Shown: positions 1-64,000 of the stretch, one piece after another
Layout: every line of letters begins with the position of its first letter
Numbering within the stretch: the stretch's first letter is position 1
DNA from: Halomicrobium urmianum
Lineage (GTDB): Archaea > Halobacteriota > Halobacteria > Halobacteriales > Haloarculaceae
Reading direction: 5' to 3'
Length of the DNA: 64,000 bases
Assembly: GCF_020217425.1 (NCBI RefSeq)
Contig: NZ_CP084091.1
Coordinates: 310,001-374,000, forward strand
The notes under the pieces: model-generated
What the model was told of the DNA's origin: nothing
What the model saw: the letters and a program-made list of their open reading frames with translations, nothing else
Database searches by the model: none
Made by a program: the position numbers and the translations under genes

Positions 1-39
1 CGCATACTTTTATCAAATTGTGTGACTTTCCGAAGGACA

Positions 40-438
40 ATGGCCGGCGGAACCACCGTACTGGTGGTCGACGACAACCCGGGGGATCGGAAATTCATCA
101 AGGAATCATTGCAGGCCTCCCAGTTGGATGTGACTGTCTATACAGTGGCAACAAAGGATGAGGCTCTTGATGCCGTTTCTCATCAGAGCGAGTCTGACAC
201 GGCTCCCAGACCCGATGTCCTGTTGCTCGATTGGAGCCTTTCGTACGAGACGAGTGAAGAAGTGGTGGATGCTGCTAAATCAGGCGAGCCCCCTATTCTG
301 GTCGTGGTAATGACGGGGTCGAACCCGGAGAGGAGCGATCTGAAATCAAGCGTGTCACGGGCAGACCTATTTATCGAGAAGCCGACTGACCCTGAAGGAT
401 ACGTCGAATCACTCCGCTCACTGCTCTCCAGTCAGTAA
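40..438 (+). CDS. Single-domain response regulator (REC)
   Basis: This is a stand-alone receiver domain of about 132 residues. It would accept a phosphate from a histidine kinase that is not in the window. An acidic pair follows the first beta strand (VLVVDDN), the phospho-acceptor Asp is in LLLDWSL, a Thr sits in the VVMTGS strand and a conserved Lys in FIEKPTD. There is no output domain, so it probably acts through protein contacts, as many haloarchaeal REC-only proteins do. I prefer ATG 40: an AT-rich box (acttttat, 6-13) lies about 27 bases upstream, as expected for a leaderless transcript. A GTG at 22 in the same frame is the alternative start. The gene is close to the window edge and its partners are unknown. 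Confidence 0.8.
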   Translation: MAGGTTVLVVDDNPGDRKFIKESLQASQLDVTVYTVATKDEALDAVSHQSESDTAPRPDVLLLDWSLSYETSEEVVDAAKSGEPPILVVVMTGSNPERSDLKSSVSRADLFIEKPTDPEGYVESLRSLLSSQ

Positions 439-504
439 GCAGGAGCTATTTATCAGCTGTTTCACTATCAATTCTATCTAAAGCATAGAATTCCGACAGA
501 GCCG

Positions 505-945
505 CTATGGAGTTTGGAGATCCCGAACTGGCTTCACCATGAACGTGTCTGGTTCACTGGTTGGTCTCTCACCTGATTGTTCCGCCGGCGCCGAGGCCGA
601 CCGCGTGAGCTGGGTAATGAGCTCGTCGCGAACGGTTCGTCGGGGGACAGTGGTTTCGTGCCAGCCCAGCCGGTCATCGAAGTGCCGTTTCTGGAACCGC
701 TTGCCGACGTCGTCGCCGGCGACGTACTGCGTGCGTGTCGACCGCCCGACCTGCCGGGAGACGAAGACGGCACCCACGGCCTCGTGAGTGAGCTCGACGA
801 GGGCACACTCCACGAGCGCGACGACCGACGCGTAATCCCGGTCGGTCGGGACCGTCACCTCGAGGTCCGCCCATGGTGCCTCATCGTCGGCGGTGGTTGT
901 CACTCGCTGTGCTGATCGTGTCTTGCTGAGTCGTTCCGAAGCCAT
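505..945 (-). CDS. Conserved protein of unknown function, 146 aa (copy 1 of a duplicated module)
   Basis: I do not recognise this protein. It is small and acidic, without signal peptide, membrane segment or Cys motif. Residues about 22-105 form a likely globular core, containing PWADLEVT, VALVECALVELTHEAVGAVFVSR and FQKRHFDDRLGWHET, flanked by polar tails. A second gene at 30579-31019 encodes a protein of the same length, with the core almost identical and most changes in the tails. The ATG lies one base after a 53-bp inverted-repeat leader that is also conserved in the other copy. Conservation of the protein and of its leader indicates a real gene. Confidence 0.65.
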   Translation of the reverse strand: MASERLSKTRSAQRVTTTADDEAPWADLEVTVPTDRDYASVVALVECALVELTHEAVGAVFVSRQVGRSTRTQYVAGDDVGKRFQKRHFDDRLGWHETTVPRRTVRDELITQLTRSASAPAEQSGERPTSEPDTFMVKPVRDLQTP

Positions 946-946
946 C

Positions 947-999
947 GTCTATCGGGGGCACCTGATGCGCCCCGCCACCTCCTCGTGGGGGCGATAGAC
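947..999 (-). promoter_or_regulatory. Structured 5' leader or operator of the 146-aa gene (copy 1)
   Basis: An 8-bp inverted repeat (GTCTATCG / CGATAGAC) bounds a 53-bp segment that ends one base before the ATG at 945. On the transcribed strand the interior can fold into a 7-bp hairpin (GGGGCGC, loop ATCAG, GTGCCCC, with one G-U pair). A Shine-Dalgarno-like GGAGGTG lies inside the structure, too far from the ATG to work in linear form. A nine-codon reading frame (GTG GCG GGG CGC ...) starts right at that site. The same arrangement recurs at 31021-31073. It may be an RNA control element or a DNA operator. Confidence 0.5.
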
Positions 1000-1487
1000 A
1001 CCACCGGAACGCACCCGCTCAGTCTATGCGCTAAATCTGATACATCCCGGAACCATAATCCTCCGGGAACGGCCCCTCGGCCGGAGAGAGCCAACGGTCT
1101 TTGCACAGTGCATATCGGTTCTTTCTTTGGACGAAATCCGCGATATGCAAGCTGAAGTTACGGGCCGAGATTTGAGTAGAGCCCCGTCGGGCAGATTTGA
1201 AGCGATAATAATCACCTCGACGGATACCGGAATACCTGTTGAGGTGCTAAAATTACTCGACGGCCGGGTAATGAGCTTGATATCAGGGAGAACAGATCTC
1301 CCCTGGGTGGACGGTGCGCCCGTGCAGTCTTGTCTTAGACACCTGCAAACTCGATGTCGACAGTGAGAAATAGCCAATTCCTACGAATTCGGCTGTACTG
1401 GCGGCTGAAATTGCCCGACTCGGTTCTAGTTCGATGTCTCTCGACCGGCCGCTTCATCATGTCGAAGTTCTGATTATCGGTGCATGA
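1000..1487. other. Intergenic region, first part shared with copy 2 (31074-31400)
   Basis: I see no convincing gene here. From 1000 to about 1370 the sequence aligns patchily with 31074-31400: both hold the string TTCTTTGGACGAAA, an A+T-rich stretch, and a CTCGACGGC..GGGTAA block. Similarity is weaker than in the leader and the 146-aa gene, and no reading frame is conserved between the copies. It probably contains the promoter region of the leftward gene. The part from 1380 to 1487 has no evident feature. Confidence 0.4.
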
Positions 1488-1771
1488 TCAGAACTGCTCA
1501 GAGGGACCAGCAGATTGATCGTCGACTTGCTCGTACATCTCGTCCGGGAATGGAAGACTGCCCCAGATCGAGTAGGGGCACTGGTCCTGGCCGATACAGT
1601 AGCGTTGTAGATCGTCGTTATCGCAGTTCATCGGAAGCGGGGTGTCCCCGTCGATCGTGTTCGAGAATTCGTAGCGGATTTGGTACTCGGTCTCCTGTTC
1701 GTCATACCACGGCCATCGGGAGAAGACGTCCTTGAGGTCCGCAACGATCTCCTCGAGACTACTGTCTCGAT
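1488..1771 (-). pseudogene. C-terminal fragment of an unidentified Cys-containing protein, cut by IS-A1
   Basis: An open leftward frame runs from the very edge of the IS-A1 element to a stop at 1488 and has no start codon of its own. The roughly 93 residues look like real protein: an acidic helix (LEEIVADLKDVF), a stretch of aromatic and charged residues, then CDNDDLQRYCIGQDQCPYS with three cysteines, and a polar tail. The cysteine spacing suggests a metal or Fe-S site, but I cannot name the family. The simplest reading is that IS-A1 truncated the gene. The 75 bp beyond the element (2709-2783) do not clearly restore its N-terminal part. Confidence 0.45.
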
Positions 1772-2708
1772 TGCTCTATTGAATCCGGAGACAGCGAGCG
1801 GATAGCGTCGCTGTGAAGGTCGAAGCGAAGCGGAGAGGGGAATGTGCCTAAACTCCTCTTCCGCTTCGTTACACAAGCCGCATCGCTAGCTCAAAAGCGC
1901 TGTGCTGCCAGCCCCACGGCGGTGGTGAGTGACCCGGCTGGCAACGGATTTGCTGGCTGGAAGCATCTGACGCTGCATTTTCTGCGGGTTCACATGAGCG
2001 CGAGCTACGCGGAAATCGTCGACTGGGCCAGTGAGATGGATCGGGTACGCGCAGTCTTGCAGTTGACCCGCTTCGAGTTCCCGGCACCATCGACGCTGTG
2101 GCGGTCATTCGAGCGGGTGCCGACCCGCATCTGGCGCCAACTACTCGACCGTTCGGCGACCCGCTGCGATCCAGGCGATCACGGCGCGATGGATGCCACG
2201 TTTGTCGACCGCCAGGCGGCATCCAGCCACTATATCTCGCGGTCGGATCGCCACATACGGACGCTGAAAACGACGGCACTGGTCGATACGGAGTCGTGTG
2301 CCGTCCTCGACGTCCACTGTTCGGCACACTGGCCCCACGATACTCAGGTGGGCCGTCGGGTCGCGCTGCGCAACACCGACAAAATCGAGAGTCTCGCCGG
2401 CGACAAAGGCTATGACGACCAATCACTGCGGGACGCACTCCGTTCAGACGGCGTCCGGCCAGTGATCAAACATCGGCTGTTCGCCCACTACGACCACGCA
2501 CACAACGCACGGTTGGACAGCGATCTTTACGGGCAGCGCTGGATGGCCGAGAGCGCATTCTCGGCCATCAAACGCCGATACGGATCCGCTGTCAGACCGG
2601 GCGTCTGGTACCGAGAGTTTCGTGAACTCGTGCTCACCGCCGCAGTCTACAACCTCGAGCAAGCAATCAAAGAGTGATCCCTACGCTGTCCGTGGATTCA
2701 ATAGAGCA
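1772..2708 (+). mobile_element. IS-A copy 1: IS5-family (ISH1-like) insertion sequence, 937 bp
   Basis: Perfect 15-bp terminal inverted repeats (TGCTCTATTGAATCC at 1772-1786 and its complement at 2694-2708) enclose one transposase gene. Related copies lie at 31495-32422 (complete), 10057-10269 (3' end only), 20393-21549 (miniature derivative) and 5849-5865 (solo end). The immediate flanks share only the 3 bases gat. The miniature copy generated an 8-bp target duplication, so no convincing duplication survives here. Confidence 0.85.
1844..2677 (+). CDS. IS5-family transposase (IS-A copy 1)
   Basis: This 277-residue DDE transposase moves IS-A. The catalytic Asp residues are in MDATFVD and GDKGYDD and the Glu in AESAFSAIKRRYG, the usual order for the IS5 DDE fold. 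The frame is open from the conserved N-terminal region (LFRFVTQAASLAQKRCAASP) to the stop just inside the right inverted repeat, so the copy may be active. The first ATG-like start lies slightly further in than in the 31518 copy, because a stop follows the MKVEAKRR-like extension here. Confidence 0.9.
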   Translation: MPKLLFRFVTQAASLAQKRCAASPTAVVSDPAGNGFAGWKHLTLHFLRVHMSASYAEIVDWASEMDRVRAVLQLTRFEFPAPSTLWRSFERVPTRIWRQLLDRSATRCDPGDHGAMDATFVDRQAASSHYISRSDRHIRTLKTTALVDTESCAVLDVHCSAHWPHDTQVGRRVALRNTDKIESLAGDKGYDDQSLRDALRSDGVRPVIKHRLFAHYDHAHNARLDSDLYGQRWMAESAFSAIKRRYGSAVRPGVWYREFRELVLTAAVYNLEQAIKE

Positions 2709-2782
2709 GATTCGACCAGAGAACCCTCACAACGGTCACACAGGATCAATCCGCTGTCCGGACAGAGCTGTCGCGGTGGGTG

Positions 2783-3973
2783 TCAAGAAACCGCCGTTAC
2801 AACAGTTATGATGATGTAGCTACATATTCCTGAGAGGCAGAGGGACCCGACCCATGCCACCGTCGTGTTCCGCATTTTCCGGACGCTCACCGGCGAGTTC
2901 TCCGCTGCATAACCGCTCCCGATAATCGCGCTGACGATGATCTCGTTGAACGACACGGGGACACCGAGGAAGACGGCCGTCTGGGCGATGACGAATGACG
3001 GAACGAGGGCCGCAATCGATCGCTTCGACCCCAGCGATGAGTAGTCCTGTGAGAGTGCTTTGATCATCCGCGGCGCGCCGGTCCACGAGCCCACCAGCAG
3101 TCCGATCCCTCCCAGCGCCAGCACGGCAACCAGCGGAATCGTCCACTGGTCTAGCAGCGGCAGCAGCGGGCCGACGGCTAGTCCGACCTGGGTTGCGCCG
3201 GCGGAGAACGCTACCAGACAGCCCAGAGCCAGCAGGAACCGCCGCTCTGTCGCCACCGCCGACGCGGCGTGGGTCCGCCTGAGTGCGATGCCACTTCCAC
3301 CGGCGAGCGCGAGCGAAATACCTGCCTGTTCGGGAACGGACGGTCCGACCGTAGCATCGGCCAGTGACCACAGTGCAACTGCAAGAGACCGACTCTCTCC
3401 AGGCGGCCCGAGGACCGTAAACTCCATGTTTACGACGACGAGTGCCGTGAGGACTCCGAGGACGCCGATAGCAACATCGGTCGGAATTCGCGGCGAAGCC
3501 AGTATCCTGGCGGTGGCGTACGAGACGCCACCGCCGACGAACGGAATCAGGAGCCACAGTGCGACGATTCGCCCGTAGGTGTCCCAGGCAGGGATGCCTC
3601 CGAGTGCGAGCCCAACGCTAGTCATTGCCCCCGTGACTGTGAACGCCGTCGCAATCGGATACCCCGTGAAGATGCCGACGGCGACGAGCGCAGCAGCGGT
3701 GAACAGGCCGATAATGACTGCGAGCGGGGATAGTGTGACGCCCCGAATCAACTCGCCGCCGATCGTCTCAGAGACATTCGCACCCTGCAGTACGGCGCCG
3801 GCGAAACCCAGCAAACCTACGATGAATCCCGCGCGCATCACAGAAATCGCATTCGCACCGACCGCCGGCGCGAATGGCGTTGATCCACTCGATCCGGCGC
3901 CGATCGTCCACGCCATGAAGAGACTCCCAACGACTGCGAGGAGCAGTGTTACTACTGCTGTCAGCGCGAGCAT
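2783..3973 (-). CDS. PiT-family inorganic phosphate permease
   Basis: This is a polytopic membrane protein of about 396 residues with around ten hydrophobic segments. The family signature is near the N-terminus (GAGSSGSTPFAPAVGANAIS), and a second related half is near the C-terminus (VSFNEIIVSAIIGSGYA). PiT permeases import phosphate with H+ or Na+. I place the start at ATG 3973 because the first membrane helix (MLALTAVVTLLL) begins there. The frame is open upstream to 4084, but that extension is polar and unlike the family. No phosphate regulator or PhoU is adjacent, so it may be stranded beside the IS element. Confidence 0.85.
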   Translation of the reverse strand: MLALTAVVTLLLAVVGSLFMAWTIGAGSSGSTPFAPAVGANAISVMRAGFIVGLLGFAGAVLQGANVSETIGGELIRGVTLSPLAVIIGLFTAAALVAVGIFTGYPIATAFTVTGAMTSVGLALGGIPAWDTYGRIVALWLLIPFVGGGVSYATARILASPRIPTDVAIGVLGVLTALVVVNMEFTVLGPPGESRSLAVALWSLADATVGPSVPEQAGISLALAGGSGIALRRTHAASAVATERRFLLALGCLVAFSAGATQVGLAVGPLLPLLDQWTIPLVAVLALGGIGLLVGSWTGAPRMIKALSQDYSSLGSKRSIAALVPSFVIAQTAVFLGVPVSFNEIIVSAIIGSGYAAENSPVSVRKMRNTTVAWVGSLCLSGICSYIIITVVTAVS

Positions 3974-4350
3974 ACAGTTATAACGAGTTTCGAGGATTGG
4001 AAGATGTTTCAGTCCTTCGACTTCCAGAGTTTCTCCCTCTTTATATTTTTCAGACTTTACATTCGGAAGAGCTACTCTCACCACTAGATTTCACGGATCC
4101 ATTGCAAGACCGGCGTCTCAGCAAACCGCGAGACGGCAAGAGGGCTTCAACAAGGCCAGAGTTCTAGGTTCCAGCGACACAGAAATCCATCTAGAAATGT
4201 CGTTTGGAGGGACTGGGACAGGGTGGGACTGCCCCTGCGGCCCGCGTTATTACCAAACTCACTGCATCCGTAAGAATATGGCAGTTATAGTTTTCACTCG
4301 TCACACCCCATACCCCTGAGGACGAGAAGTTGTGATCGGAACTTCTCACT

Positions 4351-5355
4351 TCACTCGGGGTTTGCGTCGACGACGCATCGGAAACCAATGTTGCTCGTCG
4401 AGCTGTCGGGCGTGTTCTTCGACCGAGCCGCGACACGGTACCGGTTGCACCACGACCGGTGACAGAGATGTGATCCACCGCGCATCACCCGTTGGTCCCC
4501 CTCAGATGGCCCGGTCGGGTTGTCCGGATCGTAGGCGTCAGTGGTGTGATAGTCCGGACTGAACCAGTCGGCGCACCATTCCCACACGTTACCTGAGACG
4601 TTATAGAGTCCGTACCCGTTGGGCTCGTACTCGTTGACCGGCGCCGTTGCAAGATAGCCGTCGTCGCCGGTGTTGCGCTCGGGGAACTCTCCTTGCCAGA
4701 TGTTACAACGGTGCTCACCGTCCGGCTTCAGTTCATCTCCCCATGGGAATCGCTTCCCTTCGAGACCGCCACGGGCAGCATACTCCCATTCGGCCTCGGT
4801 CGGGAGGCGCTTGCCCGCCCACTCGGCATAGGCCTGTGCATCACGCCAAGAGACGTGCGTGACGGGGTGTTTCAACAGATCATCTTCAATGACATTCGAT
4901 CCAGGGCCGTACGGCCGGAGCCAGGTCGCACCCTCGACAGCCATCCACCACGGCGCAGCCTCGACATTCTGGATGACGTGCTCGCGCGCCTCGTCGGTGA
5001 GAAAGTCCTGAAAGACAAATGACCATCTATATTTCTCAGCGTCAGTCGTGTAACCTGTTTCACGGACGAACTCGAGAAACTGCGCGTTCGTCACTGCGTA
5101 CTTGTCGACATAGAAGGGGGCGACTGTCACGTTGCGGGCTGGTCCCTCGCCATCCTGAGGGAAGCCCACATCGGAGTTCGTCCCCATCTGAAACGTCCCA
5201 CCGTCAAGACGGATCATCGCTGTCGTCCGGTCGTCGTCCGGCGAGGCAGGCGGCATTGCAGGGGAATTGCCAGCGTAGTCCATATCTTCTTGCTTAGGGT
5301 AGGTGGGATCCTCGTTCCGGGTAGCAGCACAGCACGCTGGGTCGTCCTCGGCCAT
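4351..5355 (-). CDS. Formylglycine-generating enzyme (sulfatase-modifying factor, SUMF1/FGE type)
   Basis: FGE oxidises a sulfatase cysteine to formylglycine using O2 and a copper centre. The 334-residue protein shows the whole FGE-sulfatase fold: the GGTFQMGTN entry motif, HPVTHVSWRDAQAYAEWAGKRLPTEAEWEYAARGG, GNVWEWCADWFSPDYH, and the C-terminal GGSHLCHRSWC with the two copper-binding cysteines (Cys298, Cys303) followed by NRYRVAARS and IGFRC. These cysteines separate true FGE from mere FGE-like domains. The N-terminal 45 residues are polar with a CC pair and there is no signal peptide, so it acts in the cytoplasm. The likely substrate is the sulfatase at 16113. A decayed second copy lies at 9357-9893. 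Confidence 0.92.
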   Translation of the reverse strand: MAEDDPACCAATRNEDPTYPKQEDMDYAGNSPAMPPASPDDDRTTAMIRLDGGTFQMGTNSDVGFPQDGEGPARNVTVAPFYVDKYAVTNAQFLEFVRETGYTTDAEKYRWSFVFQDFLTDEAREHVIQNVEAAPWWMAVEGATWLRPYGPGSNVIEDDLLKHPVTHVSWRDAQAYAEWAGKRLPTEAEWEYAARGGLEGKRFPWGDELKPDGEHRCNIWQGEFPERNTGDDGYLATAPVNEYEPNGYGLYNVSGNVWEWCADWFSPDYHTTDAYDPDNPTGPSEGDQRVMRGGSHLCHRSWCNRYRVAARSKNTPDSSTSNIGFRCVVDANPE

Positions 5356-5848
5356 GCTTCAGGTGCCGATGGTGTCGGTAGTAAACGTTACGCTGAGGTC
5401 GAACGAGCAGACGCCGCTAGACCGAACCGTCGGAGGCATTCAGAGCCCGAGACAGTCGTACTGGGAGTCCAGTGCGTCAATCTCGTGGAGGGGGTCGTCA
5501 TTCACATCGGTCAGCCTGAAGCGCTGCAACTATCAATTAAACGTTGGGTACTCACTCGCTAGAGTTTCTGTGGAGCGTGGCTGATTACCGGTCGTAAAAG
5601 CGATTGAATTAAGTAAGTGTCTGGCAGCGATAAGGACTGGATATGTCCAAGACTCCTCACTGTAGAGACACTCACAAAGATCGTGTCTGTCGAGATGAGG
5701 AAGTGAAGGCCGCGTATTTAACGTAGATTGGCGAACTGAGAGAATATCCTCTACTCGCTCTTCGAATTGTTGCTGGTCCCCCTGAAGAAATACTACTTGT
5801 CTCGAAGTCCTCAAGAATCGATATAAGCCCCTGCTGTACCGACCGGAG
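5356..5848. other. Intergenic region without a recognised gene
   Basis: About 490 bp separate FGE from the SelA-like relic. It should hold the FGE promoter near 5356-5420. Otherwise I see only short, unconvincing reading frames and no repeat. Confidence 0.3.
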
Positions 5849-5865
5849 TGCTCTCTTGAATCCGG
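5849..5865. repeat. Solo IS-A end
   Basis: TGCTCTCTTGAATCCGG matches the IS-A terminal repeat (TGCTCTATTGAATCCGG) at 16 of 17 positions, with no transposase next to it. It lies just before the degraded N-terminus of the SelA-like gene. An IS-A insertion followed by imprecise loss is therefore a plausible cause of that damage. Confidence 0.5.
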
Positions 5866-7062
5866 TGAAGGCGGCAGCATTGACGAACAAACGTCTGTTC
5901 CCAGACCAAGCTCGCGGCGGAAAGTGAGAGGGTGGATCCTGCGAGATTGATAAGAAGCGGTCAAGGCTATGGCCGAGGCCTCAGAGTCGTTCATACGGAT
6001 CTCCGACCTCCAAGCCCGGGCCAGCGACCTCATCTCCACTGTCACCGGCGCTGAGGCCGGATACGTTACTTCCGGCGCCTCCGCCGGCCTTCTGCTGGCT
6101 GCGGCCGCCTGCATTGCCGGAGATGACTTGGATTCGATGTACCAACTACCGAATACCGAGGGACTGGCCGATGAGATACTCGTCCCCCGGACGCATCGCA
6201 CCGGTTACGATCACGCATTCCGTGCCGCGGGTGCCACTCTTGTCGATATCGGAACGAACGACCCCTTCCTTGGTACCGGGTCGCAGAGCGTCGAACCTTG
6301 GGAGATTGCCGAGTCGATCACTGAAGACACGGCCGCGGTTGCTTACCTCCAGAAGGAGTATACCGACCCGCCGCTCCCGGAAGTAGTCGACATCGCACAC
6401 GCTCACGATGTGCCCGTAATCGTCGACGCCGCCGCCGAAGTTCCGCCTGTCTCGAACTTCTCACGGTTCATCGACCAAGGAGCCGACCTAGTCGCGTTCA
6501 GTGGGGGGAAGGCAGTCCGTGGACCACAGACGACAGGGATCCTTGCCGGGCGGGCGGATCTCATCGAATCCGTGGCTCTCCAACAGTTGGATATGCACGC
6601 CGCAGACCCTGTGTGGGATCCGCCGACCGATCTCATCGACGTGGATCGATTCGACGGCGTCCCCCGGCAGGGTATCGGGCGGTCGCTGAAGGTCGGCAAA
6701 GAAGAACTCGCCGGCCTCATCACCGCACTCGATCTGTTCGTCGAGGAGGACCACGCCGCCCTCAGTGAGGAGTGGCTGGACCGGGCGACCCTGGTTGCTG
6801 ATAGGCTTGCATCCGAATCCGCGCTGTCGACACGGACGACCGAGGCTGACAAGGTATCGATCGCCCCGGAGGTTGTCGTCACCCTCGACGAGGAGGAGGC
6901 CGACCTCACGACGACGGACCTCGTGCTCTCACTCCGGCGAGAGACCCGCGGGTCTTCGTCGGCGCCGACAGCCTTCCGGACGACGCATTCACCATCAACC
7001 CGATGTGTCTGACCGACGACCAGGCAACCTACGTTGTCGATCGTATCAGGTCGTATCTATGA
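5866..7062 (+). pseudogene. SelA-like PLP-dependent enzyme, damaged at both ends
   Basis: The intact core (from ATG 5969) matches the SelA-like aminotransferase-fold family, whose relatives include selenocysteine synthase and D-glucosaminate-6-phosphate ammonia-lyase. Motifs are GYVTSGASAGLLLAAAAC, VIVDAAAEVPP and the PLP-lysine region LVAFSGGKAVRGPQTTGIL. The family normally begins about 40 residues earlier (…LIRPEAV.AMAEASE). Codons for EAVKA are in frame before the ATG but directly follow a TAA, and an LIR-like stretch lies in another frame, so the N-terminus is decayed. Near 6945-6952 the frame breaks: one extra G in the GGG run would continue as VFVGADSLPDDAFTINPMCL... to a stop at 7062. 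It probably once served sugar or amino-sugar breakdown. Confidence 0.75.
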
Positions 7063-7084
7063 CCGATGTCCGCAGGTGGGGGAA

Positions 7085-7832
7085 CAGCAGCGGGTCACCC
7101 TGAAACGCGAGCGAGTATGGAGGCCCAAAGCGTCGGTAGGGACTCCCATTCGGGGAACGCTTCGGGTGCCAATGAGGAGCGCAGTCAGTCGTAAACGCGA
7201 CTGCACTTCCGTCGCCGTAGTCGCCGACAACAAGCAACGGATCGCCGCCCACTGTCGCCCACACCGTCGCGTCCTGATCGGCCTCGACCAGATTGTAACC
7301 CGGGATCGACGGCCACTTCGACGGAGGTGACCCGGGTAGGGCGTCTATCGGTCAAGGACACGGTCCGTGAGGTGCTTCCACCCGGTCGTCCGCGCGCCCC
7401 ACTGTCACCGGGAGGACGTCGCCAACGGCGGTGAGTCCGTATCGCGCTGCACCATGCTTCCCAGCGAAGCTCATATACTCGCCGATCATTCCGAGCGCGC
7501 CGCCGTCAGCGACGTACTCGGCGAGGAGTTAACACTAGTCGACGCCGGTCTCGCCGGCGGCCACTCACGGAGTTATCTGGAGAGTGTCTGCGCCGACGTC
7601 GCTCAACAGGACTAAGTCGTACGCGGCTAGTCTCTCTACCGCCGAGGGAAACCAGTCATCGACGGCGTGGCACGGCACGAATTCGACAGCCGCTCCCGCA
7701 GATTCGAGCACGACGATCAGATACGCCCCCCGCTTCCTCGTAGCCGGCATCGCCCACCACGTTCCGTCCCTTGATCTCGAAAGCGAGTGAGACCCATGAT
7801 TCGCCCACTAAGAGGACATCGTACTTGTTCAT
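7085..7832 (-). pseudogene. Decayed class I glutamine-amidotransferase-like gene
   Basis: Pieces of one protein can be read in several frames: MNKYDVLLVGESWVSLAFEI.GRNVVGDAGYEEAG at the start, then LESAGAAVEFVPCH and AAYDLVLLSDVGADTLQITP, then LLAEYVADGGALGMIGEYMSFAGK, and finally WATVGGDPLLVVGDYGDG with AVAFTTDCAPHW. This is the haloarchaeal GATase1/ThuA-like fold found in sugar loci. The first break is an extra G in a run of six (7727-7732), and in-frame stops follow near 7570 and 7350. The ATG overlaps the stop of glucose dehydrogenase by four bases (ATGA), which shows the former operon. Confidence 0.7.
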
Positions 7833-8913
7833 AGGGTGTCGAACTCCACGGCTGTCTTGATAACGTCGTCGCCGGTCTCGAACGCCCGGGATGCCTTCTC
7901 AGGTGGGTAAACACCCGTTATCAGATCATTGATGAACCACTCGGGGAACGTCGCAAGCGACTCCTTCGCCGACTCGAAGTGGTCGACGTGGGAGTTGACG
8001 CTCCCGAGGAGCATCTTGTTCTCCAACACCATCTCGCGGTGGAGTCGACCGCCGTCGACCTCGAACGCCCAATCCTCGGGGATGCCCAACAGTGCGGCGA
8101 CGCCGTTCGGCGCCAGGGCGTCGATCGACTCAAAGGCGCGTGTTTGGCGTAGCCCGTCGCTTCGTAGACGAAATCGATGGGTTCGTGCGCCGCGGGCATC
8201 TCTGGAGGAGATGTCTCCCGGGCGTCGACGTATGTCGCGCCGAGCTGTTCGATGATGTCGATTGTTGGGTCTGGTCGATCGCGCCGGCCGAGGCAGTAGA
8301 TCCGCTCGAAGGTGTCGTAGATTCCGCGGTTCTGTTCGAGTATCGCGAGCGTGAGTAGCCCGAGCGGGCCGTTCCCGAGTACGAACGCGAACTCCGGGGT
8401 CCACTGGAATGCCGACCGGCCGGCGAAGGCGTGTTCAATCGCCTTCTCGGAGTTGCTGATGGGCTCGATCAAGAAGCCGTACGTCGCAACATCATCCGGA
8501 ACTGGAACAAGATACCGCTCGGGACTGGTGAAGTACTCGCTCATATAGCCGTGTGCGCCGGCGATACCGCGTTCGACGTAATCGCCTGCGGGTGCCATAT
8601 CCGGCTCGTCGTTGTCGAAATAAATATTCGACCCGCTCGCGGGTGGCCGCCGGACCGTCGGGACAACAAGGTCCCCCTCCTCGAACCTGGTGGTGGTCGC
8701 GTCGGCGACCACGCCGACGGCTTCGTGGCCCAGGATCTGGTGGTCCGCACCCGCTGGGTAGCCGCCGTGGGACCCGCTGATGACTTCATGGTCGGTGCCG
8801 TCGATGCCGACGCGCAGAGTGCGGACAAGCGCCTCGCCGTCTTCGGGCGTCGGTTTCGGAACGTCGAGAAGCGTCGGTTCGGTTTCGTCGCTCCGGACTG
8901 CAACGGCCTTCAT
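7829..8913 (-). pseudogene. gdh: Glucose 1-dehydrogenase (zinc MDR family), one frameshift
   Basis: The sequence follows the Haloferax-type NADP-dependent glucose dehydrogenase that starts the semi-phosphorylative Entner-Doudoroff route. Visible parts are GVDGTDHEV-like VGIDGTDHEVISGSHGG, GHEAVGVV, VVPTVRRPPASG, YMSEYFTSPE, the Rossmann motif VLGNGPLGLL, YCLGRRDRPDPTIDIIEQLGATYVD and VYEATGYAKHA. At about 8131-8145 (GCGCG tract) the reading frame shifts. The other frame continues with FESIDALAPNGVAALLG, REMVLENKMLLGSVNSHVDHF and KTAVEFDTL to the stop at 7829. A 2-base change in the GCGC tract would restore it, so it is either recently broken or a sequencing error. It overlaps RidA upstream. 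Confidence 0.85.
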
Positions 8914-9290
8914 GGATCCGTTGTAGCGATCACTTCGATCTCAACGTCGATATCGATGGGGAGCTCGTCGACTTCGACTGCGCTGCGCGCGGGGTACGGG
9001 TTGCTCACGTACTCCGAGTACACTTCGTTGACGGCATCGTAGTTCGACATATCTGTGACGAACACAGTCGATTTCACTACTCCGTCAAGGGAACTCCCGC
9101 CGGCTTCGAGGACGGCACCGACGTTCTCCAACGTCCGGGCCGTCTGCTTCCGGATGTCGTCGCCGACGACTTCCCCGGAGTCAGGATCGACGGGCCCTTG
9201 CCCCGAGACGAAGATCCGGTTGCCGTCCCTAATTCCCTGCGAAAACGGGCCGATACTTGCAGGTGCCGCATCCGTGTGTATCTCTTCCAT
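8910..9290 (-). CDS. RidA-family enamine/imine deaminase
   Basis: This 126-residue protein of the YjgF/YER057c/UK114 family hydrolyses reactive enamines and imines released by PLP enzymes and dehydrogenases. Conserved parts are APASIGPFSQGIRDG, FVSGQGPVDP, QTARTLENVGAVLEAGG and the active-site Arg in PYPARSAVEV. It overlaps the glucose dehydrogenase start by four bases, so the order RidA, dehydrogenase, amidotransferase-like was one operon. The neighbouring SelA-like PLP enzyme would be a natural source of imine intermediates. It is one of the few intact genes of this cluster. Confidence 0.9.
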   Translation of the reverse strand: MEEIHTDAAPASIGPFSQGIRDGNRIFVSGQGPVDPDSGEVVGDDIRKQTARTLENVGAVLEAGGSSLDGVVKSTVFVTDMSNYDAVNEVYSEYVSNPYPARSAVEVDELPIDIDVEIEVIATTDP

Positions 9291-9356
9291 AGGTCGTTCG
9301 TACCCAAAACGTCCGGGGTTTAGTGGTTTTTCCCTCGGGACGAGGCGGGATGATCA

Positions 9357-9893
9357 ATGCGTTACCGACTCGAGGCGTCGACGACGCACCGGAACCCGAT
9401 ATTCCCGGTCGAACTGTCGGGAGTGTTCTTTGAGTGCATGCCGAGGCGATACCGGTTGTACCACGATCGGTGACAGAGGTGCGACCCGCTGCGCATCACC
9501 CGTTCGCCCCTCCCCCGATTTGGGTTCGGTCAGATTGTCGTGGTCGTCGGTCGTGTGATAGTCGGGGCTGAACCAGCCAATGCGCCACTTCCAGACGTTC
9601 CCGACGACGTTGTAGACCTCGTAGTCGTTAGGATCGAACGCGTTGACCGGCGCAGTCTGTACGTGCCGTTCGCGCCGATATTGTACTCCGGAAACTCCTG
9701 CTCCCTCACCTGACAAGTGGTACACTGGAACTCACCGTCCGGTGTCAGCCGATCGCCCTACGGGAAACGCCGCTGTTCGTGACCGTCGCGGGCGACGTAC
9801 TCCTACTCGGCTTCCGTCGGGAGGGGCTTGTCCGCACACTTGGCGTACGCGGCTGCATCGCGCTAGGAGACGTGTGTCACCGGATGTTTCAGA
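9357..9893 (-). pseudogene. Second formylglycine-generating enzyme, decayed and truncated
   Basis: The DNA aligns with the C-terminal half of the intact FGE (4351-4880). Readable pieces are APVNAFDPNDYEVYNVVGNVWKWRIGWFSPDYHTTD and, in other frames, the region around the copper cysteines. The Trp-Glu-Trp of GNVWEW is changed, several indels are present, and the 5' part is replaced by an IS-B fragment from 9894. It represents an old duplication or a parallel acquisition of FGE. No function is expected. Confidence 0.8.
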
Positions 9894-10014
9894 AGCTAAC
9901 GTGACCGCTTTGTTCGTAAGCGGCATACTTCGACATAGAGCATCGTCGATTTCCCACTTCATCCTCCAAGTTCTAACGGTCGAAACCGACGCCGTCTAGT
10001 GATTCACCGGAGCC
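9894..10014 (-). mobile_element. IS-B remnant (5' end only)
   Basis: The complement of this segment aligns at roughly 80 percent with the first 120 bp of the complete IS-B (20500-20620), including the terminal repeat (22 of 24 bases) and the first transposase codons. The rest of the element is absent. Its inner edge abuts the truncated FGE pseudogene. Confidence 0.7.
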
Positions 10015-10056
10015 CACTGAAGTAGTCCGAGTTGAAACACTCCTCTTTGTTAGATC

Positions 10057-10269
10057 TACGACCACGCACACAACGCCCGGTTGGACAGCGGGCTCTACGG
10101 GCAGCGCTGGATGGCCGAGACCGCCTTCTCGGCCATTAACGCCGATACGGCTCCGCTGTCAGCCCACGCGCCTGGTACCGAGTATTTTGGGAACAGGTGC
10201 TCACCGCCGCCGTTTACAACCTCGAACGCTCGCTCACACAGTGACCGCTACACCGGATTCAACAAGGCA
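10057..10269 (+). mobile_element. IS-A remnant (3' end only)
   Basis: The segment matches the last part of the IS-A transposase (YDHAHNARLDSGLYGQRWMAETAFSAI, then frameshifted to the usual end) and finishes with the terminal repeat GGATTCAACAAGGCA. That repeat variant is identical to the one ending the 31495-32422 copy, so both belong to one subfamily. The 5' three quarters are missing. Confidence 0.8.
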
Positions 10270-10535
10270 GTTGGGACCAAAGCGCGAGACAGGCAGGTTC
10301 CACCATTTGTCAATCATGTTGGCAAGAGCGATACTTAAAGGAGGTCCAGCATACCATCTTCGTGGTCGCACCCTATATATTATAACAGTGGTACCACTGT
10401 CATTATATAGGATGTTTGAATTATCTTTACGGGACCTGGGCCCCATAAGTAACGTTGCTTCGATCAAATCGGAGACTTCCATAAATACCGTGCGTCTATC
10501 TCAGGGCGAACTCTACGCTAGCACCCTCACACATG

Positions 10536-10544
10536 TTTTATATA
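10536..10544 (+). promoter_or_regulatory. TATA box of the 10568 oxidoreductase
   Basis: TTTTATATA lies 24-32 bases before ATG 10568, the spacing expected for a leaderless haloarchaeal transcript. It supports this start over the longer open frame, which reaches back to 10187 into the IS-A remnant. Confidence 0.5.
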
Positions 10545-10567
10545 CGTGCGGGGACAGTCATCTATTC

Positions 10568-11602
10568 ATGACGTGGCGATTCGTCGGTGCGAATTTCGAT
10601 CAGATGCACATGAACACGAACCTCCAGTGGGTTCACGAACATCCAAACGCCGAGATAGTCGGCGTCTGTGACGAGACACCTGAGACCTCAACTGGGTCCC
10701 TTCCAGAGGCTGTCGAAACTCTGGATCTTTCGGACGACATCGTTTTCGAGGATCTCGACGAATGTCTAGAAACCGTTGATGCCGACGTGGTCATCGGTTG
10801 CCCTCGTAACTCACTCCACGCGGACTTCGTCGAGCGAGTTGCGCCCTATGGGATGCATGTTGTCGTCGAAAAACCGCTTTCCGTGACGTTAGCGGACGCT
10901 GATCGGATGCTCAATTCGATGGCAAATACAGACGGCAAGTTATTCATCAACTGGCCGGCAGCTTGGGATGCCGAACGACACACGCTTCGTCGACTTGTCT
11001 CCGACGGCGTCATCGGCGACGTCATCGAAGTCCAATACTACGGTGGCAATGCCGGTGCACCGCCTGACGACAGCTGGTTCTACGATTCGACCGACGGCGG
11101 TGGTTCCATGCTCGATTACCTCGGTTACGGGTCGACCTTCTCGACGTGGTTCCGTGACGGAGAACTTCCAGAAACCGTAATCGCCGAGTCATATACACCC
11201 GAGGATGGGCCAGTTGATGTCCAGAGCGCGACAATCTGCCGTTACGAGGATGGGCTGTCGACACTCCAGACTACGTGGCGGATGCTCACCAATCCATGGG
11301 AGGTACAGCCGACAAACAAGAAGGGATACGAAATTATTGGAACCGACGGCGCGATCTCGAACCGAACAGAGGGTGACCTGATTCAGGTGTCAACTGCTGA
11401 CACACCTGAAGGGTACACCGTGACGGCTGATACTCTGGAACCGCAGTACAAGGACCTTGCACACTACGTGATTCACTGTCTCGAAAACGACAAGGATCCC
11501 GAAGGGCCACTCGATCCCGAGTTCTGTCGGGAGGCCCACCGGATCGTCGAGACAGCACGGCGCAGTGCGGAGGCCGGCGAGCGACTCGAACTAGTCGATT
11601 AA
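10568..11602 (+). CDS. Gfo/Idh/MocA-family oxidoreductase (1 of 3)
   Basis: This 344-residue NAD(P)-dependent sugar or polyol dehydrogenase has the hallmark EKP (VVVEKPLSVTLADADRML) and a typical C-terminal alpha/beta domain (DSTDGGGSMLDYLGYGS, KKGYEIIGTDGAI). The N-terminal nucleotide motif is unusual: VGANFDQMHMN replaces the standard G-x-G-x-x-G, a variant seen in some family members. Start choice rests on the TATA box at 10536. Together with the two other members in the next 5 kb, it suggests stepwise oxidation or epimerisation of an unusual sugar. Substrate unknown. Confidence 0.85.
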   Translation: MTWRFVGANFDQMHMNTNLQWVHEHPNAEIVGVCDETPETSTGSLPEAVETLDLSDDIVFEDLDECLETVDADVVIGCPRNSLHADFVERVAPYGMHVVVEKPLSVTLADADRMLNSMANTDGKLFINWPAAWDAERHTLRRLVSDGVIGDVIEVQYYGGNAGAPPDDSWFYDSTDGGGSMLDYLGYGSTFSTWFRDGELPETVIAESYTPEDGPVDVQSATICRYEDGLSTLQTTWRMLTNPWEVQPTNKKGYEIIGTDGAISNRTEGDLIQVSTADTPEGYTVTADTLEPQYKDLAHYVIHCLENDKDPEGPLDPEFCREAHRIVETARRSAEAGERLELVD

Positions 11603-11753
11603 ACGAGATTCGCTCCTAGTGCTACCGCACGAACAGGGATTTTGCGTCTGAGGCAAGTGGGGGGCAACTAAATATCCTTTTTCAGCCTCCGGGCGTGATA
11701 GTAGTCCCGTCTAGGTCAGAAAGAACCGAGAGCTACTGAACTCCCCTCTCTTG

Positions 11754-12968
11754 CTACTCTCGCGCAGGGATCGGAACGTACTTCTCCAGGTCAGCAGTTC
11801 GGGGGTCAACCTCATTTCCGGTTTCGGCTGCCTTGTAAGCGGCCATGCACAGGCGTAAGACTCTGAGTCCATCAGTGAGGTCGAGAGTCCCGTTCTCGCC
11901 GTTCCTGAAGGCGTCGACCGCGTCACGGTTCTCCGCGACGTAGCCGCCGTTGACGACCTCGGCGGCCGCAACGGGCATCCGACCGCTGGTGGCGTTTTGT
12001 TTCTCCGCCCAGCCCTCGCCGTTCGCGAGTTCGTCGGAAAAGAAGACGCTCGAGGAAGTTTCGTCGGAGAGTACCTGGCCCGAGTACTCCGGTCCGAGCA
12101 GTTCAATTGTCCGACGGACGCCTGAGCCAACGTAGCACCAAGACCCGGTCGCCTCAGAGATGACCGGACGTCCTTGTTCGTCTTCGTATTTGATTGTAGC
12201 GGACGCGTAGTCGTCGACAGGGTTCGTAGCGAAGTCGATGTCGTACGCGTCCTGGAGTTCCGCTGCGTAGGTGTCACGGTTCCACTTGAGTGTCTCAGTT
12301 TCTGCCGTAACTGAGACGGCTTCGAGGGGTGATCCGTTGGGGTCGGATAGTAACACTTCGTTGTTTACGAGAGCATGACAGAGCATATCTGTCAGCGCTC
12401 CACCGCCCTGCTTGCGACCATCCCAAAACCAGCCGGAATGCGGACCGCCGTGTTCCGCCTGAGAGCGCGCGATGTATGGACGACCGGCGTCCCGTCCACG
12501 TTCCCACAGCAGCGATTTCATGTCACCAATATCAGGTTCGTGAGGCCAGTTCTCCAGATAGGCGTGCGGGAGGTCAGCCCGCTCGACGAGATCGAGAATC
12601 CGCTGACCTTCAGCGACTGTTCTGGCGATGGGCTTCTCAACAGCGATGCCCTGCAGGTCGGCGCCGTCTTCGACGGCCTCGACGACGGTCTCCACTGCGG
12701 CGAGGCGCGTAAAATTCGGTGTCGTGATCCAGATTGCGTCGACATCGGGATCGGCAGCCAGTTCGGCGACTTCGCCCTCACCATACACCGAGGGCTTCGC
12801 TCCACTAGACTGTTCGCACTCGTCGGCAAGCGACGCTGCATTCTCCCGCGTTCGATTCTGGATGCCGGCAATCGTAGCATTAGGAATGTATTCGACACTA
12901 GGTGCGTGTGCTTCGCGGCTAATGAAACCGGCACCGACGAGTCCGATGCCGAAGCTTTCTGACGACAT
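11754..12968 (-). CDS. Gfo/Idh/MocA-family oxidoreductase (2 of 3)
   Basis: This 404-residue dehydrogenase has the Rossmann motif GLVGAGFISREAHAP at residues 8-22, WITTPNFTRL, and the EKP motif IAVEKPIARTVAEGQRIL. The C-terminal domain carries GGGALTDMLCHALVNNE, where a His and acidic residues normally line the sugar pocket. It is transcribed away from the DUF3604 gene at 13152, and the shared 180-bp gap holds both promoters. Substrate is not predictable from sequence, but the sulfatase and ABC context suggest a polysaccharide-derived monosaccharide. Confidence 0.88.
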   Translation of the reverse strand: MSSESFGIGLVGAGFISREAHAPSVEYIPNATIAGIQNRTRENAASLADECEQSSGAKPSVYGEGEVAELAADPDVDAIWITTPNFTRLAAVETVVEAVEDGADLQGIAVEKPIARTVAEGQRILDLVERADLPHAYLENWPHEPDIGDMKSLLWERGRDAGRPYIARSQAEHGGPHSGWFWDGRKQGGGALTDMLCHALVNNEVLLSDPNGSPLEAVSVTAETETLKWNRDTYAAELQDAYDIDFATNPVDDYASATIKYEDEQGRPVISEATGSWCYVGSGVRRTIELLGPEYSGQVLSDETSSSVFFSDELANGEGWAEKQNATSGRMPVAAAEVVNGGYVAENRDAVDAFRNGENGTLDLTDGLRVLRLCMAAYKAAETGNEVDPRTADLEKYVPIPARE

Positions 12969-13121
12969 ATATGCTACAAAGACACGGACAACAAAAAGAC
13001 CATGGCCTCATTATGACTATCCGGTTACATCATATAGCACAACTGTACCTACCGATTTCAAGCTGATCGGTCTAGCCGGATCCGGCACGAGTTGTATGAT
13101 AAATTATGTGAATGGGAAGGG

Positions 13122-13128
13122 TTTAATA
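13122..13128 (+). promoter_or_regulatory. TATA box of the DUF3604 gene
   Basis: TTTAATA lies 24-30 bases before ATG 13152, which supports that start rather than the in-frame ATG at 13092 further upstream. Confidence 0.45.
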
Positions 13129-13151
13129 CCTATTCTACAATCGACTCAACG

Positions 13152-14729
13152 ATGCGTTCAGATTCGTCCGATAGCTACCAGTTGTTCTGGGGAGACTTTC
13201 ACAAGCACATGACCGGTCCGGGTGCGGACCGAACCGAACTCGATACTCTGCTACGGTACGCTAGTCAGCATCTCGATGTCTCCGTGGTACAGTGTTATCC
13301 GTTCAAGTGGTATCGCAAGGGCCGCGAGGGTGGTATTCGTGAGGAGTCAGTAGGTCCTGATCCGGAGTTCGAGTCGTGGTGGGACGATATCCAGGCTGCG
13401 TCAGAACGGAACAATCAGTCAGGAGAATTCGTCACGTTCCCGGCCTACGAATGGAACGGGAACCGCGGCCGATGGGGGGACCACAACGTCTACTACAAGG
13501 ACGAGGGATATCCAATTGACCAGACACGTGATCTCCCCTCGCTTCTGGAGAACATGGCGTCCCGGGACGCACTTGTGTTGCCCCACCACACTGCCTATAA
13601 CATCGGAAATCGCGGGAAAGATTGGGACGTCCATGACGAGGTGTTGTCTCCTTTGACCGAAGTGTACTCTAGTCACGGCTCCAGTGAGTCGATCGATTCC
13701 CCGGTTGCGATGGATGATAATCCTGATATGGGGCCCCGGACTTCCGGCGGCACATTCGTCGACGGTCTGGACCAAGGCCACCACGTTGGTGCCATCGCGT
13801 CCAACGATGGCCCAGGACTTCCAGGAACCTGGGGTAAAGGTGTCGCCGGTATCTGGGCGACCGAACTGACCCGCGAAGCCGTTTGGCAAGCGTTGCGGGA
13901 CCGTCGCACCTACGGCGTCACCGGCGATCGGATTACGTTGTGGTGGTCGATCGACAGCCATCCACTTGGGTCACACATCACTGACGCTGTCGAGCGAAAC
14001 GCTACTGTGGAAGTTGACTGTCCGCTCCCGCTCGACCGTATCGAACTCCTTCACAACGGCGATGTCGAGCATGTCTACACACACCAGGACGACACGCCAG
14101 TTGAGGAGTCAAATCGGTATCGGATGTTGATCGAGTTCGGCTGGGGACCGACTCCTGAGTACGGCGACTTCGACGAAACTACCTTCGACTGGTCCGGGAC
14201 GATCAGTGCGACGAATGGCACGGTCACCGCAGTTCAGCCCCGTTTCAGTGGGTTCGGCCAAGAGTACGACTTCCGAAATGGCAAATGTGACTTCGATGTC
14301 GTCACGTCGCGAAACAACCAAAGCTATCTCCTTCCTGAAGGCAATGCTGATATGACCACGCAGGGTTTTATTGTTGAGGTGGACGGCAACGACGAGACTG
14401 TCGTCGTCATCGACGTCGAAGGCGAGCGATTGGAGGTCCCCCTCGAACGCGCCCAGCAAGAAAACCACTTGTTTGCGTTCGAGACGGAGTCCTGTAATCG
14501 TTTGGCGGCGGAGTTCGAACTTCAGGACGAAGACATCGCCAACCGGGATATCGTATATCATAACGCGCGGAAAGTCCGCGCCGGTCAGGCTCATCACGAG
14601 TCAGTCTGTCGGACGACAGTCGAGTTCGAGGACCTTCCCGCAAGCAGCGGTGAGGATTATTACTACGTTCGAGCCGCACAGCGTAACGGGCAGTATGCAT
14701 GGGGATCACCAATCTGGATCGACGAGTGA
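13152..14729 (+). CDS. DUF3604-family protein, PHP-like metal hydrolase fold
   Basis: This 525-residue protein matches DUF3604. It begins with FWGDFHKHMTGPGADRTELD, a metal-binding HxH-like pattern reminiscent of PHP phosphoesterases. The family's other landmarks follow: CYPFKWYRKG, FVTFPAYEWNGNRGRWGDHNV, LPHHTAYNIGNRGKDWD, VYSSHGSSES and RRTYGVTGDRI. The C-terminal half is beta-rich. The repeated His and Asp motifs argue for a metal-dependent hydrolase, but no reaction is established for the family. There is no signal peptide. Members often sit near sulfatases and sugar dehydrogenases, as here, so a role in sulfated or modified glycan breakdown is a reasonable inference only. Confidence 0.85.
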   Translation: MRSDSSDSYQLFWGDFHKHMTGPGADRTELDTLLRYASQHLDVSVVQCYPFKWYRKGREGGIREESVGPDPEFESWWDDIQAASERNNQSGEFVTFPAYEWNGNRGRWGDHNVYYKDEGYPIDQTRDLPSLLENMASRDALVLPHHTAYNIGNRGKDWDVHDEVLSPLTEVYSSHGSSESIDSPVAMDDNPDMGPRTSGGTFVDGLDQGHHVGAIASNDGPGLPGTWGKGVAGIWATELTREAVWQALRDRRTYGVTGDRITLWWSIDSHPLGSHITDAVERNATVEVDCPLPLDRIELLHNGDVEHVYTHQDDTPVEESNRYRMLIEFGWGPTPEYGDFDETTFDWSGTISATNGTVTAVQPRFSGFGQEYDFRNGKCDFDVVTSRNNQSYLLPEGNADMTTQGFIVEVDGNDETVVVIDVEGERLEVPLERAQQENHLFAFETESCNRLAAEFELQDEDIANRDIVYHNARKVRAGQAHHESVCRTTVEFEDLPASSGEDYYYVRAAQRNGQYAWGSPIWIDE

Positions 14730-14788
14730 ACTGTCTCAACAGCGGTGTAACGGCCTCTATGTCCGGCCCATTTAAATAGACAGATGAA

Positions 14789-15904
14789 CTAATCGTCTTC
14801 GACGATTGTTTCTTGACGCTGGCTATTGTCGTCGAGGGTGATTGATGATTGCTGCGTGCTAGATTGATAAATCCCGTCGATAACGCGTTGGACCTGCAGT
14901 GCTTCGTCGATCTGATTTACTTCTGGCCGTTCACCTGTGCGGATCCCCTCCAAAAACGCGGCGTCTTCCTCATATAGCTTGTTGGTGTCGCGTTCAGATC
15001 TGAGTGTCGTGTCTTGGTAGTGGTCATGATCCTTACTGCCAGTCTTATATACCTCGAGCGAATTCCCACGGAGATCCATACGAACACCGGCCTCCGTACC
15101 GCGAACGATGAACGTTTCGTCCGGGTTTCTGTTCGTCGCCCACGCGATCTCGAGTGATATCGTCAAGTCATCTTCACACCGTAGGAAGACTGTCGCCGAA
15201 TCGTCGACATCGTTTGAACCATCGCTCGTGTCCCACTTCCCTGCCCAGTCGTCGGGGTCGTCATAATCGTCTCTCGTGATGAATGTACTTCGAGTTACAC
15301 CTGTGATTTCCTTTACGTCCGGATAATCCGCTAGGTGCAGAGCGAAATCGATCGCGTGGACGCCAATATCGATGAGCGAACCGCCACCGGCTACCTCCTC
15401 GTTAGTAAACCACGATCCGAGTCCGGGAATTCCACGGCGACGGACATATGCACCTTCGATAGCGTTTATATCGCCCAGTTCACCGTCCTGCTGATAAGCC
15501 TTGAATAGAGATGCAGCTGGGCTAAAGCGATGTTTGAATCCAGCCATACAGAAAGCGTCTGAACGTTCGTCTGCGACGGCAATCCGCTCTGCCGAGTCAA
15601 GCGAATGTGCGAGCGGTTTCTCACACAAGACGGCGACACTGTCGTCGAGTGCCACCGTCGCAGCTGGTTCGTGAAACTTATTCGGTGTTGTAATCACCAC
15701 GCCATCGAGATCGGTCGATTCAAACATCCGTTCATGATCGGCATATGTCGTTGCCTGGAACTTGTTCTCGAAAGCTCGTCTGGCGTCTGGATCGACGTCC
15801 GTTCCGGCGACGATGTCTGCGTCCAAATCCGACAGGTTTGCTGCGTGTCTCGTACCCATCAGACCGAGTCCAATGATACCGATAGTCGTACCTGTTTCTC
15901 GCAT
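14789..15904 (-). CDS. Gfo/Idh/MocA-family oxidoreductase (3 of 3)
   Basis: This is a 371-residue dehydrogenase. The N-terminal dinucleotide site GIIGLGLMGTRHAANL is standard, followed by VITTPNKFHEPAA and the EKP motif VLCEKPLAHSLDSAERI. The C-terminal domain has YVRRRGIPGLGSWFTN and GGGSLIDIGVHAIDFALHL, which resembles the inositol/scyllo-inosose and UDP-sugar dehydrogenase subgroups. It is convergent with the DUF3604 gene and divergent from the sulfatase. The shared 208-bp upstream gap is A+T-rich. Confidence 0.88.
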   Translation of the reverse strand: MRETGTTIGIIGLGLMGTRHAANLSDLDADIVAGTDVDPDARRAFENKFQATTYADHERMFESTDLDGVVITTPNKFHEPAATVALDDSVAVLCEKPLAHSLDSAERIAVADERSDAFCMAGFKHRFSPAASLFKAYQQDGELGDINAIEGAYVRRRGIPGLGSWFTNEEVAGGGSLIDIGVHAIDFALHLADYPDVKEITGVTRSTFITRDDYDDPDDWAGKWDTSDGSNDVDDSATVFLRCEDDLTISLEIAWATNRNPDETFIVRGTEAGVRMDLRGNSLEVYKTGSKDHDHYQDTTLRSERDTNKLYEEDAAFLEGIRTGERPEVNQIDEALQVQRVIDGIYQSSTQQSSITLDDNSQRQETIVEDD

Positions 15905-16112
15905 TATCGATAAACGATGACTATAGATCCATAAATCTGTTCCAAGGTGAAGATCTAGATAAACATAATAGTGTAGTCATATATTAAAGGGTAGACGTGA
16001 ACGGATATTCTCATATATTATAAGGGATCTTATGGCCTAACTGCATAAAAAAGAGTTATTATACTATTGCCGTTATAAGAATTCTATTTTATCTGAGCAC
16101 ATTTGTCCGAAA
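15905..16112. promoter_or_regulatory. Divergent promoter region between the dehydrogenase and sulfatase genes
   Basis: This is a very A+T-rich gap of 208 bp with several TATA-like stretches (for example ATATATTAAA near 15980 and TATTATACTATT near 16059). It should hold promoters for both flanking genes and possibly binding sites for the TrmB regulator, but I cannot point to one operator. Confidence 0.4.
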
Positions 16113-17516
16113 ATGTCAATGGCACCTCTCTCAAATGTCGTAATTATTCATACTGACGACACCGGCCGATATATCAGTCCGTACGGCTACGGAATCGACA
16201 CACCGAACCTACAAAGCCTCGCTGACGATGGCATTTTGTTCCGAGAAACTCACTGCGCTGGCCCAACCTGTTCGCCAAGTCGAGGAGCACTGCTCACCGG
16301 TTCGAGTCCCCATTCCAACGGCCTCATCGGTCTTGCGCATCGGGGATTTGAGATGGACAGTTACGAGCGTCACCTGTCGAACTTTCTCTCAGAACAGGGA
16401 TTTGAAACAGTACTCGTCGGTCAACAACACGAGGTCGCGAGGGACGTAAGTGAGAGCAATCCAGAGAAGTCGATCCTTGGCTATGATCGTGTCCTGCCCG
16501 TCGACGAGTCCGCAATCGACGATGTTCCGATTGATCATGACCACACCCACCACGACTTTTCAGCCACTGCAGCGGCCACCGAGTACATCCGTGAAGTAGG
16601 TTCCATGAAAGATCCGGATCCTTTTTTCTTATCAATAGGATTTGATAACACGCATAAACCGCTTCCCCTTGATCAGAATCTCGTCGATCCCGATTCCGTG
16701 GCCCCACCGGATCCACTACCGGACGTTCCGCCAATTCGGGACGAGATGGCCGGGTATCACGCCGCAATCCGGAGTGTCGATACCTGCGTTGGGGACATTA
16801 TCACAACGCTCGAATTGACGGGCTTACTTGATAAGACTCTTGTCATATTCACAACGGACCACGGTATTCCCTTCCCGCTGATGAAGTGTAATCTGAATGA
16901 CTCTGGCACTGGCGTCTCGCTGATAGCACGCTTTCCAGAACGGGCCGATGTCACGCAACCTGCTACTATCGACGAGCTCGTATCCCAACTTGACCTATTC
17001 CCAACGTTGTGCGAATACTTAGGGCTCGATATTCCAGAATGGGTTGAGGGGTACTCGCTGCTCCCACTTCTGCGCGGGGAAGTAGATTCGATCCGCGACG
17101 AGGTCTTTAGCGAAGTGACGTATCACGCAGCATACGAACCGAAACGGTCCATTCGAACAGAACGCTACCGCTACGTGCAGCGGTTCGACGAAGAGTACGA
17201 CAGACACGTCGCCCCCAATACGGATGCCGGTCCATCGAAAGAGTTCTTTATAGACCTCGGTTACTTTGATCGAGAGCCCCCGAAGGAAGCATTATATGAC
17301 CTCTATATCGATCCGAACGAGAGTCATAATCTGATAGATGACCCAGAGTACGAATCAGTCCGCAAAGACCTCCGGGATCGACTTTGGGACTGGATGGAAC
17401 GGACAGAAGACCCTCTTCTGGAGGGGCCAGTATCGAAACCCGATGGCGCTGTCGCTGACAGACGAGATGCGCTCCATCCCGATGCGGGAGAGTTCGAAGA
17501 CCCTCATGCACGATAA
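16113..17516 (+). CDS. Type I sulfatase, cysteine type
   Basis: This 467-residue sulfatase of the alkaline phosphatase superfamily hydrolyses sulfate esters. Asp15-Asp16 (IIHTDDTGRY) bind the metal. Cys53 in THCAGPTCSPSRGALLTGS is the C-x-P-S-R site that FGE converts to formylglycine. TTDHG near residue 249 supplies the other metal ligands, and SIGFDNTHKP gives further pocket residues. There is no signal peptide, so the enzyme is cytoplasmic and probably acts on small sulfated sugars imported by the ABC transporter rather than on polymer. The FGE gene at 4351 supplies its activation. An ATG at 16119 is an alternative start. Confidence 0.93.
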   Translation: MSMAPLSNVVIIHTDDTGRYISPYGYGIDTPNLQSLADDGILFRETHCAGPTCSPSRGALLTGSSPHSNGLIGLAHRGFEMDSYERHLSNFLSEQGFETVLVGQQHEVARDVSESNPEKSILGYDRVLPVDESAIDDVPIDHDHTHHDFSATAAATEYIREVGSMKDPDPFFLSIGFDNTHKPLPLDQNLVDPDSVAPPDPLPDVPPIRDEMAGYHAAIRSVDTCVGDIITTLELTGLLDKTLVIFTTDHGIPFPLMKCNLNDSGTGVSLIARFPERADVTQPATIDELVSQLDLFPTLCEYLGLDIPEWVEGYSLLPLLRGEVDSIRDEVFSEVTYHAAYEPKRSIRTERYRYVQRFDEEYDRHVAPNTDAGPSKEFFIDLGYFDREPPKEALYDLYIDPNESHNLIDDPEYESVRKDLRDRLWDWMERTEDPLLEGPVSKPDGAVADRRDALHPDAGEFEDPHAR

Positions 17517-17908
17517 TTCATAAGTGAGCTAGTCGGGTACGCGATCATTTCCTTCTTACGACACTATCTCCGGATAGGTTCGATCATTCCTTCATTGTAC
17601 CAATTTGATATAGTTGCAATATATAGAATAATCATGATTTATGGACGACAACTGCGTGACAAACAAATTTGATCAGATGCCCCTTCTCAACGGTGTGTCG
17701 ATAATCTCTAAATACGGTTGAACATACGTGAAGGACCGACTATAACCTGTGCACAAGTAATTCAGGCTGGACCTCCCAGCAGGGGTCGTGAGGTGCCAGT
17801 TTTTCGGGCCGCCACTGTAGCAGAATCTCTGGACATTACAGGTGTTACGCCGGGGTGGAAAACCGTCTCGCTTGTACTCTCTGAATTGACGCTGTTCGGC
17901 CGCTTCAA
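17517..17908. other. Intergenic region without a recognised gene
   Basis: About 390 bp of A+T-rich DNA lie between the sulfatase and an IS-B relic. I see only short frames without family resemblance. Confidence 0.3.
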
Positions 17909-18801
17909 GACTGTATTGAATCGCTATACTGCGGTGGTATTCACTGTTTCACCGCTCACTTGATGTTATAGACGACACACATGGGGCATTTCTCGAGGCT
18001 CACGGAACCAGGTTCGCGCTCGCACGGCGAAGCCAAGTGAGCGCTTGATAGCCGAGTTCACGGCCTCGGTCATAGAGCGCTGATTGTAGCGTCGTTCGTC
18101 GATTCTAGCGTTGTGCGCGTAGTCGTAGGGCGCGAAGATGCGATGTTTGATCAGCGGTCTGATCCCGAGTTCACGTGTGCCTTGCGGAGTGACTGCTTGT
18201 TGTAGCCCTGTCAGCGGCCAGAGACCGCAGATCGCCCGCATTACGGCGGGCGATCTGCTCGGCGAGATCTGCGTCACTTCCTTCCCGGGTCGTCAAACAG
18301 TGAACGTCGAGGACTGCTTGAGAGCCTTTATCGACGAGTTTCGTGACCTTTAGCTTCTGGACGCGGTAGTTTGTCCGCTGGCAGTAGTGGCGGCTTGCAG
18401 CTGAGCGTTCGTAGAAGGTGGCGTCGATCGCGCCGTGTTCAGAGGGATCGTGCAGCTACGCCGACTGGCGCAGCAGCGCTCGACAGACGCTCATACTGAT
18501 CCGGTTGAACGCCTTACACAACGTAAATGCTGAGGGGCATCTGCTTGAGCAAGTCAATCATCATTCGGTAGAATGCATCGAGGTAAATCCGTAGACAGTG
18601 CAGGGAGACAAGGGCATAGTCGGCGAATCCGCCGCCCCGGAAGGTGGCGGCGGATTCGTTTCCATGGCTAGTAACGCTTTGAGCGACCGGTAGGACGTCC
18701 CCACTGAAGCGGGAGATCTGGGTCACAGGCAACCGAGATCACCCACTTCAACTCTTGGTTTACTGACCTGTTCCGCTGCCGTCTAGTGATTCAACACAGC
18801 C
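17909..18801 (-). mobile_element. IS-B copy 2, degenerate
   Basis: The right end (18778-18801) matches the IS-B terminal repeat at 20 of 24 bases and the left end (from 17909) at about 15 of 22. Between them lies a leftward transposase in fragments: QLPYRRE-like N-terminal codons near 18732 (SRFSGDVLPVAQSV), and a C-terminal piece at 17966-18277 with RPLIKHRIFAPYDYAHNARID and EAVNSAIKRSLGFAVRARTWFRE. Many substitutions, indels and stops show that it is dead. No target duplication is visible. Confidence 0.75.
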
Positions 18802-18881
18802 TTCTCAAGCGAGTTCTTCACTCTCATAATGAGAGAGTCCTCAAGCATACTCTGGCGGAACACACCTTGTCGTATAGCGAT

Positions 18882-20381
18882 CTATGGTTCAAACGTGAAT
18901 AACTGCACTGAGCAGTTCTTACAGACGAGTGCGATGAGTGGGTCGCCATCGGGGCCTATTTGGGGCGGACCACAGCAGCCTCCAGCCGGTTCCTCGACGA
19001 CTTCGGTTCCACAGGCTGGACAGGATTGGCTAAACATCGTGAGTAGATGTGCCGCCTCGGCCCGTCGTTCTGGTTCAAGGGAAGTATCTTGGAGCAGTTC
19101 GGCTGCTGCAGTTTCCGAGATAGCGACCGGTGGTGACAGCCACGATTCCTGTTTCAGGTCGTCTGATTTATTCGATAGTACGATGTACGTATTGTCGTTT
19201 ACCTTTGATACAGTAGACTCGGTCGCGCCCGGAATCGCGTCTCTGAGCCGCTGGCCTATCCGGTCTGTCGAAACGTCACGAAGTGAGTGCATTCGAGCGG
19301 TCCAGCGCGACTTGAACTCATCTGTGAGTAGTAGTTCCTCTTCGTTCGATGTAATAACTTGTTCTTGGATCAAATCCCTCATCAGTTGTTCCCCAGATTT
19401 GGAATTTCTGTACACTAATGAATCACTCTTCTGCACGTCTTTATCGAATAGATCCCACGGCAGACGATTAACTAATTGCGGCGCAAAGGTTGGCGTGTAC
19501 GGGACGAGGTATCCCTTGAATAGAATTATAACTCCTCCAGAGATGGTAGTGATAACGCCGCCAAGTACGGAGAAGTACGAAATCAGTGTACTAACGACAA
19601 TCAAGAGTGATACGTTGGTCAAAAGACAGGGAACACACTGATTTTCGTCAAACAAAGTGATTCCAGTTCTGTTCGCTTTCGACTGAGGCATATCGTAGTT
19701 CACTCGAATGGAATCATTGAATCTTTCGGCCAGTCGTGGCACTGTTCAGATAAGGATGAAGCCGCTGATGAAGCTCAGTATCCACCTTCATGCGGCAGGA
19801 CTATCGCTTTCAGTACTGTTCATGTTCTCGATAGTTTCGGTGTCAGACGCGCTCGTTCTACCATTCATAACTGGATACAGAAAGTCGATCTACAACTTCA
19901 CGACGGCAAGAGTCCAAATCACGTTGCGGTTGATGAAACCGTGATTCAACTCAACGATCAACGATTCTGGCTGTACACCGCCGTCAACCCCGAAACGAAC
20001 GAGCTCCTGCATGTGCGGCTGTTTCCGACACGAACTATTGTCCTGACAAAACAGTTTCCGCAGGGACTCCAAGAGAAACATGATGTCGCCGATGCCATGT
20101 TTCTCGTCGATGGCGCCCTGTGGTTGCAGCCTGCGCTGTTCGAGGAAAACCTCGGATTTCAGCATGTTACCCATGGAAATCGGAATCCCGTTGAACGTAT
20201 TTTCAAACTGGCAAAACTGCGGACGAGGCAGTTTGCAAATCATTTCCGCAACGCCCAGTAGAATCCGCCGAAACGTGGCTTCAAACCTTTGCATTTGCGT
20301 GGAATTAGCTAATCTCAACAATGCCAGTCGCCATAGATGATAAAACAAGCCAACGAAAGATTCGACTCTGTCCTCAGACAT
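18882..20381 (-). pseudogene. Membrane protein with C-terminal zinc ribbon, split by an IS6-type element
   Basis: Reading leftward, ATG 20381 starts MSEDRVESFVGLFYHLWRLA. An IS6 relic (19738-20325) then interrupts the gene, and the frame resumes with ERFNDSIRVNYDMPQ to the stop at 18882. Removing the insert and one copy of the short direct repeat rejoins the two parts exactly in frame, giving about 301 residues. The protein has a CVPC motif, two hydrophobic segments (about residues 55-100), a long polar helical domain and a C-terminal CPACG...CKNC ribbon. I do not recognise the family. A second insertion (20393-21549) removed its promoter. If expressed at all, only the downstream part could be made. 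Confidence 0.75.
19738..20325 (+). mobile_element. IS6-family element relic inside the membrane-protein gene
   Basis: The ends (GGCACTGTTCAGAT... and the complement of GGCATTGTTGAGAT...) match each other at about 15 of 19 positions and resemble IS6 termini. The direct repeat AGTCG flanks both ends and can be extended to GCCAGTCG if the terminal bases are shared. The transposase inside reads, across at least two frameshifts, AAGLSLS, TVHVLDSFGVRRARSTIHNWIQK, HVAVDETVIQLNDQRFWLYTAV, FLVDGALWLQPAL, HVTHGNRNPVERIF and ETWLQTFAFAWN. The DDE residues are recognisable, but the 5' part is missing. Confidence 0.8.
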
Positions 20382-20499
20382 TTGGCCAGAATTGCTCTGT
20401 TGAATCCGCAGACAGCGCGGGGACCGGGGCTGAATACACGGTCATCAGATCCAGTAGTGACGGATTCTCACACGCGGACTTCGAACGATGGGGTGGTTC

Positions 20500-21436
20500 G
20501 GCTCTGGTGAATCGCTAGACGGCGTCGGCTTCGACCGTCAGAACGAGGAAAGTGAAGCGGGAAACCGTCGATGCCTATGTCGAAAATTTCCCGCTTCACG
20601 AGCAAAGTCGTTCAGTTAGCTAAAAATGCTGTTGGTGGGCGAGGCGAAGTCGCCGCCCCCGAAGGGGGTGGCGGCTTCGCCGAGTATGCGGTAGTGTCGC
20701 TGCACTGTCTGCGGGTTTACCTGGAAAAATCCTACCGAGAAGCACTCGATTTGCTGAGTGAGATGCCACAAATACTCGGGGAGATCGGCCTCAACGCGGC
20801 CGATCTTCCCGACCACTCCACGCTAGTCAAGTGGTTTGACAGAATCAAGACAGCGCTCTGGCGAGTACTGCTGCGCCTCTCGGCGCAGCTGCACGAGCCA
20901 AGCGGTCACGCCGCCATCGACGCGACGTTCTTCGACCGCGAAACCGCCAGCAAACACTACTGCCGCCGGACGAATTACCGCGTCCAGACGCTCAAAGCGA
21001 CTGCGCTCGTCGACACAGAAAGCCACGCGATTCTGGACGTTCACTGTACGACCGAGAAACGCCACGACACACAGCTCGGCTGGCAGGTCGCCCGCCGCAA
21101 CGCGGGCGACCTGGCCAGCCTCGCTGCAGACAAAGGCTACGACTGGATGGAATTACGCGAGAAACTCCGCGATGAGGGCGTGAGACCACTGATCAAACAC
21201 CGCGAGTTCCGGCCCATCGATCACGCGCACAACGCGCGGATCGATGGGCCTCGCTACCGCCAACGATCGACGTGTGAAACCGTCTTCTCGACGATCAAGC
21301 GCACGCTCGGCGACGCCGTGCGTGCGCGAGCGTGGTTTCGGGAGTTCCGCGAAATCGTCCTGAAATGTGTCGTTCACAACATCAAGCGAGCCGTGACACC
21401 GTGAAATCAAGCTACGTCTGGCGATTCACCACGGCC
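20500..21436 (+). mobile_element. IS-B copy 1: complete IS5-family insertion sequence, 937 bp
   Basis: Terminal inverted repeats of 22 bp agree at 19 positions (20500-20521 and 21415-21436). A perfect 8-bp duplication, GGTGGTTC, flanks the element (20492-20499 and 21437-21444). Its length equals that of IS-A1 and its ends are clearly related to IS-A ends, so both are branches of one ISH1-like group. The intact transposase and clean duplication suggest recent transposition, into the miniature IS-A. Confidence 0.88.
20571..21404 (+). CDS. IS5-family transposase (IS-B)
   Basis: This 277-residue DDE transposase has catalytic Asp residues in AIDATFFDRE and AADKGYDWME and the Glu in TCETVFSTIKRTLG. 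It is distinct from the IS-A enzyme (for example SEMPQILGEIGLNAADLPDHSTL in the N-terminal domain) but has the same layout and length. It is full length with no lesion, so it is probably functional and could also mobilise the degenerate copies. Confidence 0.9.
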   Translation: MPMSKISRFTSKVVQLAKNAVGGRGEVAAPEGGGGFAEYAVVSLHCLRVYLEKSYREALDLLSEMPQILGEIGLNAADLPDHSTLVKWFDRIKTALWRVLLRLSAQLHEPSGHAAIDATFFDRETASKHYCRRTNYRVQTLKATALVDTESHAILDVHCTTEKRHDTQLGWQVARRNAGDLASLAADKGYDWMELREKLRDEGVRPLIKHREFRPIDHAHNARIDGPRYRQRSTCETVFSTIKRTLGDAVRARAWFREFREIVLKCVVHNIKRAVTP

Positions 21437-21557
21437 GGTGGTTCTGGAGAGCGAAAGCCAATTCCGACCAGCCAGCTGTTGCTGACTCCTGCTCAAACGC
21501 TGGATGCTAGTCCGACGATCCCGCCGCCGTCATCGGATTCAATAGAGCAGCCAGAAT

Positions 21558-22109
21558 AATACACATCTGGTTATATATGGAGATATATGGTATCGAAGTA
21601 ATATACTGAGGGTGGTAGGTTCGCCGTTTTGTCGCTTCTTTGGTTGTAATTGCTGTTTGTGACACTTCTATGTGTGTTTAATCCGAACATCAGTCGTCGA
21701 TTTCTGTGCGCTACGGCCAGTTTGAGACCGCCGCCAGGCTTGAACTATTTATTACCCGTCAACGTGAAGCAGCAAAGGATGAGCAGGTAGCCTTGTGGTT
21801 AACAGGGACACGTTAGGCCATCCGTTTCTTGCCATCAAAACTACTCTCTTACTAGTATTACTACTATTGTTAGCCTATTATATTTCTGGATTAATATGGA
21901 ATTATATTTTACTATACACTATATGAATATGATTATGGTGGTAGATGTGAAAGATATTCGCATATCGTATGTAGATGTGACTGATTTCGGGCCTCATTTT
22001 ATAGAGGTCCTTTATATTTAGTTTAACTAAGATAGAACTGATTTGTGCTGAAGAGAGACCTCCTGTCTACAGGAAATATTATGTATTTTCGTTCTATATT
22101 GGGAGTAGC
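21558..22109. promoter_or_regulatory. A+T-rich region: orphaned promoter and TrmB upstream region
   Basis: On the left, the leftward strand has TATATAAC followed by about 23 bases up to the pre-insertion ATG 20381. This is the displaced TATA box of the split membrane-protein gene. On the right, the 200 bp before TrmB carry a repeated GTAGATGTGA (near 21942 and 21970) and T-rich boxes that could serve its promoter and autoregulation. No gene is visible between them. Confidence 0.5.
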
Positions 22110-23189
22110 ATGGGCCTTGACGAAATTGAGAGCGTCCTTGAAGAGTACGGTTTGTCTCCATACCAGGCCAACGCCTATCTCACTATTCTAGAACTTCGCG
22201 ATGCCTCTGCTTCCGAGATCAACGAAGCGTCTAACGTACCACAACCTCGCATCTACGATATCCTTGAAACTTTAGATGAGAAAGGACTCGTAGAAACCTA
22301 CGAAAAGGAGTCTCTGAGAGCACGTATCATTGATCCAACTGAGTTTACGTCTCAGCTGGAAGAAAAAGCCGATAACTTCGTCGAATCTGCTGAATTGATT
22401 AATGACTATTGGGAGAAGTCACCCCTAGAAAAGCATTCATTCGAAATATATAGTGATTTCACTAAAGTAATCAACTATGCGGATGAAGATATTCGGCAGG
22501 CAAACGAGAGCATCCACTTAGCGATCTCGGCATCAAATTTTCTTCAAGTGCGCGATGCGCTCACAGATGTGGTTGCGAACGGTATTATAGTGAATGTTTC
22601 TGCTTACGTCAGTGAAGAATCAGAGACGGGAATTGAAGACTTGGCTCCATACTTACGAGAGACGACATCAGAAGCTCGATATCGCAGGGACCCTGCGCCG
22701 TTTCTGGCGCTAGTTGACGCTCATAAGGCATATTTTGGGGTCTCGCGACCTCGTACTGGATATGGAATGTTCGTTCAAGATCAAGCGCTTTCAACGATGC
22801 TCTACCGGTATTTTCAGGATACTCTCTGGAGACGTTGGGATATAATTCACGAGCGAAGTACGGGAGATCTACCGAAGGAGTACGCCAGTATAAGACAGTG
22901 TATTCGTGAATTGCAACCGTACTCTGACAAGGAAAACCCACTTTGGGTGTCAGTCGACGGGTACGAGACTGAAACCGGCCGTGAAACACATGTGGAGGGG
23001 TTTATTACTGACATTTTCCCGGATACAGACGATGACGTTACACTAAAAGAGGCTGATCAGGTCTTTCTGGTCGTTGAATCCGAATCTGAGTCATATACGA
23101 TCGGTGGATTTGGGGCTCTTGTCGAAGATGTCCGTGCGACCAGAATCCAGATCTCAAACGTTGAACCACTCACTGACAAGAGTACTTAA
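22110..23189 (+). CDS. TrmB-family sugar-sensing transcriptional regulator
   Basis: This 359-residue protein has an N-terminal winged helix (residues about 5-75: LEEYGLSPYQANAYLTILEL, ASEINEASNVPQPRIYDILETLDEKGLV) as in TrmB. A coiled linker follows, then a phospholipase-D-like region and a C-terminal sugar-binding domain ending with GGFGALVEDVRATRIQ. TrmB proteins repress or activate sugar genes and respond to the sugar itself. The gene lies 75 bp before the solute-binding protein of the ABC transporter and is co-directional, so that operon, and possibly the sulfatase and dehydrogenases, are likely targets. Confidence 0.9.
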   Translation: MGLDEIESVLEEYGLSPYQANAYLTILELRDASASEINEASNVPQPRIYDILETLDEKGLVETYEKESLRARIIDPTEFTSQLEEKADNFVESAELINDYWEKSPLEKHSFEIYSDFTKVINYADEDIRQANESIHLAISASNFLQVRDALTDVVANGIIVNVSAYVSEESETGIEDLAPYLRETTSEARYRRDPAPFLALVDAHKAYFGVSRPRTGYGMFVQDQALSTMLYRYFQDTLWRRWDIIHERSTGDLPKEYASIRQCIRELQPYSDKENPLWVSVDGYETETGRETHVEGFITDIFPDTDDDVTLKEADQVFLVVESESESYTIGGFGALVEDVRATRIQISNVEPLTDKST

Positions 23190-23264
23190 ACCCCCCAACT
23201 GTTTCGAACGGTGATTGTAAGGGGATTTATTGTATAGCCAGTTAGTGATTGATTCGGGATCAAG

Positions 23265-24782
23265 ATGAATAATAAACAATCTTCATCGAACAGGTCGGTC
23301 AACCGGCGTCGGTTCGTTAAAGCGGCTGGTGCCGCGGGAACTGTTGCCCTCGCAGGTTGTAGCGGCAACGGGGACGGCGGCGACGGCGGTGGTGGCGACG
23401 ACGGTACTGATGACAATGATAGAGGTGGTAACGACGGCGGTGATACTACCGGGACTCCGGGGCAGGAAACCATTACGCTTGATTGGGCTGCGGATCCACG
23501 GATTGAACAGAACAAAGATGTCGTCCTAAGCGAACTACGGAACGCGGGTCTTCCGGAGCATATTGAACTCAACATTATTGCTGGTTCGAGTGTTACCGAT
23601 CAGCGCCAGGACCAGTACACTCAGTGGCTCAACTCTCAACGAAGCAAGCCCGACCTCCTGATGATGGACGGTGGCTGGACAATTCCGTTTATCGTCCGAG
23701 ATCAGGTCGAGAACCTAGAAAACCATCTGTCGAGTGACCACATCGATACGGTCAACGAAGAATACTTCGATTCCGCAGTGTCAACATCGAAGAGTCAAGA
23801 TGGCAAACTGCACGCCATCCCTATGTGGGTTGGCTTGCCGGGCATGGGCTACCGCAAGGACCTAGTTAAGGAAGCTGGATACGATCCAGACGGCGAAAAC
23901 TGGGCGACTGAAGGCATTACCTGGGAGAAGTTCTCCAAAGTCGTGAGTGAAGTCAAGGAGAGTAACGACGGAATCGAGTACGGATACACTTTCCAGGCAG
24001 CCGACTACGAGGGACTGTCATGCTGTAACTTCAACGAGTTCCTGTCCTCTTGGGGCGGTGCGTACTTCGGTGGGAACCTGTTCGGCCCGATTGGTGACCG
24101 CCCGATTACCGTTAACGAGGAACCGGTTCTGAACTCCATCAGAATGATTCGCACGTTTATTCATGGAGAGGACGATTCAGAAGCCCTTGACGGTTATGCC
24201 GGCAATATTGCCCCGGAGGCTGTCCTCCAGTGGAACGAACAGAACTCTGCGGATCCCTTCTTGAACGGCAACGCCGTCGCTAACCGGAACTGGCCCTCTT
24301 ACATCAAGGACGCTTCCGAGGAACTTGGTGATTCACTTGGATTCATGCCAATCCCACATGCGGTCTCGGCAGACGAGGCTAAATACGACGGTCGTGGCGG
24401 ACCAGTGGGTGCACTCGGCGGCTGGAACATGACGATGAACCCCTATTCCGAGAAGAAGGAAGCTGCTACGGAATTCATTAAAGCGACGATGGCCGACAGC
24501 TTCCACCTCGAGGCTGTGTTCAAGGGCGTTGGTCAAATCCCGCCGAAGCCGTCCGTGCTCAGCTCGGAAGGAGCGTCAGAGGTTCCAGAGATAGGTAGAT
24601 TCATGGACACGTTCCGCGTCATCGGCGAAAATGCCGTTCCCCGGCCAGTTACTGCAGTCTGGCCGCAGCAGTCCTCAGAGATCTCCGGCGAGGTCAATAC
24701 TACTCTCGGTCAATCGAAATCCCCCGAGGACGCGATGTCCGATCTCGAGTCCTCGCTCAAGCAGATCGAAGAGAGCGTTTGA
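23265..24782 (+). CDS. Sugar ABC transporter, substrate-binding lipoprotein
   Basis: This 505-residue family 1 extracellular binding protein starts with a twin-arginine signal (NRRRFVKAAGAAGTVALAGCSG) and a lipobox cysteine near residue 32. A Gly/Asp-rich linker follows, then the periplasmic-binding fold (ITLDWAADPRI, PDLLMMDGGWTIPF, GKLHAIPMWVGLPGMGYRKDL, ALGGWNMTMNPYSEKKEAATEFIKA). It is anchored outside the membrane and delivers ligand to the permeases that follow. The family includes oligosaccharide and glycerol-phosphate binders. The ligand here is probably a sugar from the neighbouring sulfatase pathway. Confidence 0.9.
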   Translation: MNNKQSSSNRSVNRRRFVKAAGAAGTVALAGCSGNGDGGDGGGGDDGTDDNDRGGNDGGDTTGTPGQETITLDWAADPRIEQNKDVVLSELRNAGLPEHIELNIIAGSSVTDQRQDQYTQWLNSQRSKPDLLMMDGGWTIPFIVRDQVENLENHLSSDHIDTVNEEYFDSAVSTSKSQDGKLHAIPMWVGLPGMGYRKDLVKEAGYDPDGENWATEGITWEKFSKVVSEVKESNDGIEYGYTFQAADYEGLSCCNFNEFLSSWGGAYFGGNLFGPIGDRPITVNEEPVLNSIRMIRTFIHGEDDSEALDGYAGNIAPEAVLQWNEQNSADPFLNGNAVANRNWPSYIKDASEELGDSLGFMPIPHAVSADEAKYDGRGGPVGALGGWNMTMNPYSEKKEAATEFIKATMADSFHLEAVFKGVGQIPPKPSVLSSEGASEVPEIGRFMDTFRVIGENAVPRPVTAVWPQQSSEISGEVNTTLGQSKSPEDAMSDLESSLKQIEESV

Positions 24783-24827
24783 ATCATCGCTACTGTACAG
24801 AACCATCAGCAACATATTCTATAATTC

Positions 24828-25799
24828 ATGGCTCAAGAACAGACGCTTCGTCACAGACTCGCTATCCATCGACCGATACTGAACCGTATCGAGCGGTTAA
24901 ACGAAACGCAGTTCGCGTATCTTTTATTGGTCCCTGCCGGGCTGATACTGGGGGTCGTAGCGATCTGGCCGCTGATCAGAACGTTCGAGATGTCCCTACA
25001 CTCGGACGCGCTACTGTCCCCGGACGTCATCGGCGAGTTCGTTGGACTTCAGAACTACGTCGAGGTCATTACCGGGCAGCGCGACTCCCAAATGGGCTCG
25101 GCATTTTTCGACCCATCCAACCCCTTCCAGAGTGCGTTGGCGGTCACGTTCATATTCACACTTGTCAGTGTAATTCTAGAAACGATTATCGGATTTGGAC
25201 AGGCGTTAGTGCTGGACAAGCAGTTCAAAGGACGGCGATGGGCACGTGTTGCCATCATCATGCCGCTCGCGGTTCCGATCGTCATTCAGGGGATGATCTT
25301 CTACCTGATGTTCCAACCAAACATCGGCTTCCTCACGGAACCGCTCCAGCAGATTGGTCTGTTCTCGTCGGCGCCATTGGCCCAAAGCTTCGACGCCACT
25401 GTCATTCTCATCGTGGCCGACGTGTGGAAGACGTCTGCGTTCATGGCACTACTGATTCTTGCGGGACTACAGAGTATCGACCGGAATCTCTACAACGTCG
25501 CTAAGGTAGCCGGTGCTACTCGGTGGCAGCGGTTCAAGCGAATCACACTCCCGCTTGTGCTGCCGATGGTCCTTGTAGCGATGTTGTTCCGGACTATTCA
25601 GGCACTCAAAGTTTACGGATTGATAGAGACCATCGCCAGTTGTAACACCGTGCCTTCGCTGTCCTGTATGGTTGTCTCGACGTTCAGCAACGGCTTATAC
25701 GGGACATCTGCGACGGTTGCTTTCATCATCGCCGCGATCATAGGGATCACAGTCACGGGATACGTCTGGAAGGTCGGAGACGACGCCATCGATACGTAA
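24828..25799 (+). CDS. Sugar ABC transporter permease, MalF/UgpA type
   Basis: This 323-residue inner-membrane subunit has six predicted helices. The EAA loop that contacts the ATPase is YNVAKVAGATRWQRFKRITLPLVLP near residues 222-246. The N-terminal 25 residues are polar and cytoplasmic. It is 45 bp downstream of the binding-protein gene and 4 bp before the second permease, in the standard operon order. Confidence 0.92.
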   Translation: MAQEQTLRHRLAIHRPILNRIERLNETQFAYLLLVPAGLILGVVAIWPLIRTFEMSLHSDALLSPDVIGEFVGLQNYVEVITGQRDSQMGSAFFDPSNPFQSALAVTFIFTLVSVILETIIGFGQALVLDKQFKGRRWARVAIIMPLAVPIVIQGMIFYLMFQPNIGFLTEPLQQIGLFSSAPLAQSFDATVILIVADVWKTSAFMALLILAGLQSIDRNLYNVAKVAGATRWQRFKRITLPLVLPMVLVAMLFRTIQALKVYGLIETIASCNTVPSLSCMVVSTFSNGLYGTSATVAFIIAAIIGITVTGYVWKVGDDAIDT

Positions 25800-25803
25800 A
25801 ACA

Positions 25804-26715
25804 ATGGGAGAAAATAATAAAACCAGTCGAGTTCAGGCGTACGTACAGCAAGCCATCAAGCGTCCCGAATCCGTCTACAAAGTGGCGTTCTACATCGCCA
25901 CATTCGGATTTCTGGTGTCGACGCTGTTCCCGTTTTACTGGTTGACAGCCCTCGCGGTGACCCCACGCGACGAACTATATGGACTTGGCCTCCTCCCAAA
26001 CGGATTTAATCCCGCCGTCTTCATCGAGATCTTCCAGCGGGCGCCACTGCATCGGTTCATCTTCAACAGCATCTTTCTGGCGCTAACAACAACGCTGTTC
26101 GTTCTCGTTATTGCATCGGTTACGGGGTACGTCTTCGGTCGACTCGAGTTTCCCGGGAAGATTCCACTCATGCTGTTTATATTGGTGATCTCATACTTTC
26201 CACCGGCTTCATTCCTCATCCCGCTCTTCGAACTCTTTACAGGCAACGTAACGATTCTTGGCCTGAAGTCACCGGATCTGTTCAACACACCGGGTTCGAT
26301 GATACTACCGTTCAGTGCACTGTTTATGCCGCTAGCAATATTTATATTGACGACGTTCTATAGCCAGATCCCGGACGGACTCGAAGACGCAGCAAGAATC
26401 GAGGGAACAACGAGGCTTGGAGCGCTCTTCAGAGTAATTATCCCTCTATCTGCACCCGGCGTCGTAACAGCCGGTGTACTTACGTTTATCTACACGTACA
26501 ACGAGTTCTTCTTCTCCTATCTGATGAACAACGGTGAACCGGCAAACTGGGCTCCCATCGTCCACGGTATCCTCAGCTACCAGACACAGTACGAACAGCT
26601 ATACAATTTCATGGCAGCCGCGAGCCTCGTGGCCGTGATACCGGTCGCGATTCTTGTGGTATTCGCACAGGAGCAGATTGTGAGTGGACTAACATCCGGC
26701 GCACTCAAGGAGTAA
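25804..26715 (+). CDS. Sugar ABC transporter permease, MalG/UgpE type
   Basis: This 303-residue subunit has six hydrophobic segments and the EAA loop LEDAARIEGTTRLGALFRVIIPLSAPGV near residues 196-223. It pairs with the MalF-type protein upstream to form the channel. It ends 3 bp before the ATPase gene. Confidence 0.92.
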   Translation: MGENNKTSRVQAYVQQAIKRPESVYKVAFYIATFGFLVSTLFPFYWLTALAVTPRDELYGLGLLPNGFNPAVFIEIFQRAPLHRFIFNSIFLALTTTLFVLVIASVTGYVFGRLEFPGKIPLMLFILVISYFPPASFLIPLFELFTGNVTILGLKSPDLFNTPGSMILPFSALFMPLAIFILTTFYSQIPDGLEDAARIEGTTRLGALFRVIIPLSAPGVVTAGVLTFIYTYNEFFFSYLMNNGEPANWAPIVHGILSYQTQYEQLYNFMAAASLVAVIPVAILVVFAQEQIVSGLTSGALKE

Positions 26716-26718
26716 ACC

Positions 26719-27912
26719 ATGGCACAAGTTACCCTCAGCGACATCACGAAGCGCTACGACGACGGCGAGGGCGGCGTTGTCGCCGTCGACGACATGAACC
26801 TGGACATCAACGACGGGGAGTTCGTCTGCCTCGTCGGCCCCTCGGGCTGCGGGAAGTCGACCACGATGGAGACCATCGCCGGCCTCACCCAGCCCACGGA
26901 GGGCACGATCTTCATCGGCGACCGTGACGTGACGACCCTGCCGCCGAAGGACCGCGGGGTGGCGATGGTGTTCCAGAACATCGCCCTGTTCCCCCACATG
27001 GACGTCTACGACAACATCAGCTTCGGGCTGCGCCTGCGGGACTTCCCGCAGGACGAGATCGACCGCCGCGTCGAGCACGCCGCGGACATCGTCCAGCTCG
27101 AGGGCATGCTCGACCGGATGCCCGACGAGATGTCCGGCGGGCAGCGCCAGCGCGTCGCCATCGCCCGCGCCATCGTCCGCGAGCCCGACGTCTTCCTGAT
27201 GGACGAGCCGCTGGCCAACCTCGACGCCAAGCTGCGTGTCCACATGCGCACGGAGCTCCAGCGCCTGCACAAGGAACTGGACACCACGATCATCTACGTC
27301 ACCCACGACCAGGCCGAGGCGATGACCATGTCCGACCGGATCGCCGTCATCGACTCCGGCGAACTCCAGCAGATCGCCCCGCCGCTGGTCTGCTACAACG
27401 AGCCCGCGAACCTCTTCGTCGCCGGGTTCATCGGCTCGCCGTCGATGAACTTCGTCGAGGGGACCGTCGACGAGGGCGGTGTAGAGACCGAGCACTTCCG
27501 CGTCGAGTTCGATCCCGCCACCATCGACGGGCTTGGCGTCGGCGACCAGGTGACAATGGGCGTCCGCCCCGAGAACGTCCACCCGGCGTCCGAGACGGAC
27601 GAGATCGCGCATCCGTCGGCGCCGATCGACGCCAGAACGGATGTGCTGGAGCCGATGGGCGATGAAATCTTCGCCTACCTACTGATGGGCGAGGGCCAGA
27701 CCTCCATGGCCCAGGAGACGGCCTCCAGCGACCAGCTGCTGATGTCCATCGACCCCGACTCGCCCATCCAGGAGGACGACGACATCCAGGTCGTCCTCGA
27801 TAGGGAGAAGATCCACCTCTTCCACGCGGCGTCCGGCGACGCGCTGACTCACGACCTCGTCTCACCGACCAGCGGCAAGCCGGCGGACACGCGCGCGGAG
27901 ACAGACGACTGA
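26719..27912 (+). CDS. Sugar ABC transporter ATP-binding protein, MalK/UgpC/MsmX type
   Basis: This 397-residue ATPase has Walker A GPSGCGKST (residues about 40-48), the Q-loop in VFQNIALFPHM, the signature MSGGQRQRVAIARAI, Walker B VFLMDEPLANLDA and the switch His in IYVTHDQAEAM. The C-terminal OB-type regulatory domain of the MalK subfamily is present (MGVRPENVHPAS, VLDREKIHLFHAASG). Codons are strongly G/C-ending, unlike the permeases and binding protein before it. The gene may therefore have been recruited from the host core set, or be under different expression selection. Confidence 0.95.
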   Translation: MAQVTLSDITKRYDDGEGGVVAVDDMNLDINDGEFVCLVGPSGCGKSTTMETIAGLTQPTEGTIFIGDRDVTTLPPKDRGVAMVFQNIALFPHMDVYDNISFGLRLRDFPQDEIDRRVEHAADIVQLEGMLDRMPDEMSGGQRQRVAIARAIVREPDVFLMDEPLANLDAKLRVHMRTELQRLHKELDTTIIYVTHDQAEAMTMSDRIAVIDSGELQQIAPPLVCYNEPANLFVAGFIGSPSMNFVEGTVDEGGVETEHFRVEFDPATIDGLGVGDQVTMGVRPENVHPASETDEIAHPSAPIDARTDVLEPMGDEIFAYLLMGEGQTSMAQETASSDQLLMSIDPDSPIQEDDDIQVVLDREKIHLFHAASGDALTHDLVSPTSGKPADTRAETDD

Positions 27913-27913
27913 T

Positions 27914-28348
27914 GTAATAAACACAACGATCGCACGGCAGGATTTCACCTATGTCCGCGATCACGTTAAGGAAAATGACTTAATTTTTTTCGACCCACCG
28001 TACCCATCCGTCCGGAAAACAAGCAGCTTCGAGCAGTATCATCTCGGTGGATTCGACTTTGAACGCCACAAAGAGCTCCAACAGCTGGCATTTGACCTCG
28101 ATGAGCGCAGTGCCTACGTCATGATCACGAATGCCAGCGATCAGAGAAGTGAGGTCGACAAGGATAACTATGTAGAGAAGCTCTATTCTGAAGATGTCCT
28201 TCCGGACTCATTCCGGAAAACGAAGGCCCAAGGGGAGCGGATGATCAATAGCGATTCAATTAAGCGAACCGATATCGGCGATACTGATATCATCGTTACC
28301 AACTTCTCTCCCTTCGAAGAACAACGAACCTTCGAGGACTTTCGGTAG
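27914..28348 (+). pseudogene. C-terminal fragment of a DNA adenine methylase (Dam/D12 class)
   Basis: An open frame without a start begins directly after the ABC operon and ends at 28348. It reads TTIARQDFTYVRDHVKEND, then LIFFDPPYPSVRK with the catalytic DPPY motif (27992-28003), SFEQYHLGGFDFERHKEL, AYVMITNAS and RTDIGDTDIIVTNFSPFEEQRTFEDF. This is the C-terminal half of an N6-adenine methylase of the D12 family, common in haloarchaeal viruses and plasmids. The AdoMet-binding N-terminal part is missing, so the enzyme cannot work. It marks a recombination joint just after the transporter operon. Confidence 0.75.
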
Positions 28349-28532
28349 AGTGCCTCTGTTGAAATCCAATTGTTTCGAAATCTTTTTCGCTGAAATAGCT
28401 GTCAGGTAGGTCAGCGAACGTACCGGCTATTCCCGACGTAGATGATGCGATCACGGTCAAGCTACAGCCGATGTTTGAGTTTCCGCCACCCCTATGGTCT
28501 TGTTGTGGGTACCTCCAGATATGGTTCAGGAA

Positions 28533-28706
28533 ATGATGACGAAAGTAGTATTAGGAGTCGGGATTATCGGAATCATCGGTGGATTACTCGTCATTCTACA
28601 AATACCATCTGCCAACCAATATCACGAAACGACGCTCTCGGCCGCTGGTATTGGCGTTCTACTCGTCCTGTTCGGCGTCAAAACTCTCGCTGAGTCACGG
28701 CGGTAG
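28533..28706 (+). CDS. Small two-helix membrane protein
   Basis: About 57 residues (MMTKVVLGVGIIGIIGGLLVIL, a short polar loop, then LSAAGIGVLLVLFGVKTLAE) form two membrane helices and a basic tail. I prefer ATG 28533 because the first helix begins there. The frame is open to 28494. No family is recognised. It stands alone between the methylase relic and a toxin-antitoxin pair. Confidence 0.45.
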   Translation: MMTKVVLGVGIIGIIGGLLVILQIPSANQYHETTLSAAGIGVLLVLFGVKTLAESRR

Positions 28707-28839
28707 ATGGTTAGTGCGTTTTGTACGCACCCTGTACTGACCGATGGACAGCTGGTCTGTCACCAACCGAGGATTTCAGCAGAGTCTTCCTGATGGATTT
28801 CCAGAAGGCGGCCGAGAATCTGAGACAACAGTGGCGATG

Positions 28840-29352
28840 TCAGGATTCCTCTAGTAACGAGCGGGCCTGCTGCACGTAGCTGTTCGCGTCCCAGCTGCGG
28901 GCGTCGCTGGTCTCGTCGAGGAGCAGTCGAGCATCGGCCGCTGACAGCTGCTCGGTTCGAACGAATACCGACAGCAGCGTCGGCGTCGTTACGAGCCGGG
29001 TATCAGCGAGTGACGCGTGGATCAGGCCGAGTTGGTTGAACTCATCACAGAGCAACAGGGCGGCGTTGAGGTCGTTCGCCAAGGTGACAGCGGCGTTCTC
29101 ACCGTCATCGAGCGGAAACTCGGCGTCGAGTTCGACCGACCGTATCTCGAGTGCATCAGTTCTGTCGAGTACAGCGGTTGCAGCACGACCATGTGTGTCC
29201 TCGTACGAAGCGATGTCCCGAAGCTCCTCGATGACCGCCATTGGGACGATAACCTCGTATTGAGCCAGACAGAGCGCGAGTGGGTCTGGATCGTCGTCAG
29301 CAACGATCCCGAGACTGACGAGGGCGGAGGCGTCTACGACGAGCTGCGACAT
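28840..29352 (-). CDS. PIN-domain protein, probable toxin
   Basis: This 170-residue PIN-fold ribonuclease has the first catalytic Asp in VVDASALVSLG (Asp7), a Glu in VIEELRDIA, and Asp residues in DDGENAAVTLAND and LLCDEFNQLG. PIN toxins cleave RNA when their partner is lost. The gene starts right after the stop of the ribbon-helix-helix gene upstream, the usual antitoxin-then-toxin order. The length is somewhat greater than a minimal VapC, with a C-terminal helical tail that may contact the partner. Confidence 0.8.
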   Translation of the reverse strand: MSQLVVDASALVSLGIVADDDPDPLALCLAQYEVIVPMAVIEELRDIASYEDTHGRAATAVLDRTDALEIRSVELDAEFPLDDGENAAVTLANDLNAALLLCDEFNQLGLIHASLADTRLVTTPTLLSVFVRTEQLSAADARLLLDETSDARSWDANSYVQQARSLLEES

Positions 29353-29655
29353 CTATGACTCGGCGACCTCGTCGACGAAGTCCTCGTCCAGCTGCTGCTT
29401 CAGCACCCGGAGGTTCGCCGCCTCTTCTGCGCCGACGAGTGCTTTGAGCTGGTCGAAAGAAATCTCGTCGTCGTAATAGGCGGCCGCAATCTCCTGGGTG
29501 AGCGCGTCATCGTGAGCGGCCTCCTGGAGGTATTCCCGGAGTGCGGTGACGAGGATATCCGTCCGATCCTCTCCGAGTACGTCCGCGAGAGCATCGGTAC
29601 GATCGATGAGCCGGTGTGGGGCTCGGAACTGGACGCGCTTCTTGTCACCACTCAT
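29353..29655 (-). CDS. Ribbon-helix-helix antitoxin partner
   Basis: This 100-residue acidic protein has an N-terminal RHH segment (KKRVQFRAPHRLIDRTDALADVLGEDRTDILVTALREYL, written here in parts as one motif region, residues 5-45) typed for DNA binding, and a helical C-terminal part that could wrap the PIN protein. Stop and next start are adjacent. I chose ATG 29655 because the RHH strand begins there. Upstream codons are unlike the family. It probably represses its own operon. GTGTACA..TGTACAC-like motifs near 29660-29705 may be its operator. Confidence 0.75.
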   Translation of the reverse strand: MSGDKKRVQFRAPHRLIDRTDALADVLGEDRTDILVTALREYLQEAAHDDALTQEIAAAYYDDEISFDQLKALVGAEEAANLRVLKQQLDEDFVDEVAES

Positions 29656-29747
29656 TATGTGTACATTGTGAGCCGCCGGACTTAGCCTTTGTCGTGTGTA
29701 CACAGTGAGCCATCACGGACTCGTACCGATGGGCTTCCATCCGAGGG

Positions 29748-30074
29748 TCAATCAGAGACACGATGCATTTCGAGATTACGCGTCCAGTAGGTGGCTGGAC
29801 CACCCGGACTACAGCGGGCGCAGAGCCGGAGGGAGCCTTCCAGATGCCCCAGTTCGACGCGGAACCGTGTGAGCGCTGCGAGCGTGTCGACGACCACCCC
29901 ACAGCCGTCACAGGCAACGTGATCGCGGACGTCGGGATCGGGCTCTGTCTGGATGGCACAGTCGACGCAGATCGGGTGGGTGACTCGCTCGTCCTTTCCC
30001 CAGGTGTGCACCTCGCTAGTCTCGGTACCGGGCGGGGCGTTGCAGAACGCACAGCCGATGAGGGTTTGCTGCAT
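29748..30074 (-). CDS. Small zinc-finger protein with three CxxC motifs
   Basis: This protein of about 108 residues from ATG 30074 has IGCAFCNAPP near the start, HPICVDCAIQ, HVACDGCGVVVD and LRLCARCSPGG, giving four Cys pairs and probably two zinc sites. Function is unknown. Such short CxxC proteins are common on haloarchaeal plasmids. The start overlaps the corrected stop of the upstream gene (TGATG), which suggests one operon. Confidence 0.6.
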   Translation of the reverse strand: MQQTLIGCAFCNAPPGTETSEVHTWGKDERVTHPICVDCAIQTEPDPDVRDHVACDGCGVVVDTLAALTRFRVELGHLEGSLRLCARCSPGGPATYWTRNLEMHRVSD

Positions 30075-30363
30075 CACTCGGCCTCCATGTCGGTGTCGCG
30101 ACCGGCTGTCCAGCCACGTGGAAGACGGCCAGCTGAGTGGTTGAGTCGAAGGCAGTGCTGCTCGGATTGTGGACGAGGATTTCGTCTTCAGGAACGGGAG
30201 TGCCGACGTCCGCGTCAATGAGCTCGCTGACCAATCTCTGGGCCGTCGCGTCGTCGACGTCCGCTGTGTCGACGCCGGCGGCGTCGCGGTCTTGAGCGAG
30301 AAGTCCTTTCTCGAACTGTTCGTAGTCTCGACTCGTATCGTCGTGAAGATCGGGATCAGTCAT
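30073..30363 (-). pseudogene. Conserved acidic protein, one-base frameshift near its end
   Basis: From ATG 30363 the protein reads MTDPDLHDDTSRDYEQFEKG, an acidic middle and EDEILVHNPSSTAFDSTTQLAVFH. As written, the frame then runs on into the next gene to 30016. If one base is restored at about 30117 (CAC-CGT), the end becomes HRGWTAGRDTDMEAE and stops at TGA 30075-30073, overlapping the next ATG. That fits the operon far better. About 96 residues, function unknown. It is either a recent mutation or a sequencing error. Confidence 0.55.
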
Positions 30364-30578
30364 GTGAGTCACGCAGCGCACGCTGTCGCGCGCTGCACGC
30401 CACCTGGCGCCGACAAACAGCTCATGGCGTACAGATTCGGCACCTACTCGGATCGCCCGGCCTCCAGGGTTCACTCACTCGATGAGTAGGGCGGTGGGTG
30501 GGCGAGGGAGTGGATCCAGCCCCAGAATTAACCAACCCTGTGTCGGTATTGGCCGGGAATGTTGGTTAAGCCTAGCCG

Positions 30579-31019
30579 CTACGGCGTTCGGAGCTCTCGA
30601 ACTGGCTTCACGACGAAGGTGTCTGACTCGCTGGCTGCTCTCTCACCTGACCGCTCAGCCGGCGTCGAGGGCGACCGCGTAAGCTGGGTGATGAGCTCGT
30701 CGCGAACAGTTCGTCGAGGGGCGGTGGTCTCGTGCCAGCCCAGCCGGTCATCGAAGTGCCGTTTCTGGAATTCATCGCCGACGTCGTCGGCCGCGACGTA
30801 CTGCGTACGCGTCGACCACCCAACCTTCCGGGAGACGAAGACGGCGCCCACGGCCTCGTGCGTGAGCTCGACGAGGGCACACTCCACGAGCGCGACGACC
30901 GACGCGTGATCTCGGACGGTCGGGATCGTCACCTCGAGGTCCGCCCACGGCGGCTCACCGTCGGAGGTAGTTCCTGTGTGATTCGCTCCCCGTGTTTCGC
31001 TGTGTCGTTCCGAAGCCAT
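30579..31019 (-). CDS. Conserved protein of unknown function, 146 aa (copy 2)
   Basis: This is the paralogue of the gene at 505-945, with the same length and a nearly identical core (ASVVALVECALVELTHEAVG, FQKRHFDDRLGWHETT). Changes cluster in the first 25 and last 25 residues. As in copy 1, the ATG is one base from the inverted-repeat leader. The core without Cys or membrane segments gives no clue to function. Both copies lie near an IS-A element, though at different distances and orientation. Confidence 0.65.
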   Translation of the reverse strand: MASERHSETRGANHTGTTSDGEPPWADLEVTIPTVRDHASVVALVECALVELTHEAVGAVFVSRKVGWSTRTQYVAADDVGDEFQKRHFDDRLGWHETTAPRRTVRDELITQLTRSPSTPAERSGERAASESDTFVVKPVRELRTP

Positions 31020-31020
31020 C

Positions 31021-31073
31021 GTCTATCGGGGGCACTTGATGCGCCCCGCCAACCCCTCGTGGGGACGATAGAC
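31021..31073 (-). promoter_or_regulatory. Structured 5' leader or operator of the 146-aa gene (copy 2)
   Basis: The same 8-bp arms (GTCTATCG / CGATAGAC) and exact 53-bp length as at 947-999 are present. The inner hairpin stem GGGGCGC/GTGCCCC is unchanged while its loop differs (ATCAA here, ATCAG there). The Shine-Dalgarno-like site of copy 1 is lost (GGGGTTG). A TATA-like box lies about 35-40 bases further upstream on the transcribed strand (near 31100). Confidence 0.5.
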
Positions 31074-31494
31074 ACCACCGAAATGCACCCGTTCAAACTA
31101 TATTATAGATTTGATGCTTTCTTAATTCTACTACACCAGTGATGGCTCCTCGTCCGGGAGAGCCGGCGGCCTTCGCACACTGCATATCGCCTCTTTCTTT
31201 GGACGAAAACCGCGATATGATAGTCAGAATAACGGACTCAAATCGCAGAAAAATTCCGTCGGGCCGATTTGAGGGCGTCAAAAGTACCTCGACGAGTTCC
31301 GGGATGATTCGGTGATTTCAAAAATTGCTCGACGGCGGGGTAACGACTATGATATCGGGCGGTTCTGAATATCTGTGGCCGCTGCTTTACCTGTTCTGAG
31401 TCTCTCGAGGTCCTCCGGCTTGGCACTTCGAATCATGAACTACCCCCGATTCTCTCGATTCCGGCGGTGTTAGCCTCTGAGAATTGCTCGACGG

Positions 31495-32422
31495 TGCCTT
31501 GTTGAATCCGGTTGCGATCACTGTTTGATGGAGCGTTCGAGGTTGTAGACGGCAGCGGTGAGTACCAGTGCCCGAAATTCTCGGTACCAGGCGCGTGGCC
31601 TGACAGCGGAGCCGTATCGACGCTTGATGACCGAGAAGGCGGTCTCTGCCATCCAGCGTTGCCCGTAGAGCCCGCTGTCCAACCGTGCGTTGTGTGCGTG
31701 GTCGTAGTGTGCGAACAGCCGGTATCTGATGACCGGCCGGACGCCTGCGGTGCGGAGTGCGTCCCGCAGCGACTGATCGTCGTAGCCGTTGTCGCCGGCG
31801 AGACTCTCGATTTCCGTCGTATTTCGCAGCGCGACCCGACGGCCCACCTGGGTATCGTGGGGCCAGTGTGCCGAGCAGTGGACGTCCAGGACGGCACACG
31901 ACTCCGTATCGATCAGGGCCGTCGCTTTCAGCGTCCGTATGTGGCGATCCGACCGCGCGATGTAGTGGCTAGATGCCGCCTGCCGGTCGAAAAACGTGGC
32001 ATCCAGCGCGCCATGATCGCCGGGATCGCAGCGTGCCGCGGACCGTCGGAGCAGCTGGCGCCAGACACGCATCGGCGCCCGCTCGAACGACCGCCACAGC
32101 GTTGAGGGCGCGGGAAACGCCGACCGCGCCAGCTGCAACAAACCACGCACGCGATCCATCTCACTCACCCAGTCGACGATTTCGCGGTACGTCGCGTCCA
32201 TGTGGATCCGCAAGAAATGCAGCGTCACGTGCTTCCAGGCAGGAAACCCGTTGCCAGCCGGGTCACTCACCGCCGACGTGGGGCTGGCGGCACAGCGCTT
32301 TTGGGCTAGCGACACTGCTTGTGTAACGAAGCGGAAGAGGGTTCTAGACACACTCGTCTTCCGCTTCGCTTTCACCTTCACAGCGACGCTATCCGCTCGC
32401 CGTCTCCGGATTCAACAGAGCA
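31495..32422 (-). mobile_element. IS-A copy 2: complete IS5-family insertion sequence, 928 bp
   Basis: The ends are TGCCTTGTTGAATCC (31495-31509) and GGATTCAACAGAGCA (32408-32422). The first variant is shared with the 10057-10269 remnant. No target duplication is evident (flanks CTCGACGG and GATCACAG). The sequence inside is about 85 percent alike to IS-A1 at the 5' end. Confidence 0.85.
31518..32381 (-). CDS. IS5-family transposase (IS-A copy 2)
   Basis: This 287-residue DDE transposase is close to the 1844 copy, with a ten-residue N-terminal extension (MKVKAKRKTSV). Catalytic positions are ALDATFFDRQ, GDNGYDDQSL and AETAFSVIKRRYG. The Lys of the usual DKGYDD is Asn here, though the Asp residues remain. 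The frame is uninterrupted, so it may be active. Confidence 0.9.
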   Translation of the reverse strand: MKVKAKRKTSVSRTLFRFVTQAVSLAQKRCAASPTSAVSDPAGNGFPAWKHVTLHFLRIHMDATYREIVDWVSEMDRVRGLLQLARSAFPAPSTLWRSFERAPMRVWRQLLRRSAARCDPGDHGALDATFFDRQAASSHYIARSDRHIRTLKATALIDTESCAVLDVHCSAHWPHDTQVGRRVALRNTTEIESLAGDNGYDDQSLRDALRTAGVRPVIRYRLFAHYDHAHNARLDSGLYGQRWMAETAFSVIKRRYGSAVRPRAWYREFRALVLTAAVYNLERSIKQ

Positions 32423-32686
32423 GATCACAGTAGCACTTCTGTTACTACTACGATTCGATCAGAACGTTACTATTCGTTAAGAACTTGTGGTAAGAAGAGC
32501 CGCACTGGGGTCGAGTGAGAGCAACAGAATCTGTGAATAGAGCATTCTACCGAACAGCGTGAATGGGCACGGTCCCAGAGGCTGAATCCTAACACCCGTC
32601 GAGATCGTCCGGAGCCGTAGCGACTTGGGCTCTGATCGCCTATGACACGCTCGGACGGCTCACTGCATCGCAGCTGGTTTCCCGTC
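32423..32686. other. Intergenic region without a recognised gene
   Basis: About 264 bp lie between IS-A2 and the xylanase stop. No convincing frame or repeat. The base composition changes here from the A+T-richer island to G+C-rich DNA. Confidence 0.3.
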
Positions 32687-34829
32687 TCAGTTCACCTCCT
32701 CGAACAGCTCCACGAGGTCGGCGAAGTCGATCTCGCCGTTGCCGTTGTAGTCGTAGGCGTCGGTGTGGTCGGTCATCGACAGGTCCTCCATGTTGTCGAA
32801 GTAGTCGACGACGTCGGCGTAGTCGGCCTCGCCGTTGCCGTTGAGGTCCTCGTACAACCCGTCGCCGTCCGGATCCGTCGGCGCGTTTGTGTTCTCCCCG
32901 ACGGTCGGCGGGCCGTCCTCGCCGACAGCGGTCACTGTCCACTCCTGGTTCTCGCCGCCGTGGTAGGTGTACTGCTGGACGTTCGCGCCGTCCTCGGTCG
33001 ACCCGCCCGACACGTCCAGCGCCCGGTTGCTGTGTCGTGCGACGATGACGAGGTCTCCGTCGTCGGCCTCACCGACCAGGAACCGCTGCGCTTGAGAGCC
33101 GTTCCAGGGCCACTGGCGGACGTTCGCTCCGTCGCCCATCTCCCCGTCGACGACGTCCAGCGACGCACTGCTGGCGACGGTCTCGATCCGGTGGACGCCG
33201 TCGCCGAGGTGCTCGAACGTCCAGTGCTGGTCCGCCGCGCTCTCGTAGGTCCGCTGGACCACGTTCGCGCCGTCCTCGGTCGACCCGCCCTCGATCGATA
33301 GCGCCAGTCCGCTGTTGGCGCTCTCTACCCGGTAGGTCCCGTTCAGCTGCACCGGCGACACCGACGGCGGATCCGCCGGTGACGGCTCCTCGCCGTCGCC
33401 CGGCGTTCCCGTGACCTCGTCGCCGCTGACCCGGACGGTCGCCCCGGCCGGGTCCGTCACCGACACCGTCCCGACGACCGTGCCGTCGACCCGGACCTCG
33501 TGCTCGCCGAGGAAGGTGTCGACGGTCGCCGTTCCGTCCGAACCGGTCGTCGCGGTCTCGTCGGTCCACCACTCGTCGAGCACCAGGTTCCGCCACACGT
33601 CGAAGGCCGGCTTCTCCGACCAGTCCTCCTCGAAGAACGGCGCCTCGCCCTTCCAGTGGGTCTCGTCCCACATGCCCCAGATCACGAACTCGTCGACGTC
33701 GGGGTGGCCGTAGGCTGTCTTGAGGAACGCCCGCATCACGTCGGCCCGTTGCTGGTGACCCGACCAGCTGTCGCCCGCCATGTCGTACTCCGTGATGCGC
33801 TGGGTGGCCGGGAGGTCGGCGAACTGCTCGAACAGCTGATTGATTATCCCGTAGTCCCACTGCTGGCCGTTGACGTTCGTCAGGCCGATGTGGGCCTGGT
33901 GGCCCATGAAGTCGACGTCGACGCCCTGGTCGGCGAGGAACTGGACCTGCTCGTAGTACGGGTCCTGATCCCACGTGAGCGTGTTGAAGTCGTTCGTCCC
34001 GATTTCGACGTCCAGCCCGTTCTCGTCGACCACTGACTCCGCCTGCGCGTACCAGTCGGCCAGCAGCTGCGTGGTCCAGGGACTGCGCTGGCTCGACATC
34101 GGCTCGTCGGCGTTGATCTCACCGGGATAGACGCCCTCCTGGAGGTGGCCGCGGTGGACCGCCTCGTTGACGACGTCCCACTCCTGGATCGTGTCCCCGT
34201 AGTGGGTGATGACGTCCTCGATCTGCTGCATCGTCCGATCGCGGACGGACTGCCCGTCGCCGTTGTCGGCGGCCGTCTGGACGTCGCTCGGTCGCGTACT
34301 CGACGCCGTAGACGCAGGTGTGGCCCCTGATCCGGAAGCCGTTCTCGTCGAGCCAGTCGACGGCGTCGTCGGCGGTCTGCGTGTCCCCCTCCCAGATCGC
34401 CCACTTGTGCGCGTTCTCCAGTACGGCCGTGTTGAACAGCTCTCGCAGGTGCCGGTAGTAGTCGCTGCCCTCGCCGAACCGATTCAGCAAGTTGTCGACG
34501 TTGACCATGTTCCCCCAGCCGAAGTCGTGTTCGGTCATCTCGACCTCGACGTCGGCATCGGAGACCGGATCCCCGTTCTCGTCGACGACCTCGACGGTCA
34601 GCGGACCGGTCTGATTCTCTCGGATGCGCTGGTCGGCCGCCGCCTCGTCGAACCCACTCTGGGCTGCCGCCGAGGAAACCGCCGTCGAACCGAGCAGTCC
34701 GGTCGTCCCGATGGCTCCGAGCGTTCGCAGGTAGTCCCGTCTGTCAACTGAGCCGAGTCGGTCCCCGCCCCACCGTCGTTCCTCGTTCGTCGGCGACTCC
34801 GCTCCGTCAGGTCGATGATTCCGTGTCAT
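32687..34829 (-). pseudogene. Secreted GH10 endo-xylanase with lectin-like and dockerin-like modules, frameshifted
   Basis: The gene starts with a twin-arginine signal (VDRRDYLRTLGAIGTTGLLGS), a short beta domain, and the GH10 barrel. FGWGNMVN and NAHKWAIWEG are in the first frame; after a break at about 34285-34300 the second frame continues. It carries the acid/base Glu in EWDVVNEAVHRG, HQAHIGL, and the nucleophile Glu in RITEYDM. A ricin-type beta-trefoil module follows (QxW-like repeats NVVQRTYESAADQHWTF, NVRQWPWNGSQAQRF, NVQQYTYHGGENQEWTV). The last part holds two dockerin-like calcium loops (DPDGDGLYEDLNGNGEADYADVV, YDYNGNGEIDFADLV). Restoring two C residues at ACC-GAG (YATPSDVQTAAD) would repair it. 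The intact product would cut xylan outside the cell. Confidence 0.88.
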
Positions 34830-34841
34830 TATCCTGAACAC

Positions 34842-35364
34842 CCCGTGTACCGCGTGCGGTTACTGGTCCCCACCAGTCAGCAACGGTTCCGGATGGCACG
34901 CCAATACTTCCTATAATAATATATTAAAATTTTCGGTGCTGCTAGAATATAAAACGCTCGCTGAGATCGAAAGCGACTGATCCATGCTCGCCCGCTGACC
35001 CGCGACGTCGCCGCGGATGGTGTGTTCGCCGGCGAGGTGAGTTTGTCCGGCCCGGCGGCAGTCGCGTCTCCGGAACTTCCCGGTCGTCTTGGTTGTCCCC
35101 GGTAGTAGACGATCAGTCCGACGTGGCAACGCCACGCTGTGATGGGAACACGTCACCGACGGGAGTGCCCGCTTTCCGTGTCGACCGTGAGACTTTGCAC
35201 TTCGTCACCTATTTCGGCGTGACGTGGTCTCTCGGTCACAGAGACCGGGGGACTTCGCTGAGAATCCTCCCGGCGAGGCCGCGGTTCTCGAGGGATCGAC
35301 TGTCCTCGTCTCGTTGACGGCCTCTGTTTGCCGACAGTCCGTGGCTTGGCGATGCAGGAACGAG
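34842..35364. other. Intergenic region with the xylanase promoter
   Basis: A run of A/T (TATAATAATATATTAAAATTTT, written in parts, near 34912-34933) lies 80-100 bp upstream of the xylanase start on the leftward strand and is the likely core promoter region. The remaining 400 bp show no supported gene. Confidence 0.4.
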
Positions 35365-36018
35365 CTACACTGTTTCGACGGTGAACAGCGAGTCGTCGTC
35401 GAGGACGACCTGCACGCGGCGGTGCCAGGCGTCAGCGAAGGCCTCCCGCTGCTGGTCGCTCGCCGTCCCGTCGAGAATCCCCTGGAGATTCCCGATCGCG
35501 GGTCCGCCGTCAGGGACGTCGCCGACGTGGTAGGTCACTTCGACGGTCTCGTCCGTGTCAGTTCGCCGGAAGCGGAACGTCGGGTCTGGCGTGTCGGGGT
35601 CGAACGCGTCGAATCGCAGGAGGTCGCGGCGGCCGCCGTAGCCGCCGGCGAGCCCGCCGAAGCCGTCGTCCCCGGTCGCCCCGGTCACGTACGAGATGAT
35701 GCGGCTCATCACGCCGTACGTGGCATCGTCTCGCGGGCCGGCCGCCTGGACCTCGATCTCGCTTCGGACCGGATCCCCGTCGGGATACAGGGCGTCGAGC
35801 CCGAGCTGGGCGATTCGGAAGGCCCCCGAGGCGGTCGGACAGGAGTGCCCTGCCTCTTTCACCGCGTCCGTGTAGGTGATGACGAACGGCTCGTCCGGTT
35901 CGAGGACGCCGAGGGCCTCCGCGACGGGGTCGCGGATTTCGATCGGGTCGGCGTCGTCGTCGATCCGCCAGTTGGTTTCGGTCCGGGTCTCGTCAGTCGC
36001 AGTCGAATTCGATGTCAT
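35365..36018 (-). CDS. FmdE-like conserved protein
   Basis: This 217-residue cytoplasmic protein has a GHSCPTASG motif (His58, Cys60) and the following helix resembling the FmdE/TraR-type G-H-x-C-P-G fold, then GPRDDATYGVMSRIISYVTGA and a Gly-rich loop GLAGGYGGRRDLLRFD. FmdE-like proteins bind a metal, usually zinc. The gene lies just downstream of the P-type ATPase and is co-directional (29-bp gap), so a role in metal handling is likely. The family assignment is tentative because the second Cys of the classic motif is absent. Confidence 0.55.
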   Translation of the reverse strand: MTSNSTATDETRTETNWRIDDDADPIEIRDPVAEALGVLEPDEPFVITYTDAVKEAGHSCPTASGAFRIAQLGLDALYPDGDPVRSEIEVQAAGPRDDATYGVMSRIISYVTGATGDDGFGGLAGGYGGRRDLLRFDAFDPDTPDPTFRFRRTDTDETVEVTYHVGDVPDGGPAIGNLQGILDGTASDQQREAFADAWHRRVQVVLDDDSLFTVETV

Positions 36019-36046
36019 GAGTGGTGGTGGCGATCGCGTCTGGTGG

Positions 36047-38023
36047 TCAGTAGCGGAGCAGTCGCATCCCGTTGAGGATGACCGCGAGGACGCTGGCCTC
36101 GTGGACCAGCATCCCCGACGCGAGGGTGACGTAGCTGGTGAGCACGCCAGCGAGGAGGATGGTCACGGTCAGCACCGCGAGCCCGACGTTCTCGAGGACG
36201 TTCCAGCGCGTCGCCTTGCTCAGCGTGACCGCGTACGGGATGCGTTCGAGGTCGTCGGCCATCAGCGCCATGTCCGCCGTCTCGATGGCGGTGTCCGTCC
36301 CGGCCGCGCCCATCGCGATGCCGACGTCGGCGGTCGCCAGCGAGGGCGCGTCGTTGATGCCGTCCCCGACCATCGCGACGACGTGGCCGTCGGCCTGGTA
36401 CGCTTCGATGGCGGACTGCTTGTCCTCGGGAAGCAGTTCGGCGCGGTACCCGTCGACGTCCTCAGAACGCGCTGCGTTCTGACGGGCACCGGAAGACTCC
36501 GTCTTCCGAAGGCCCACCTCTTCGGCGACGGCCGCAGCCGTCCGTTCGTTGTCGCCGGTGAGCATCGCCGTCTCGATGCCGGCGTCCTGCAGCGCCGCGA
36601 CGACGCCCGGTGCGGCTTCCCGGAGTTCGTCCCGTATGGCGATCACGCCGATGACGCTGCCGTCCCGCACGACGTGGACGGCCGTCTCACCGCGCTCCTC
36701 GCGGCCGCGGACGTACTCGGCGACGTGATCCGGGATGTCGATGCCGCGGTCGTCGAGCAGCGCCCGGTTACCGACGACGAGCTCGTGGCCGTCTGCGTGG
36801 GCGACGACGCCCTTCCCGGCGACCACCTCGAAGTCGTCCGGATCCGGAACCGACTGGCGTTCGGCGCTCGCGTCGTCGGAATGGGCGACCGCCGCTCCGC
36901 CATCCGGAACGGCGGCCGGTGAGCGATCGCGTGCCGCGCCGACGATGGCGTCCGCGAGGTGGTGCTCGCTCTTCTTTTCGGCGGTCGCCGCGAGGGCGAG
37001 CACCTCGTCGCCGGCGACGCCGAACCCCTCGACGTCGGCGACGGTGGTCTCGCCCCTGGTGAGAGTGCCGGTCTTGTCGAAGGCGACGAGGTCGATCTTG
37101 CCGGCGCGTTCGAGGTGTTCACCGCCCTTCATCAGCACGCCCGACCGGGCGGCGTTCCCGATGGCCGAGACGATGCTGACCGGCGGCCCGATGACGAGCG
37201 CCCCGGGGCAGCCGATGACCAACAGGGTCAGCGACAGGATCGCGTTCTGCGTGACTGCGTACGCGCCGATAGCCAGGACGATCACGCCCGGCGTGTAGTA
37301 CCTTGCGAACCGGTCGATGAGGCTCTCCGTCGGCGACTGGGCCTCCTGGGCCTCCTCGACGCGACGGATGATGCGTTCGAGCGTCGTATCCGAGCCCGCA
37401 CCCGTCGTGCGGATCTCGAGGGCCCCCTCCTGGTTGACCGTGCCGGCGTACACCTCGTCGCCGTCGGCCTTGTGTACCGGGGCGCTCTCACCGGTCACCG
37501 GTGCCTGATTGACGGCGCTCTCGCCGTCGACGACGTCGCCGTCCACCGGGATCTTCTCGCCCGGTTTGACGACGACGATCTCGCTCTCCTCGACTTCGCG
37601 AGCGGGTACTTCCTGCTGTTTTCCGTCGCGGCGGACGGTGGCCGTGTCGGGCGTCATCTCCAGCAGTTCCTGGAGGGCCGTCCGGGTCTTCCGCATGGTT
37701 CGGCCCTCGAGGTAGCTACCGAGGCTGAACAGGAAGACGACGGCGGCGGCCTCCCAGTACTCCCCGATGAGGATGGCACCGACGGCGGCGAGTGTCACAA
37801 GCGTCTTGATGCCGAGCGTCCAGTTGGTAACCTCGTGGTACGCGGTTTTGGCGATGTCGTAGCCGCCGACGACCGCTGCGAGGACGAGGATCGCAGCGCT
37901 CGCCGTGTCGAGGCCAGTGAGATACCCGAGGCTCCAGCCGCCACTGTAGAGCAGGCCACTCGTTGCGGTGACGATGGCCTTCCTGTGTTGCCGGTAATAC
38001 CGTTTTGCTGATTGTGCGGTCAT
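36047..38023 (-). CDS. Heavy-metal P1B-type ATPase with CPG transmembrane motif
   Basis: This 658-residue metal exporter has DKTGTLTRGE (phosphorylated Asp about residue 314), TGE in VTGESAP, GDGINDAPSLA, and six to eight membrane helices. It has no N-terminal metal domain. A separate small HMA protein is encoded just upstream. Two departures from the usual pattern stand out. The metal-site motif is GCPGALV (about residue 271) rather than CPC, and the nucleotide-domain HP motif reads SEHHLA. Both occur in a subset of zinc/cadmium-like ATPases. A 17-residue insert (about 511-527) is encoded by two tandem 19-bp palindromes. Probable substrates are divalent metals rather than Cu+. Confidence 0.88.
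   Translation of the reverse strand: MTAQSAKRYYRQHRKAIVTATSGLLYSGGWSLGYLTGLDTASAAILVLAAVVGGYDIAKTAYHEVTNWTLGIKTLVTLAAVGAILIGEYWEAAAVVFLFSLGSYLEGRTMRKTRTALQELLEMTPDTATVRRDGKQQEVPAREVEESEIVVVKPGEKIPVDGDVVDGESAVNQAPVTGESAPVHKADGDEVYAGTVNQEGALEIRTTGAGSDTTLERIIRRVEEAQEAQSPTESLIDRFARYYTPGVIVLAIGAYAVTQNAILSLTLLVIGCPGALVIGPPVSIVSAIGNAARSGVLMKGGEHLERAGKIDLVAFDKTGTLTRGETTVADVEGFGVAGDEVLALAATAEKKSEHHLADAIVGAARDRSPAAVPDGGAAVAHSDDASAERQSVPDPDDFEVVAGKGVVAHADGHELVVGNRALLDDRGIDIPDHVAEYVRGREERGETAVHVVRDGSVIGVIAIRDELREAAPGVVAALQDAGIETAMLTGDNERTAAAVAEEVGLRKTESSGARQNAARSEDVDGYRAELLPEDKQSAIEAYQADGHVVAMVGDGINDAPSLATADVGIAMGAAGTDTAIETADMALMADDLERIPYAVTLSKATRWNVLENVGLAVLTVTILLAGVLTSYVTLASGMLVHEASVLAVILNGMRLLRY
36463..36508. 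repeat. Two tandem 19-bp palindromes inside the ATPase gene
   Basis: CAGAACGCGCTGCGTTCTG (36463-36481) and CGGAAGACTCCGTCTTCCG (36490-36508) are both perfect 8-3-8 inverted repeats, 8 bp apart. They encode TESSGARQNAARSE, an insert absent from the usual sequence between EEVGL and RAELLPEDK. The insert keeps the frame. Confidence 0.7.
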
Positions 38024-38029
38024 GGAACG

Positions 38030-38245
38030 TCAGGCGGGTTGAGGCGTGTATCCCTGGTTCTCGATCGTCTGTGCGAACGTGTCAGGGTCGGCACGGGCGT
38101 CGTCGTAGCTGATCTCCACGCGGCCGGTCGTGTAGTGTACCTCGACGGCGTCGACGCCCTCGACGTTCGAGAGTGCTCGCTCCACAGTACTCGCACAGGT
38201 CGGACAGTCGAAGTCGAGGACGCGGAACTGAGTCGTTTCGCTCAT
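38030..38245 (-). CDS. Heavy-metal-associated (HMA) domain protein
   Basis: This 71-residue ferredoxin-like metal carrier has the CxxC site DCPTCAST (Cys14, Cys17) and the family's beta-alpha-beta pattern (VERALSNVEGVDAVEVHYTTGRVEI). It ends 6 bp before the CPG-type ATPase and so supplies metal to that pump, replacing its missing N-terminal domain. It probably shares its transcript. Confidence 0.9.
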   Translation of the reverse strand: MSETTQFRVLDFDCPTCASTVERALSNVEGVDAVEVHYTTGRVEISYDDARADPDTFAQTIENQGYTPQPA

Positions 38246-38498
38246 TACGGTTCCACGTAGCGCCCAGACTGCAATAAGTATTTTTTAGATGATATGTTTG
38301 AATAGGTATACGGTCCGTGAGACCGGACAAACAGGTCGTCTAGAGCTTTCGTCGGTTCGATCCGGTGCCAGTCGTATTCCGAGGAATAGTTTCCCGGCTG
38401 GAGTAGCGCCCTGGAAACCTGCTGGCCGGCTTCGAGAGGGCACTATAGCAACCCAGATCGGGGCCGACCTCGGGGAGTGGTCGATTAACTCACGCAGG

Positions 38499-38687
38499 TC
38501 AGTGCAGTCGGAGCGGCTCCGGCAGCGTCGCCCGCAGAAACGAGGGGTCGGGGACTTGATTCGTGACGAACGCGACAAGACAGGGTCCCGTCCCGACGAG
38601 GAGTCCGTACAGGCCTATCGCGTGTATCGGTCAAGCCAGTCTTGGAGCGATAGTTGCCCCGTCGTGTGGTCATGGTCGGACGCCATC
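38499..38687 (-). pseudogene. Small membrane protein gene with a one-base deletion
   Basis: From ATG 38687 the leftward frame reads MASDHDHTTGQLSLQDWLDRYTR and hits a stop. Restoring one base at about 38618 (CGC-GATAGG) continues with AIGLYGLLVGTGPCLVAFVTNQ and FLRATLPEPLRLH to the stop at 38499, giving a 62-residue protein with one membrane helix. It follows the stop of the SHOCT gene by 2 bases, so it was the last gene of that operon. Function unknown. Confidence 0.5.
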
Positions 38688-38689
38688 GT

Positions 38690-39459
38690 CATTCCTCGGA
38701 ACCGTCCCGTCGTCGTTCCACGTCTCGTTCGAGTGCCTCTCGCCGCTGTTCGTATTCGTCGTCGGTCAGCTCGCCGCGAGCGTACGCGAGTCGGAGCTCT
38801 TCGAGCGCCTGATCCGAGTCGCTCTCACTGCCCGCCACAGCCCTGTGAAGTACCTCGGGGACAAGCCCCGAGGCTTCACCGTTTTGTCCATGTCGTCCAG
38901 AAATGGACGGATGGACACAGGCGAATTTAATTCCCCTCGACCTCCTCCGAGTAGGGTCGGCTGGAAGTAACACCCGAACACCTCGCTGGTGTCCGTGAGG
39001 GTTGGTCGCTCCACCACGACCCGACAACTCCCGTCTCACGCCCAATGGACGGTTTTGAGAGGAGTCGCATTTCCAAACCTCCGAACGACCGCTTCACAGT
39101 AAGGTCTTTAATGTCTGTCACGGTCGTTAAACCACAGTACGAGGCATGGTAAATTAAATCCTTTGACGGGCTTCACCCTCGGGGTCAAGCCCCGAGGCAC
39201 TCGCCCTGCTCCGCCTGTAGACGAGGTAGCCGCCAGCGACAATGGCAGCCAGAAACACGAGCTGCATCACGATGCCGACGACGAACATCCACCCCGAGAT
39301 CGTTCCGTCGCTCCACGTTTCACCGCCCCACATACCGCCCATCATCGGCCCGAATCCCATCATCCCGAATCCCATGAAGAACAGCGGGAACACGACGAAC
39401 GCGCCGATGATAACGAGGAGAATCGTGATCAGTCGTGTGTCGTCTGTGTTTTCTGTCAT
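38690..39459 (-). pseudogene. SHOCT-domain membrane protein, split by a 357-bp element
   Basis: Leftward from ATG 39459 the protein reads MTENTDDTRLITILLVIIGA with two membrane helices and Met/Gly-rich loops (GFGMMGFGPMMGGMWGG) up to YLVYRRSRA. An inserted element (38846-39202) ends the frame, and the missing SHOCT tail (SESDSDQALEELRLAYARGE, LTDDEYEQRREALERD) lies on the other side, ending at 38690. Deleting the element plus one copy of the 6-bp repeat joins both parts in frame (RSRA-VAGSESD), giving about 137 residues. As it stands, a truncated protein ending SGLDPEGEARQRI would be made. SHOCT tails often mediate oligomerisation or membrane contacts. Confidence 0.75.
38846..39202 (-). mobile_element. 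Hairpin-ended miniature element inside the SHOCT gene, probably IS200/IS605-derived
   Basis: The 357-bp insert has near-identical hairpins near each end (CCTCGGGG-n5-CCCCGAGG at about 38853-38873 and 39179-39199), set in similar GTGAAGCCTCGG contexts. The 6-bp repeat GCCCTG flanks it (38840-38845 and 39203-39208). It has no inverted terminal repeats or DDE gene. Hairpin ends of this kind are typical of haloarchaeal IS200/IS605 elements. A few frames (for example MDKTVKPRGLSPRYFT) hint at the 3' end of such an element. The transposase is absent, so it depends on others. Confidence 0.6.
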
Positions 39460-39646
39460 ACGTGTTCCCTCCGTGAGTTCGCCCCTAGTGTGGCGTACGT
39501 GGGCACGGTTCAATGCGATTTCGACTCGGAATCTGATGCGATCGAACCACTCGGATTCTGAACCCGAAGTCGAAGTACCGCCTGAAGAGCATCGTCCTAA
39601 CTCCCCCGGACGGCCGCGTGGGGGTCGTCGTGGGCTTCCGACAGCG

Positions 39647-40402
39647 TCAGTTCTCCCGATTCTCCACCAGTCGCTCACGGCGTCGCTGGAACTCCGCTTC
39701 GTCGATTTCGCCTCGTGCGTAACGGCGCTGGAGAGTTTCCATCGCGGAATTGTCAGGCTGAGATGAGTTATCATCTCGATCGAGTACCCAGTAGAGGAGT
39801 CCGCCGACCAGGCCGAGCATTCCGAGTGCACCGCCGACGAACGGCAGCCCACCGAACCATCCACCGCTCCGGCCGTTCATCGTTCCAGAACCGGACCCCA
39901 TCCCTGGACCCATCATTCCGCCATCGGAGCTCCCGTCACTTCCGGTGCTGGACTCGTACGCTATCGAGCCCCGTTCGACGATCGCGTCGCTCTCGGGCAC
40001 GTTGCCGTCCGGAATCGGACTGTCTTCGGCCGGGCCGCCGGGACTGCCGACGACGATGCGGCCGACCATCCCGACCGACTTGTGCGGAATGCAGTAGTAG
40101 TCGTACGTGCCCGGTTCCTCGAACGTGTACTCGAACTCTCCCGACGAGATGGTTCCACTATCGAATGCGCTGGCGTCGGATGGAACCCGGTTCTCGTAGG
40201 CCGTTGCCGAGTGCGCGCCGGCCGTTATCTCGAAGCGGACGGTCGTGCCGGGTTCGACATAGAGCCCGATCGGGTCGAAGTAGTTGTTGCCCATCTTCAC
40301 GACGGTCGTCTCCTGTGCGCTCGCTTGCTGAGAGAGGCCTGTGCTGGCGACTGCGCCGACACCGAGCGCTCCCAGAAACTGACGTCGACTGTAGTTCGTC
40401 AT
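39647..40402 (-). CDS. Blue copper (halocyanin-like) protein fused to a membrane SHOCT tail
   Basis: This 251-residue exported protein has a twin-arginine signal (YSRRQFLGALGVGAVASTGL) and a plastocyanin fold whose copper ligands are His64 (AGAHSATAY), Cys104, His107 and Met112 (YYCIPHKSVGM). A Ser/Gly/Met-rich linker follows, one membrane helix (ALGMLGLVGGLLYWVL), and a cytoplasmic SHOCT tail (LQRRYARGEIDEAEFQRRRERL). It would carry electrons or bind copper at the outer face while its tail faces the cytoplasm. The SHOCT tail links it to the three neighbouring SHOCT proteins. Confidence 0.9.
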   Translation of the reverse strand: MTNYSRRQFLGALGVGAVASTGLSQQASAQETTVVKMGNNYFDPIGLYVEPGTTVRFEITAGAHSATAYENRVPSDASAFDSGTISSGEFEYTFEEPGTYDYYCIPHKSVGMVGRIVVGSPGGPAEDSPIPDGNVPESDAIVERGSIAYESSTGSDGSSDGGMMGPGMGSGSGTMNGRSGGWFGGLPFVGGALGMLGLVGGLLYWVLDRDDNSSQPDNSAMETLQRRYARGEIDEAEFQRRRERLVENREN

Positions 40403-40427
40403 ACGAGTTGAATCGGTCGCTGGTTCG

Positions 40428-40736
40428 TTATCTCCGCACGACGTCGATGAGGCGCTGGGCGAACCCAGACGACTGCTGAGTCGCGTTCTCGATAGCCGAC
40501 TCTAGATCGTCCCGATCGACGATGCCGATGAACTCGGCGGTCTGTTCACCGTTCGCGTAGACGAGCGTCGTCGGCGTCTTCCGGACGCCGTACTCCTCGG
40601 CCGTTTCAAGATCCCTCTGGATGTCGACCTCTCGAAACTCGACGTCGGGGTACTCGTCCTCGATGCCCTCGTTTTTCTCCCGCTGTGTCGCGCATGCTCC
40701 GCACGTCTCCTGAGTGAAGAGGATGACTTCGGTCAC
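40428..40736 (-). CDS. Thioredoxin-like protein
   Basis: This 102-residue thioredoxin fold has active site TCGAC (Cys12, Cys15) and the cis-Pro in RKTPTTLVY. The C-terminal tail extends slightly beyond the fold. It is placed between the blue copper-SHOCT gene and another SHOCT gene. It could reduce disulfides on metal-site cysteines of this cluster, although the neighbouring proteins have few Cys. Confidence 0.88.
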   Translation of the reverse strand: MTEVILFTQETCGACATQREKNEGIEDEYPDVEFREVDIQRDLETAEEYGVRKTPTTLVYANGEQTAEFIGIVDRDDLESAIENATQQSSGFAQRLIDVVRR

Positions 40737-40905
40737 GTATTACGCTACGGTATTGGGGCTTAACCACATTACCATTAAGAATCGTAAGCTGAGAGGACTC
40801 CATCGCTTCGATTCGAAGGCGCGCTCACACGGTGGTGCTCGGGAGGAGCAACGAACGTGATCACACTGGTCCGGGGAACACGCACCTGAGTGCGTACTCG
40901 CTGTG

Positions 40906-41265
40906 TCACTCCGACCGTTCGAGCCTGTCGCGGCGGGCTTCGAACTCTTCGTCAGTGAGGTCGCCGCGGGCGTATGCCGTGCGGAGTTCCTCCATCGCGG
41001 GATCCCGAGACGTCTGCGTTTCGCTCACGCGCCGGAAGACGAGGTAGCCACCGCCGAGGAAGATGAGGAGGAAGACGAGCGGGACGAGCATCCCGACGAA
41101 CGGCCACCACCCACCAGTACCGCCGTACTGTCCCATCATCCCGCCGTACCCCATCATCCCGCCGAATCCCATTCCCATCGTGAGCAACGGGAGCAGGATG
41201 ATCGCTCCGAGTATCAGGAGGACGATGGTCGTGGTGTCGAGCTGGTTCGACGAAGACATCGGCAA
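40906..41265 (-). CDS. SHOCT-domain membrane protein
   Basis: This 119-residue protein has two membrane helices (IVLLILGAIILLPLL and FVGMLVPLVFLLIFLGGGYLVF) separated by a Met/Gly/Tyr-rich loop (GMGFGGMMGYGGMMGQYGG) and a SHOCT tail (LRTAYARGDLTDEEFEARRDRL). The Met-rich loop could bind Cu+. It is one of four SHOCT genes in 3 kb, all transcribed leftward. Length and topology equal the split gene at 38690-39459. Confidence 0.85.
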   Translation of the reverse strand: MPMSSSNQLDTTTIVLLILGAIILLPLLTMGMGFGGMMGYGGMMGQYGGTGGWWPFVGMLVPLVFLLIFLGGGYLVFRRVSETQTSRDPAMEELRTAYARGDLTDEEFEARRDRLERSE

Positions 41266-41420
41266 TCAGGCCTCCGACGTGGATCGCAGTCCATCGGTGA
41301 CTGACGCCTGAATTGTGTACTCCATGGAATATCGTACCCTGCCTACGGGGTTAACGGTTGGGTGCCGCAACGGCGGGCGTCGGAGGGGTGTTGTATCGGC
41401 TGGAACAGCACCTGTTCCGG

Positions 41421-41774
41421 TCATCCGGTCCGTTCGAGCCGATTTCGCCGCCGATCGAATTCGTCGTCCGAGAGCTCACCGCGGGCGTAGCGCTCGCGGA
41501 GAACCGACAGCGACTGCTCGTCGCTCCCGCCGGATCCTCGATCGCGGAGCGCAGAGACGATGTAGAGCGAAACGGCGACGAGGAGCCCCATCCAGAGCAG
41601 TCCCCAGAGCCCCGTCGCTCCGCCGAAGAGGCCCCAGCCGCCGCCCGTCATGCCGCCGCCGTAGCTCCCGCCACCGTGGGCAGCAGCCGTTCCAGTCGCC
41701 GCGACCAGCAACGGGACGGCGAGTATCGCGAGTCGACGAGCGGTGCGTCCGACGTGAGTGGTGAGTTGCGTCAT
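41421..41774 (-). CDS. SHOCT-domain membrane protein with signal-like N-terminus
   Basis: This 117-residue protein has a first hydrophobic segment resembling a signal peptide or anchor (LAILAVPLLVAATGTAAAH), a His/Gly-rich loop, a second helix (LWGLLWMGLLVAVSLYIVSAL) and a SHOCT tail (LRERYARGELSDDEFDRRRNRL). It lies 57 bp upstream of nothing else leftward except the 41265 gene, and 57 bp downstream of the His/Met-rich secreted protein. Function unknown, with a likely metal-stress context. Confidence 0.8.
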   Translation of the reverse strand: MTQLTTHVGRTARRLAILAVPLLVAATGTAAAHGGGSYGGGMTGGGWGLFGGATGLWGLLWMGLLVAVSLYIVSALRDRGSGGSDEQSLSVLRERYARGELSDDEFDRRRNRLERTG

Positions 41775-41831
41775 TGTCTTGCGTTGGGAAACCGCGGTGT
41801 TCAGTCGGAGCGATCGAAACGGTCGGGGCCG

Positions 41832-42146
41832 TCAGCAGTGGCGGCCGTACGTCCCGCCCCTGTGGTCGTCAGCCCCGTCGTGGTATTCCTCGCCAGCCGT
41901 GTCCTGGGCCATCTCGCCGACGGTCACACCCATGTGCGACTCCATCCACTCGACGCTACCAGAGCCCAGGTGTTCGGTCATCTGTGCCTCCATCCATGTG
42001 GCCCATTCGTCCGCGGAGGTATCGTCTGTGGGCGCGTCGTCAGCAGTCGTGTCGTCGCCGTGTGCGCTGGCCACGGGGGCGGCGAACGCGAGCCCGACGA
42101 TCGCGAGCGCCACGAGCAGCCAGCGGCCGAGTTCGAAGCGGGTCAT
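41832..42146 (-). CDS. Small exported His/Met/Asp-rich protein
   Basis: This 104-residue protein has a Sec-type signal (WLLVALAIVGLAFAAPVASAHG) and a short acidic mature part. Met and His residues are frequent (WMEAQMTEHLG, WMESHMGVTVGEM, ending HDGADDHRGGTYGRHC), a make-up seen in periplasmic copper-binding proteins. The start has GAGGAG about 8 bases upstream, a good ribosome binding site. It heads the SHOCT run and is probably co-transcribed with the gene at 41421. Confidence 0.7.
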   Translation of the reverse strand: MTRFELGRWLLVALAIVGLAFAAPVASAHGDDTTADDAPTDDTSADEWATWMEAQMTEHLGSGSVEWMESHMGVTVGEMAQDTAGEEYHDGADDHRGGTYGRHC

Positions 42147-42621
42147 TGTCTTTCTCCTCGGGTACTCGTAGGACTGCTCGGGAGTTATCGACGTGGGTGT
42201 GAACCCGCGCAGGAGAACGTTCGAGAACGTGTATAAACCGATCTAACCGTTTTTCAGAACAGAGACCGTTCATCCGGCTCGAATTCGCCGGATCGCCACT
42301 CGACCACGCACCCGGGACCGGACCACGACCACGCGAACGATAGTCCGGCCGATCCGACACCGGGCCTTCAACCGAATCACTCGACGTATCTCGCGACTCG
42401 CGCCATCCCCGCATCGAGATGGTAGGAGTTGTGTCCGTGGAACGACCTTCGGTCGGGGTCGTCGTCGCGGAAGCCGACCGCTGGTCAGGAGTCCCTCGTA
42501 CGGCGTCCGAACGTCGCTCATCGACGTCGGTGCCCGGTAGCGGACCGGCACGGCCCGCGAGCGCTCCGAGAGTGGCCGCCCCCGTCAGCGGGAGGGCCTA
42601 CGGACGGGCGGGCTCTGTCCT
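42147..42621. other. Intergenic region with the promoter of the SHOCT run
   Basis: Near 42226-42242 the leftward strand has TTTATACACG, a plausible TATA box. The remaining 350 bp are G+C-rich, and no frame resembles a known protein. Confidence 0.35.
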
Positions 42622-43770
42622 CTAGGCGGCACAGTTGTTCGGCCCCAGTTCGAGTTCCGTCGCCTCGCCCTCGTCGTCGACGGACTCTTTGCCGGTGTTG
42701 ACGGCGATGACCGTCTCGTAGTTCGGGGGCTTCTCCGGGGCGTCCTCGGTCAACCGCTCGACGAACGCGTCGCGGTCGAGCCCGAGGAAGTCGAGTTCCT
42801 CGCGCAGGTTGCCGAGCCGGGCCTCGATGGGGTCGCCGGGCGAGCCGTTCTCGTAGCGCCCGTCGTTCGTGACCGTGAGGTGGCCCGGCAGAATCCGCGT
42901 GTCGTCCGGGAGGTCGAGGATCGTCTCGTGGAGCGAGTCGTACAGCAGTTCCGCTCCGCGCGAGGCGTCGTCCTCGCCGAACTGGAGTTCCGTCCGGCCG
43001 ACGGAGTCGACGAACAGCGTGTCGCCGGTCAACAGGAGTTCGCCGTCGACGAGGTAGCTCATCATCTCCGAGGTGTGCCCCGGCGTGTGGAGGGCCTCGA
43101 TCTCGACGTCACCGACTTCGATAGTGTCCCCGTCTGACACCGGTTCGTACTCGTACTCGACGTCGCGTTCACTGGCCCGCTCGCCGAGGTGATAGGGAAC
43201 CCCGATATCGTCGGCGAGGGCCGGACTCCCGGAGATGTGATCGGCGTGGACGTGCGTGTCGAGGACGCGCGCAATCGAGAGCCCGACGTCCTGGGCGGCG
43301 ACTTTGAACTGGTCGGCCTGTCTGGTCGCGTCGACGACGACGGCCTCCTGCGCCGCTTTCGAGCCGACAACGTAGCCGAGACAGCCCTTCGCTCGGCGCT
43401 GGACCTGCCGAACGACGAGATCGTCGCTGGACGTCTCGATGGGGACGACCTCGTAGACTTTACTCCACTCCTCCATCCCGCCGGTGACGGCCGAGACGTC
43501 CTCGTACCCCTTCTCGTCCAGCTTGATCGCGAACGGCGTCGACGTCAGGCCCTTCCCGCAGATAGCGACCACCGGCTGGCCGTCGACCAGTTCGTCCACC
43601 TCGTTCAGCTGGTCCTCGCTCAACCCCTCGTCAGGGTCGTAGGGAACGTTCTCCGCGTCGCGCACGTGCCAGGCCTCGAAGCTGTCTTCGGGACGCGTGT
43701 CGATGAGCGTGAACTGTTCGTCGGCGTCGATCCTGTCCGCGAGTTGTTCCGCAGTGATGTTCTCGACCAT
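42622..43770 (-). CDS. Persulfide dioxygenase-like metallo-beta-lactamase fused to rhodanese
   Basis: This 382-residue protein has an N-terminal rhodanese domain (TLIDTRPEDSFEAWHV, active Cys in VVAICGKGLTS near residue 87) and a following ETHE1/PDO-type lactamase fold (DTHVHADHISGS, LHTPGHTSEMMSYLV, LLTGDTLFVDSVGRTEL, ILPGHLT). Persulfide dioxygenases oxidise glutathione- or low-molecular-weight persulfide to sulfite with Fe and O2. Rhodanese moves sulfane sulfur, so the fusion links both steps. With the SoxB-like hydrolase and the TauE exporter on the right, it forms a sulfur oxidation and detoxification group. Confidence 0.9.
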   Translation of the reverse strand: MVENITAEQLADRIDADEQFTLIDTRPEDSFEAWHVRDAENVPYDPDEGLSEDQLNEVDELVDGQPVVAICGKGLTSTPFAIKLDEKGYEDVSAVTGGMEEWSKVYEVVPIETSSDDLVVRQVQRRAKGCLGYVVGSKAAQEAVVVDATRQADQFKVAAQDVGLSIARVLDTHVHADHISGSPALADDIGVPYHLGERASERDVEYEYEPVSDGDTIEVGDVEIEALHTPGHTSEMMSYLVDGELLLTGDTLFVDSVGRTELQFGEDDASRGAELLYDSLHETILDLPDDTRILPGHLTVTNDGRYENGSPGDPIEARLGNLREELDFLGLDRDAFVERLTEDAPEKPPNYETVIAVNTGKESVDDEGEATELELGPNNCAA

Positions 43771-43834
43771 CGTATCTCACCTGTGTAGTCTCTGGTTCGC
43801 CGTTCGTCGGATCCGCCGCGAGCGCCGTGGTCGT

Positions 43835-45619
43835 CTAGCGCTTCCGGTTCCGCCCGTCTTCGGGGAAGGCGTTCCCACGGGGAATCATGGACGTCTCGCA
43901 GTAGGCCTCACCGGCCTGATAGTCGACGCCCGGTTGGATGAATGGGTACGGCCCGTCTGCGGGCGTGTTCTGCGCCCGGCCGCCGTCGTCTGCGGGCTCG
44001 ATCAGCCCCGTCACCTCGTAGTCGACGGGGGAGTGGTCGTCGAGGTACTCGACGATGACGTCGATCGGTATCGTACCCTCCTCGACCTCGACGTCCCGGA
44101 ACGGAAACCCGCAGTTGCCGAGGTCGCGCTCTGGGTCGCCGGGACGGCGGAACGTCGCCACCGAGTACGTCTCCTCGGGATCGATCGGTTCGCCGTCGAT
44201 TCGCATCTCGACGAGGCGACGGCCGCGCTTGGCGGTCGGGTCGACGGTCACCTCAACGTTCGAGGAGAAGTTGCGGACCCGACCGTCTTCCTGGTCGTAT
44301 GGGTAGGGAGTGAAGTTGTCTTCGAGGAACTCCTCCATGTGGTTCGTGAGTTGCTGGCCGTACGCGACGCCGCGGGCGACGGGCGTCGTCATCGGGAAGA
44401 ACGTGTACAGCTGACCGAGCGTGATGTCGCCGGGCGGGATAGCGGTCCCGTACCGGAACCCGTGTGAGACGGCGAGGTCGGTGTCGAAGTGCGCCTGCAG
44501 TGCGTCGTTGAACAGCGTGTTCCACGCGCTCTCGAGGAACGACTGCCGGTAGAGTGGTTTTTCCGTCCGGCCGACGACCGCGTCCAGCGGTCGATCGAGC
44601 GTCCCAGCCCCCCGCTCGAATCCCGGGTCGGACTCGAAGAAGGGCGCACGCACGGCTTCGACTGTCTCCTCCGCATCGGCGTCCGGTTCCGGGGTGTGCT
44701 CGCCGTCCTCGGTCAGACAGTAGAGGTGGTGACGGAACTGCACCTCCCCGTCTCGAACTCGGAGGTCCACGCGGCCGAGCGCCTCGCCCATGCCCGACTC
44801 GACGACGACCGTTTCGGTCTCCTCGACGACGATCGGGTCGTAGGTGTACTCGTGGGTGTGCGCGCTGAACATCACGTCCACGCTCGCACAGTCCTTTGCG
44901 GCCTGGACCATCCACGGGAGGCCGATCTCGGTGACCGCGACCACGACGTCGACGCCGTCCTCGCGGGCGGCCTGTGCGGACTCTTCGAGGAGTGCGGGGT
45001 GCTTGCCGAAGCGGTACTTCCCCTCGTAGAACGCGGGCGCCATCCGGTCGACGTAGACGTTCGTCATCCCGACGACGCCCACGGAGAGTCCGCCGACTTC
45101 GAGGACGCTGTACGCGTCGTACAACCGCTCGTCGGTCTCCCAGTCGTAGAGGTTGTTCGCGAGAATCGGGGCGTCGAGACCGTCCATCAGTTCCACGAAG
45201 TTGCCGTCCTCGGCGGCCTCGTTCGAGTAATCCCAGTTGCCGGGAACGTAGACGTCGGGCGCAACGTGCTCGTTGATGGGGGCGAGCATCGCTCGCCCGT
45301 CGGTGTAGGTGGTCACGGCGGAGCCGTGGAAGGTGTCACCGCTCATCAGCGTACAGACGTCGTAGCTCTCGCGGAGCTCGTCGAGCTTGGCTGCGAGCAG
45401 TGGGATCCCGCCGCCGCGCTCGACGACGCGGTCGTCGTCCCCGAAGTCGAAGTCCGGCCTCGACGTCTGATTGTCGTAGTAGACCTGATGGCGCGGCGAT
45501 AGCTGTCCGTGGAGGTCGCTGACGTGCGCGAAGACCGCGTCGGGAGCGCCCGCGTCGTCGCCGGTAGCGTCACCGTCGAGGGACTTCCACTCGGCGATGG
45601 ACGTCTCGTTCCCGTTCAT
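43835..45619 (-). CDS. SoxB-like metallophosphoesterase (5'-nucleotidase family)
   Basis: This 594-residue two-domain hydrolase has metal-site motifs AHVSDLHGQL, SGDTFHGSA, VPGNWDYS (instead of the usual GNHD) and SAHTHEYTY, followed by the nucleotidase C-terminal domain (AVSHGFRYGTAIPPGDITLGQLYTFFPM). The pattern GDTxxGSAxxxYTxG and FRYGTxIPPGDIT resembles SoxB, the thiosulfohydrolase that releases sulfate from carrier-bound thiosulfate. There is no signal peptide, unlike bacterial SoxB. A nucleotidase or sulfohydrolase role both remain possible, and its neighbours argue for sulfur. The start is at 45619, with the next gene divergent. Confidence 0.75.
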   Translation of the reverse strand: MNGNETSIAEWKSLDGDATGDDAGAPDAVFAHVSDLHGQLSPRHQVYYDNQTSRPDFDFGDDDRVVERGGGIPLLAAKLDELRESYDVCTLMSGDTFHGSAVTTYTDGRAMLAPINEHVAPDVYVPGNWDYSNEAAEDGNFVELMDGLDAPILANNLYDWETDERLYDAYSVLEVGGLSVGVVGMTNVYVDRMAPAFYEGKYRFGKHPALLEESAQAAREDGVDVVVAVTEIGLPWMVQAAKDCASVDVMFSAHTHEYTYDPIVVEETETVVVESGMGEALGRVDLRVRDGEVQFRHHLYCLTEDGEHTPEPDADAEETVEAVRAPFFESDPGFERGAGTLDRPLDAVVGRTEKPLYRQSFLESAWNTLFNDALQAHFDTDLAVSHGFRYGTAIPPGDITLGQLYTFFPMTTPVARGVAYGQQLTNHMEEFLEDNFTPYPYDQEDGRVRNFSSNVEVTVDPTAKRGRRLVEMRIDGEPIDPEETYSVATFRRPGDPERDLGNCGFPFRDVEVEEGTIPIDVIVEYLDDHSPVDYEVTGLIEPADDGGRAQNTPADGPYPFIQPGVDYQAGEAYCETSMIPRGNAFPEDGRNRKR

Positions 45620-45778
45620 CGTGGGGCGGTTGCAGGTACGCCCTCCGACCGTTCAAGACTTGTGCCTAATTTTGAAAGTACCGTACAACGCCATCTGCCG
45701 ACACTGTCTCACCGAGATCAGACTCCACGTCTGCGAAGCACTACTCCAGTGCCGGGAACGGAAACGAGTGAATAGTTT

Positions 45779-45796
45779 CAATTTCTACTATAAGTC
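45779..45796. repeat. Copy of the ATAGTTTCAATTTCT motif
   Basis: ATAGTTTCAATTTCTACTATA-like sequence about 65-80 bp before the TauE start. It closely matches the right arm of the 86-bp inverted repeat at 53183-53268. It is A+T-rich in a G+C-rich region and may be a promoter element or a solo transposon end. Confidence 0.4.
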
Positions 45797-45857
45797 TGGA
45801 CGCCGTAGTATTGTCTGCAAAGATGCACGGACCGAACCGATCCCGGAGACGGTACCG

Positions 45858-46643
45858 ATGACGAGTAACTGGGTAACGACGGGGCTGTCTTCGGTCGTCA
45901 TCCTCGTCGCGTCCGTGGTTCACGGTATTGCTGGCTTCGGTTTCGCGCAGGTGTCGATGGGACTGATGCCGCTGTTTCGGTCGCCCTCGAGCGCGTCGAT
46001 CATCTTCACGGCGACGGCGGTGGTGAGCAACGCCCGCGTCTGGTGGAGCGTCCGGGACGCGTTCGACTGGCGAAAGTGGATCGTCCCCGTCGGCGGGCTC
46101 GTCGTCGGGATGCCGCTCGGTATCTACGTGTTCAGTCGGTTCGACGAGGCGCAGATGCGCGTCGCCATCGGGGCCGTCCTCGTGGTAGCGGTCGTCGTCG
46201 TGGGAGCGACTCAGCAACTCGACGTCGTCACGGACTGGATCGAAGCGAGAGACTACCGACCGGGGAAGATTATCGGTGCGACGGCTGGTCTCCTCGCGGG
46301 GATTTTCGGCGGTGCCGTCGCCGTTCCCGGCCCGCCGATGATCGTTTACGGGGCGTTCATGTCGGCCAGCGGGTTCTGGAGCGACGAAGAGATGAAGGCC
46401 ACGTTCACCGCCTTCTTCGGAACGCTCATGCTGTATCGGCTGGGGAGTCTCACGTATACCGGGTCGGTGACGACGCCACTGATGATCGAGGCCGCCGTCG
46501 CGATTCCGATGGTGTTCCTCGGTGCCTGGGTCGGCGTGTACATCTTCGACCACATCCCCGAGCGCATCTTCCAGTGGCTCGTGCTGGTACTGCTGACCGT
46601 GAACGCGTTCGTCCTCCTGTTCACGGCAGTTCCGGAACTCTGA
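45858..46643 (+). CDS. TauE/SafE-family sulfite exporter
   Basis: This 261-residue protein has eight hydrophobic segments and both family repeats (VASVVHGIAGFGFAQVSMGLM, and LAGIFGGAVAVPGPPMIVYG). TauE/SafE proteins export sulfite, sulfoacetate or related anions. I use ATG 45858, where the first helix begins. A longer frame to 45597 overlaps the divergent gene. Placed beside persulfide dioxygenase, which makes sulfite, its likely job is to remove that product. Confidence 0.88.
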   Translation: MTSNWVTTGLSSVVILVASVVHGIAGFGFAQVSMGLMPLFRSPSSASIIFTATAVVSNARVWWSVRDAFDWRKWIVPVGGLVVGMPLGIYVFSRFDEAQMRVAIGAVLVVAVVVVGATQQLDVVTDWIEARDYRPGKIIGATAGLLAGIFGGAVAVPGPPMIVYGAFMSASGFWSDEEMKATFTAFFGTLMLYRLGSLTYTGSVTTPLMIEAAVAIPMVFLGAWVGVYIFDHIPERIFQWLVLVLLTVNAFVLLFTAVPEL

Positions 46644-47172
46644 CCGCATTCAGCTGTCCTCTGTACGAGGACTTCGGCCCTCCCGCTACGTGCTACGCTG
46701 GTTGTGACCAGAAGGCAGCGTCGTACCGGCGCTGATCCGTGTGCTCTCCGGACGCCGGTCGGGTGCTCATCGCGTTCCGACGGCTCTCGGCGTATTTCCG
46801 GAGGATCACGGCACAGACCTGGCAGCGATCGTCATCGTGGTTCTCACGTCCTTCGGCGCATTCGAGGCGGACAGGGCCGCAAACGCGGCGTGGAACGTTC
46901 TCCCTCGCGGCCTCGACGCCGCAGGAGTGGGACGCCCCGAACCAGCGGCCGCAGAATCGCACATCGGTTCTGACGGGCTGCGGAAATCGCTTCGCGATTT
47001 TCGAACGCCCGTGGAGATTGCGCGCCCCGCGGACGCCCGGGCATCTGCAAAGCGCGTTCGTGAGATGTGATCTCACGGGCTGTCAGACGCAGTCTGATAC
47101 CGTCGTGAGAGCGGGAAGCCCTGTCCTCACAGAGCGAACGGCGTCAGCCGTGAGCGAGCAGGGCAGGGTCGT
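46644..47172. other. Palindrome-rich intergenic region
   Basis: No gene is firmly supported. A leftward frame (46693-47076) with several Cys ends with a plausible ..RCQVCAVILRKYAES but lacks family resemblance. The right part holds several short perfect or near-perfect inverted repeats: AAATCGCTTCGCGATTT (46984-47000), GTGAGATGTGATCTCAC (47060-47076) and TGTCAGACGCAGTCTGATA (47081-47099, one mismatch). They lie downstream of both convergent genes and could act as terminators or belong to the dispersed palindrome family. Confidence 0.45.
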
Positions 47173-49830
47173 TCACCGGAATCGGCCGAGCAGCTCGTAA
47201 TCGTGATCCGGAGTGTACCGGCGGAACAGCAGACTGTTCGACAGCACCGACACGCTCGAGAAGGCCATCGCGCCGGCGGCGAGCACGGGCTGGAGCAGCC
47301 CGAGTGAAGCCAGCGGGATCATCGCCGTGTTGTAGCCGAGCGCCCACACGAGGTTCTGCTTGATCTTCTGGAGCGTCGCGTCCGAGATGCGGATGGCCTT
47401 CACCACGTCGAGCGGGTCGTCACGCATCAGCGTCACGTCCGCCGCTTCGATGGCGACGTCCGTCCCGCTCCCGATAGCGGTCCCGACGGTCGCGACCGCG
47501 AGCGCGGGCGCGTCGTTGACGCCGTCGCCCACCATCATCGCCTTGCGACCGTCGCCCTGAATGGCCTCGACGGCGTCGGATTTGTCCTCGGGGAGGACCT
47601 CCGCGCGGACGTTCTCGGGGTCGATGCCGACCTGCTCGGCGACGGAGCGGGCGGTCCGTTCGTTGTCACCGGTGATCATCATCACGTCGACGCCGCGCTC
47701 CTGCAGTTGGCTCACAGCCTCCGCCGCACTGTCTTTGATCGTGTCGGCGTCGGCGACCACACCGACGAGCTCGTCCTCGTAGGCGACGAGCATCGCCGTC
47801 TTCCCCTCGTTCTCGAGGTGCTCCATCGTCTCCTGGGCGGGCGAGGGGTCGATTCCGTTGTCGCGGAGGAGTTTCCGATTGCCGACCAGCACCTCGCTGT
47901 CACCGACGGTCGCTTTGATACCGTGGCCGGGGACGTTCTCGAAGTCGTCCGGGTCGGTCACGTCGACGTCGCGCTCTCTGGCTCCGTCGACGATGGCCCG
48001 TGCGAGCGGGTGTTCGCTCCCGCTCTCGGCCGTGGCTGCGAGCCGCAACACGTCGTCCTCGCTGAGGCGGTCACGTGCGGTCAGTTGGCCGCCGTCGGAT
48101 CGGCGATCCGACGAGGACCCGCGCGCACCGCTCGCGGGACCGCCGTCGGCTGCCGGCTCTCCACCGTCCGCGACAGGTTGGCCGTCACTGTCGAAGACGA
48201 CGACGTCGGTCAGTTCCATCTCGCCTTTCGTCAGCGTGCCCGTCTTGTCGAAGACGACCGTGTCGACGTCCTTCGCACGTTCGAGGACGTCACCGCCCTT
48301 GAACAGGACGCCGTTCTGGGCACCGATCGTCGTCCCGACCATCGTTGCAGCGGGCGTCGCTAGCCCGAGCGCACAGGGACAGGCGATCAACACGGACGAC
48401 GCGAAGACGATGAGCGCGAACTCGAAGACTGAGACGGTGCCACCAGCCACGGCCGGTCCGCCAGCGACCGCTCCCCAGAGCGGGAGCCAGTCGACGAACC
48501 CGGCGAGTGCTTCGGGGAACAGGAACCACACAGTGCCCCACAGCAACGCGTTCGCGATGACCGCGGGGACGAAGTACGCCGAGATACGGTCCGCCAGGTT
48601 CTGGATGTCGGGCTGGCGCGACTGGGCTTCCTTGACCGTCTGGACGATCTGCTGGAGCGCCGTGTCCGCACCGACCTTCGTCGCCTCGACGACGAGGACG
48701 CCGTTCTCGTTGATCGTCGAGCCCACGACCTCGTCGCCCTCGCCTTTCTCGACGGGGACCGACTCGCCGGTGACCATCGACTCGTCGACGGCGCTCTGGC
48801 CGTCGACGACGACGCCGTCGGTGGGAATCTGCTCGCCGGGACGGACCTTCATGCGGTCGCCGACGGTGACGTCTTCCAGTGGCACTTCCGCTTCGGTACC
48901 GTCATCGTCGACGAGGGTGGCCGTCTCGGCCTCCATCTCGAGGAGCTTCCGAAGGGCGTCGCCTGCCTGCCCTTTCGAGCGGGCTTCGAGGTAGTTCCCG
49001 AGGGTGATGAACACGAGGATCAACGCGGCAGTGTCGAAATACAGGCTCCCCGCGATCAGTCCGGCAAGCACCGCGACCGAGTAGAGATACGCAGTCGACG
49101 AACCCAGCGCGATGAGAACGTCCATGTTGGCGCGCCCGTTGTTGACCAGCGCGTTGTACGAGTTCCTGTAGAACGGCCAGCCGAGCACGGCCTGAACGGG
49201 CGTCGCCAGCAGGAACTCGACCCACCCGAACTCGACGCCGAAGATCGTCTCGGGGAGGATTCCGCCGCCGAGCAGAAACTTCTCCGCGAGGAAAAACAGC
49301 ATCGGGGCCGAGAGCGCGGCTCCGAACAGCGTCAGTCGAAGCTGTTTTCGGATCTCGCCCTGTCGTGCGGCGTCCCGGGCATCGGCACCCGATTCACCGC
49401 CGTCGCTGTCTTCGCGGACCGGCGAGTAACCGGCGTCCTCGATAGCGTCGTAGAGCGCGTCGAGGGACGTGTCCGCGGGGTTGTACCTGACCTGCGCTTC
49501 GTCGGTGGCGAAGTTCGCGTCGGCCGCGATAACGCCCGGCGTGTTCTCGAGTGCGGTCTCGTTCGTCTGCACGCAGTTGGCACAGGTCATATCGGAGATG
49601 CCTATGGTCACCGTGTCAGACACCGCACCGTAGCCGGCGTCCTCGATCGCCTCATAGATCTCAGCGAGCGATACCTCGTCAGGGTCGTACTCGACGGAAC
49701 CCTCGTCCGTGGCGAAGTTGGCGTTCGCCTCGACGACGCCGTCGAGCGACTCCAGGGCGTCGCCAACTGTCCCCGAGCAGTTGGCACAGGTCATCCCTGT
49801 GATGTCGAGATGTGCTGTACGTGTTTCCAT
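47173..49830 (-). CDS. copA: Copper-exporting P1B-type ATPase
   Basis: This 885-residue Cu+ exporter has two N-terminal HMA domains ([10 protein letters not shown] near residue 13 and [10 protein letters not shown] near 80), eight membrane helices, the CPC site in [14 protein letters not shown] (about 482-484), [10 protein letters not shown] (about 527) and SEHPLARAI with the normal [13 protein letters not shown] and the C-terminal residues [31 protein letters not shown] follow. A Gly/Ser/Asp-rich insert of about 35 residues (about 553-588) is encoded by palindromic DNA at 48093-48138. CopZ is encoded divergently at 50272. Confidence 0.95.
48093..48138. repeat. Palindromic insert in the copA nucleotide domain
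   Basis: CGTCGGATC-GGC-GATCCGACG (48093-48113, 9-3-9, perfect) is followed by CCCGCG-n9-CGCGGG (48118-48138). They encode part of the Gly/Ser-rich insert ([14 protein letters not shown]) before [14 protein letters not shown] and keep the frame. Confidence 0.65.
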
Positions 49831-50271
49831 GTCATACTAGAGGGGCTACTCCGTTAGGTGAGTTTCTACTAGTATAGTTGGGGTAACCGACGGCGTTTAC
49901 TTTCGATTCCAAACCCAAGTCAGCGCTACACGCCCCCTTCGAGACGTTGGCGTCGGTCCTCGAATCGACTCTGACACGAGTGAAGCGGGTGGCGATCTGG
50001 CCTCCTGGAGCCGTGTGACGCGATCCGAGACGGCTGACCCCGACGGTCACTTTCCCCGCCGATCGCGCTGAACGGCCGGCAGACGTTCTCAGCTAACGGC
50101 GAGAGAATTCCCGTGTTCGTTTCGTTCAGGTCCCAGAGACCGGTCGAAACGGACGCAGGATCCGATACTATTCCCCAGAAGATACTTTGGAATCCGTCGT
50201 TTCGCAACCGCTCGAACAGCACTATCGAAGCAGAAAACGACAAAGAGGAGCCGTCCGTATTTCTCACCGGA
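49831..50271. promoter_or_regulatory. Divergent copA-copZ promoter region
   Basis: A 440-bp gap lies between the start codons. It has an A+T-rich stretch near 49865-49885 on the copA side and GATACTATT..GATACTTT near 50162-50182 on the copZ side. No supported gene and no single clear operator. A copper regulator is not in the window. Confidence 0.4.
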
Positions 50272-50469
50272 ATGAGCCAGAAGATCACCGTCGAGGGAAT
50301 GACTTGCGGCCACTGTGAACAGACAGTCGAAGAGGCGCTTCAGGGCGTGTCTGGCGTGACTGACGCCACCGCCGATCGCGAGGCCGAACAGGCGAGGGTC
50401 GACGGTGACGCCGACGTCACGGCCCTCGTGCAAGCCGTCGAAGACGCTGGATACACGGCCCACGCCTGA
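50272..50469 (+). CDS. copZ: Copper chaperone
   Basis: This 65-residue HMA-domain carrier has the Cu site GMTCGHCEQT (Cys12, Cys15). Its length and fold match CopZ, which delivers Cu+ to CopA. ATG 50272 gives the standard family start (MSQKITVEGM). The frame is open further upstream but the extension is unlike the family. Confidence 0.92.
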   Translation: MSQKITVEGMTCGHCEQTVEEALQGVSGVTDATADREAEQARVDGDADVTALVQAVEDAGYTAHA

Positions 50470-50778
50470 GATCGCACGGACCGATCGCGGCCGACCGCCC
50501 CGCCGTTCTCTTCCGAATCCGCCCGTCCGGCGTTGTTGAAACTCTCAGTCGGCGATAGGTTTCAGCAGTCGTGCTGACTCGATGGAAACGCTGCTACGCC
50601 GTGAGGGCGGGAAGTGAATACAGCGCGCGTATCATAGAAGTCACTCCAGATCAGGGACACCTGAAACAGTCGAGACAGACTATCCGTCCAGTCGAGCGCC
50701 ACGAGCGCACGACTGTCGCTCCGACACCTCTCGAAGTCCGCATACTGTTTTACTCCTTGACGTAGTCACTATGGCGTA
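50470..50778. other. Intergenic region without a recognised gene
   Basis: About 310 bp. No supported frame. A GCGTAGT repeat and an A+T-poor stretch are seen, but nothing I can assign. Confidence 0.3.
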
Positions 50779-51342
50779 GTGGCAGGGGAGAGACCGTCCG
50801 AGAGGGAGGAGCCAGAGTCCGACGAGAGCGATGTCGAGGACTTACTCGATCGACTCGAGGACCTCGAGAAGACGGCCGATTCACAGGAAGAGCGCCGGGT
50901 CATTCGACAGACCATCAGAACCCTCGACAGACTGTCAGCCCGTCGTATCTTCGGTATCGACGACCTAGTCCAGCAGATCGTCGGTGGGATCGTTCTCTCC
51001 GCGCCGTTCGTCGTCACCGAGGAGGTCTGGAACCTCGCCGCGTCGATGAACTGGATTCAGTGGATCATCACGGTCTTCATGGTAGTCATGATCGGTTACG
51101 GCACCCTATATAGGGCGGATGACGAACGCGCCCCCGAATGGGAGGAGTCGATCGCCGGACTCCCGCTCCGGTTCGTCTCGCTACTGCTCATATCGTACCT
51201 CTCGGTGGCGATGCTGGGGTTCCTATTCGACGCGCCCACGACGTTCGAGGCAACTCCGCTGACGACGGCGAAAGCCATCTCGATTGGAGCCATCTTCAGC
51301 GTCGTCGGCGCCGCGACCGCAGACTCACTCTTCGGCGGGTGA
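50779..51342 (+). CDS. DUF2391-family membrane protein
   Basis: This 187-residue protein has an acidic coiled-coil N-terminus (EDLLDRLEDLEKTADSQEE, RQTIRTLDRLSARR) and then four membrane helices (QIVGGIVLSAPFVVTEEVW, WIITVFMVVMIGYGTLY, LRFVSLLLISYLSVAMLGFLF, AISIGAIFSVVGAATADSL). This layout is that of the DUF2391 family, whose role is unknown. Translation starts at GTG 50779. The ATG 8 bases before it reads into a stop. Confidence 0.8.
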   Translation: MAGERPSEREEPESDESDVEDLLDRLEDLEKTADSQEERRVIRQTIRTLDRLSARRIFGIDDLVQQIVGGIVLSAPFVVTEEVWNLAASMNWIQWIITVFMVVMIGYGTLYRADDERAPEWEESIAGLPLRFVSLLLISYLSVAMLGFLFDAPTTFEATPLTTAKAISIGAIFSVVGAATADSLFGG

Positions 51343-51347
51343 GCTAA

Positions 51348-51457
51348 CCCACGACTAAACAGTAGTTGCTGAATTGGTTCATTAGCTCTTCCAGTGCATC
51401 ATAGAACTGATCGGATGCAGCTCGGACGGCGTCTGCTTCGGTACTTGATTGACTCAT
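51348..51457 (-). pseudogene. Short N-terminal fragment, possibly of an NTF2-like protein
   Basis: ATG 51457 begins MSQSSTEADAVRAASDQFYDALEELMNQ and ends after 37 residues. The helix pattern ADAVRAASDQFYDALE is that of SnoaL/YybH (NTF2-like) proteins, which continue for about 130 residues. The frame instead runs into unrelated sequence near 51375. The remainder is not found nearby. Low certainty. Confidence 0.4.
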
Positions 51458-51559
51458 GTGCTGTGTCTCTCCATGCTCACACAGGATGCCCACTCGTGTG
51501 AACTGGTAATATTTTCTCGCTGTAATGGTGTGACGAGTTACTGAGTGACTCACGACCAA

Positions 51560-51691
51560 TCAGGCCGGAAGAGACGAGCGCGTATCCCCGCCTTCCCGTG
51601 AGTGACGACCGACCAGGACTGCGAGGACAGTGAGGCCGATCGCTTCGAGTATCGCCAGCGCCGGTGAGCCGTTCGCTTCCGTGGTTTTCAT
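51560..51691 (-). CDS. Possible 43-residue single-helix membrane protein
   Basis: The leftward ATG 51691 reads MKTTEANGSPALAILEAIGL, TVLAVLVGRHSREGG and ends after 43 residues. There is one hydrophobic helix and a positively charged tail. It is too short for family assignment but stands between genes and has no better-coding overlap. Confidence 0.35.
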   Translation of the reverse strand: MKTTEANGSPALAILEAIGLTVLAVLVGRHSREGGDTRSSLPA

Positions 51692-51779
51692 AGCAACGGA
51701 GTTCGGGGGTCGATCCTGGACTTCCCCCTATAGCCGTCTTTCAGCAGACCTAACTACCCACTCTCAGGACCGTCCTGCA

Positions 51780-52429
51780 TGCCCTCCGTGACCGAGATCG
51801 AACCGCCACAGGAAGCAGTCGGTGTCGCAGAGCGATATCTCCGGCGCGAACGTTCCCTGAACGGACTCGTCGTCGTCCTGGTGATCTCGCTGTTTTTGGG
51901 GACGTACCTGATGACGACACTGCTGCCCGCAGCAGTCGTCGCAGTGGTCTTGCTCATCGTTGCTCGGGCGCCAGTCCTCCAGTCACGTGGCACGGTCCGC
52001 CTCCGAACGACCGACGACCCCGAGACGGTCGTCGACTCGTTCACCGGTCCGACGCCACCGGTGCTCGCGTTCCAGTGGGGACCCGCGGACGAAGTGACGA
52101 CGTCGGACGACACAGTCACGTACCGGCTGTCGTACCTGTATGGCCTGCGAACCGCCGAGATGACGGTCCACAGGGAGTCGAACGCCGCACCGAACGGGAC
52201 GCGACGCGTCGAAATAGCCGTCACGGCGAACGACCGGCCGTGGGCGACGTACACGGCGGCGATCTGCCCCAGCGACGACCACACTGTCGTCGACGTCGAG
52301 TACGAATCGAACCGTCGCTTCGGCCTGCGACGTCTCCCACAGCAGTTCGTCGCCGACCGGTACCGCGACGACGTCCTAGCCGCTCAGGGATACACCGTCG
52401 TCGAGCGCACCTCTCACTTCGGCCGCTGA
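51780..52429 (+). CDS. Haloarchaeal membrane protein of unknown function
   Basis: This 216-residue protein has a polar N-terminus with an amphipathic helix, two adjacent membrane helices (LNGLVVVLVISLFLGTYLM and LPAAVVAVVLLIVARA, residues about 28-62), then a beta-rich soluble domain (RGTVRLRTTDDPETVVDSF, FQWGPADEV, RRVEIAVTANDRPWATYTAAI) and a basic tail. Likely a real gene from codon use and topology. Function not recognised. Confidence 0.65.
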
Positions 52430-52599
52430 AACGGGTTTTCGCACACTCGGGAAGGGTACCCAGCATACCAATTGCTGATCCAATATTTCTGGCCTGAAGC
52501 CAGTAACTCTTTACTACGAAGTACAGTGGCAGAACTGATCGGTATCTCGTTACCGGACGGTGCCCGAGGGGGCTGTCCGTCGGACGCAGTCGCCGCTGC

Positions 52600-53019
52600 T
52601 CATCGAGCGACGATCACAGGGACGGGCGACTGGCGAAACACTCTCTGGGCGACGTTCCCGACGACCAGACGATCAGCCAACGTGCCGCTGTGGCTCCCGA
52701 TGACGACCGCATCGAAGTCGTCAGCTCTGTTCAGAATTGTCCGAGACGGATGTCCCAGTTGCACCTCGGTAGTGAGCTCGACGTCGTACTCGGCGGCGAG
52801 TTCCCGGGCGTCGTCGAACACCTCCTCCGCGCGCTCCTCGGCGGCTTCTTCGAGGTCCTCCTCGAGGGCGAGTGCCGTGGCTGCTACCCCCCACGACGAC
52901 GGCCCGCCGGCGACGTGCAAGACGGTGATCTCCGCGTCGGGATGGTTCTCGAGGGCGTACTCGAGCGCTCGCTGGGCCATCTCCGAGTCGTTCATCGGAA
53001 CGAGGATTCGCGAAAGCAT
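52600..53019 (-). CDS. Universal stress protein A (UspA) family
   Basis: This 139-residue single USP domain has RILVPMNDSEMAQRALEYAL at the start and the ATP-binding signature GSHSGTLADRLVVGNVAQRVFRQSPVPVIV (written in parts) at the end, where G-x2-G-x9-G-x-V is kept. An acidic helix (EEDLEEAAEERAEEVFDD) in the middle is typical for haloarchaeal members. It probably binds ATP and acts in stress response. No partner is evident. Confidence 0.9.
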   Translation of the reverse strand: MLSRILVPMNDSEMAQRALEYALENHPDAEITVLHVAGGPSSWGVAATALALEEDLEEAAEERAEEVFDDARELAAEYDVELTTEVQLGHPSRTILNRADDFDAVVIGSHSGTLADRLVVGNVAQRVFRQSPVPVIVAR

Positions 53020-53434
53020 GCGACGACTACGGACAGGACACGAATAAAATGGGGGCTCGCTCGCTCCGAGATGTGCGACGTCTCACCACCGGCCGCCGAA
53101 GCATCTGCAGTGTTCAGCACGACACTTCTGTCACTTGCTGGTAGATCGCGGGCTGGCGCGGTACCTTGTCACTCTCTCCTGACTATAGGAGAAATTGAAC
53201 GCACTGACACACTCGAAGGGCACCCGTGATGTCCTTCGATGTGTAAATAGTTTCAATTTCTCCTATAGATTCAGACGGCAAGTCCGACATCCCTCACAGC
53301 CTCCTTTAACGCTGGAGCCCCGTTCATTCCAGCCTGCCCACGCCGAGTCAACGACTCGAAAGCGCAGACATCTGCAACGTACCGCCGTGGTCGACAGTCG
53401 GAATGTACTTCATTCGTAGCAGCTAGTATTTGGC
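53020..53434. promoter_or_regulatory. Intergenic region with a large inverted repeat
   Basis: The main feature is the inverted repeat at 53183-53268. The rest has no convincing gene. A short A+T-rich segment sits before the lipoprotein gene at 53435, with TAGTATTTGGC close to the ATG. Confidence 0.4.
53183..53268. repeat. 86-bp segment with perfect 17-bp inverted arms
   Basis: CTATAGGAGAAATTGAA (53183-53199) and its exact complement TTCAATTTCTCCTATAG (53252-53268) enclose 52 bp. That interior contains a second imperfect pair (ACACTCGAAGG / CCTTCGATGTGT). The right arm is similar to 45779-45796. It could be a miniature transposon, a strong cruciform, or a terminator for the UspA side. Confidence 0.6.
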
Positions 53435-54223
53435 ATGGAACGCCGCGCCCTCCTCTCTGCGCTCGGTATCGGAGTAGCGACTCTCGCGGGCTGTACCGAC
53501 AGTGTCTCCAGTGCAGACGAACCAACGACGAGCGATCAGTCAGCGCTCCCGAAGCAGTATCCCGACGGGGCGGGACCGGACTCCGTCAACTTCTCGAGGC
53601 TCGATCCGGACGACGATACGGTTCTGCACGCGCCGAGGGACCGGTGGGATTCGTACGCGATCGTCTACAGTGAACCGCCCGGGCGTCGCCGCGTCGAAGG
53701 TGACTACTACGTCAACTCGTCCACCGGAGAAGTGATCTCCGACCTGTGGTACGGCGCGAAGGACTACCGCAACGGCGATACGTACGCGTACGTCCAGCCT
53801 GCGGGCCAGATTCCCGATCATCAGCCGCGCGAGGAGTGGGAATCAGATCCGCAGTTTACCTACGACGATGCAACTGACGCTTACTACCGGTACGACCGTC
53901 ACTACGGTCAGATCGCGCCCACGAATATCGGTCGGCACACGGACATCCTCGACTCCTACGACTGGGAGGCAGTCGACACGACGACGCACCACGGCGTCCC
54001 CGTCATCACGTACCAGCTATCGGATACAGAGCCCGACGACGCTCGCGTCGCGCCAGCCGTCGCAGGCTCTCTCAAACTCGGCGTCGAAGACGGAATCATA
54101 TACGCGTTCGACATCACGCTCGACGCGGAGGGCGAGCCCCGCTATACCTACACTGTTCGTCCAGCAGCGTTCCCGGACCACGATTGGGTCGAGACGGCCC
54201 GAAGAGTCGCCGCTGCGGGTTGA
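53435..54223 (+). CDS. Predicted lipoprotein of unknown function
   Basis: This 262-residue protein has a lipoprotein signal (MERRALLSALGIGVATLAGC; lipobox LAGC, Cys20). The mature part is acidic and rich in Asp and Tyr, with repeated YDY-type segments (DPQFTYDDATDAYYRYDRHYGQ) and a C-terminal beta region (GIIYAFDITLDAEGEPRYTYTV). It resembles haloarchaeal surface lipoproteins without known role. Confidence 0.7.
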   Translation: MERRALLSALGIGVATLAGCTDSVSSADEPTTSDQSALPKQYPDGAGPDSVNFSRLDPDDDTVLHAPRDRWDSYAIVYSEPPGRRRVEGDYYVNSSTGEVISDLWYGAKDYRNGDTYAYVQPAGQIPDHQPREEWESDPQFTYDDATDAYYRYDRHYGQIAPTNIGRHTDILDSYDWEAVDTTTHHGVPVITYQLSDTEPDDARVAPAVAGSLKLGVEDGIIYAFDITLDAEGEPRYTYTVRPAAFPDHDWVETARRVAAAG

Positions 54224-54412
54224 GCACCGGTCCCCGCCCAGCATACGCCGAGCGGAGCGAGGCGTTTCACCGCCGACGCCGTCGAAGACGGCGGAGGCGG
54301 CCTTTTTCGCCCACGTTTTTGCCGCGAGCGGTTCGCGCGGAGCGCGAACCCGAGCGGGAAAAAGGTGGCTGAATTGAACGGAAGAGACTTCACCTTCTGA
54401 ACGAACACCTCC
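54224..54412. repeat. Palindrome cluster between two genes
   Basis: Several inverted repeats lie close together: CGCCGAGC-GGA-GCGAGGCG-like (54247-54265, two mismatches), CGCCGTC-GAA-GACGGCG (54279-54295, perfect), and GTTCGCGC-GGA-GCGCGAAC (54331-54349, perfect). A run CCTTTTTCGC follows the second and would fit a terminator for the lipoprotein gene. Confidence 0.5.
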
Positions 54413-55093
54413 GTGTCCCCAGTGCCTCAGAGTTTCATCGCCGAAGTCGTGCTGACTCATCCGAACGCCCCATTAGCGCCCACGCTCGCAGCAGTCCCCC
54501 ACCCGTCGATCACGGAAGAGTCTATTCGCCCAGCGACGACGGCAGACGAGCCGGCCGTCTTCTATCGGGTAACGGACGTCGAGTTCGACGCTTTCGAGGC
54601 GGAACTCGATCGCGACCAGACAGTTGCGGAGTGGGAACAGGCGATGGACTTCGGGGATACGCGGATGTACCGCGTCCAGCTCGCTCCGGCGACGATATTC
54701 GTCTCGCCGACGCTCTCCGAACTCGGCATCCACGTCGTCAGTAGCGAAAACGCCGATCGCGGCTGGCGTTTCCGGCTGGAGACGGGCGACCGGGACCACC
54801 TCGGTGCGTTGTGGGACTATTGCCGCGAGACGGACATCCAGTTCGAGCTGGAAGTACTCCGGAGCTCCGGGGAACAGCCGATGGACGAACAGGTCGGGAT
54901 CAAAGCAGCGCTGACTGACCGCCAGCAGCAGGTCGCCCGGGTTGCGACCCGGATGGGCTATTACGAGAAAGGAGGCGCCAGTGCAAGCGATGTCGCCGCC
55001 GAGCTCGACATCGCGCCGTCGACGCTGTCGACCCATCTCCGCAGAATCAACGCGACGGTGTTCGATTCCCTGTTCGCCGCCGAATCGGACTGA
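54413..55093 (+). CDS. Bacterio-opsin-activator-type HTH transcription factor
   Basis: This 226-residue protein has an N-terminal sensor-like domain (residues about 1-155) of the Bat type and a C-terminal HTH_10 domain (ALTDRQQQVARVATRMGYYE, ASDVAAELDIAPSTLSTHLRRI; residues about 165-222). Such factors respond to stress or redox signals in haloarchaea. No PAS/GAF domain is present. It is followed by a HalOD1 gene with which it may be co-expressed. The translated start is a GTG at 54413. An ATG further in cannot be excluded. Confidence 0.85.
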   Translation: MSPVPQSFIAEVVLTHPNAPLAPTLAAVPHPSITEESIRPATTADEPAVFYRVTDVEFDAFEAELDRDQTVAEWEQAMDFGDTRMYRVQLAPATIFVSPTLSELGIHVVSSENADRGWRFRLETGDRDHLGALWDYCRETDIQFELEVLRSSGEQPMDEQVGIKAALTDRQQQVARVATRMGYYEKGGASASDVAAELDIAPSTLSTHLRRINATVFDSLFAAESD

Positions 55094-55199
55094 TATCCGC
55101 CGCGGTACGATGGACAGCAGACGGCGGCCCCCCTTTCTTAAAACGAGGCGAACTATTCGACGACACCGTTTGGGAGACGTACGGCGAACCGAGTCGGTA

Positions 55200-55466
55200 A
55201 TGGAAGCAGAGGTCCAAACGAAGTCGTCGACCGCAGCAAAGGCCCCGAGTACGATGATCGTCGATCGGATCTCCGACCTGGAAGGTCTCGATCCGGAGGA
55301 GCTATCCCCGCCGCTGTGTTCGGTGATCGAACCCGAAGCGCTGGATGTACTCTTCCGCTCCTCGACCGGCGATACGCCCCATACGTCGGGCCACGTGCGC
55401 TTCGAATACCGTGGCTACGAGATCCGCGTTCAGAGCGACGGAGAGATCGCGGTTCTCAATCGCTAG
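55200..55466 (+). CDS. HalOD1-domain protein
   Basis: This 88-residue protein carries the haloarchaeal output domain HalOD1: MIVDRISDLEGLDPEELSPP, CSVIEPEALDVLFRS and HVRFEYRGYEIRVQSDGEIAVL. HalOD1 often ends signalling proteins or stands alone. Its target is unknown. ATG 55200 gives a normal family start. It follows the HTH gene by 106 bp in the same direction. Confidence 0.8.
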   Translation: MEAEVQTKSSTAAKAPSTMIVDRISDLEGLDPEELSPPLCSVIEPEALDVLFRSSTGDTPHTSGHVRFEYRGYEIRVQSDGEIAVLNR

Positions 55467-55719
55467 GGGATCGGCAACGTGGGCCCCGCGAAGTGGTACC
55501 TGCGGCGGGTAATACCTCCTTGACACGGGAGGACGTGAACTCCTGCGAGATGAGACCCCTTCCGGGCAGCAACGAATTCGTAACGTGAAAACCTCGAGCA
55601 ATGAGTGGTTTCGATAGCAGCCTGACAAAAGTTCCCGACTTAGATGGTCAAGCCTCTCGAAGTACGAGTGCGATCTGCAGACACGTAGCACGCTACTGCG
55701 TCACCAGGAGGGACGAAGT

Positions 55720-56934
55720 GTGACGGCAACCGAAGTGTCCGACGCGCACGAGGGGGCCCTCGATTCCGCGCAGGGGTGGCTGATCGTCGGGCTCGGCATC
55801 TGCATCCTCACGGCGATCTGGGGGGCAGTCTTCACCTTCACCGTCTATGCCGATCGTCTCGCCGCGACGTTCGGACTCTCCGCGTTGCAGGTCTCGTCGG
55901 TCTTTTCGATCACGACTGCAGTGTTCCTCATGGCCGGTGGCCTCTTCGGCGTGTTCGCCGCCCGGTTCCCTCTCCGGCCCGTCCTCGCAGCGATCGGCAT
56001 CGGCCTCGTTGTCACCACTGCGCTCCTGCAGATCGTCGAGTCGTATCTCGGCGTCGTTGCCGTGTTTCTCCTCCTCGGCATGGCGGGCGGTACCGCGTTC
56101 ACGGTCGTCGTTTCGCTCGCACCGCAGTGGTTCGATGTCTATCGAGGGCTCGCGACGAGTCTCACGATGACAGGCATCGGGCTCGGCCCGCTGGTGCTGC
56201 CGTCGGTCTGGCTCTGGCTGTTCGACCAGACCGGTTTCCGTTCCGCCTTCACCGTCGTCGTTGGTGTGAACGCCGGTCTCGTGTTCGTATCGAGCCTCGT
56301 CTACCATCGACCGCCACGAGACACGCAGACAGCGACCACAGTCGACGCCGCGTGGCTCCGTACGAGAATCAGCAACGCGCGGTTTCTCGGCACGGCGATC
56401 GGGTTCGCACTCGCTTTTAGCTGGTACTACGTGCTCTCCGCTCACCTCGTCGACATTCTCACAGCGAACGGTATCCAGGTGAGTGTCGCCGCCGCCGGAC
56501 TCAGTCTCATCGGTGGCATCAGCGTCTTCACCCGCGTCGGGGGCGGAATCGTCGGGGACCGCGTGGGTCAGCGTGAAACCTTCGTGACGAGCGCCGCCCT
56601 CGCCGGCCTCTGTGCGTTCGTGTTTCCATTTGTTCACTCGAACCGTCTGCTATACGGCGTTCTCTTCGGGTTCGGTATCGCCCTCGGCCCGCTCGCCTCG
56701 CTCTGGTCGCCGATCGTTCTCACCCGCTTCGGATCCGACAACGCGACCGCGACAGTCGGCTTGATCAACGTCGCCGTGGCCGGTTCCGCGTTCTTCGCAC
56801 CGTTCGTTGCAACCGCGCTCCATCGCGTGACCGGCGGGTCCGTTCTGCCTCTCGTTCTGCTCGGTGCTATTACCGTCCTCGGGGCGACCCTCTTCTACTG
56901 GGGCACGACTCCGGCGAGCGGTAATTCGGCTTGA
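55720..56934 (+). CDS. MFS transporter (monocarboxylate/oxalate-type)
   Basis: This 404-residue transporter has twelve predicted helices. After helix 2 there is a degenerate MFS loop (GVFAARFPLRPV), and the second half begins near residue 215 (FLGTAIGFALAFSWYYVLSAHL) with IVGDRVGQRETF as the matching loop. The general type is the anion:cation or oxalate/formate family. Substrate unknown. Translation starts at GTG 55720. Confidence 0.85.
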   Translation: MTATEVSDAHEGALDSAQGWLIVGLGICILTAIWGAVFTFTVYADRLAATFGLSALQVSSVFSITTAVFLMAGGLFGVFAARFPLRPVLAAIGIGLVVTTALLQIVESYLGVVAVFLLLGMAGGTAFTVVVSLAPQWFDVYRGLATSLTMTGIGLGPLVLPSVWLWLFDQTGFRSAFTVVVGVNAGLVFVSSLVYHRPPRDTQTATTVDAAWLRTRISNARFLGTAIGFALAFSWYYVLSAHLVDILTANGIQVSVAAAGLSLIGGISVFTRVGGGIVGDRVGQRETFVTSAALAGLCAFVFPFVHSNRLLYGVLFGFGIALGPLASLWSPIVLTRFGSDNATATVGLINVAVAGSAFFAPFVATALHRVTGGSVLPLVLLGAITVLGATLFYWGTTPASGNSA

Positions 56935-57017
56935 CCGTCCCGGTGCACCCACGTGATTGGTTGCGGGCGCACCGACCAGTGCCAGCAGATCGTCTGACCT
57001 CAATCGGAGCTAACGGG

Positions 57018-58940
57018 TCACGGATGGCTGATCTCGAGCGTCCAGTTGCCGTCTGCCTCGACGTTGATCCAGGCGGGGCCGCCGGCCTTGTACGACCGCG
57101 AGTTCGAGAACTCGCCGCTGCGGTGGACGATGACCTCGCGACTGCCGTCCGCACCGTAGCCGTCGACGATGAACGTACCGTCGCCGTCGTGTGTCGCGAC
57201 GATCCTGACGTCGCGCTCCGTCCACAGCGGGCCGACGAACGCCGAGCCCGTGCCGGACGCCTCGACGGGGAGGTCCTCGAGGTCGTCAGCGTGGACTGCG
57301 GGCTGGGAGAGGTCGATCGACCACTCGCCGTCGGCGTCGACCTCGAGCCTGTAGGTGTCGTCATCGACGGCCATGATCGATTCGCCGCTCTCGTTTCCGG
57401 ACGTGGTCAGCAGGTTCTCGCTCCGTCCGAGCCCATCGGGTTTCGTCACGTCGACGGCGATCGCCTCGCCGTCGTGGGAGACGGTCGCGACGACGACGCC
57501 GTCGTCGAGCTCGAAGGTCGGCGACTCGCCCGAGCCAGTCCCTTCGAACGTGTGGGACTGGCCCGCCTCGAGGACGGTTCCGCTCGGGCGCGTTCCGACC
57601 GAGGGTTCGTCGCCGTCGAGGTCGAGCGTCCCGTCGACGAGATCGGAGGGGGTGACAACGTCGAGGTTGCGGTGTTCGATGTGATCGAGCAACAGTCCGA
57701 AGTCGTCGAGCGACATCCGGTTCCCGCTGTCCACGTCTTCCGAGTCGACGATCCGCGGAATCCGCAACACGGTGAGCAGGTCGTACTGGTCGGAGATGTT
57801 GAGGTGGCGGCGAACGCCGGTGTGAAGCGCGGGCCCCCAGATGAACGGGATCACGTGCATCTCGGTCGGCGGCACGCCGGTCGTCCCGGCGCTGTAGAGG
57901 AACGTCGACTCGTGGACGTCCCTGGCGACGTCGTAGGTCGTCGAATCCATTCGCCCGTCGGGAACGAACAGGTGGCGCGCCCCGTCCTCGAAGCCCTCGC
58001 TCGCGAGCGCGTCGCGCGCGTTCTCGAGGACCGATCGCTGCTGGTCTGCGGACTGGTCCGGCAGGGGCGTCGACACCGATGGGAGCGAACAGACGTCCCA
58101 GCCGCGGTCGCTGAGCTCGCTGAGTTCGTCGAGCCCCATGCGACCGCTGTCGCCGATTTGCTCGGGGGAGACCGGGACAGCACCACTCCAGTCGCGTTCC
58201 GCGAGCATCTCGGCGGCAATCTCGTAGTGCGATTCGTGGCCGCCGTGGAACGCGAGCACCACCGCGCCGTTGCTCGCCGATTCGGTTCGCCGGAGGTCGT
58301 CGACCAGCAGTTTGCTCGGTCCGTCCTCTGGTCCGTCCACGACGATGTTGATGCCGGTGACGTTCGAGAGATCCGGTTCGTCACCGGGTTTTTGCTGGTA
58401 GCCACAGTCCATTCGGAACCAGCCGTCGTACTCGTCCGGCACCACGCGAATGCTCGAGAGGCGCTCGCGCTGCGTCGGCGCGAGGAACTCGACGAAGATG
58501 CGATCGGCGGACGCCGGCTTGACCGCCATCGAGACGTCCCACCCCTCGAGATCGAGTCCGTCCGGGAACCGGAGCTCCACGCCGGCCGTTCCCTCGTCGC
58601 TCTCGATGACCGCCGCCTGCGATCCGCGTCGCGCCTCGTCGGGGGCGGCCGAGACCTCGCCGGTTCGTGGGGTCAACTCCTCGAGCGTCTCGAAGTCGAA
58701 GAGGAGCTCGCCGGATTCGATGGCAGGCCAGGTCGTGGAACCGGTGGCCGTGTCGTCCGTGGCGGTACTGGTTTCGTTCCCGCCGGCGGCGGTGCCGTCC
58801 GGAGTTTCGTCCCCGCCGGCAGCGCCGTCCGAAAGTACGTCAATACAGCCCGCGAGCGTCGTCGATACAGCGCCGGCACCGAGTGTGGCCAGTAGTTGCC
58901 GGCGAGACGAGCCGTCGTCCGAACCGCGTTCGGATACCAT
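57018..58940 (-). CDS. Polysaccharide-deacetylase-like lipoprotein
   Basis: This 640-residue exported protein has a lipoprotein signal (SSRRQLLATLGAGAVSTTLAGC), a Thr/Gly/Ser-rich linker, a beta-sandwich (ELLFDFETLEELTPR...) and a NodB-like barrel. At the normal metal site TFDDG the sequence reads LAFHGGHESHYEIAAEML, and the second site HT/S-x-x-H is not obvious. Residue loss suggests altered catalysis or a non-catalytic binding role, as in several haloarchaeal homologues. The last 200 residues are beta-rich repeats (DDTYRLEVDADGEWSIDLSQP, EADGNWTLEISHP), resembling surface adhesion modules. Confidence 0.7.
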   Translation of the reverse strand: MVSERGSDDGSSRRQLLATLGAGAVSTTLAGCIDVLSDGAAGGDETPDGTAAGGNETSTATDDTATGSTTWPAIESGELLFDFETLEELTPRTGEVSAAPDEARRGSQAAVIESDEGTAGVELRFPDGLDLEGWDVSMAVKPASADRIFVEFLAPTQRERLSSIRVVPDEYDGWFRMDCGYQQKPGDEPDLSNVTGINIVVDGPEDGPSKLLVDDLRRTESASNGAVVLAFHGGHESHYEIAAEMLAERDWSGAVPVSPEQIGDSGRMGLDELSELSDRGWDVCSLPSVSTPLPDQSADQQRSVLENARDALASEGFEDGARHLFVPDGRMDSTTYDVARDVHESTFLYSAGTTGVPPTEMHVIPFIWGPALHTGVRRHLNISDQYDLLTVLRIPRIVDSEDVDSGNRMSLDDFGLLLDHIEHRNLDVVTPSDLVDGTLDLDGDEPSVGTRPSGTVLEAGQSHTFEGTGSGESPTFELDDGVVVATVSHDGEAIAVDVTKPDGLGRSENLLTTSGNESGESIMAVDDDTYRLEVDADGEWSIDLSQPAVHADDLEDLPVEASGTGSAFVGPLWTERDVRIVATHDGDGTFIVDGYGADGSREVIVHRSGEFSNSRSYKAGGPAWINVEADGNWTLEISHP

Positions 58941-58995
58941 TACCCAGACGATGCCGCGTCGGGACCGTCATTATTGTGTGGATAAACGGGGGAGA

Positions 58996-59016
58996 GATTT
59001 GCTGACTCAGCAAATC
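58996..59016. promoter_or_regulatory. Perfect 21-bp palindrome before the 59058 gene
   Basis: GATTTGCTGA, one central C, then TCAGCAAATC. It lies 41 bp before ATG 59058 and is shared, with a single mismatch, by 62034-62054. It is very likely an operator for a dimeric regulator, and the HTH protein encoded at 62091 is a candidate. Confidence 0.7.
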
Positions 59017-59057
59017 GGAGTTGGACATTTCAACCATCACTGCATCGGTACACCTGG

Positions 59058-59516
59058 ATGTCACCGAGCGATTCGATCAGGAGACACCTGCCGACCCTCT
59101 CCGAAGCGGTCTCGTACCCCTTCGAGACGTGGCGGGGAACGATCGGGCTGGTACTCGCGACGTACGTGTTGTTGCTCCTGAGCGCGACGCCCGAATTCCC
59201 GCTCCCGACGCTCGGCGACGGCCTCTCCTGGCTCGAGTACGTCGTCGTCTCGCTTACGGAACCGGTCTACCGGACCGACGGCTGGACCGGGCTCGGGATC
59301 GGCGTCCTCTATGCCCTGCTCTCGGGCGCTGCAGTCGTCAACGCCGTCGCGCAACTGCGGGTCGCCGACCGCTCGAGTCGCACCAATCTCTCCGGCGTGG
59401 GGCCGGGACTCCTCGCGTCGGGCCGTGCGAGTTGTGGCGCCGGACTCCTCGGCTTTTTCCCGGAGCGGGCGGGCTATCCCGAACGACGTGCGCTCACGAC
59501 GGAGGCGACGCGATGA
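59058..59516 (+). CDS. Membrane protein of a two-gene cassette
   Basis: This 152-residue protein has four hydrophobic segments (GTIGLVLATYVLLLLSA, WLEYVVVSLTEPVYRTDGW, GIGVLYALLSGAAVVNAVAQL, GPGLLASGRASCGAGLLGFF). A Ser-Cys-Gly-Ala motif marks the last one. It overlaps the next gene by four bases (ATGA), so the two are translationally coupled. The cassette is preceded by the palindrome at 58996. Confidence 0.7.
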   Translation: MSPSDSIRRHLPTLSEAVSYPFETWRGTIGLVLATYVLLLLSATPEFPLPTLGDGLSWLEYVVVSLTEPVYRTDGWTGLGIGVLYALLSGAAVVNAVAQLRVADRSSRTNLSGVGPGLLASGRASCGAGLLGFFPERAGYPERRALTTEATR

Positions 59517-59995
59517 CGGGACGGCGATTCGGCCGCCAGATCCGATCGGACCGGCGAGCGATCGGCCGGGGAATCGCGGTCGGAATCGGCGTCTTCGTGT
59601 TGTTCGGGCTCGTTACTGGCCTCGTCCCGAACCCGCTGTACGTCCGGATGGTCCCGCGGACCCCGGTCGATTACCTGTTCCTGACGCTGACCGCGCTGCT
59701 GGCGGGCGTCTACGCCGCACAGCGGGTGGCGACCGACGTTCCCCAGGCCGGACTCGAGGGCGAAGACGGGAGCTCGAGCAGCGAGGATCGGTGGGCGATG
59801 GGTGGGCTGGTCGGTGGCTTTCTGGCCGTCGGCTGTCCGATCTGTAACGTCTTCCTGCTCGCGCTGTTCAGTTCGTCTGCGCTCATGACCTACTTCGATC
59901 CGCTTCGGCCGCTGCTCGGCGTCGTCTCCGTGGCGCTGCTGGCGGGGTTGATCTACGCCCGCCACAAACGCACGTGCCCGACCTGCGCCACGTGA
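59513..59995 (+). CDS. Membrane protein with CPxC motifs
   Basis: This 160-residue protein has four hydrophobic segments. In helix 3 a GCPICN motif follows LVGGFLAVG, and at the C-terminus there is TCPTCAT. Two CPxC sites suggest a membrane-bound thiol redox or metal function. The length and arrangement do not match DsbB or VKOR fully. The partner encoded at 59058 probably forms a complex with it. Confidence 0.7.
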   Translation: MTGRRFGRQIRSDRRAIGRGIAVGIGVFVLFGLVTGLVPNPLYVRMVPRTPVDYLFLTLTALLAGVYAAQRVATDVPQAGLEGEDGSSSSEDRWAMGGLVGGFLAVGCPICNVFLLALFSSSALMTYFDPLRPLLGVVSVALLAGLIYARHKRTCPTCAT

Positions 59996-60213
59996 TCGCG
60001 GACGCTCAGACGGTCTGCTGTGACGGTTTACTGTCGCACCCGCAGGACGAGTCGAGGGCGCGCCGGAAGTGACTGACGGGAGTCCGTATCGCTCAGAGTC
60101 CGTCCAGTCGCCGGGTTCGGTCTCGCGACACTCCTCTTTCGCCTCGCGCTCGCGTGGCCAGAGCGCTCGTCAAACGCCAAAACGAATGCGTGATTCCCGT
60201 GGTCGTGTCGAGA

Positions 60214-61974
60214 TCAGTTCGTGGGTACGGACTGTTCGACGGACGTCTGTTCCGTCGAGACGTCTTTTTCGACGACGAGGTCCTCGAGGACGAGGACGTC
60301 CAGTCCCATCCCGTAGAAGTCCTTGATCGCCTGCGTCGGCGTCCGGACGATCGGTTCGGCGTGGTCGTTGAACGACGTGTTGAGGACGACTGGGACGCCA
60401 GTGATGTCGGCGAACTCGGAGATGAGTCGGTGATAGCGCGGGTGCTGGTCCTCGCGAACGGTCTGGGGCCGCGTCGAGTCGTCGGCGGGGTGCAAGACGG
60501 CCTCGAGGTCGTCGGTCTTCGACGGCCGGACGTCGTCGGCGTCAATCATGAACGGTGCCGGCCCGCCGTCGACGAGATACTCCTCGGCAGCCGACTCGAG
60601 CAGCGACGGCGCGAACGGACGCCACTCCTCGCGATGTTTGACGAACCGGTTGACCCGATCGCGGGACGCAGCGGTTCGTGGATCGGCGAGGATGCTTCTG
60701 GCGCCGAGCGCCCGGGGTCCCATCTCCATCCGTCCCTGGAACCAGCCGACGAGGTCACCGTCCGCGAGCCGTTCGGCGACGTACCGCTCAAGGTCGTCCG
60801 GCTCTGCGTACTCGATCTTGTTCGTCTCGAGTGTCGATCGGATCTCGTCGGTCGCGTACTCGGGGCCGAGGTAGACGTCGGTCTGGCGGTCGACCTCCGC
60901 CGGGCGCTGCTGCGACCAGCCCGCACCGAGGGCGAGGCCGGCGTCGTGAGCGACGGGTTGGATGAAGGCGTCGTCGACGACCGGCGATTCCTGGACGCGC
61001 TGGTTCAGCTTGCAGTTGAGCGCGACCCCGCCGGCGAGCGCGACGTTGGTGGTGTCGAAGCGCTCGACCGCCGACTCCGCGATGTCGACGACGGTCTCCT
61101 CGAGCAGTTTCTGGGCCGTGTGCGCGAGGTCTTTCTCCCACTGGTCGAACGACCCGGGCGACTCCTTTCGGGGTCGGCCGAAGGCGCGCTCGAGCGTCTC
61201 GACGCCGTAGCCAGTCCCCCATCGCTTCGTCAGGTCGGTGACGTCGTAGTCGACGCCCGTGTCGATCAGACTCCGGAGGGCGGATTCGATCTCGGGGTTG
61301 TCGTCTCCGTACGGCGCGAGTCCCATCACCTTCCCTTCGCCGTTGAACATGCGATAGCCGAGATACTCCGTCACGGCCGCGAAGAAGAGGCCGAGGCTGT
61401 TGGGGTGTTCGTACGTGCGCACGCGCTGCAGCCCGGTTCTGTCGGCGTACCAGACGACCGTCGCGTCGTACTCGCCCTTTGCGTCGACGGTGAGGACGAT
61501 CCCCTCGTCGAAGCCCGAGGGGTGGAACGCACTCGCGGCGTGACAGCGGTGATGTGGGACCGTTTCGATCGGTGGCAGCGGCGTGCCGAACGACTCGAGG
61601 CGGGATTCGATCTGTCGCGTCGGCACGAAGCGGCTCCGAACCTGGCTGACGAGCGTTCCTTCCAGTGCGGAGAGCTTTCGGCCGAGCCCGGGCGCTCGAA
61701 TCGCGTCGGTCAGGTAGTGGGAGGCGATCTCGCTGCGGAGTGACGGATCGTAGGGGAGGAGGATGCGATCGATCTCCGCGATCTCCAGGTCGCGATAGTC
61801 GAGACAGGCCTGAATCGCACGGTCGGGGAACGTCTCAGTGGCGTGTTTCTCCCGCGTGTATCGTTCCTCTTCGACGCCGAACACGGGCGTCCCGTCTTCG
61901 AAGAGGACGGCGCTCGGATCGTGTTGGCCGTACAGTCCGATCGCGGGTTTAAATGCGAGGTGGTAGTCCGTCAT
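60214..61974 (-). CDS. NodU/CmcH-family carbamoyltransferase
   Basis: This 586-residue enzyme has the N-terminal Kae1-like domain (HDPSAVLFEDG, VPHHRCHAASAFHPSGFDEGIVLTVDAKGE, ALAGGVALNCKLNQR, DAGLALGAGW) and the C-terminal YrdC-like carbamoyl-binding domain (GRMEMGPRALGARSILADPR, VNRFVKHREEWRPFAPSL, PVVLNTSFNDHAEPIVRTPTQAI). These enzymes transfer carbamoyl from carbamoyl phosphate, via carbamoyl-adenylate, to sugars or other hydroxyl groups. Surface glycan or S-layer decoration is plausible. It is divergently transcribed from the HTH regulator, and the intervening DNA (61975-62033) lies beside the palindrome. Confidence 0.92.
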   Translation of the reverse strand: MTDYHLAFKPAIGLYGQHDPSAVLFEDGTPVFGVEEERYTREKHATETFPDRAIQACLDYRDLEIAEIDRILLPYDPSLRSEIASHYLTDAIRAPGLGRKLSALEGTLVSQVRSRFVPTRQIESRLESFGTPLPPIETVPHHRCHAASAFHPSGFDEGIVLTVDAKGEYDATVVWYADRTGLQRVRTYEHPNSLGLFFAAVTEYLGYRMFNGEGKVMGLAPYGDDNPEIESALRSLIDTGVDYDVTDLTKRWGTGYGVETLERAFGRPRKESPGSFDQWEKDLAHTAQKLLEETVVDIAESAVERFDTTNVALAGGVALNCKLNQRVQESPVVDDAFIQPVAHDAGLALGAGWSQQRPAEVDRQTDVYLGPEYATDEIRSTLETNKIEYAEPDDLERYVAERLADGDLVGWFQGRMEMGPRALGARSILADPRTAASRDRVNRFVKHREEWRPFAPSLLESAAEEYLVDGGPAPFMIDADDVRPSKTDDLEAVLHPADDSTRPQTVREDQHPRYHRLISEFADITGVPVVLNTSFNDHAEPIVRTPTQAIKDFYGMGLDVLVLEDLVVEKDVSTEQTSVEQSVPTN

Positions 61975-62033
61975 AGTTCTGCGATTGTGACGCTATCCTA
62001 GTCGACGCCGAGGGGCTTCAAGACAGCCACGGC

Positions 62034-62054
62034 GATTTGCTGGGTCAGCAAATC
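62034..62054. promoter_or_regulatory. 21-bp palindrome between carbamoyltransferase and HTH genes
   Basis: GATTTGCTGG, central G, then TCAGCAAATC. It is identical to 58996-59016 except for two central bases. It sits 37 bp before the preferred GTG start (62091) and 60 bp from the divergent ATG 61974, so one regulator could control both. The longer reading of the HTH gene would begin inside this palindrome, which speaks against that start. Confidence 0.7.
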
Positions 62055-62090
62055 GTGGCCTATTTGGCAACCAACGACGGTGTATACCGT

Positions 62091-62450
62091 GTGCAGCACG
62101 GTGGCTCTCCAAACTCACCCGAGATCTTCCAGATCCTCGCGGACGAATACGCGCGGCGGATACTCGTCGCGGCCGACACGGGTCCGAAGACCGCGAAGAC
62201 CCTGAGCGAGGAGTGTGACGCCTCCCTCACGACGATCTATCGACGCGCCTCGACGCTTCAGGACCTCGATCTCATCGAAGAACGGAATACGGTCGACGAG
62301 GACGGCGCCCACCGGAGCGAGTTCGAAACGACGCTCGAGGGGCTCCACCTCGATCTCACCGATGGCGAACTGGCGCTGACACTCGAGACGCGCGACGAGC
62401 TCGCTGACAATTTCACGTCGCTCTGGGGCGATCTCCGGGGTGACGACTGA
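62091..62450 (+). CDS. Winged-helix (ArsR-like) transcriptional regulator
   Basis: This protein of about 119 residues has a typical haloarchaeal wHTH. VQHGGSPNSPEIFQILADEY ARRILVAADTGPKTAKTLSE starts it, and ECDASLTTIYRRASTLQDLDLIEER is the recognition region (written in parts). The C-terminal part has LETRDELADNFTSLW. It probably forms a dimer and, by position, may bind the palindrome just upstream. GTG 62091 gives the usual family N-terminus. A TTG-started extension into the palindrome is less likely. Its stop overlaps the following ATG. Confidence 0.8.
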   Translation: MQHGGSPNSPEIFQILADEYARRILVAADTGPKTAKTLSEECDASLTTIYRRASTLQDLDLIEERNTVDEDGAHRSEFETTLEGLHLDLTDGELALTLETRDELADNFTSLWGDLRGDD

Positions 62451-62713
62451 TGGAAGCCTCGTTCATCATCGCCAAACTGATCACGCTCGTGTTGAGCCTC
62501 GTCGTCGCGTATCTGGCGTATCACGGCTACCGGCGAAACGGCCAGGCGACGATGCTATACGTCGCCGCGGGCTTCGTGTTTATCGGTGTGGGGGCGATCT
62601 GTGAGGGCCTGATTTACCAGGTGTTTCGGACGACGATCGTGTCCGCCGCTCTCGTCCAGGCGGCTGTCGTCTCGAGTGGAATGGTGCTCATCCTCGTCTC
62701 GCTGACGAGGTGA
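62450..62713 (+). CDS. DUF7521-type small membrane protein
   Basis: This 87-residue protein has three helices (FIIAKLITLVLSLVVAYLAY, MLYVAAGFVFIGVGAICEGL, AALVQAAVVSSGMVLILVSL). It overlaps the regulator stop (TGATG). Three-helix proteins coupled to wHTH genes recur in haloarchaea, where the pair may form a membrane-linked sensing unit. No reaction is known. The family label is from memory and should be verified. Confidence 0.7.
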   Translation: MEASFIIAKLITLVLSLVVAYLAYHGYRRNGQATMLYVAAGFVFIGVGAICEGLIYQVFRTTIVSAALVQAAVVSSGMVLILVSLTR

Positions 62714-63273
62714 GGTGTGACATCTTCCGCGCCGTAACCGGAGAGGGGGGTGGAAGATTCCTCAGGCAGTCGGGCGTAGCCCGACGACGGCGCAGCGTCC
62801 CGAAGTGGGAACACCAGACAAGTGTCGCTGTCGCTGGCTGAGGGTTCCGACCCGTAGAAGGCCGAGAGAGTCGTCTGCGAAGGTTCCTCGCTCGTCTCTC
62901 TGTGGGTCGTGACGGTCAGCGACGTCGACCGCCGTAGCCAGCAATCAAAAAGCTCTGGCTGCCCGCCAGCCGTCGTCTGGCGACCGCGTTGATGTCTGCG
63001 TGCTACTCCGTGTCCCAGCACTCCTCGTTCTGGCACCGGAACTCGTCGTCGTTTCGGCTCCCGACGTGCCCGCACTCGTGGGCAGTACCGACCACGCAGG
63101 GATCGTCGATCTCTCTCGATCTTGAGACCGATGTGCGTCGACGCAGCAGACACGAACCCGAACAGTTCCCGGGTCTGGTCTATCGCCTCGGCGATCCCGA
63201 CGTAGTTGCCCTCCTGTTCGGTAGCGGCAAAGTCGTCGTCACGGGCGCAAAAGAACCGGAGGATGCGGACCAC
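62714..63273 (-). pseudogene. Remnant of a TnpB-like (IS200/IS605 orfB) gene
   Basis: On the leftward strand the sequence encodes HECGHVGSRNDDEFRCQNEECWDTE and then, across a stop, HADINAVARRRLAGS. This is the zinc-ribbon and C-terminal part of a haloarchaeal TnpB (pattern C-x2-C-x~14-C-x4-C-W..E-x-HAD-x-NA). Upstream codons are fragmentary (LKIERDRRSLRGRY). No transposase start or intact nuclease motifs remain. A perfect 17-bp palindrome GTCGGGCGTAGCCCGAC lies at 62769-62785. Confidence 0.65.
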
Positions 63274-63339
63274 GCACTCGATGTTATCTCAGCACGCTCC
63301 GTGAACTCGACCTGTTAAATAGGAAACCGAGAGCGGAGG

Positions 63340-63927
63340 TTACCGGGCCAGCACCTCTCGAGTCGTCGCTGCCAGCACCTCGTAGAACGGTTCGCGCGTC
63401 TCGTTCTCGACCCGTGTCAGGAACTCCGCAGTCCAGGCCGTGAGATGTTCGTCGCGGAACTGGTCGAGGTACTCGTCGAACCCCTCTTTTGCGAGGTAGG
63501 CCGCGAACTCCAGTTCCGTCGCGATGTGGTCGGGGAGGTCCGAGTGGTCCGGTGCGAGTCGGACGCCGAACTCGTCGTACCAACGCGTGACGGCCGTCGT
63601 GGACGGTCCCATGACCGGTCCGAGCCCGTCCGAGTCACTCCCGTCGCGGTAGACGCTCTCGTACGGTGGACACGGTGGTCCCGCTGGGCCGATAAACAGT
63701 CTCGTGTACTCGGTCCGGAGGTCACGGATGTCCACCGATCCGAAGTCCCCAACTACCGGAGTCAACTCGCCGGCCTCGGCAACTTCGACCAGTTTCTCTG
63801 TCGGTTCCCGCCAGCACTCGGCGAGGACAGCGTACGTGGCCCCGACGTTCGACACGAGCGTTTCGCTGTCGGCGCAGCGTTCCGACGATCGCTCCTGCTC
63901 AACGGGTGCATCGGTCCGTTCAGTCAT
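63340..63927 (-). CDS. TorD/DmsD-family redox-enzyme maturation chaperone
   Basis: This 195-residue helical protein has EYTRLFIGPAGPPCPPYESVYRDG near residues 72-95, the family's P-x-Y-x-S-x-Y region, and DHIATELEFAAYLA. TorD-like chaperones bind the twin-arginine signal of molybdopterin enzymes such as DMSO/TMAO reductase and guide cofactor insertion. It overlaps the preceding gene's stop by four bases, so the reductase operon continues to the right. Confidence 0.92.
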   Translation of the reverse strand: MTERTDAPVEQERSSERCADSETLVSNVGATYAVLAECWREPTEKLVEVAEAGELTPVVGDFGSVDIRDLRTEYTRLFIGPAGPPCPPYESVYRDGSDSDGLGPVMGPSTTAVTRWYDEFGVRLAPDHSDLPDHIATELEFAAYLAKEGFDEYLDQFRDEHLTAWTAEFLTRVENETREPFYEVLAATTREVLAR

Positions 63928-64000
63928 TGGCTCTCCTCTCTGCCGCCGTCAGTTGCGTACGACTGCTGTGTGTCGACCCGCTGGATCGGCACGTACTTCA
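63924..64000 (-). CDS. C-terminal end of the gene upstream of torD (partial)
   Basis: The frame reads KYVPIQRVDTQQSYATDGGR and a few more residues to a TGA that overlaps the TorD ATG. The residues are too few for identification. In DMSO-reductase operons this position is usually taken by an electron-transfer or membrane-anchor subunit, so that is an inference only. The window ends inside the gene. Confidence 0.5.
   Translation of the reverse strand, partial: KYVPIQRVDTQQSYATDGGREESQ

Follow-up and report, generated by a model that had tools for sequence, protein, structure and literature searches.

Two palindromes in Halomicrobium urmianum as predicted operators of a local regulon headed by a wHTH protein with a DUF7521 membrane partner

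Operators are known for few archaeal transcription factors. TFB-RF1 (PF1088) of Pyrococcus furiosus is an activator that recognizes the palindrome TCTG-N5-CAGA just upstream of, and at a conserved distance from, a weak BRE and TATA (PMC5937170). Its footprint runs from -47 to -70 relative to the start codon, it regulates its own two-gene operon and one further operon, and the arrangement is conserved across relatives; archaeal regulators usually repress when their site lies in the promoter or downstream of it, and can recruit TFB when it lies just upstream of a weak BRE (PMC5937170). In Bacillus subtilis, the membrane protein SdpI sequesters SdpR at the membrane (PMC1626106). CsmR (HVO_1209) of Haloferax volcanii, which has been compared with Lrp/AsnC regulators, controls motility and shape, has 65 binding peaks and recognizes the semi-palindromic TATCA-N4-TGATA upstream of BRE/TATA (PMC13286277). 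Deletion of CsmR raised its targets although the protein binds upstream of BRE/TATA (PMC13286277), so that an upstream position is an ambiguous sign of activation. Here, we analyse a 64,000-nt stretch of the Halomicrobium urmianum genome (the window). We find that two palindromes in it are, with a probability of about 0.6, private operators of a small local regulon, bound by a locally encoded wHTH protein that would be mainly an activator and would be tuned by its membrane partner. We call this a local one-component regulon, its regulator paired with a membrane partner. Beyond what a sequence-only reading of this DNA had proposed, our analysis points to use of each site in both directions, additional targets, a promoter geometry shared across the regulator family and a match between recognition helix and half-site.

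The 21-bp palindrome, GATTTGCTG-N3-CAGCAAATC, is present in exact copies at 58996–59016 (predicted operator 1, GATTTGCTG-ACT-CAGCAAATC; full site GATTTGCTGACTCAGCAAATC) and 62034–62054 (predicted operator 2, GATTTGCTG-GGT-CAGCAAATC; full site GATTTGCTGGGTCAGCAAATC). In both, a 3-bp centre is flanked by perfect 9-bp arms; the single mismatched arm base that the sequence-only reading ascribed to the second copy appears when the site is read as 10-1-10, and is absent when it is read as 9-3-9. The positions given in that reading are borne out: operator 1 lies 41 bp ahead of the ATG (59058) of a two-gene membrane cassette, and operator 2 lies in the gap between the start of a carbamoyltransferase gene (61974, minus strand) and the GTG of the wHTH gene (62091, plus strand). 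Operator 1 also lies 55 bp from the start of a divergent lipoprotein gene (58940, minus strand), which that reading did not count. Because each site lies between divergent genes, a single site could serve promoters on both sides, and the pair covers four transcription units. A chance origin of the two copies, already judged improbable, is unlikely, since 100 dinucleotide shuffles of the window gave no match. The genome-wide search that had been proposed, in which an abundant motif detached from promoters would have spoken against a regulon, returned these two copies alone from the whole 4.25-Mb genome with up to 3 mismatches allowed, and the core TTTGCTG-N3-CAGCAAA was confined to the same two places at 0 or 1 mismatch.

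Searching a collection of 84,980 genomes with the wHTH protein yielded 41 related loci, mostly in Natrialbaceae and often plasmid-borne. Around them lie 65 sites with no more than 3 mismatches, where a Markov model predicts 0.0. The spacer between site and start codon is 36 bp for the regulator (24 of 26 sites), 41 bp for memA, the first gene of the membrane cassette (16 of 22), 56–59 bp for the carbamoyltransferase (8/8) and mostly 54–57 bp for the lipoprotein, and annotated plasmid records carry the same sites and spacers. Where the carbamoyltransferase gene has been relocated, it retains a site of its own (L012, L013, L015, L017 and L020). Outside the site and its TATA-like element, the sequence has diverged between relatives, as expected of a footprint under selection. 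Extra sites in relatives point to genes for a DsbA-like protein (PF13462, E = 3.8e-21, with PDB matches to BdbD/DsbA) at 48 bp in 5/6 cases and for an SCO1-like protein (PF02630, E = 1.2e-16) at 39 bp in one case. These spacers support a predicted regulon that also takes in the divergent lipoprotein gene here and the DsbA-like and SCO1-like genes in relatives.

Some related loci depart from this pattern. The site is weakened (3 mismatches) at the orthologous regulators of L006, L007, L009 and L010, and none was found just upstream of the regulator in L015, L026 and L034–L041. The last group, a distant clade with a divergent memB, has an imperfect TTTGGT-GTG-ACCAAAT upstream of the regulator in place of the usual palindrome. 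In one clade (L012, L017, L019, L020 and L021), the operator lies 150–177 bp ahead of memA rather than 41 bp, which suggests that memA has a long leader there or that a small gene lies upstream of it. In L033 (positions 5857–6240; the same locus as L084 and G076), from the genus of the window, a deletion has placed the regulator, from codon 40 on, behind the palindrome and promoter of the memA side, with loss of memA, memB, the carbamoyltransferase gene and the N-terminal HTH part of the regulator. When 116 genomes of the family were scanned with up to 2 mismatches, 25 contained a match. Exact sites directly precede regulator genes in G000, G008 and G009, and a further one in G103 is no more than 3 kb away from a regulator gene; many single matches had no regulator near them and were set aside as chance-like.

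The regulator (62091–62450, plus strand) is a 119-residue protein and the predicted operator binder, with a recognition helix at about residues 46–58 and a threonine at position 47. Its AlphaFold model, of low confidence (pLDDT 51.0), has a wHTH-like order of elements. It scores 28.6 bits against HVO_A0261_N (PF25213), for which the cut-off is 35, and is thus related to that family without formal membership. The sole solved structure that its profile matches by sequence is the archaeal wHTH regulator PH1932 (1uly, E = 8e-5, residues 9–101; also 2cwe), which at 192 amino acids against 119 is a structural relative only. The overlapping downstream gene (62450–62713, plus strand) encodes a small membrane protein, the predicted operon partner and candidate sensor, that belongs to DUF7521 (PF24365, E = 1.3e-18; 67.5 bits, cut-off 27). 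When genomes of the family (116) and of the order (155) were searched, the regulator proved to belong to a large set of haloarchaeal paralogues; the genome of the window alone encodes eight of them and nine DUF7521 proteins, with most of the genes side by side. An ORF for a hydrophobic, DUF7521-like protein of 87–113 amino acids directly follows the regulator gene in 55 of 57 cases, at -8 to +9 nt and typically with a 4-nt or near overlap, which predicts a single operon. Within the library searched, no paper on this regulator/DUF7521 family was found. The regulator shares 87% identity with a Natrinema protein and 49–64% with its L029–L041 orthologues, and we infer that the cassette reached the lineage of the window by horizontal transfer.

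TATA-like elements accompany the operators at set distances. The wHTH promoter has TATTTG (62061–62066, plus strand), 6 bp past operator 2 and 25–30 bp ahead of the GTG and conserved in orthologues; the memA promoter has CATTTC (59026–59031, plus strand), with xATTTC conserved 9 bp past the operator in memA orthologues; and the lipoprotein promoter has GTTTAT (58982–58987, minus strand), with GTTTA conserved at equal distance in relatives. Among the target classes, about 6–10 bp separate the operator end from the box, and the operator overlaps neither TATA nor start; across most of the regulator family, the box lies 11–13 bp past the right (core) arm of the operator, and the target classes are similar. 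This fixed distance places the operator directly upstream of the expected BRE. The arrangement, found before the regulator's own operon and before further targets, is that of TFB-RF1, a likeness in the way of working: the operator is a different one, one site here would serve divergent promoters, the targets are more numerous and a DUF7521 partner gene follows the regulator. CsmR, itself a small haloarchaeal winged-helix regulator, is similar in having its site upstream of BRE/TATA, with a motif that differs from the palindrome of the window.

We propose that a dimer of the wHTH protein occupies each palindrome, where it would adjoin, on the upstream side, the BRE/TATA regions of the divergent transcription units on either side: memAB and the lipoprotein gene at operator 1, and the carbamoyltransferase gene and the regulator's own operon at operator 2. 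Because the operators are placed just upstream of BRE/TATA, the protein is expected to act mainly as an activator that aids occupancy of weak promoters by TFB/TBP, and to autoregulate. We favour activation over repression because the geometry is that of TFB-RF1, for which activation has been demonstrated; here the sign would follow from position alone, and we hold it less firmly than binding. The DUF7521 partner would most likely sense an envelope signal, such as thiol/disulfide, sulfane-sulfur or copper stress, and release or restrain the regulator.

The main rival reading is that the wHTH protein is an SdpR-like autorepressor acting at the same sites, which would block TFB/TBP beside the BRE until the membrane partner, on a signal, sequesters it and induces the regulon. 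We regard this as unlikely, albeit the explanation to be taken most seriously after activation. A small autoregulator gene followed in one operon by a gene for a small polytopic membrane protein is indeed the arrangement of sdpRI, the operator abuts the BRE region and the SdpR autorepressor model (NF033789) is the regulator's best NCBIfam match. However, that match is weak and far under the model (19.5 bits, cut-off 100), the partner has no SdpI match at E 0.01 and matches DUF7521 instead, and, unlike in the SdpR/SdpI system, there is no toxin gene, the operator is upstream of the BRE and several targets are served. The operator is moreover clear of both TATA and start, and the elements TATTTG and CATTTC are weak, as expected for activated promoters.

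Whatever the sign, it is very probable that the 62091 protein binds the palindrome, as predicted from retention of the site upstream of its orthologues and of some paralogues, and from a recognition-helix residue that matches the half-site. The distant paralogues L108 and L144 (about 102–108 bits, against about 200 for orthologues) have the identical palindrome in the same place, L156 has it there with a single change, and many paralogues have a palindrome of their own about 50 bp upstream. The generalized operator TTnC-N7-GnAA occurs at -75 to -46 in 61 of 147 family representatives, with 1.0 expected from a Markov model and 0 found in two neighbouring zones; the other 86 are without it there. 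Palindromes with at least 7/8 matches at -75 to -36 precede 13 of 44 representatives (<75% identity), against 0.7 expected. Residue 47, which starts the recognition helix according to the secondary structure predicted in a low-confidence model, agrees with the half-site in all 55 representatives (<90% identity) that have a full palindrome: serine, threonine or alanine with TTGC..GCAA (24/24), proline with TTTC..GAAA (30/30) and glutamine with TTCC..GGAA (1/1). This rule was derived from a first set (14/14 clustered cases) and fitted 25 of 26 cases from held-out genomes, the exception being an asymmetric TTAC..GAAA site. The family tree has only about three switches of residue and operator, all concordant and one on well-supported branches, too few for the code to reach phylogeny-corrected significance. 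The match is therefore strong circumstantial evidence, short of formal proof, that the wHTH protein binds the palindrome; residue 47 tracks the half-site used, a correspondence that does not establish it as the cause.

Footprints alone cannot name the protein that makes them, and an unlinked or global factor could bind the palindromes, with the wHTH gene merely one of its targets. This is highly improbable, since the only two sites of the genome both lie inside the regulator's own cluster, sites cluster with the regulator in relatives as well and the helix residue agrees with the half-site in 55/55 cases with a full palindrome. Perfect inverted repeats might also be non-regulatory (repeat or MITE ends, terminator hairpins or chance), a reading that we dismiss as extremely improbable, given that only two copies exist in the genome, both between divergent starts, and that among the related loci 0.0 sites are expected by chance and start-codon distances are fixed in many genomes despite diverging flanks.

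To a broader reading we give somewhat better than even odds: the wHTH/DUF7521 pairs would form a large, undescribed haloarchaeal family of membrane-coupled regulators, each acting on its own palindrome at a set position just upstream of the core promoter, with residue 47 (S/T/A, P or Q) setting the half-site (TTGC, TTTC or TTCC, respectively) as a readable code that lets several paralogues coexist within a genome; in the clade of the window, they would control an envelope thiol-redox set. If so, operators of many haloarchaeal paralogues could be predicted from sequence, a sensor or anti-regulator function could be proposed for the DUF7521 membrane proteins, and an envelope thiol-redox regulon that is often carried on plasmids would be open to test.

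The predicted targets fit an output of this kind, an envelope redox set of Cys-rich membrane proteins, joined in relatives by DsbA-like and SCO1-like proteins. The membrane proteins memA (59058–59516, plus strand) and memB (59513–59995, plus strand) have conserved Cys pairs within hydrophobic segments; in memB, these are a GCPxCN motif and a C-terminal CxxC with invariant cysteines, and in memA the Cys pair is found in relatives. The two share a 46-column core (hhalign P = 0.0013, probability 18). Neither has a Pfam match above cut-off, the weak matches to MerT and DUF2162 were not trusted as identities, and the AlphaFold model of memB is of low confidence (pLDDT 57.6). Relative to 14 orthologues, memA of the window has lost 3 and 27 amino acids in frame (30 in total), and two near-invariant cysteines have become arginines. 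Its dN/dS against L003/L004 is 0.53–0.62, compared with 0.15–0.21 among relatives; the memB, regulator and DUF7521 genes of the window look constrained by this measure. The memA gene is thus probably degenerate, and half of what had been described as a membrane CPxC pair is probably broken here. The divergent lipoprotein (57018–58940, minus strand), the further predicted target of operator 1, is polysaccharide-deacetylase-like (PF01522, E = 0.006, under the cut-off), and its orthologues in relatives are annotated 'polysaccharide deacetylase'. The carbamoyltransferase (60214–61974, minus strand), of CmcH/NodU type, exceeds the cut-offs for both its N-terminal (PF16861, E = 2.4e-64; 174.6 against 24 bits) and C-terminal (PF02543, E = 4.8e-51; 216.4 against 27 bits) domains, and scores 133.6 bits against the NodU equivalog NF041651, far below its cut-off of 1000. 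Its gene is apparently frameshifted or split in L004, L008 and L020, and may be dispensable. The regulon as originally drawn (membrane pair, carbamoyltransferase, wHTH protein and partner) is supported by about 25 other genomes in which the same sites keep their spacers, relocated genes included, and needs correction in that it omitted the divergent lipoprotein gene and counted a memA that is probably broken.

The signal is probably envelope redox or metal, as the neighbourhoods suggest. In annotated relatives, neighbouring genes encode thioredoxins, CcdA, TlpA, SCO, multicopper oxidases, halocyanin, ZIP, TauE/SafE and rhodanese/MBL proteins, and distant bacterial relatives of memB adjoin copper/heavy-metal ATPases, CopY-type or metal-sensitive regulators, CcdA or DsbA. 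Proteins resembling memB at 34–42% identity are encoded on Arthrobacter, Rhodococcus and Tabrizicola plasmids near copper/thiol-redox genes (L159, L160 and L161). Elsewhere in the window, between 39647 and 49830, translations read by eye include halocyanin-like, rhodanese/MBL hydrolase, 5'-nucleotidase-like, TSUP-like and copper-ATPase-like ORFs. The DUF7521 gene is followed after 0.6 kb, at the edge of the window, by a gene for a TorD/DmsD-family chaperone (63340–63927; PF02613, E = 9e-28).
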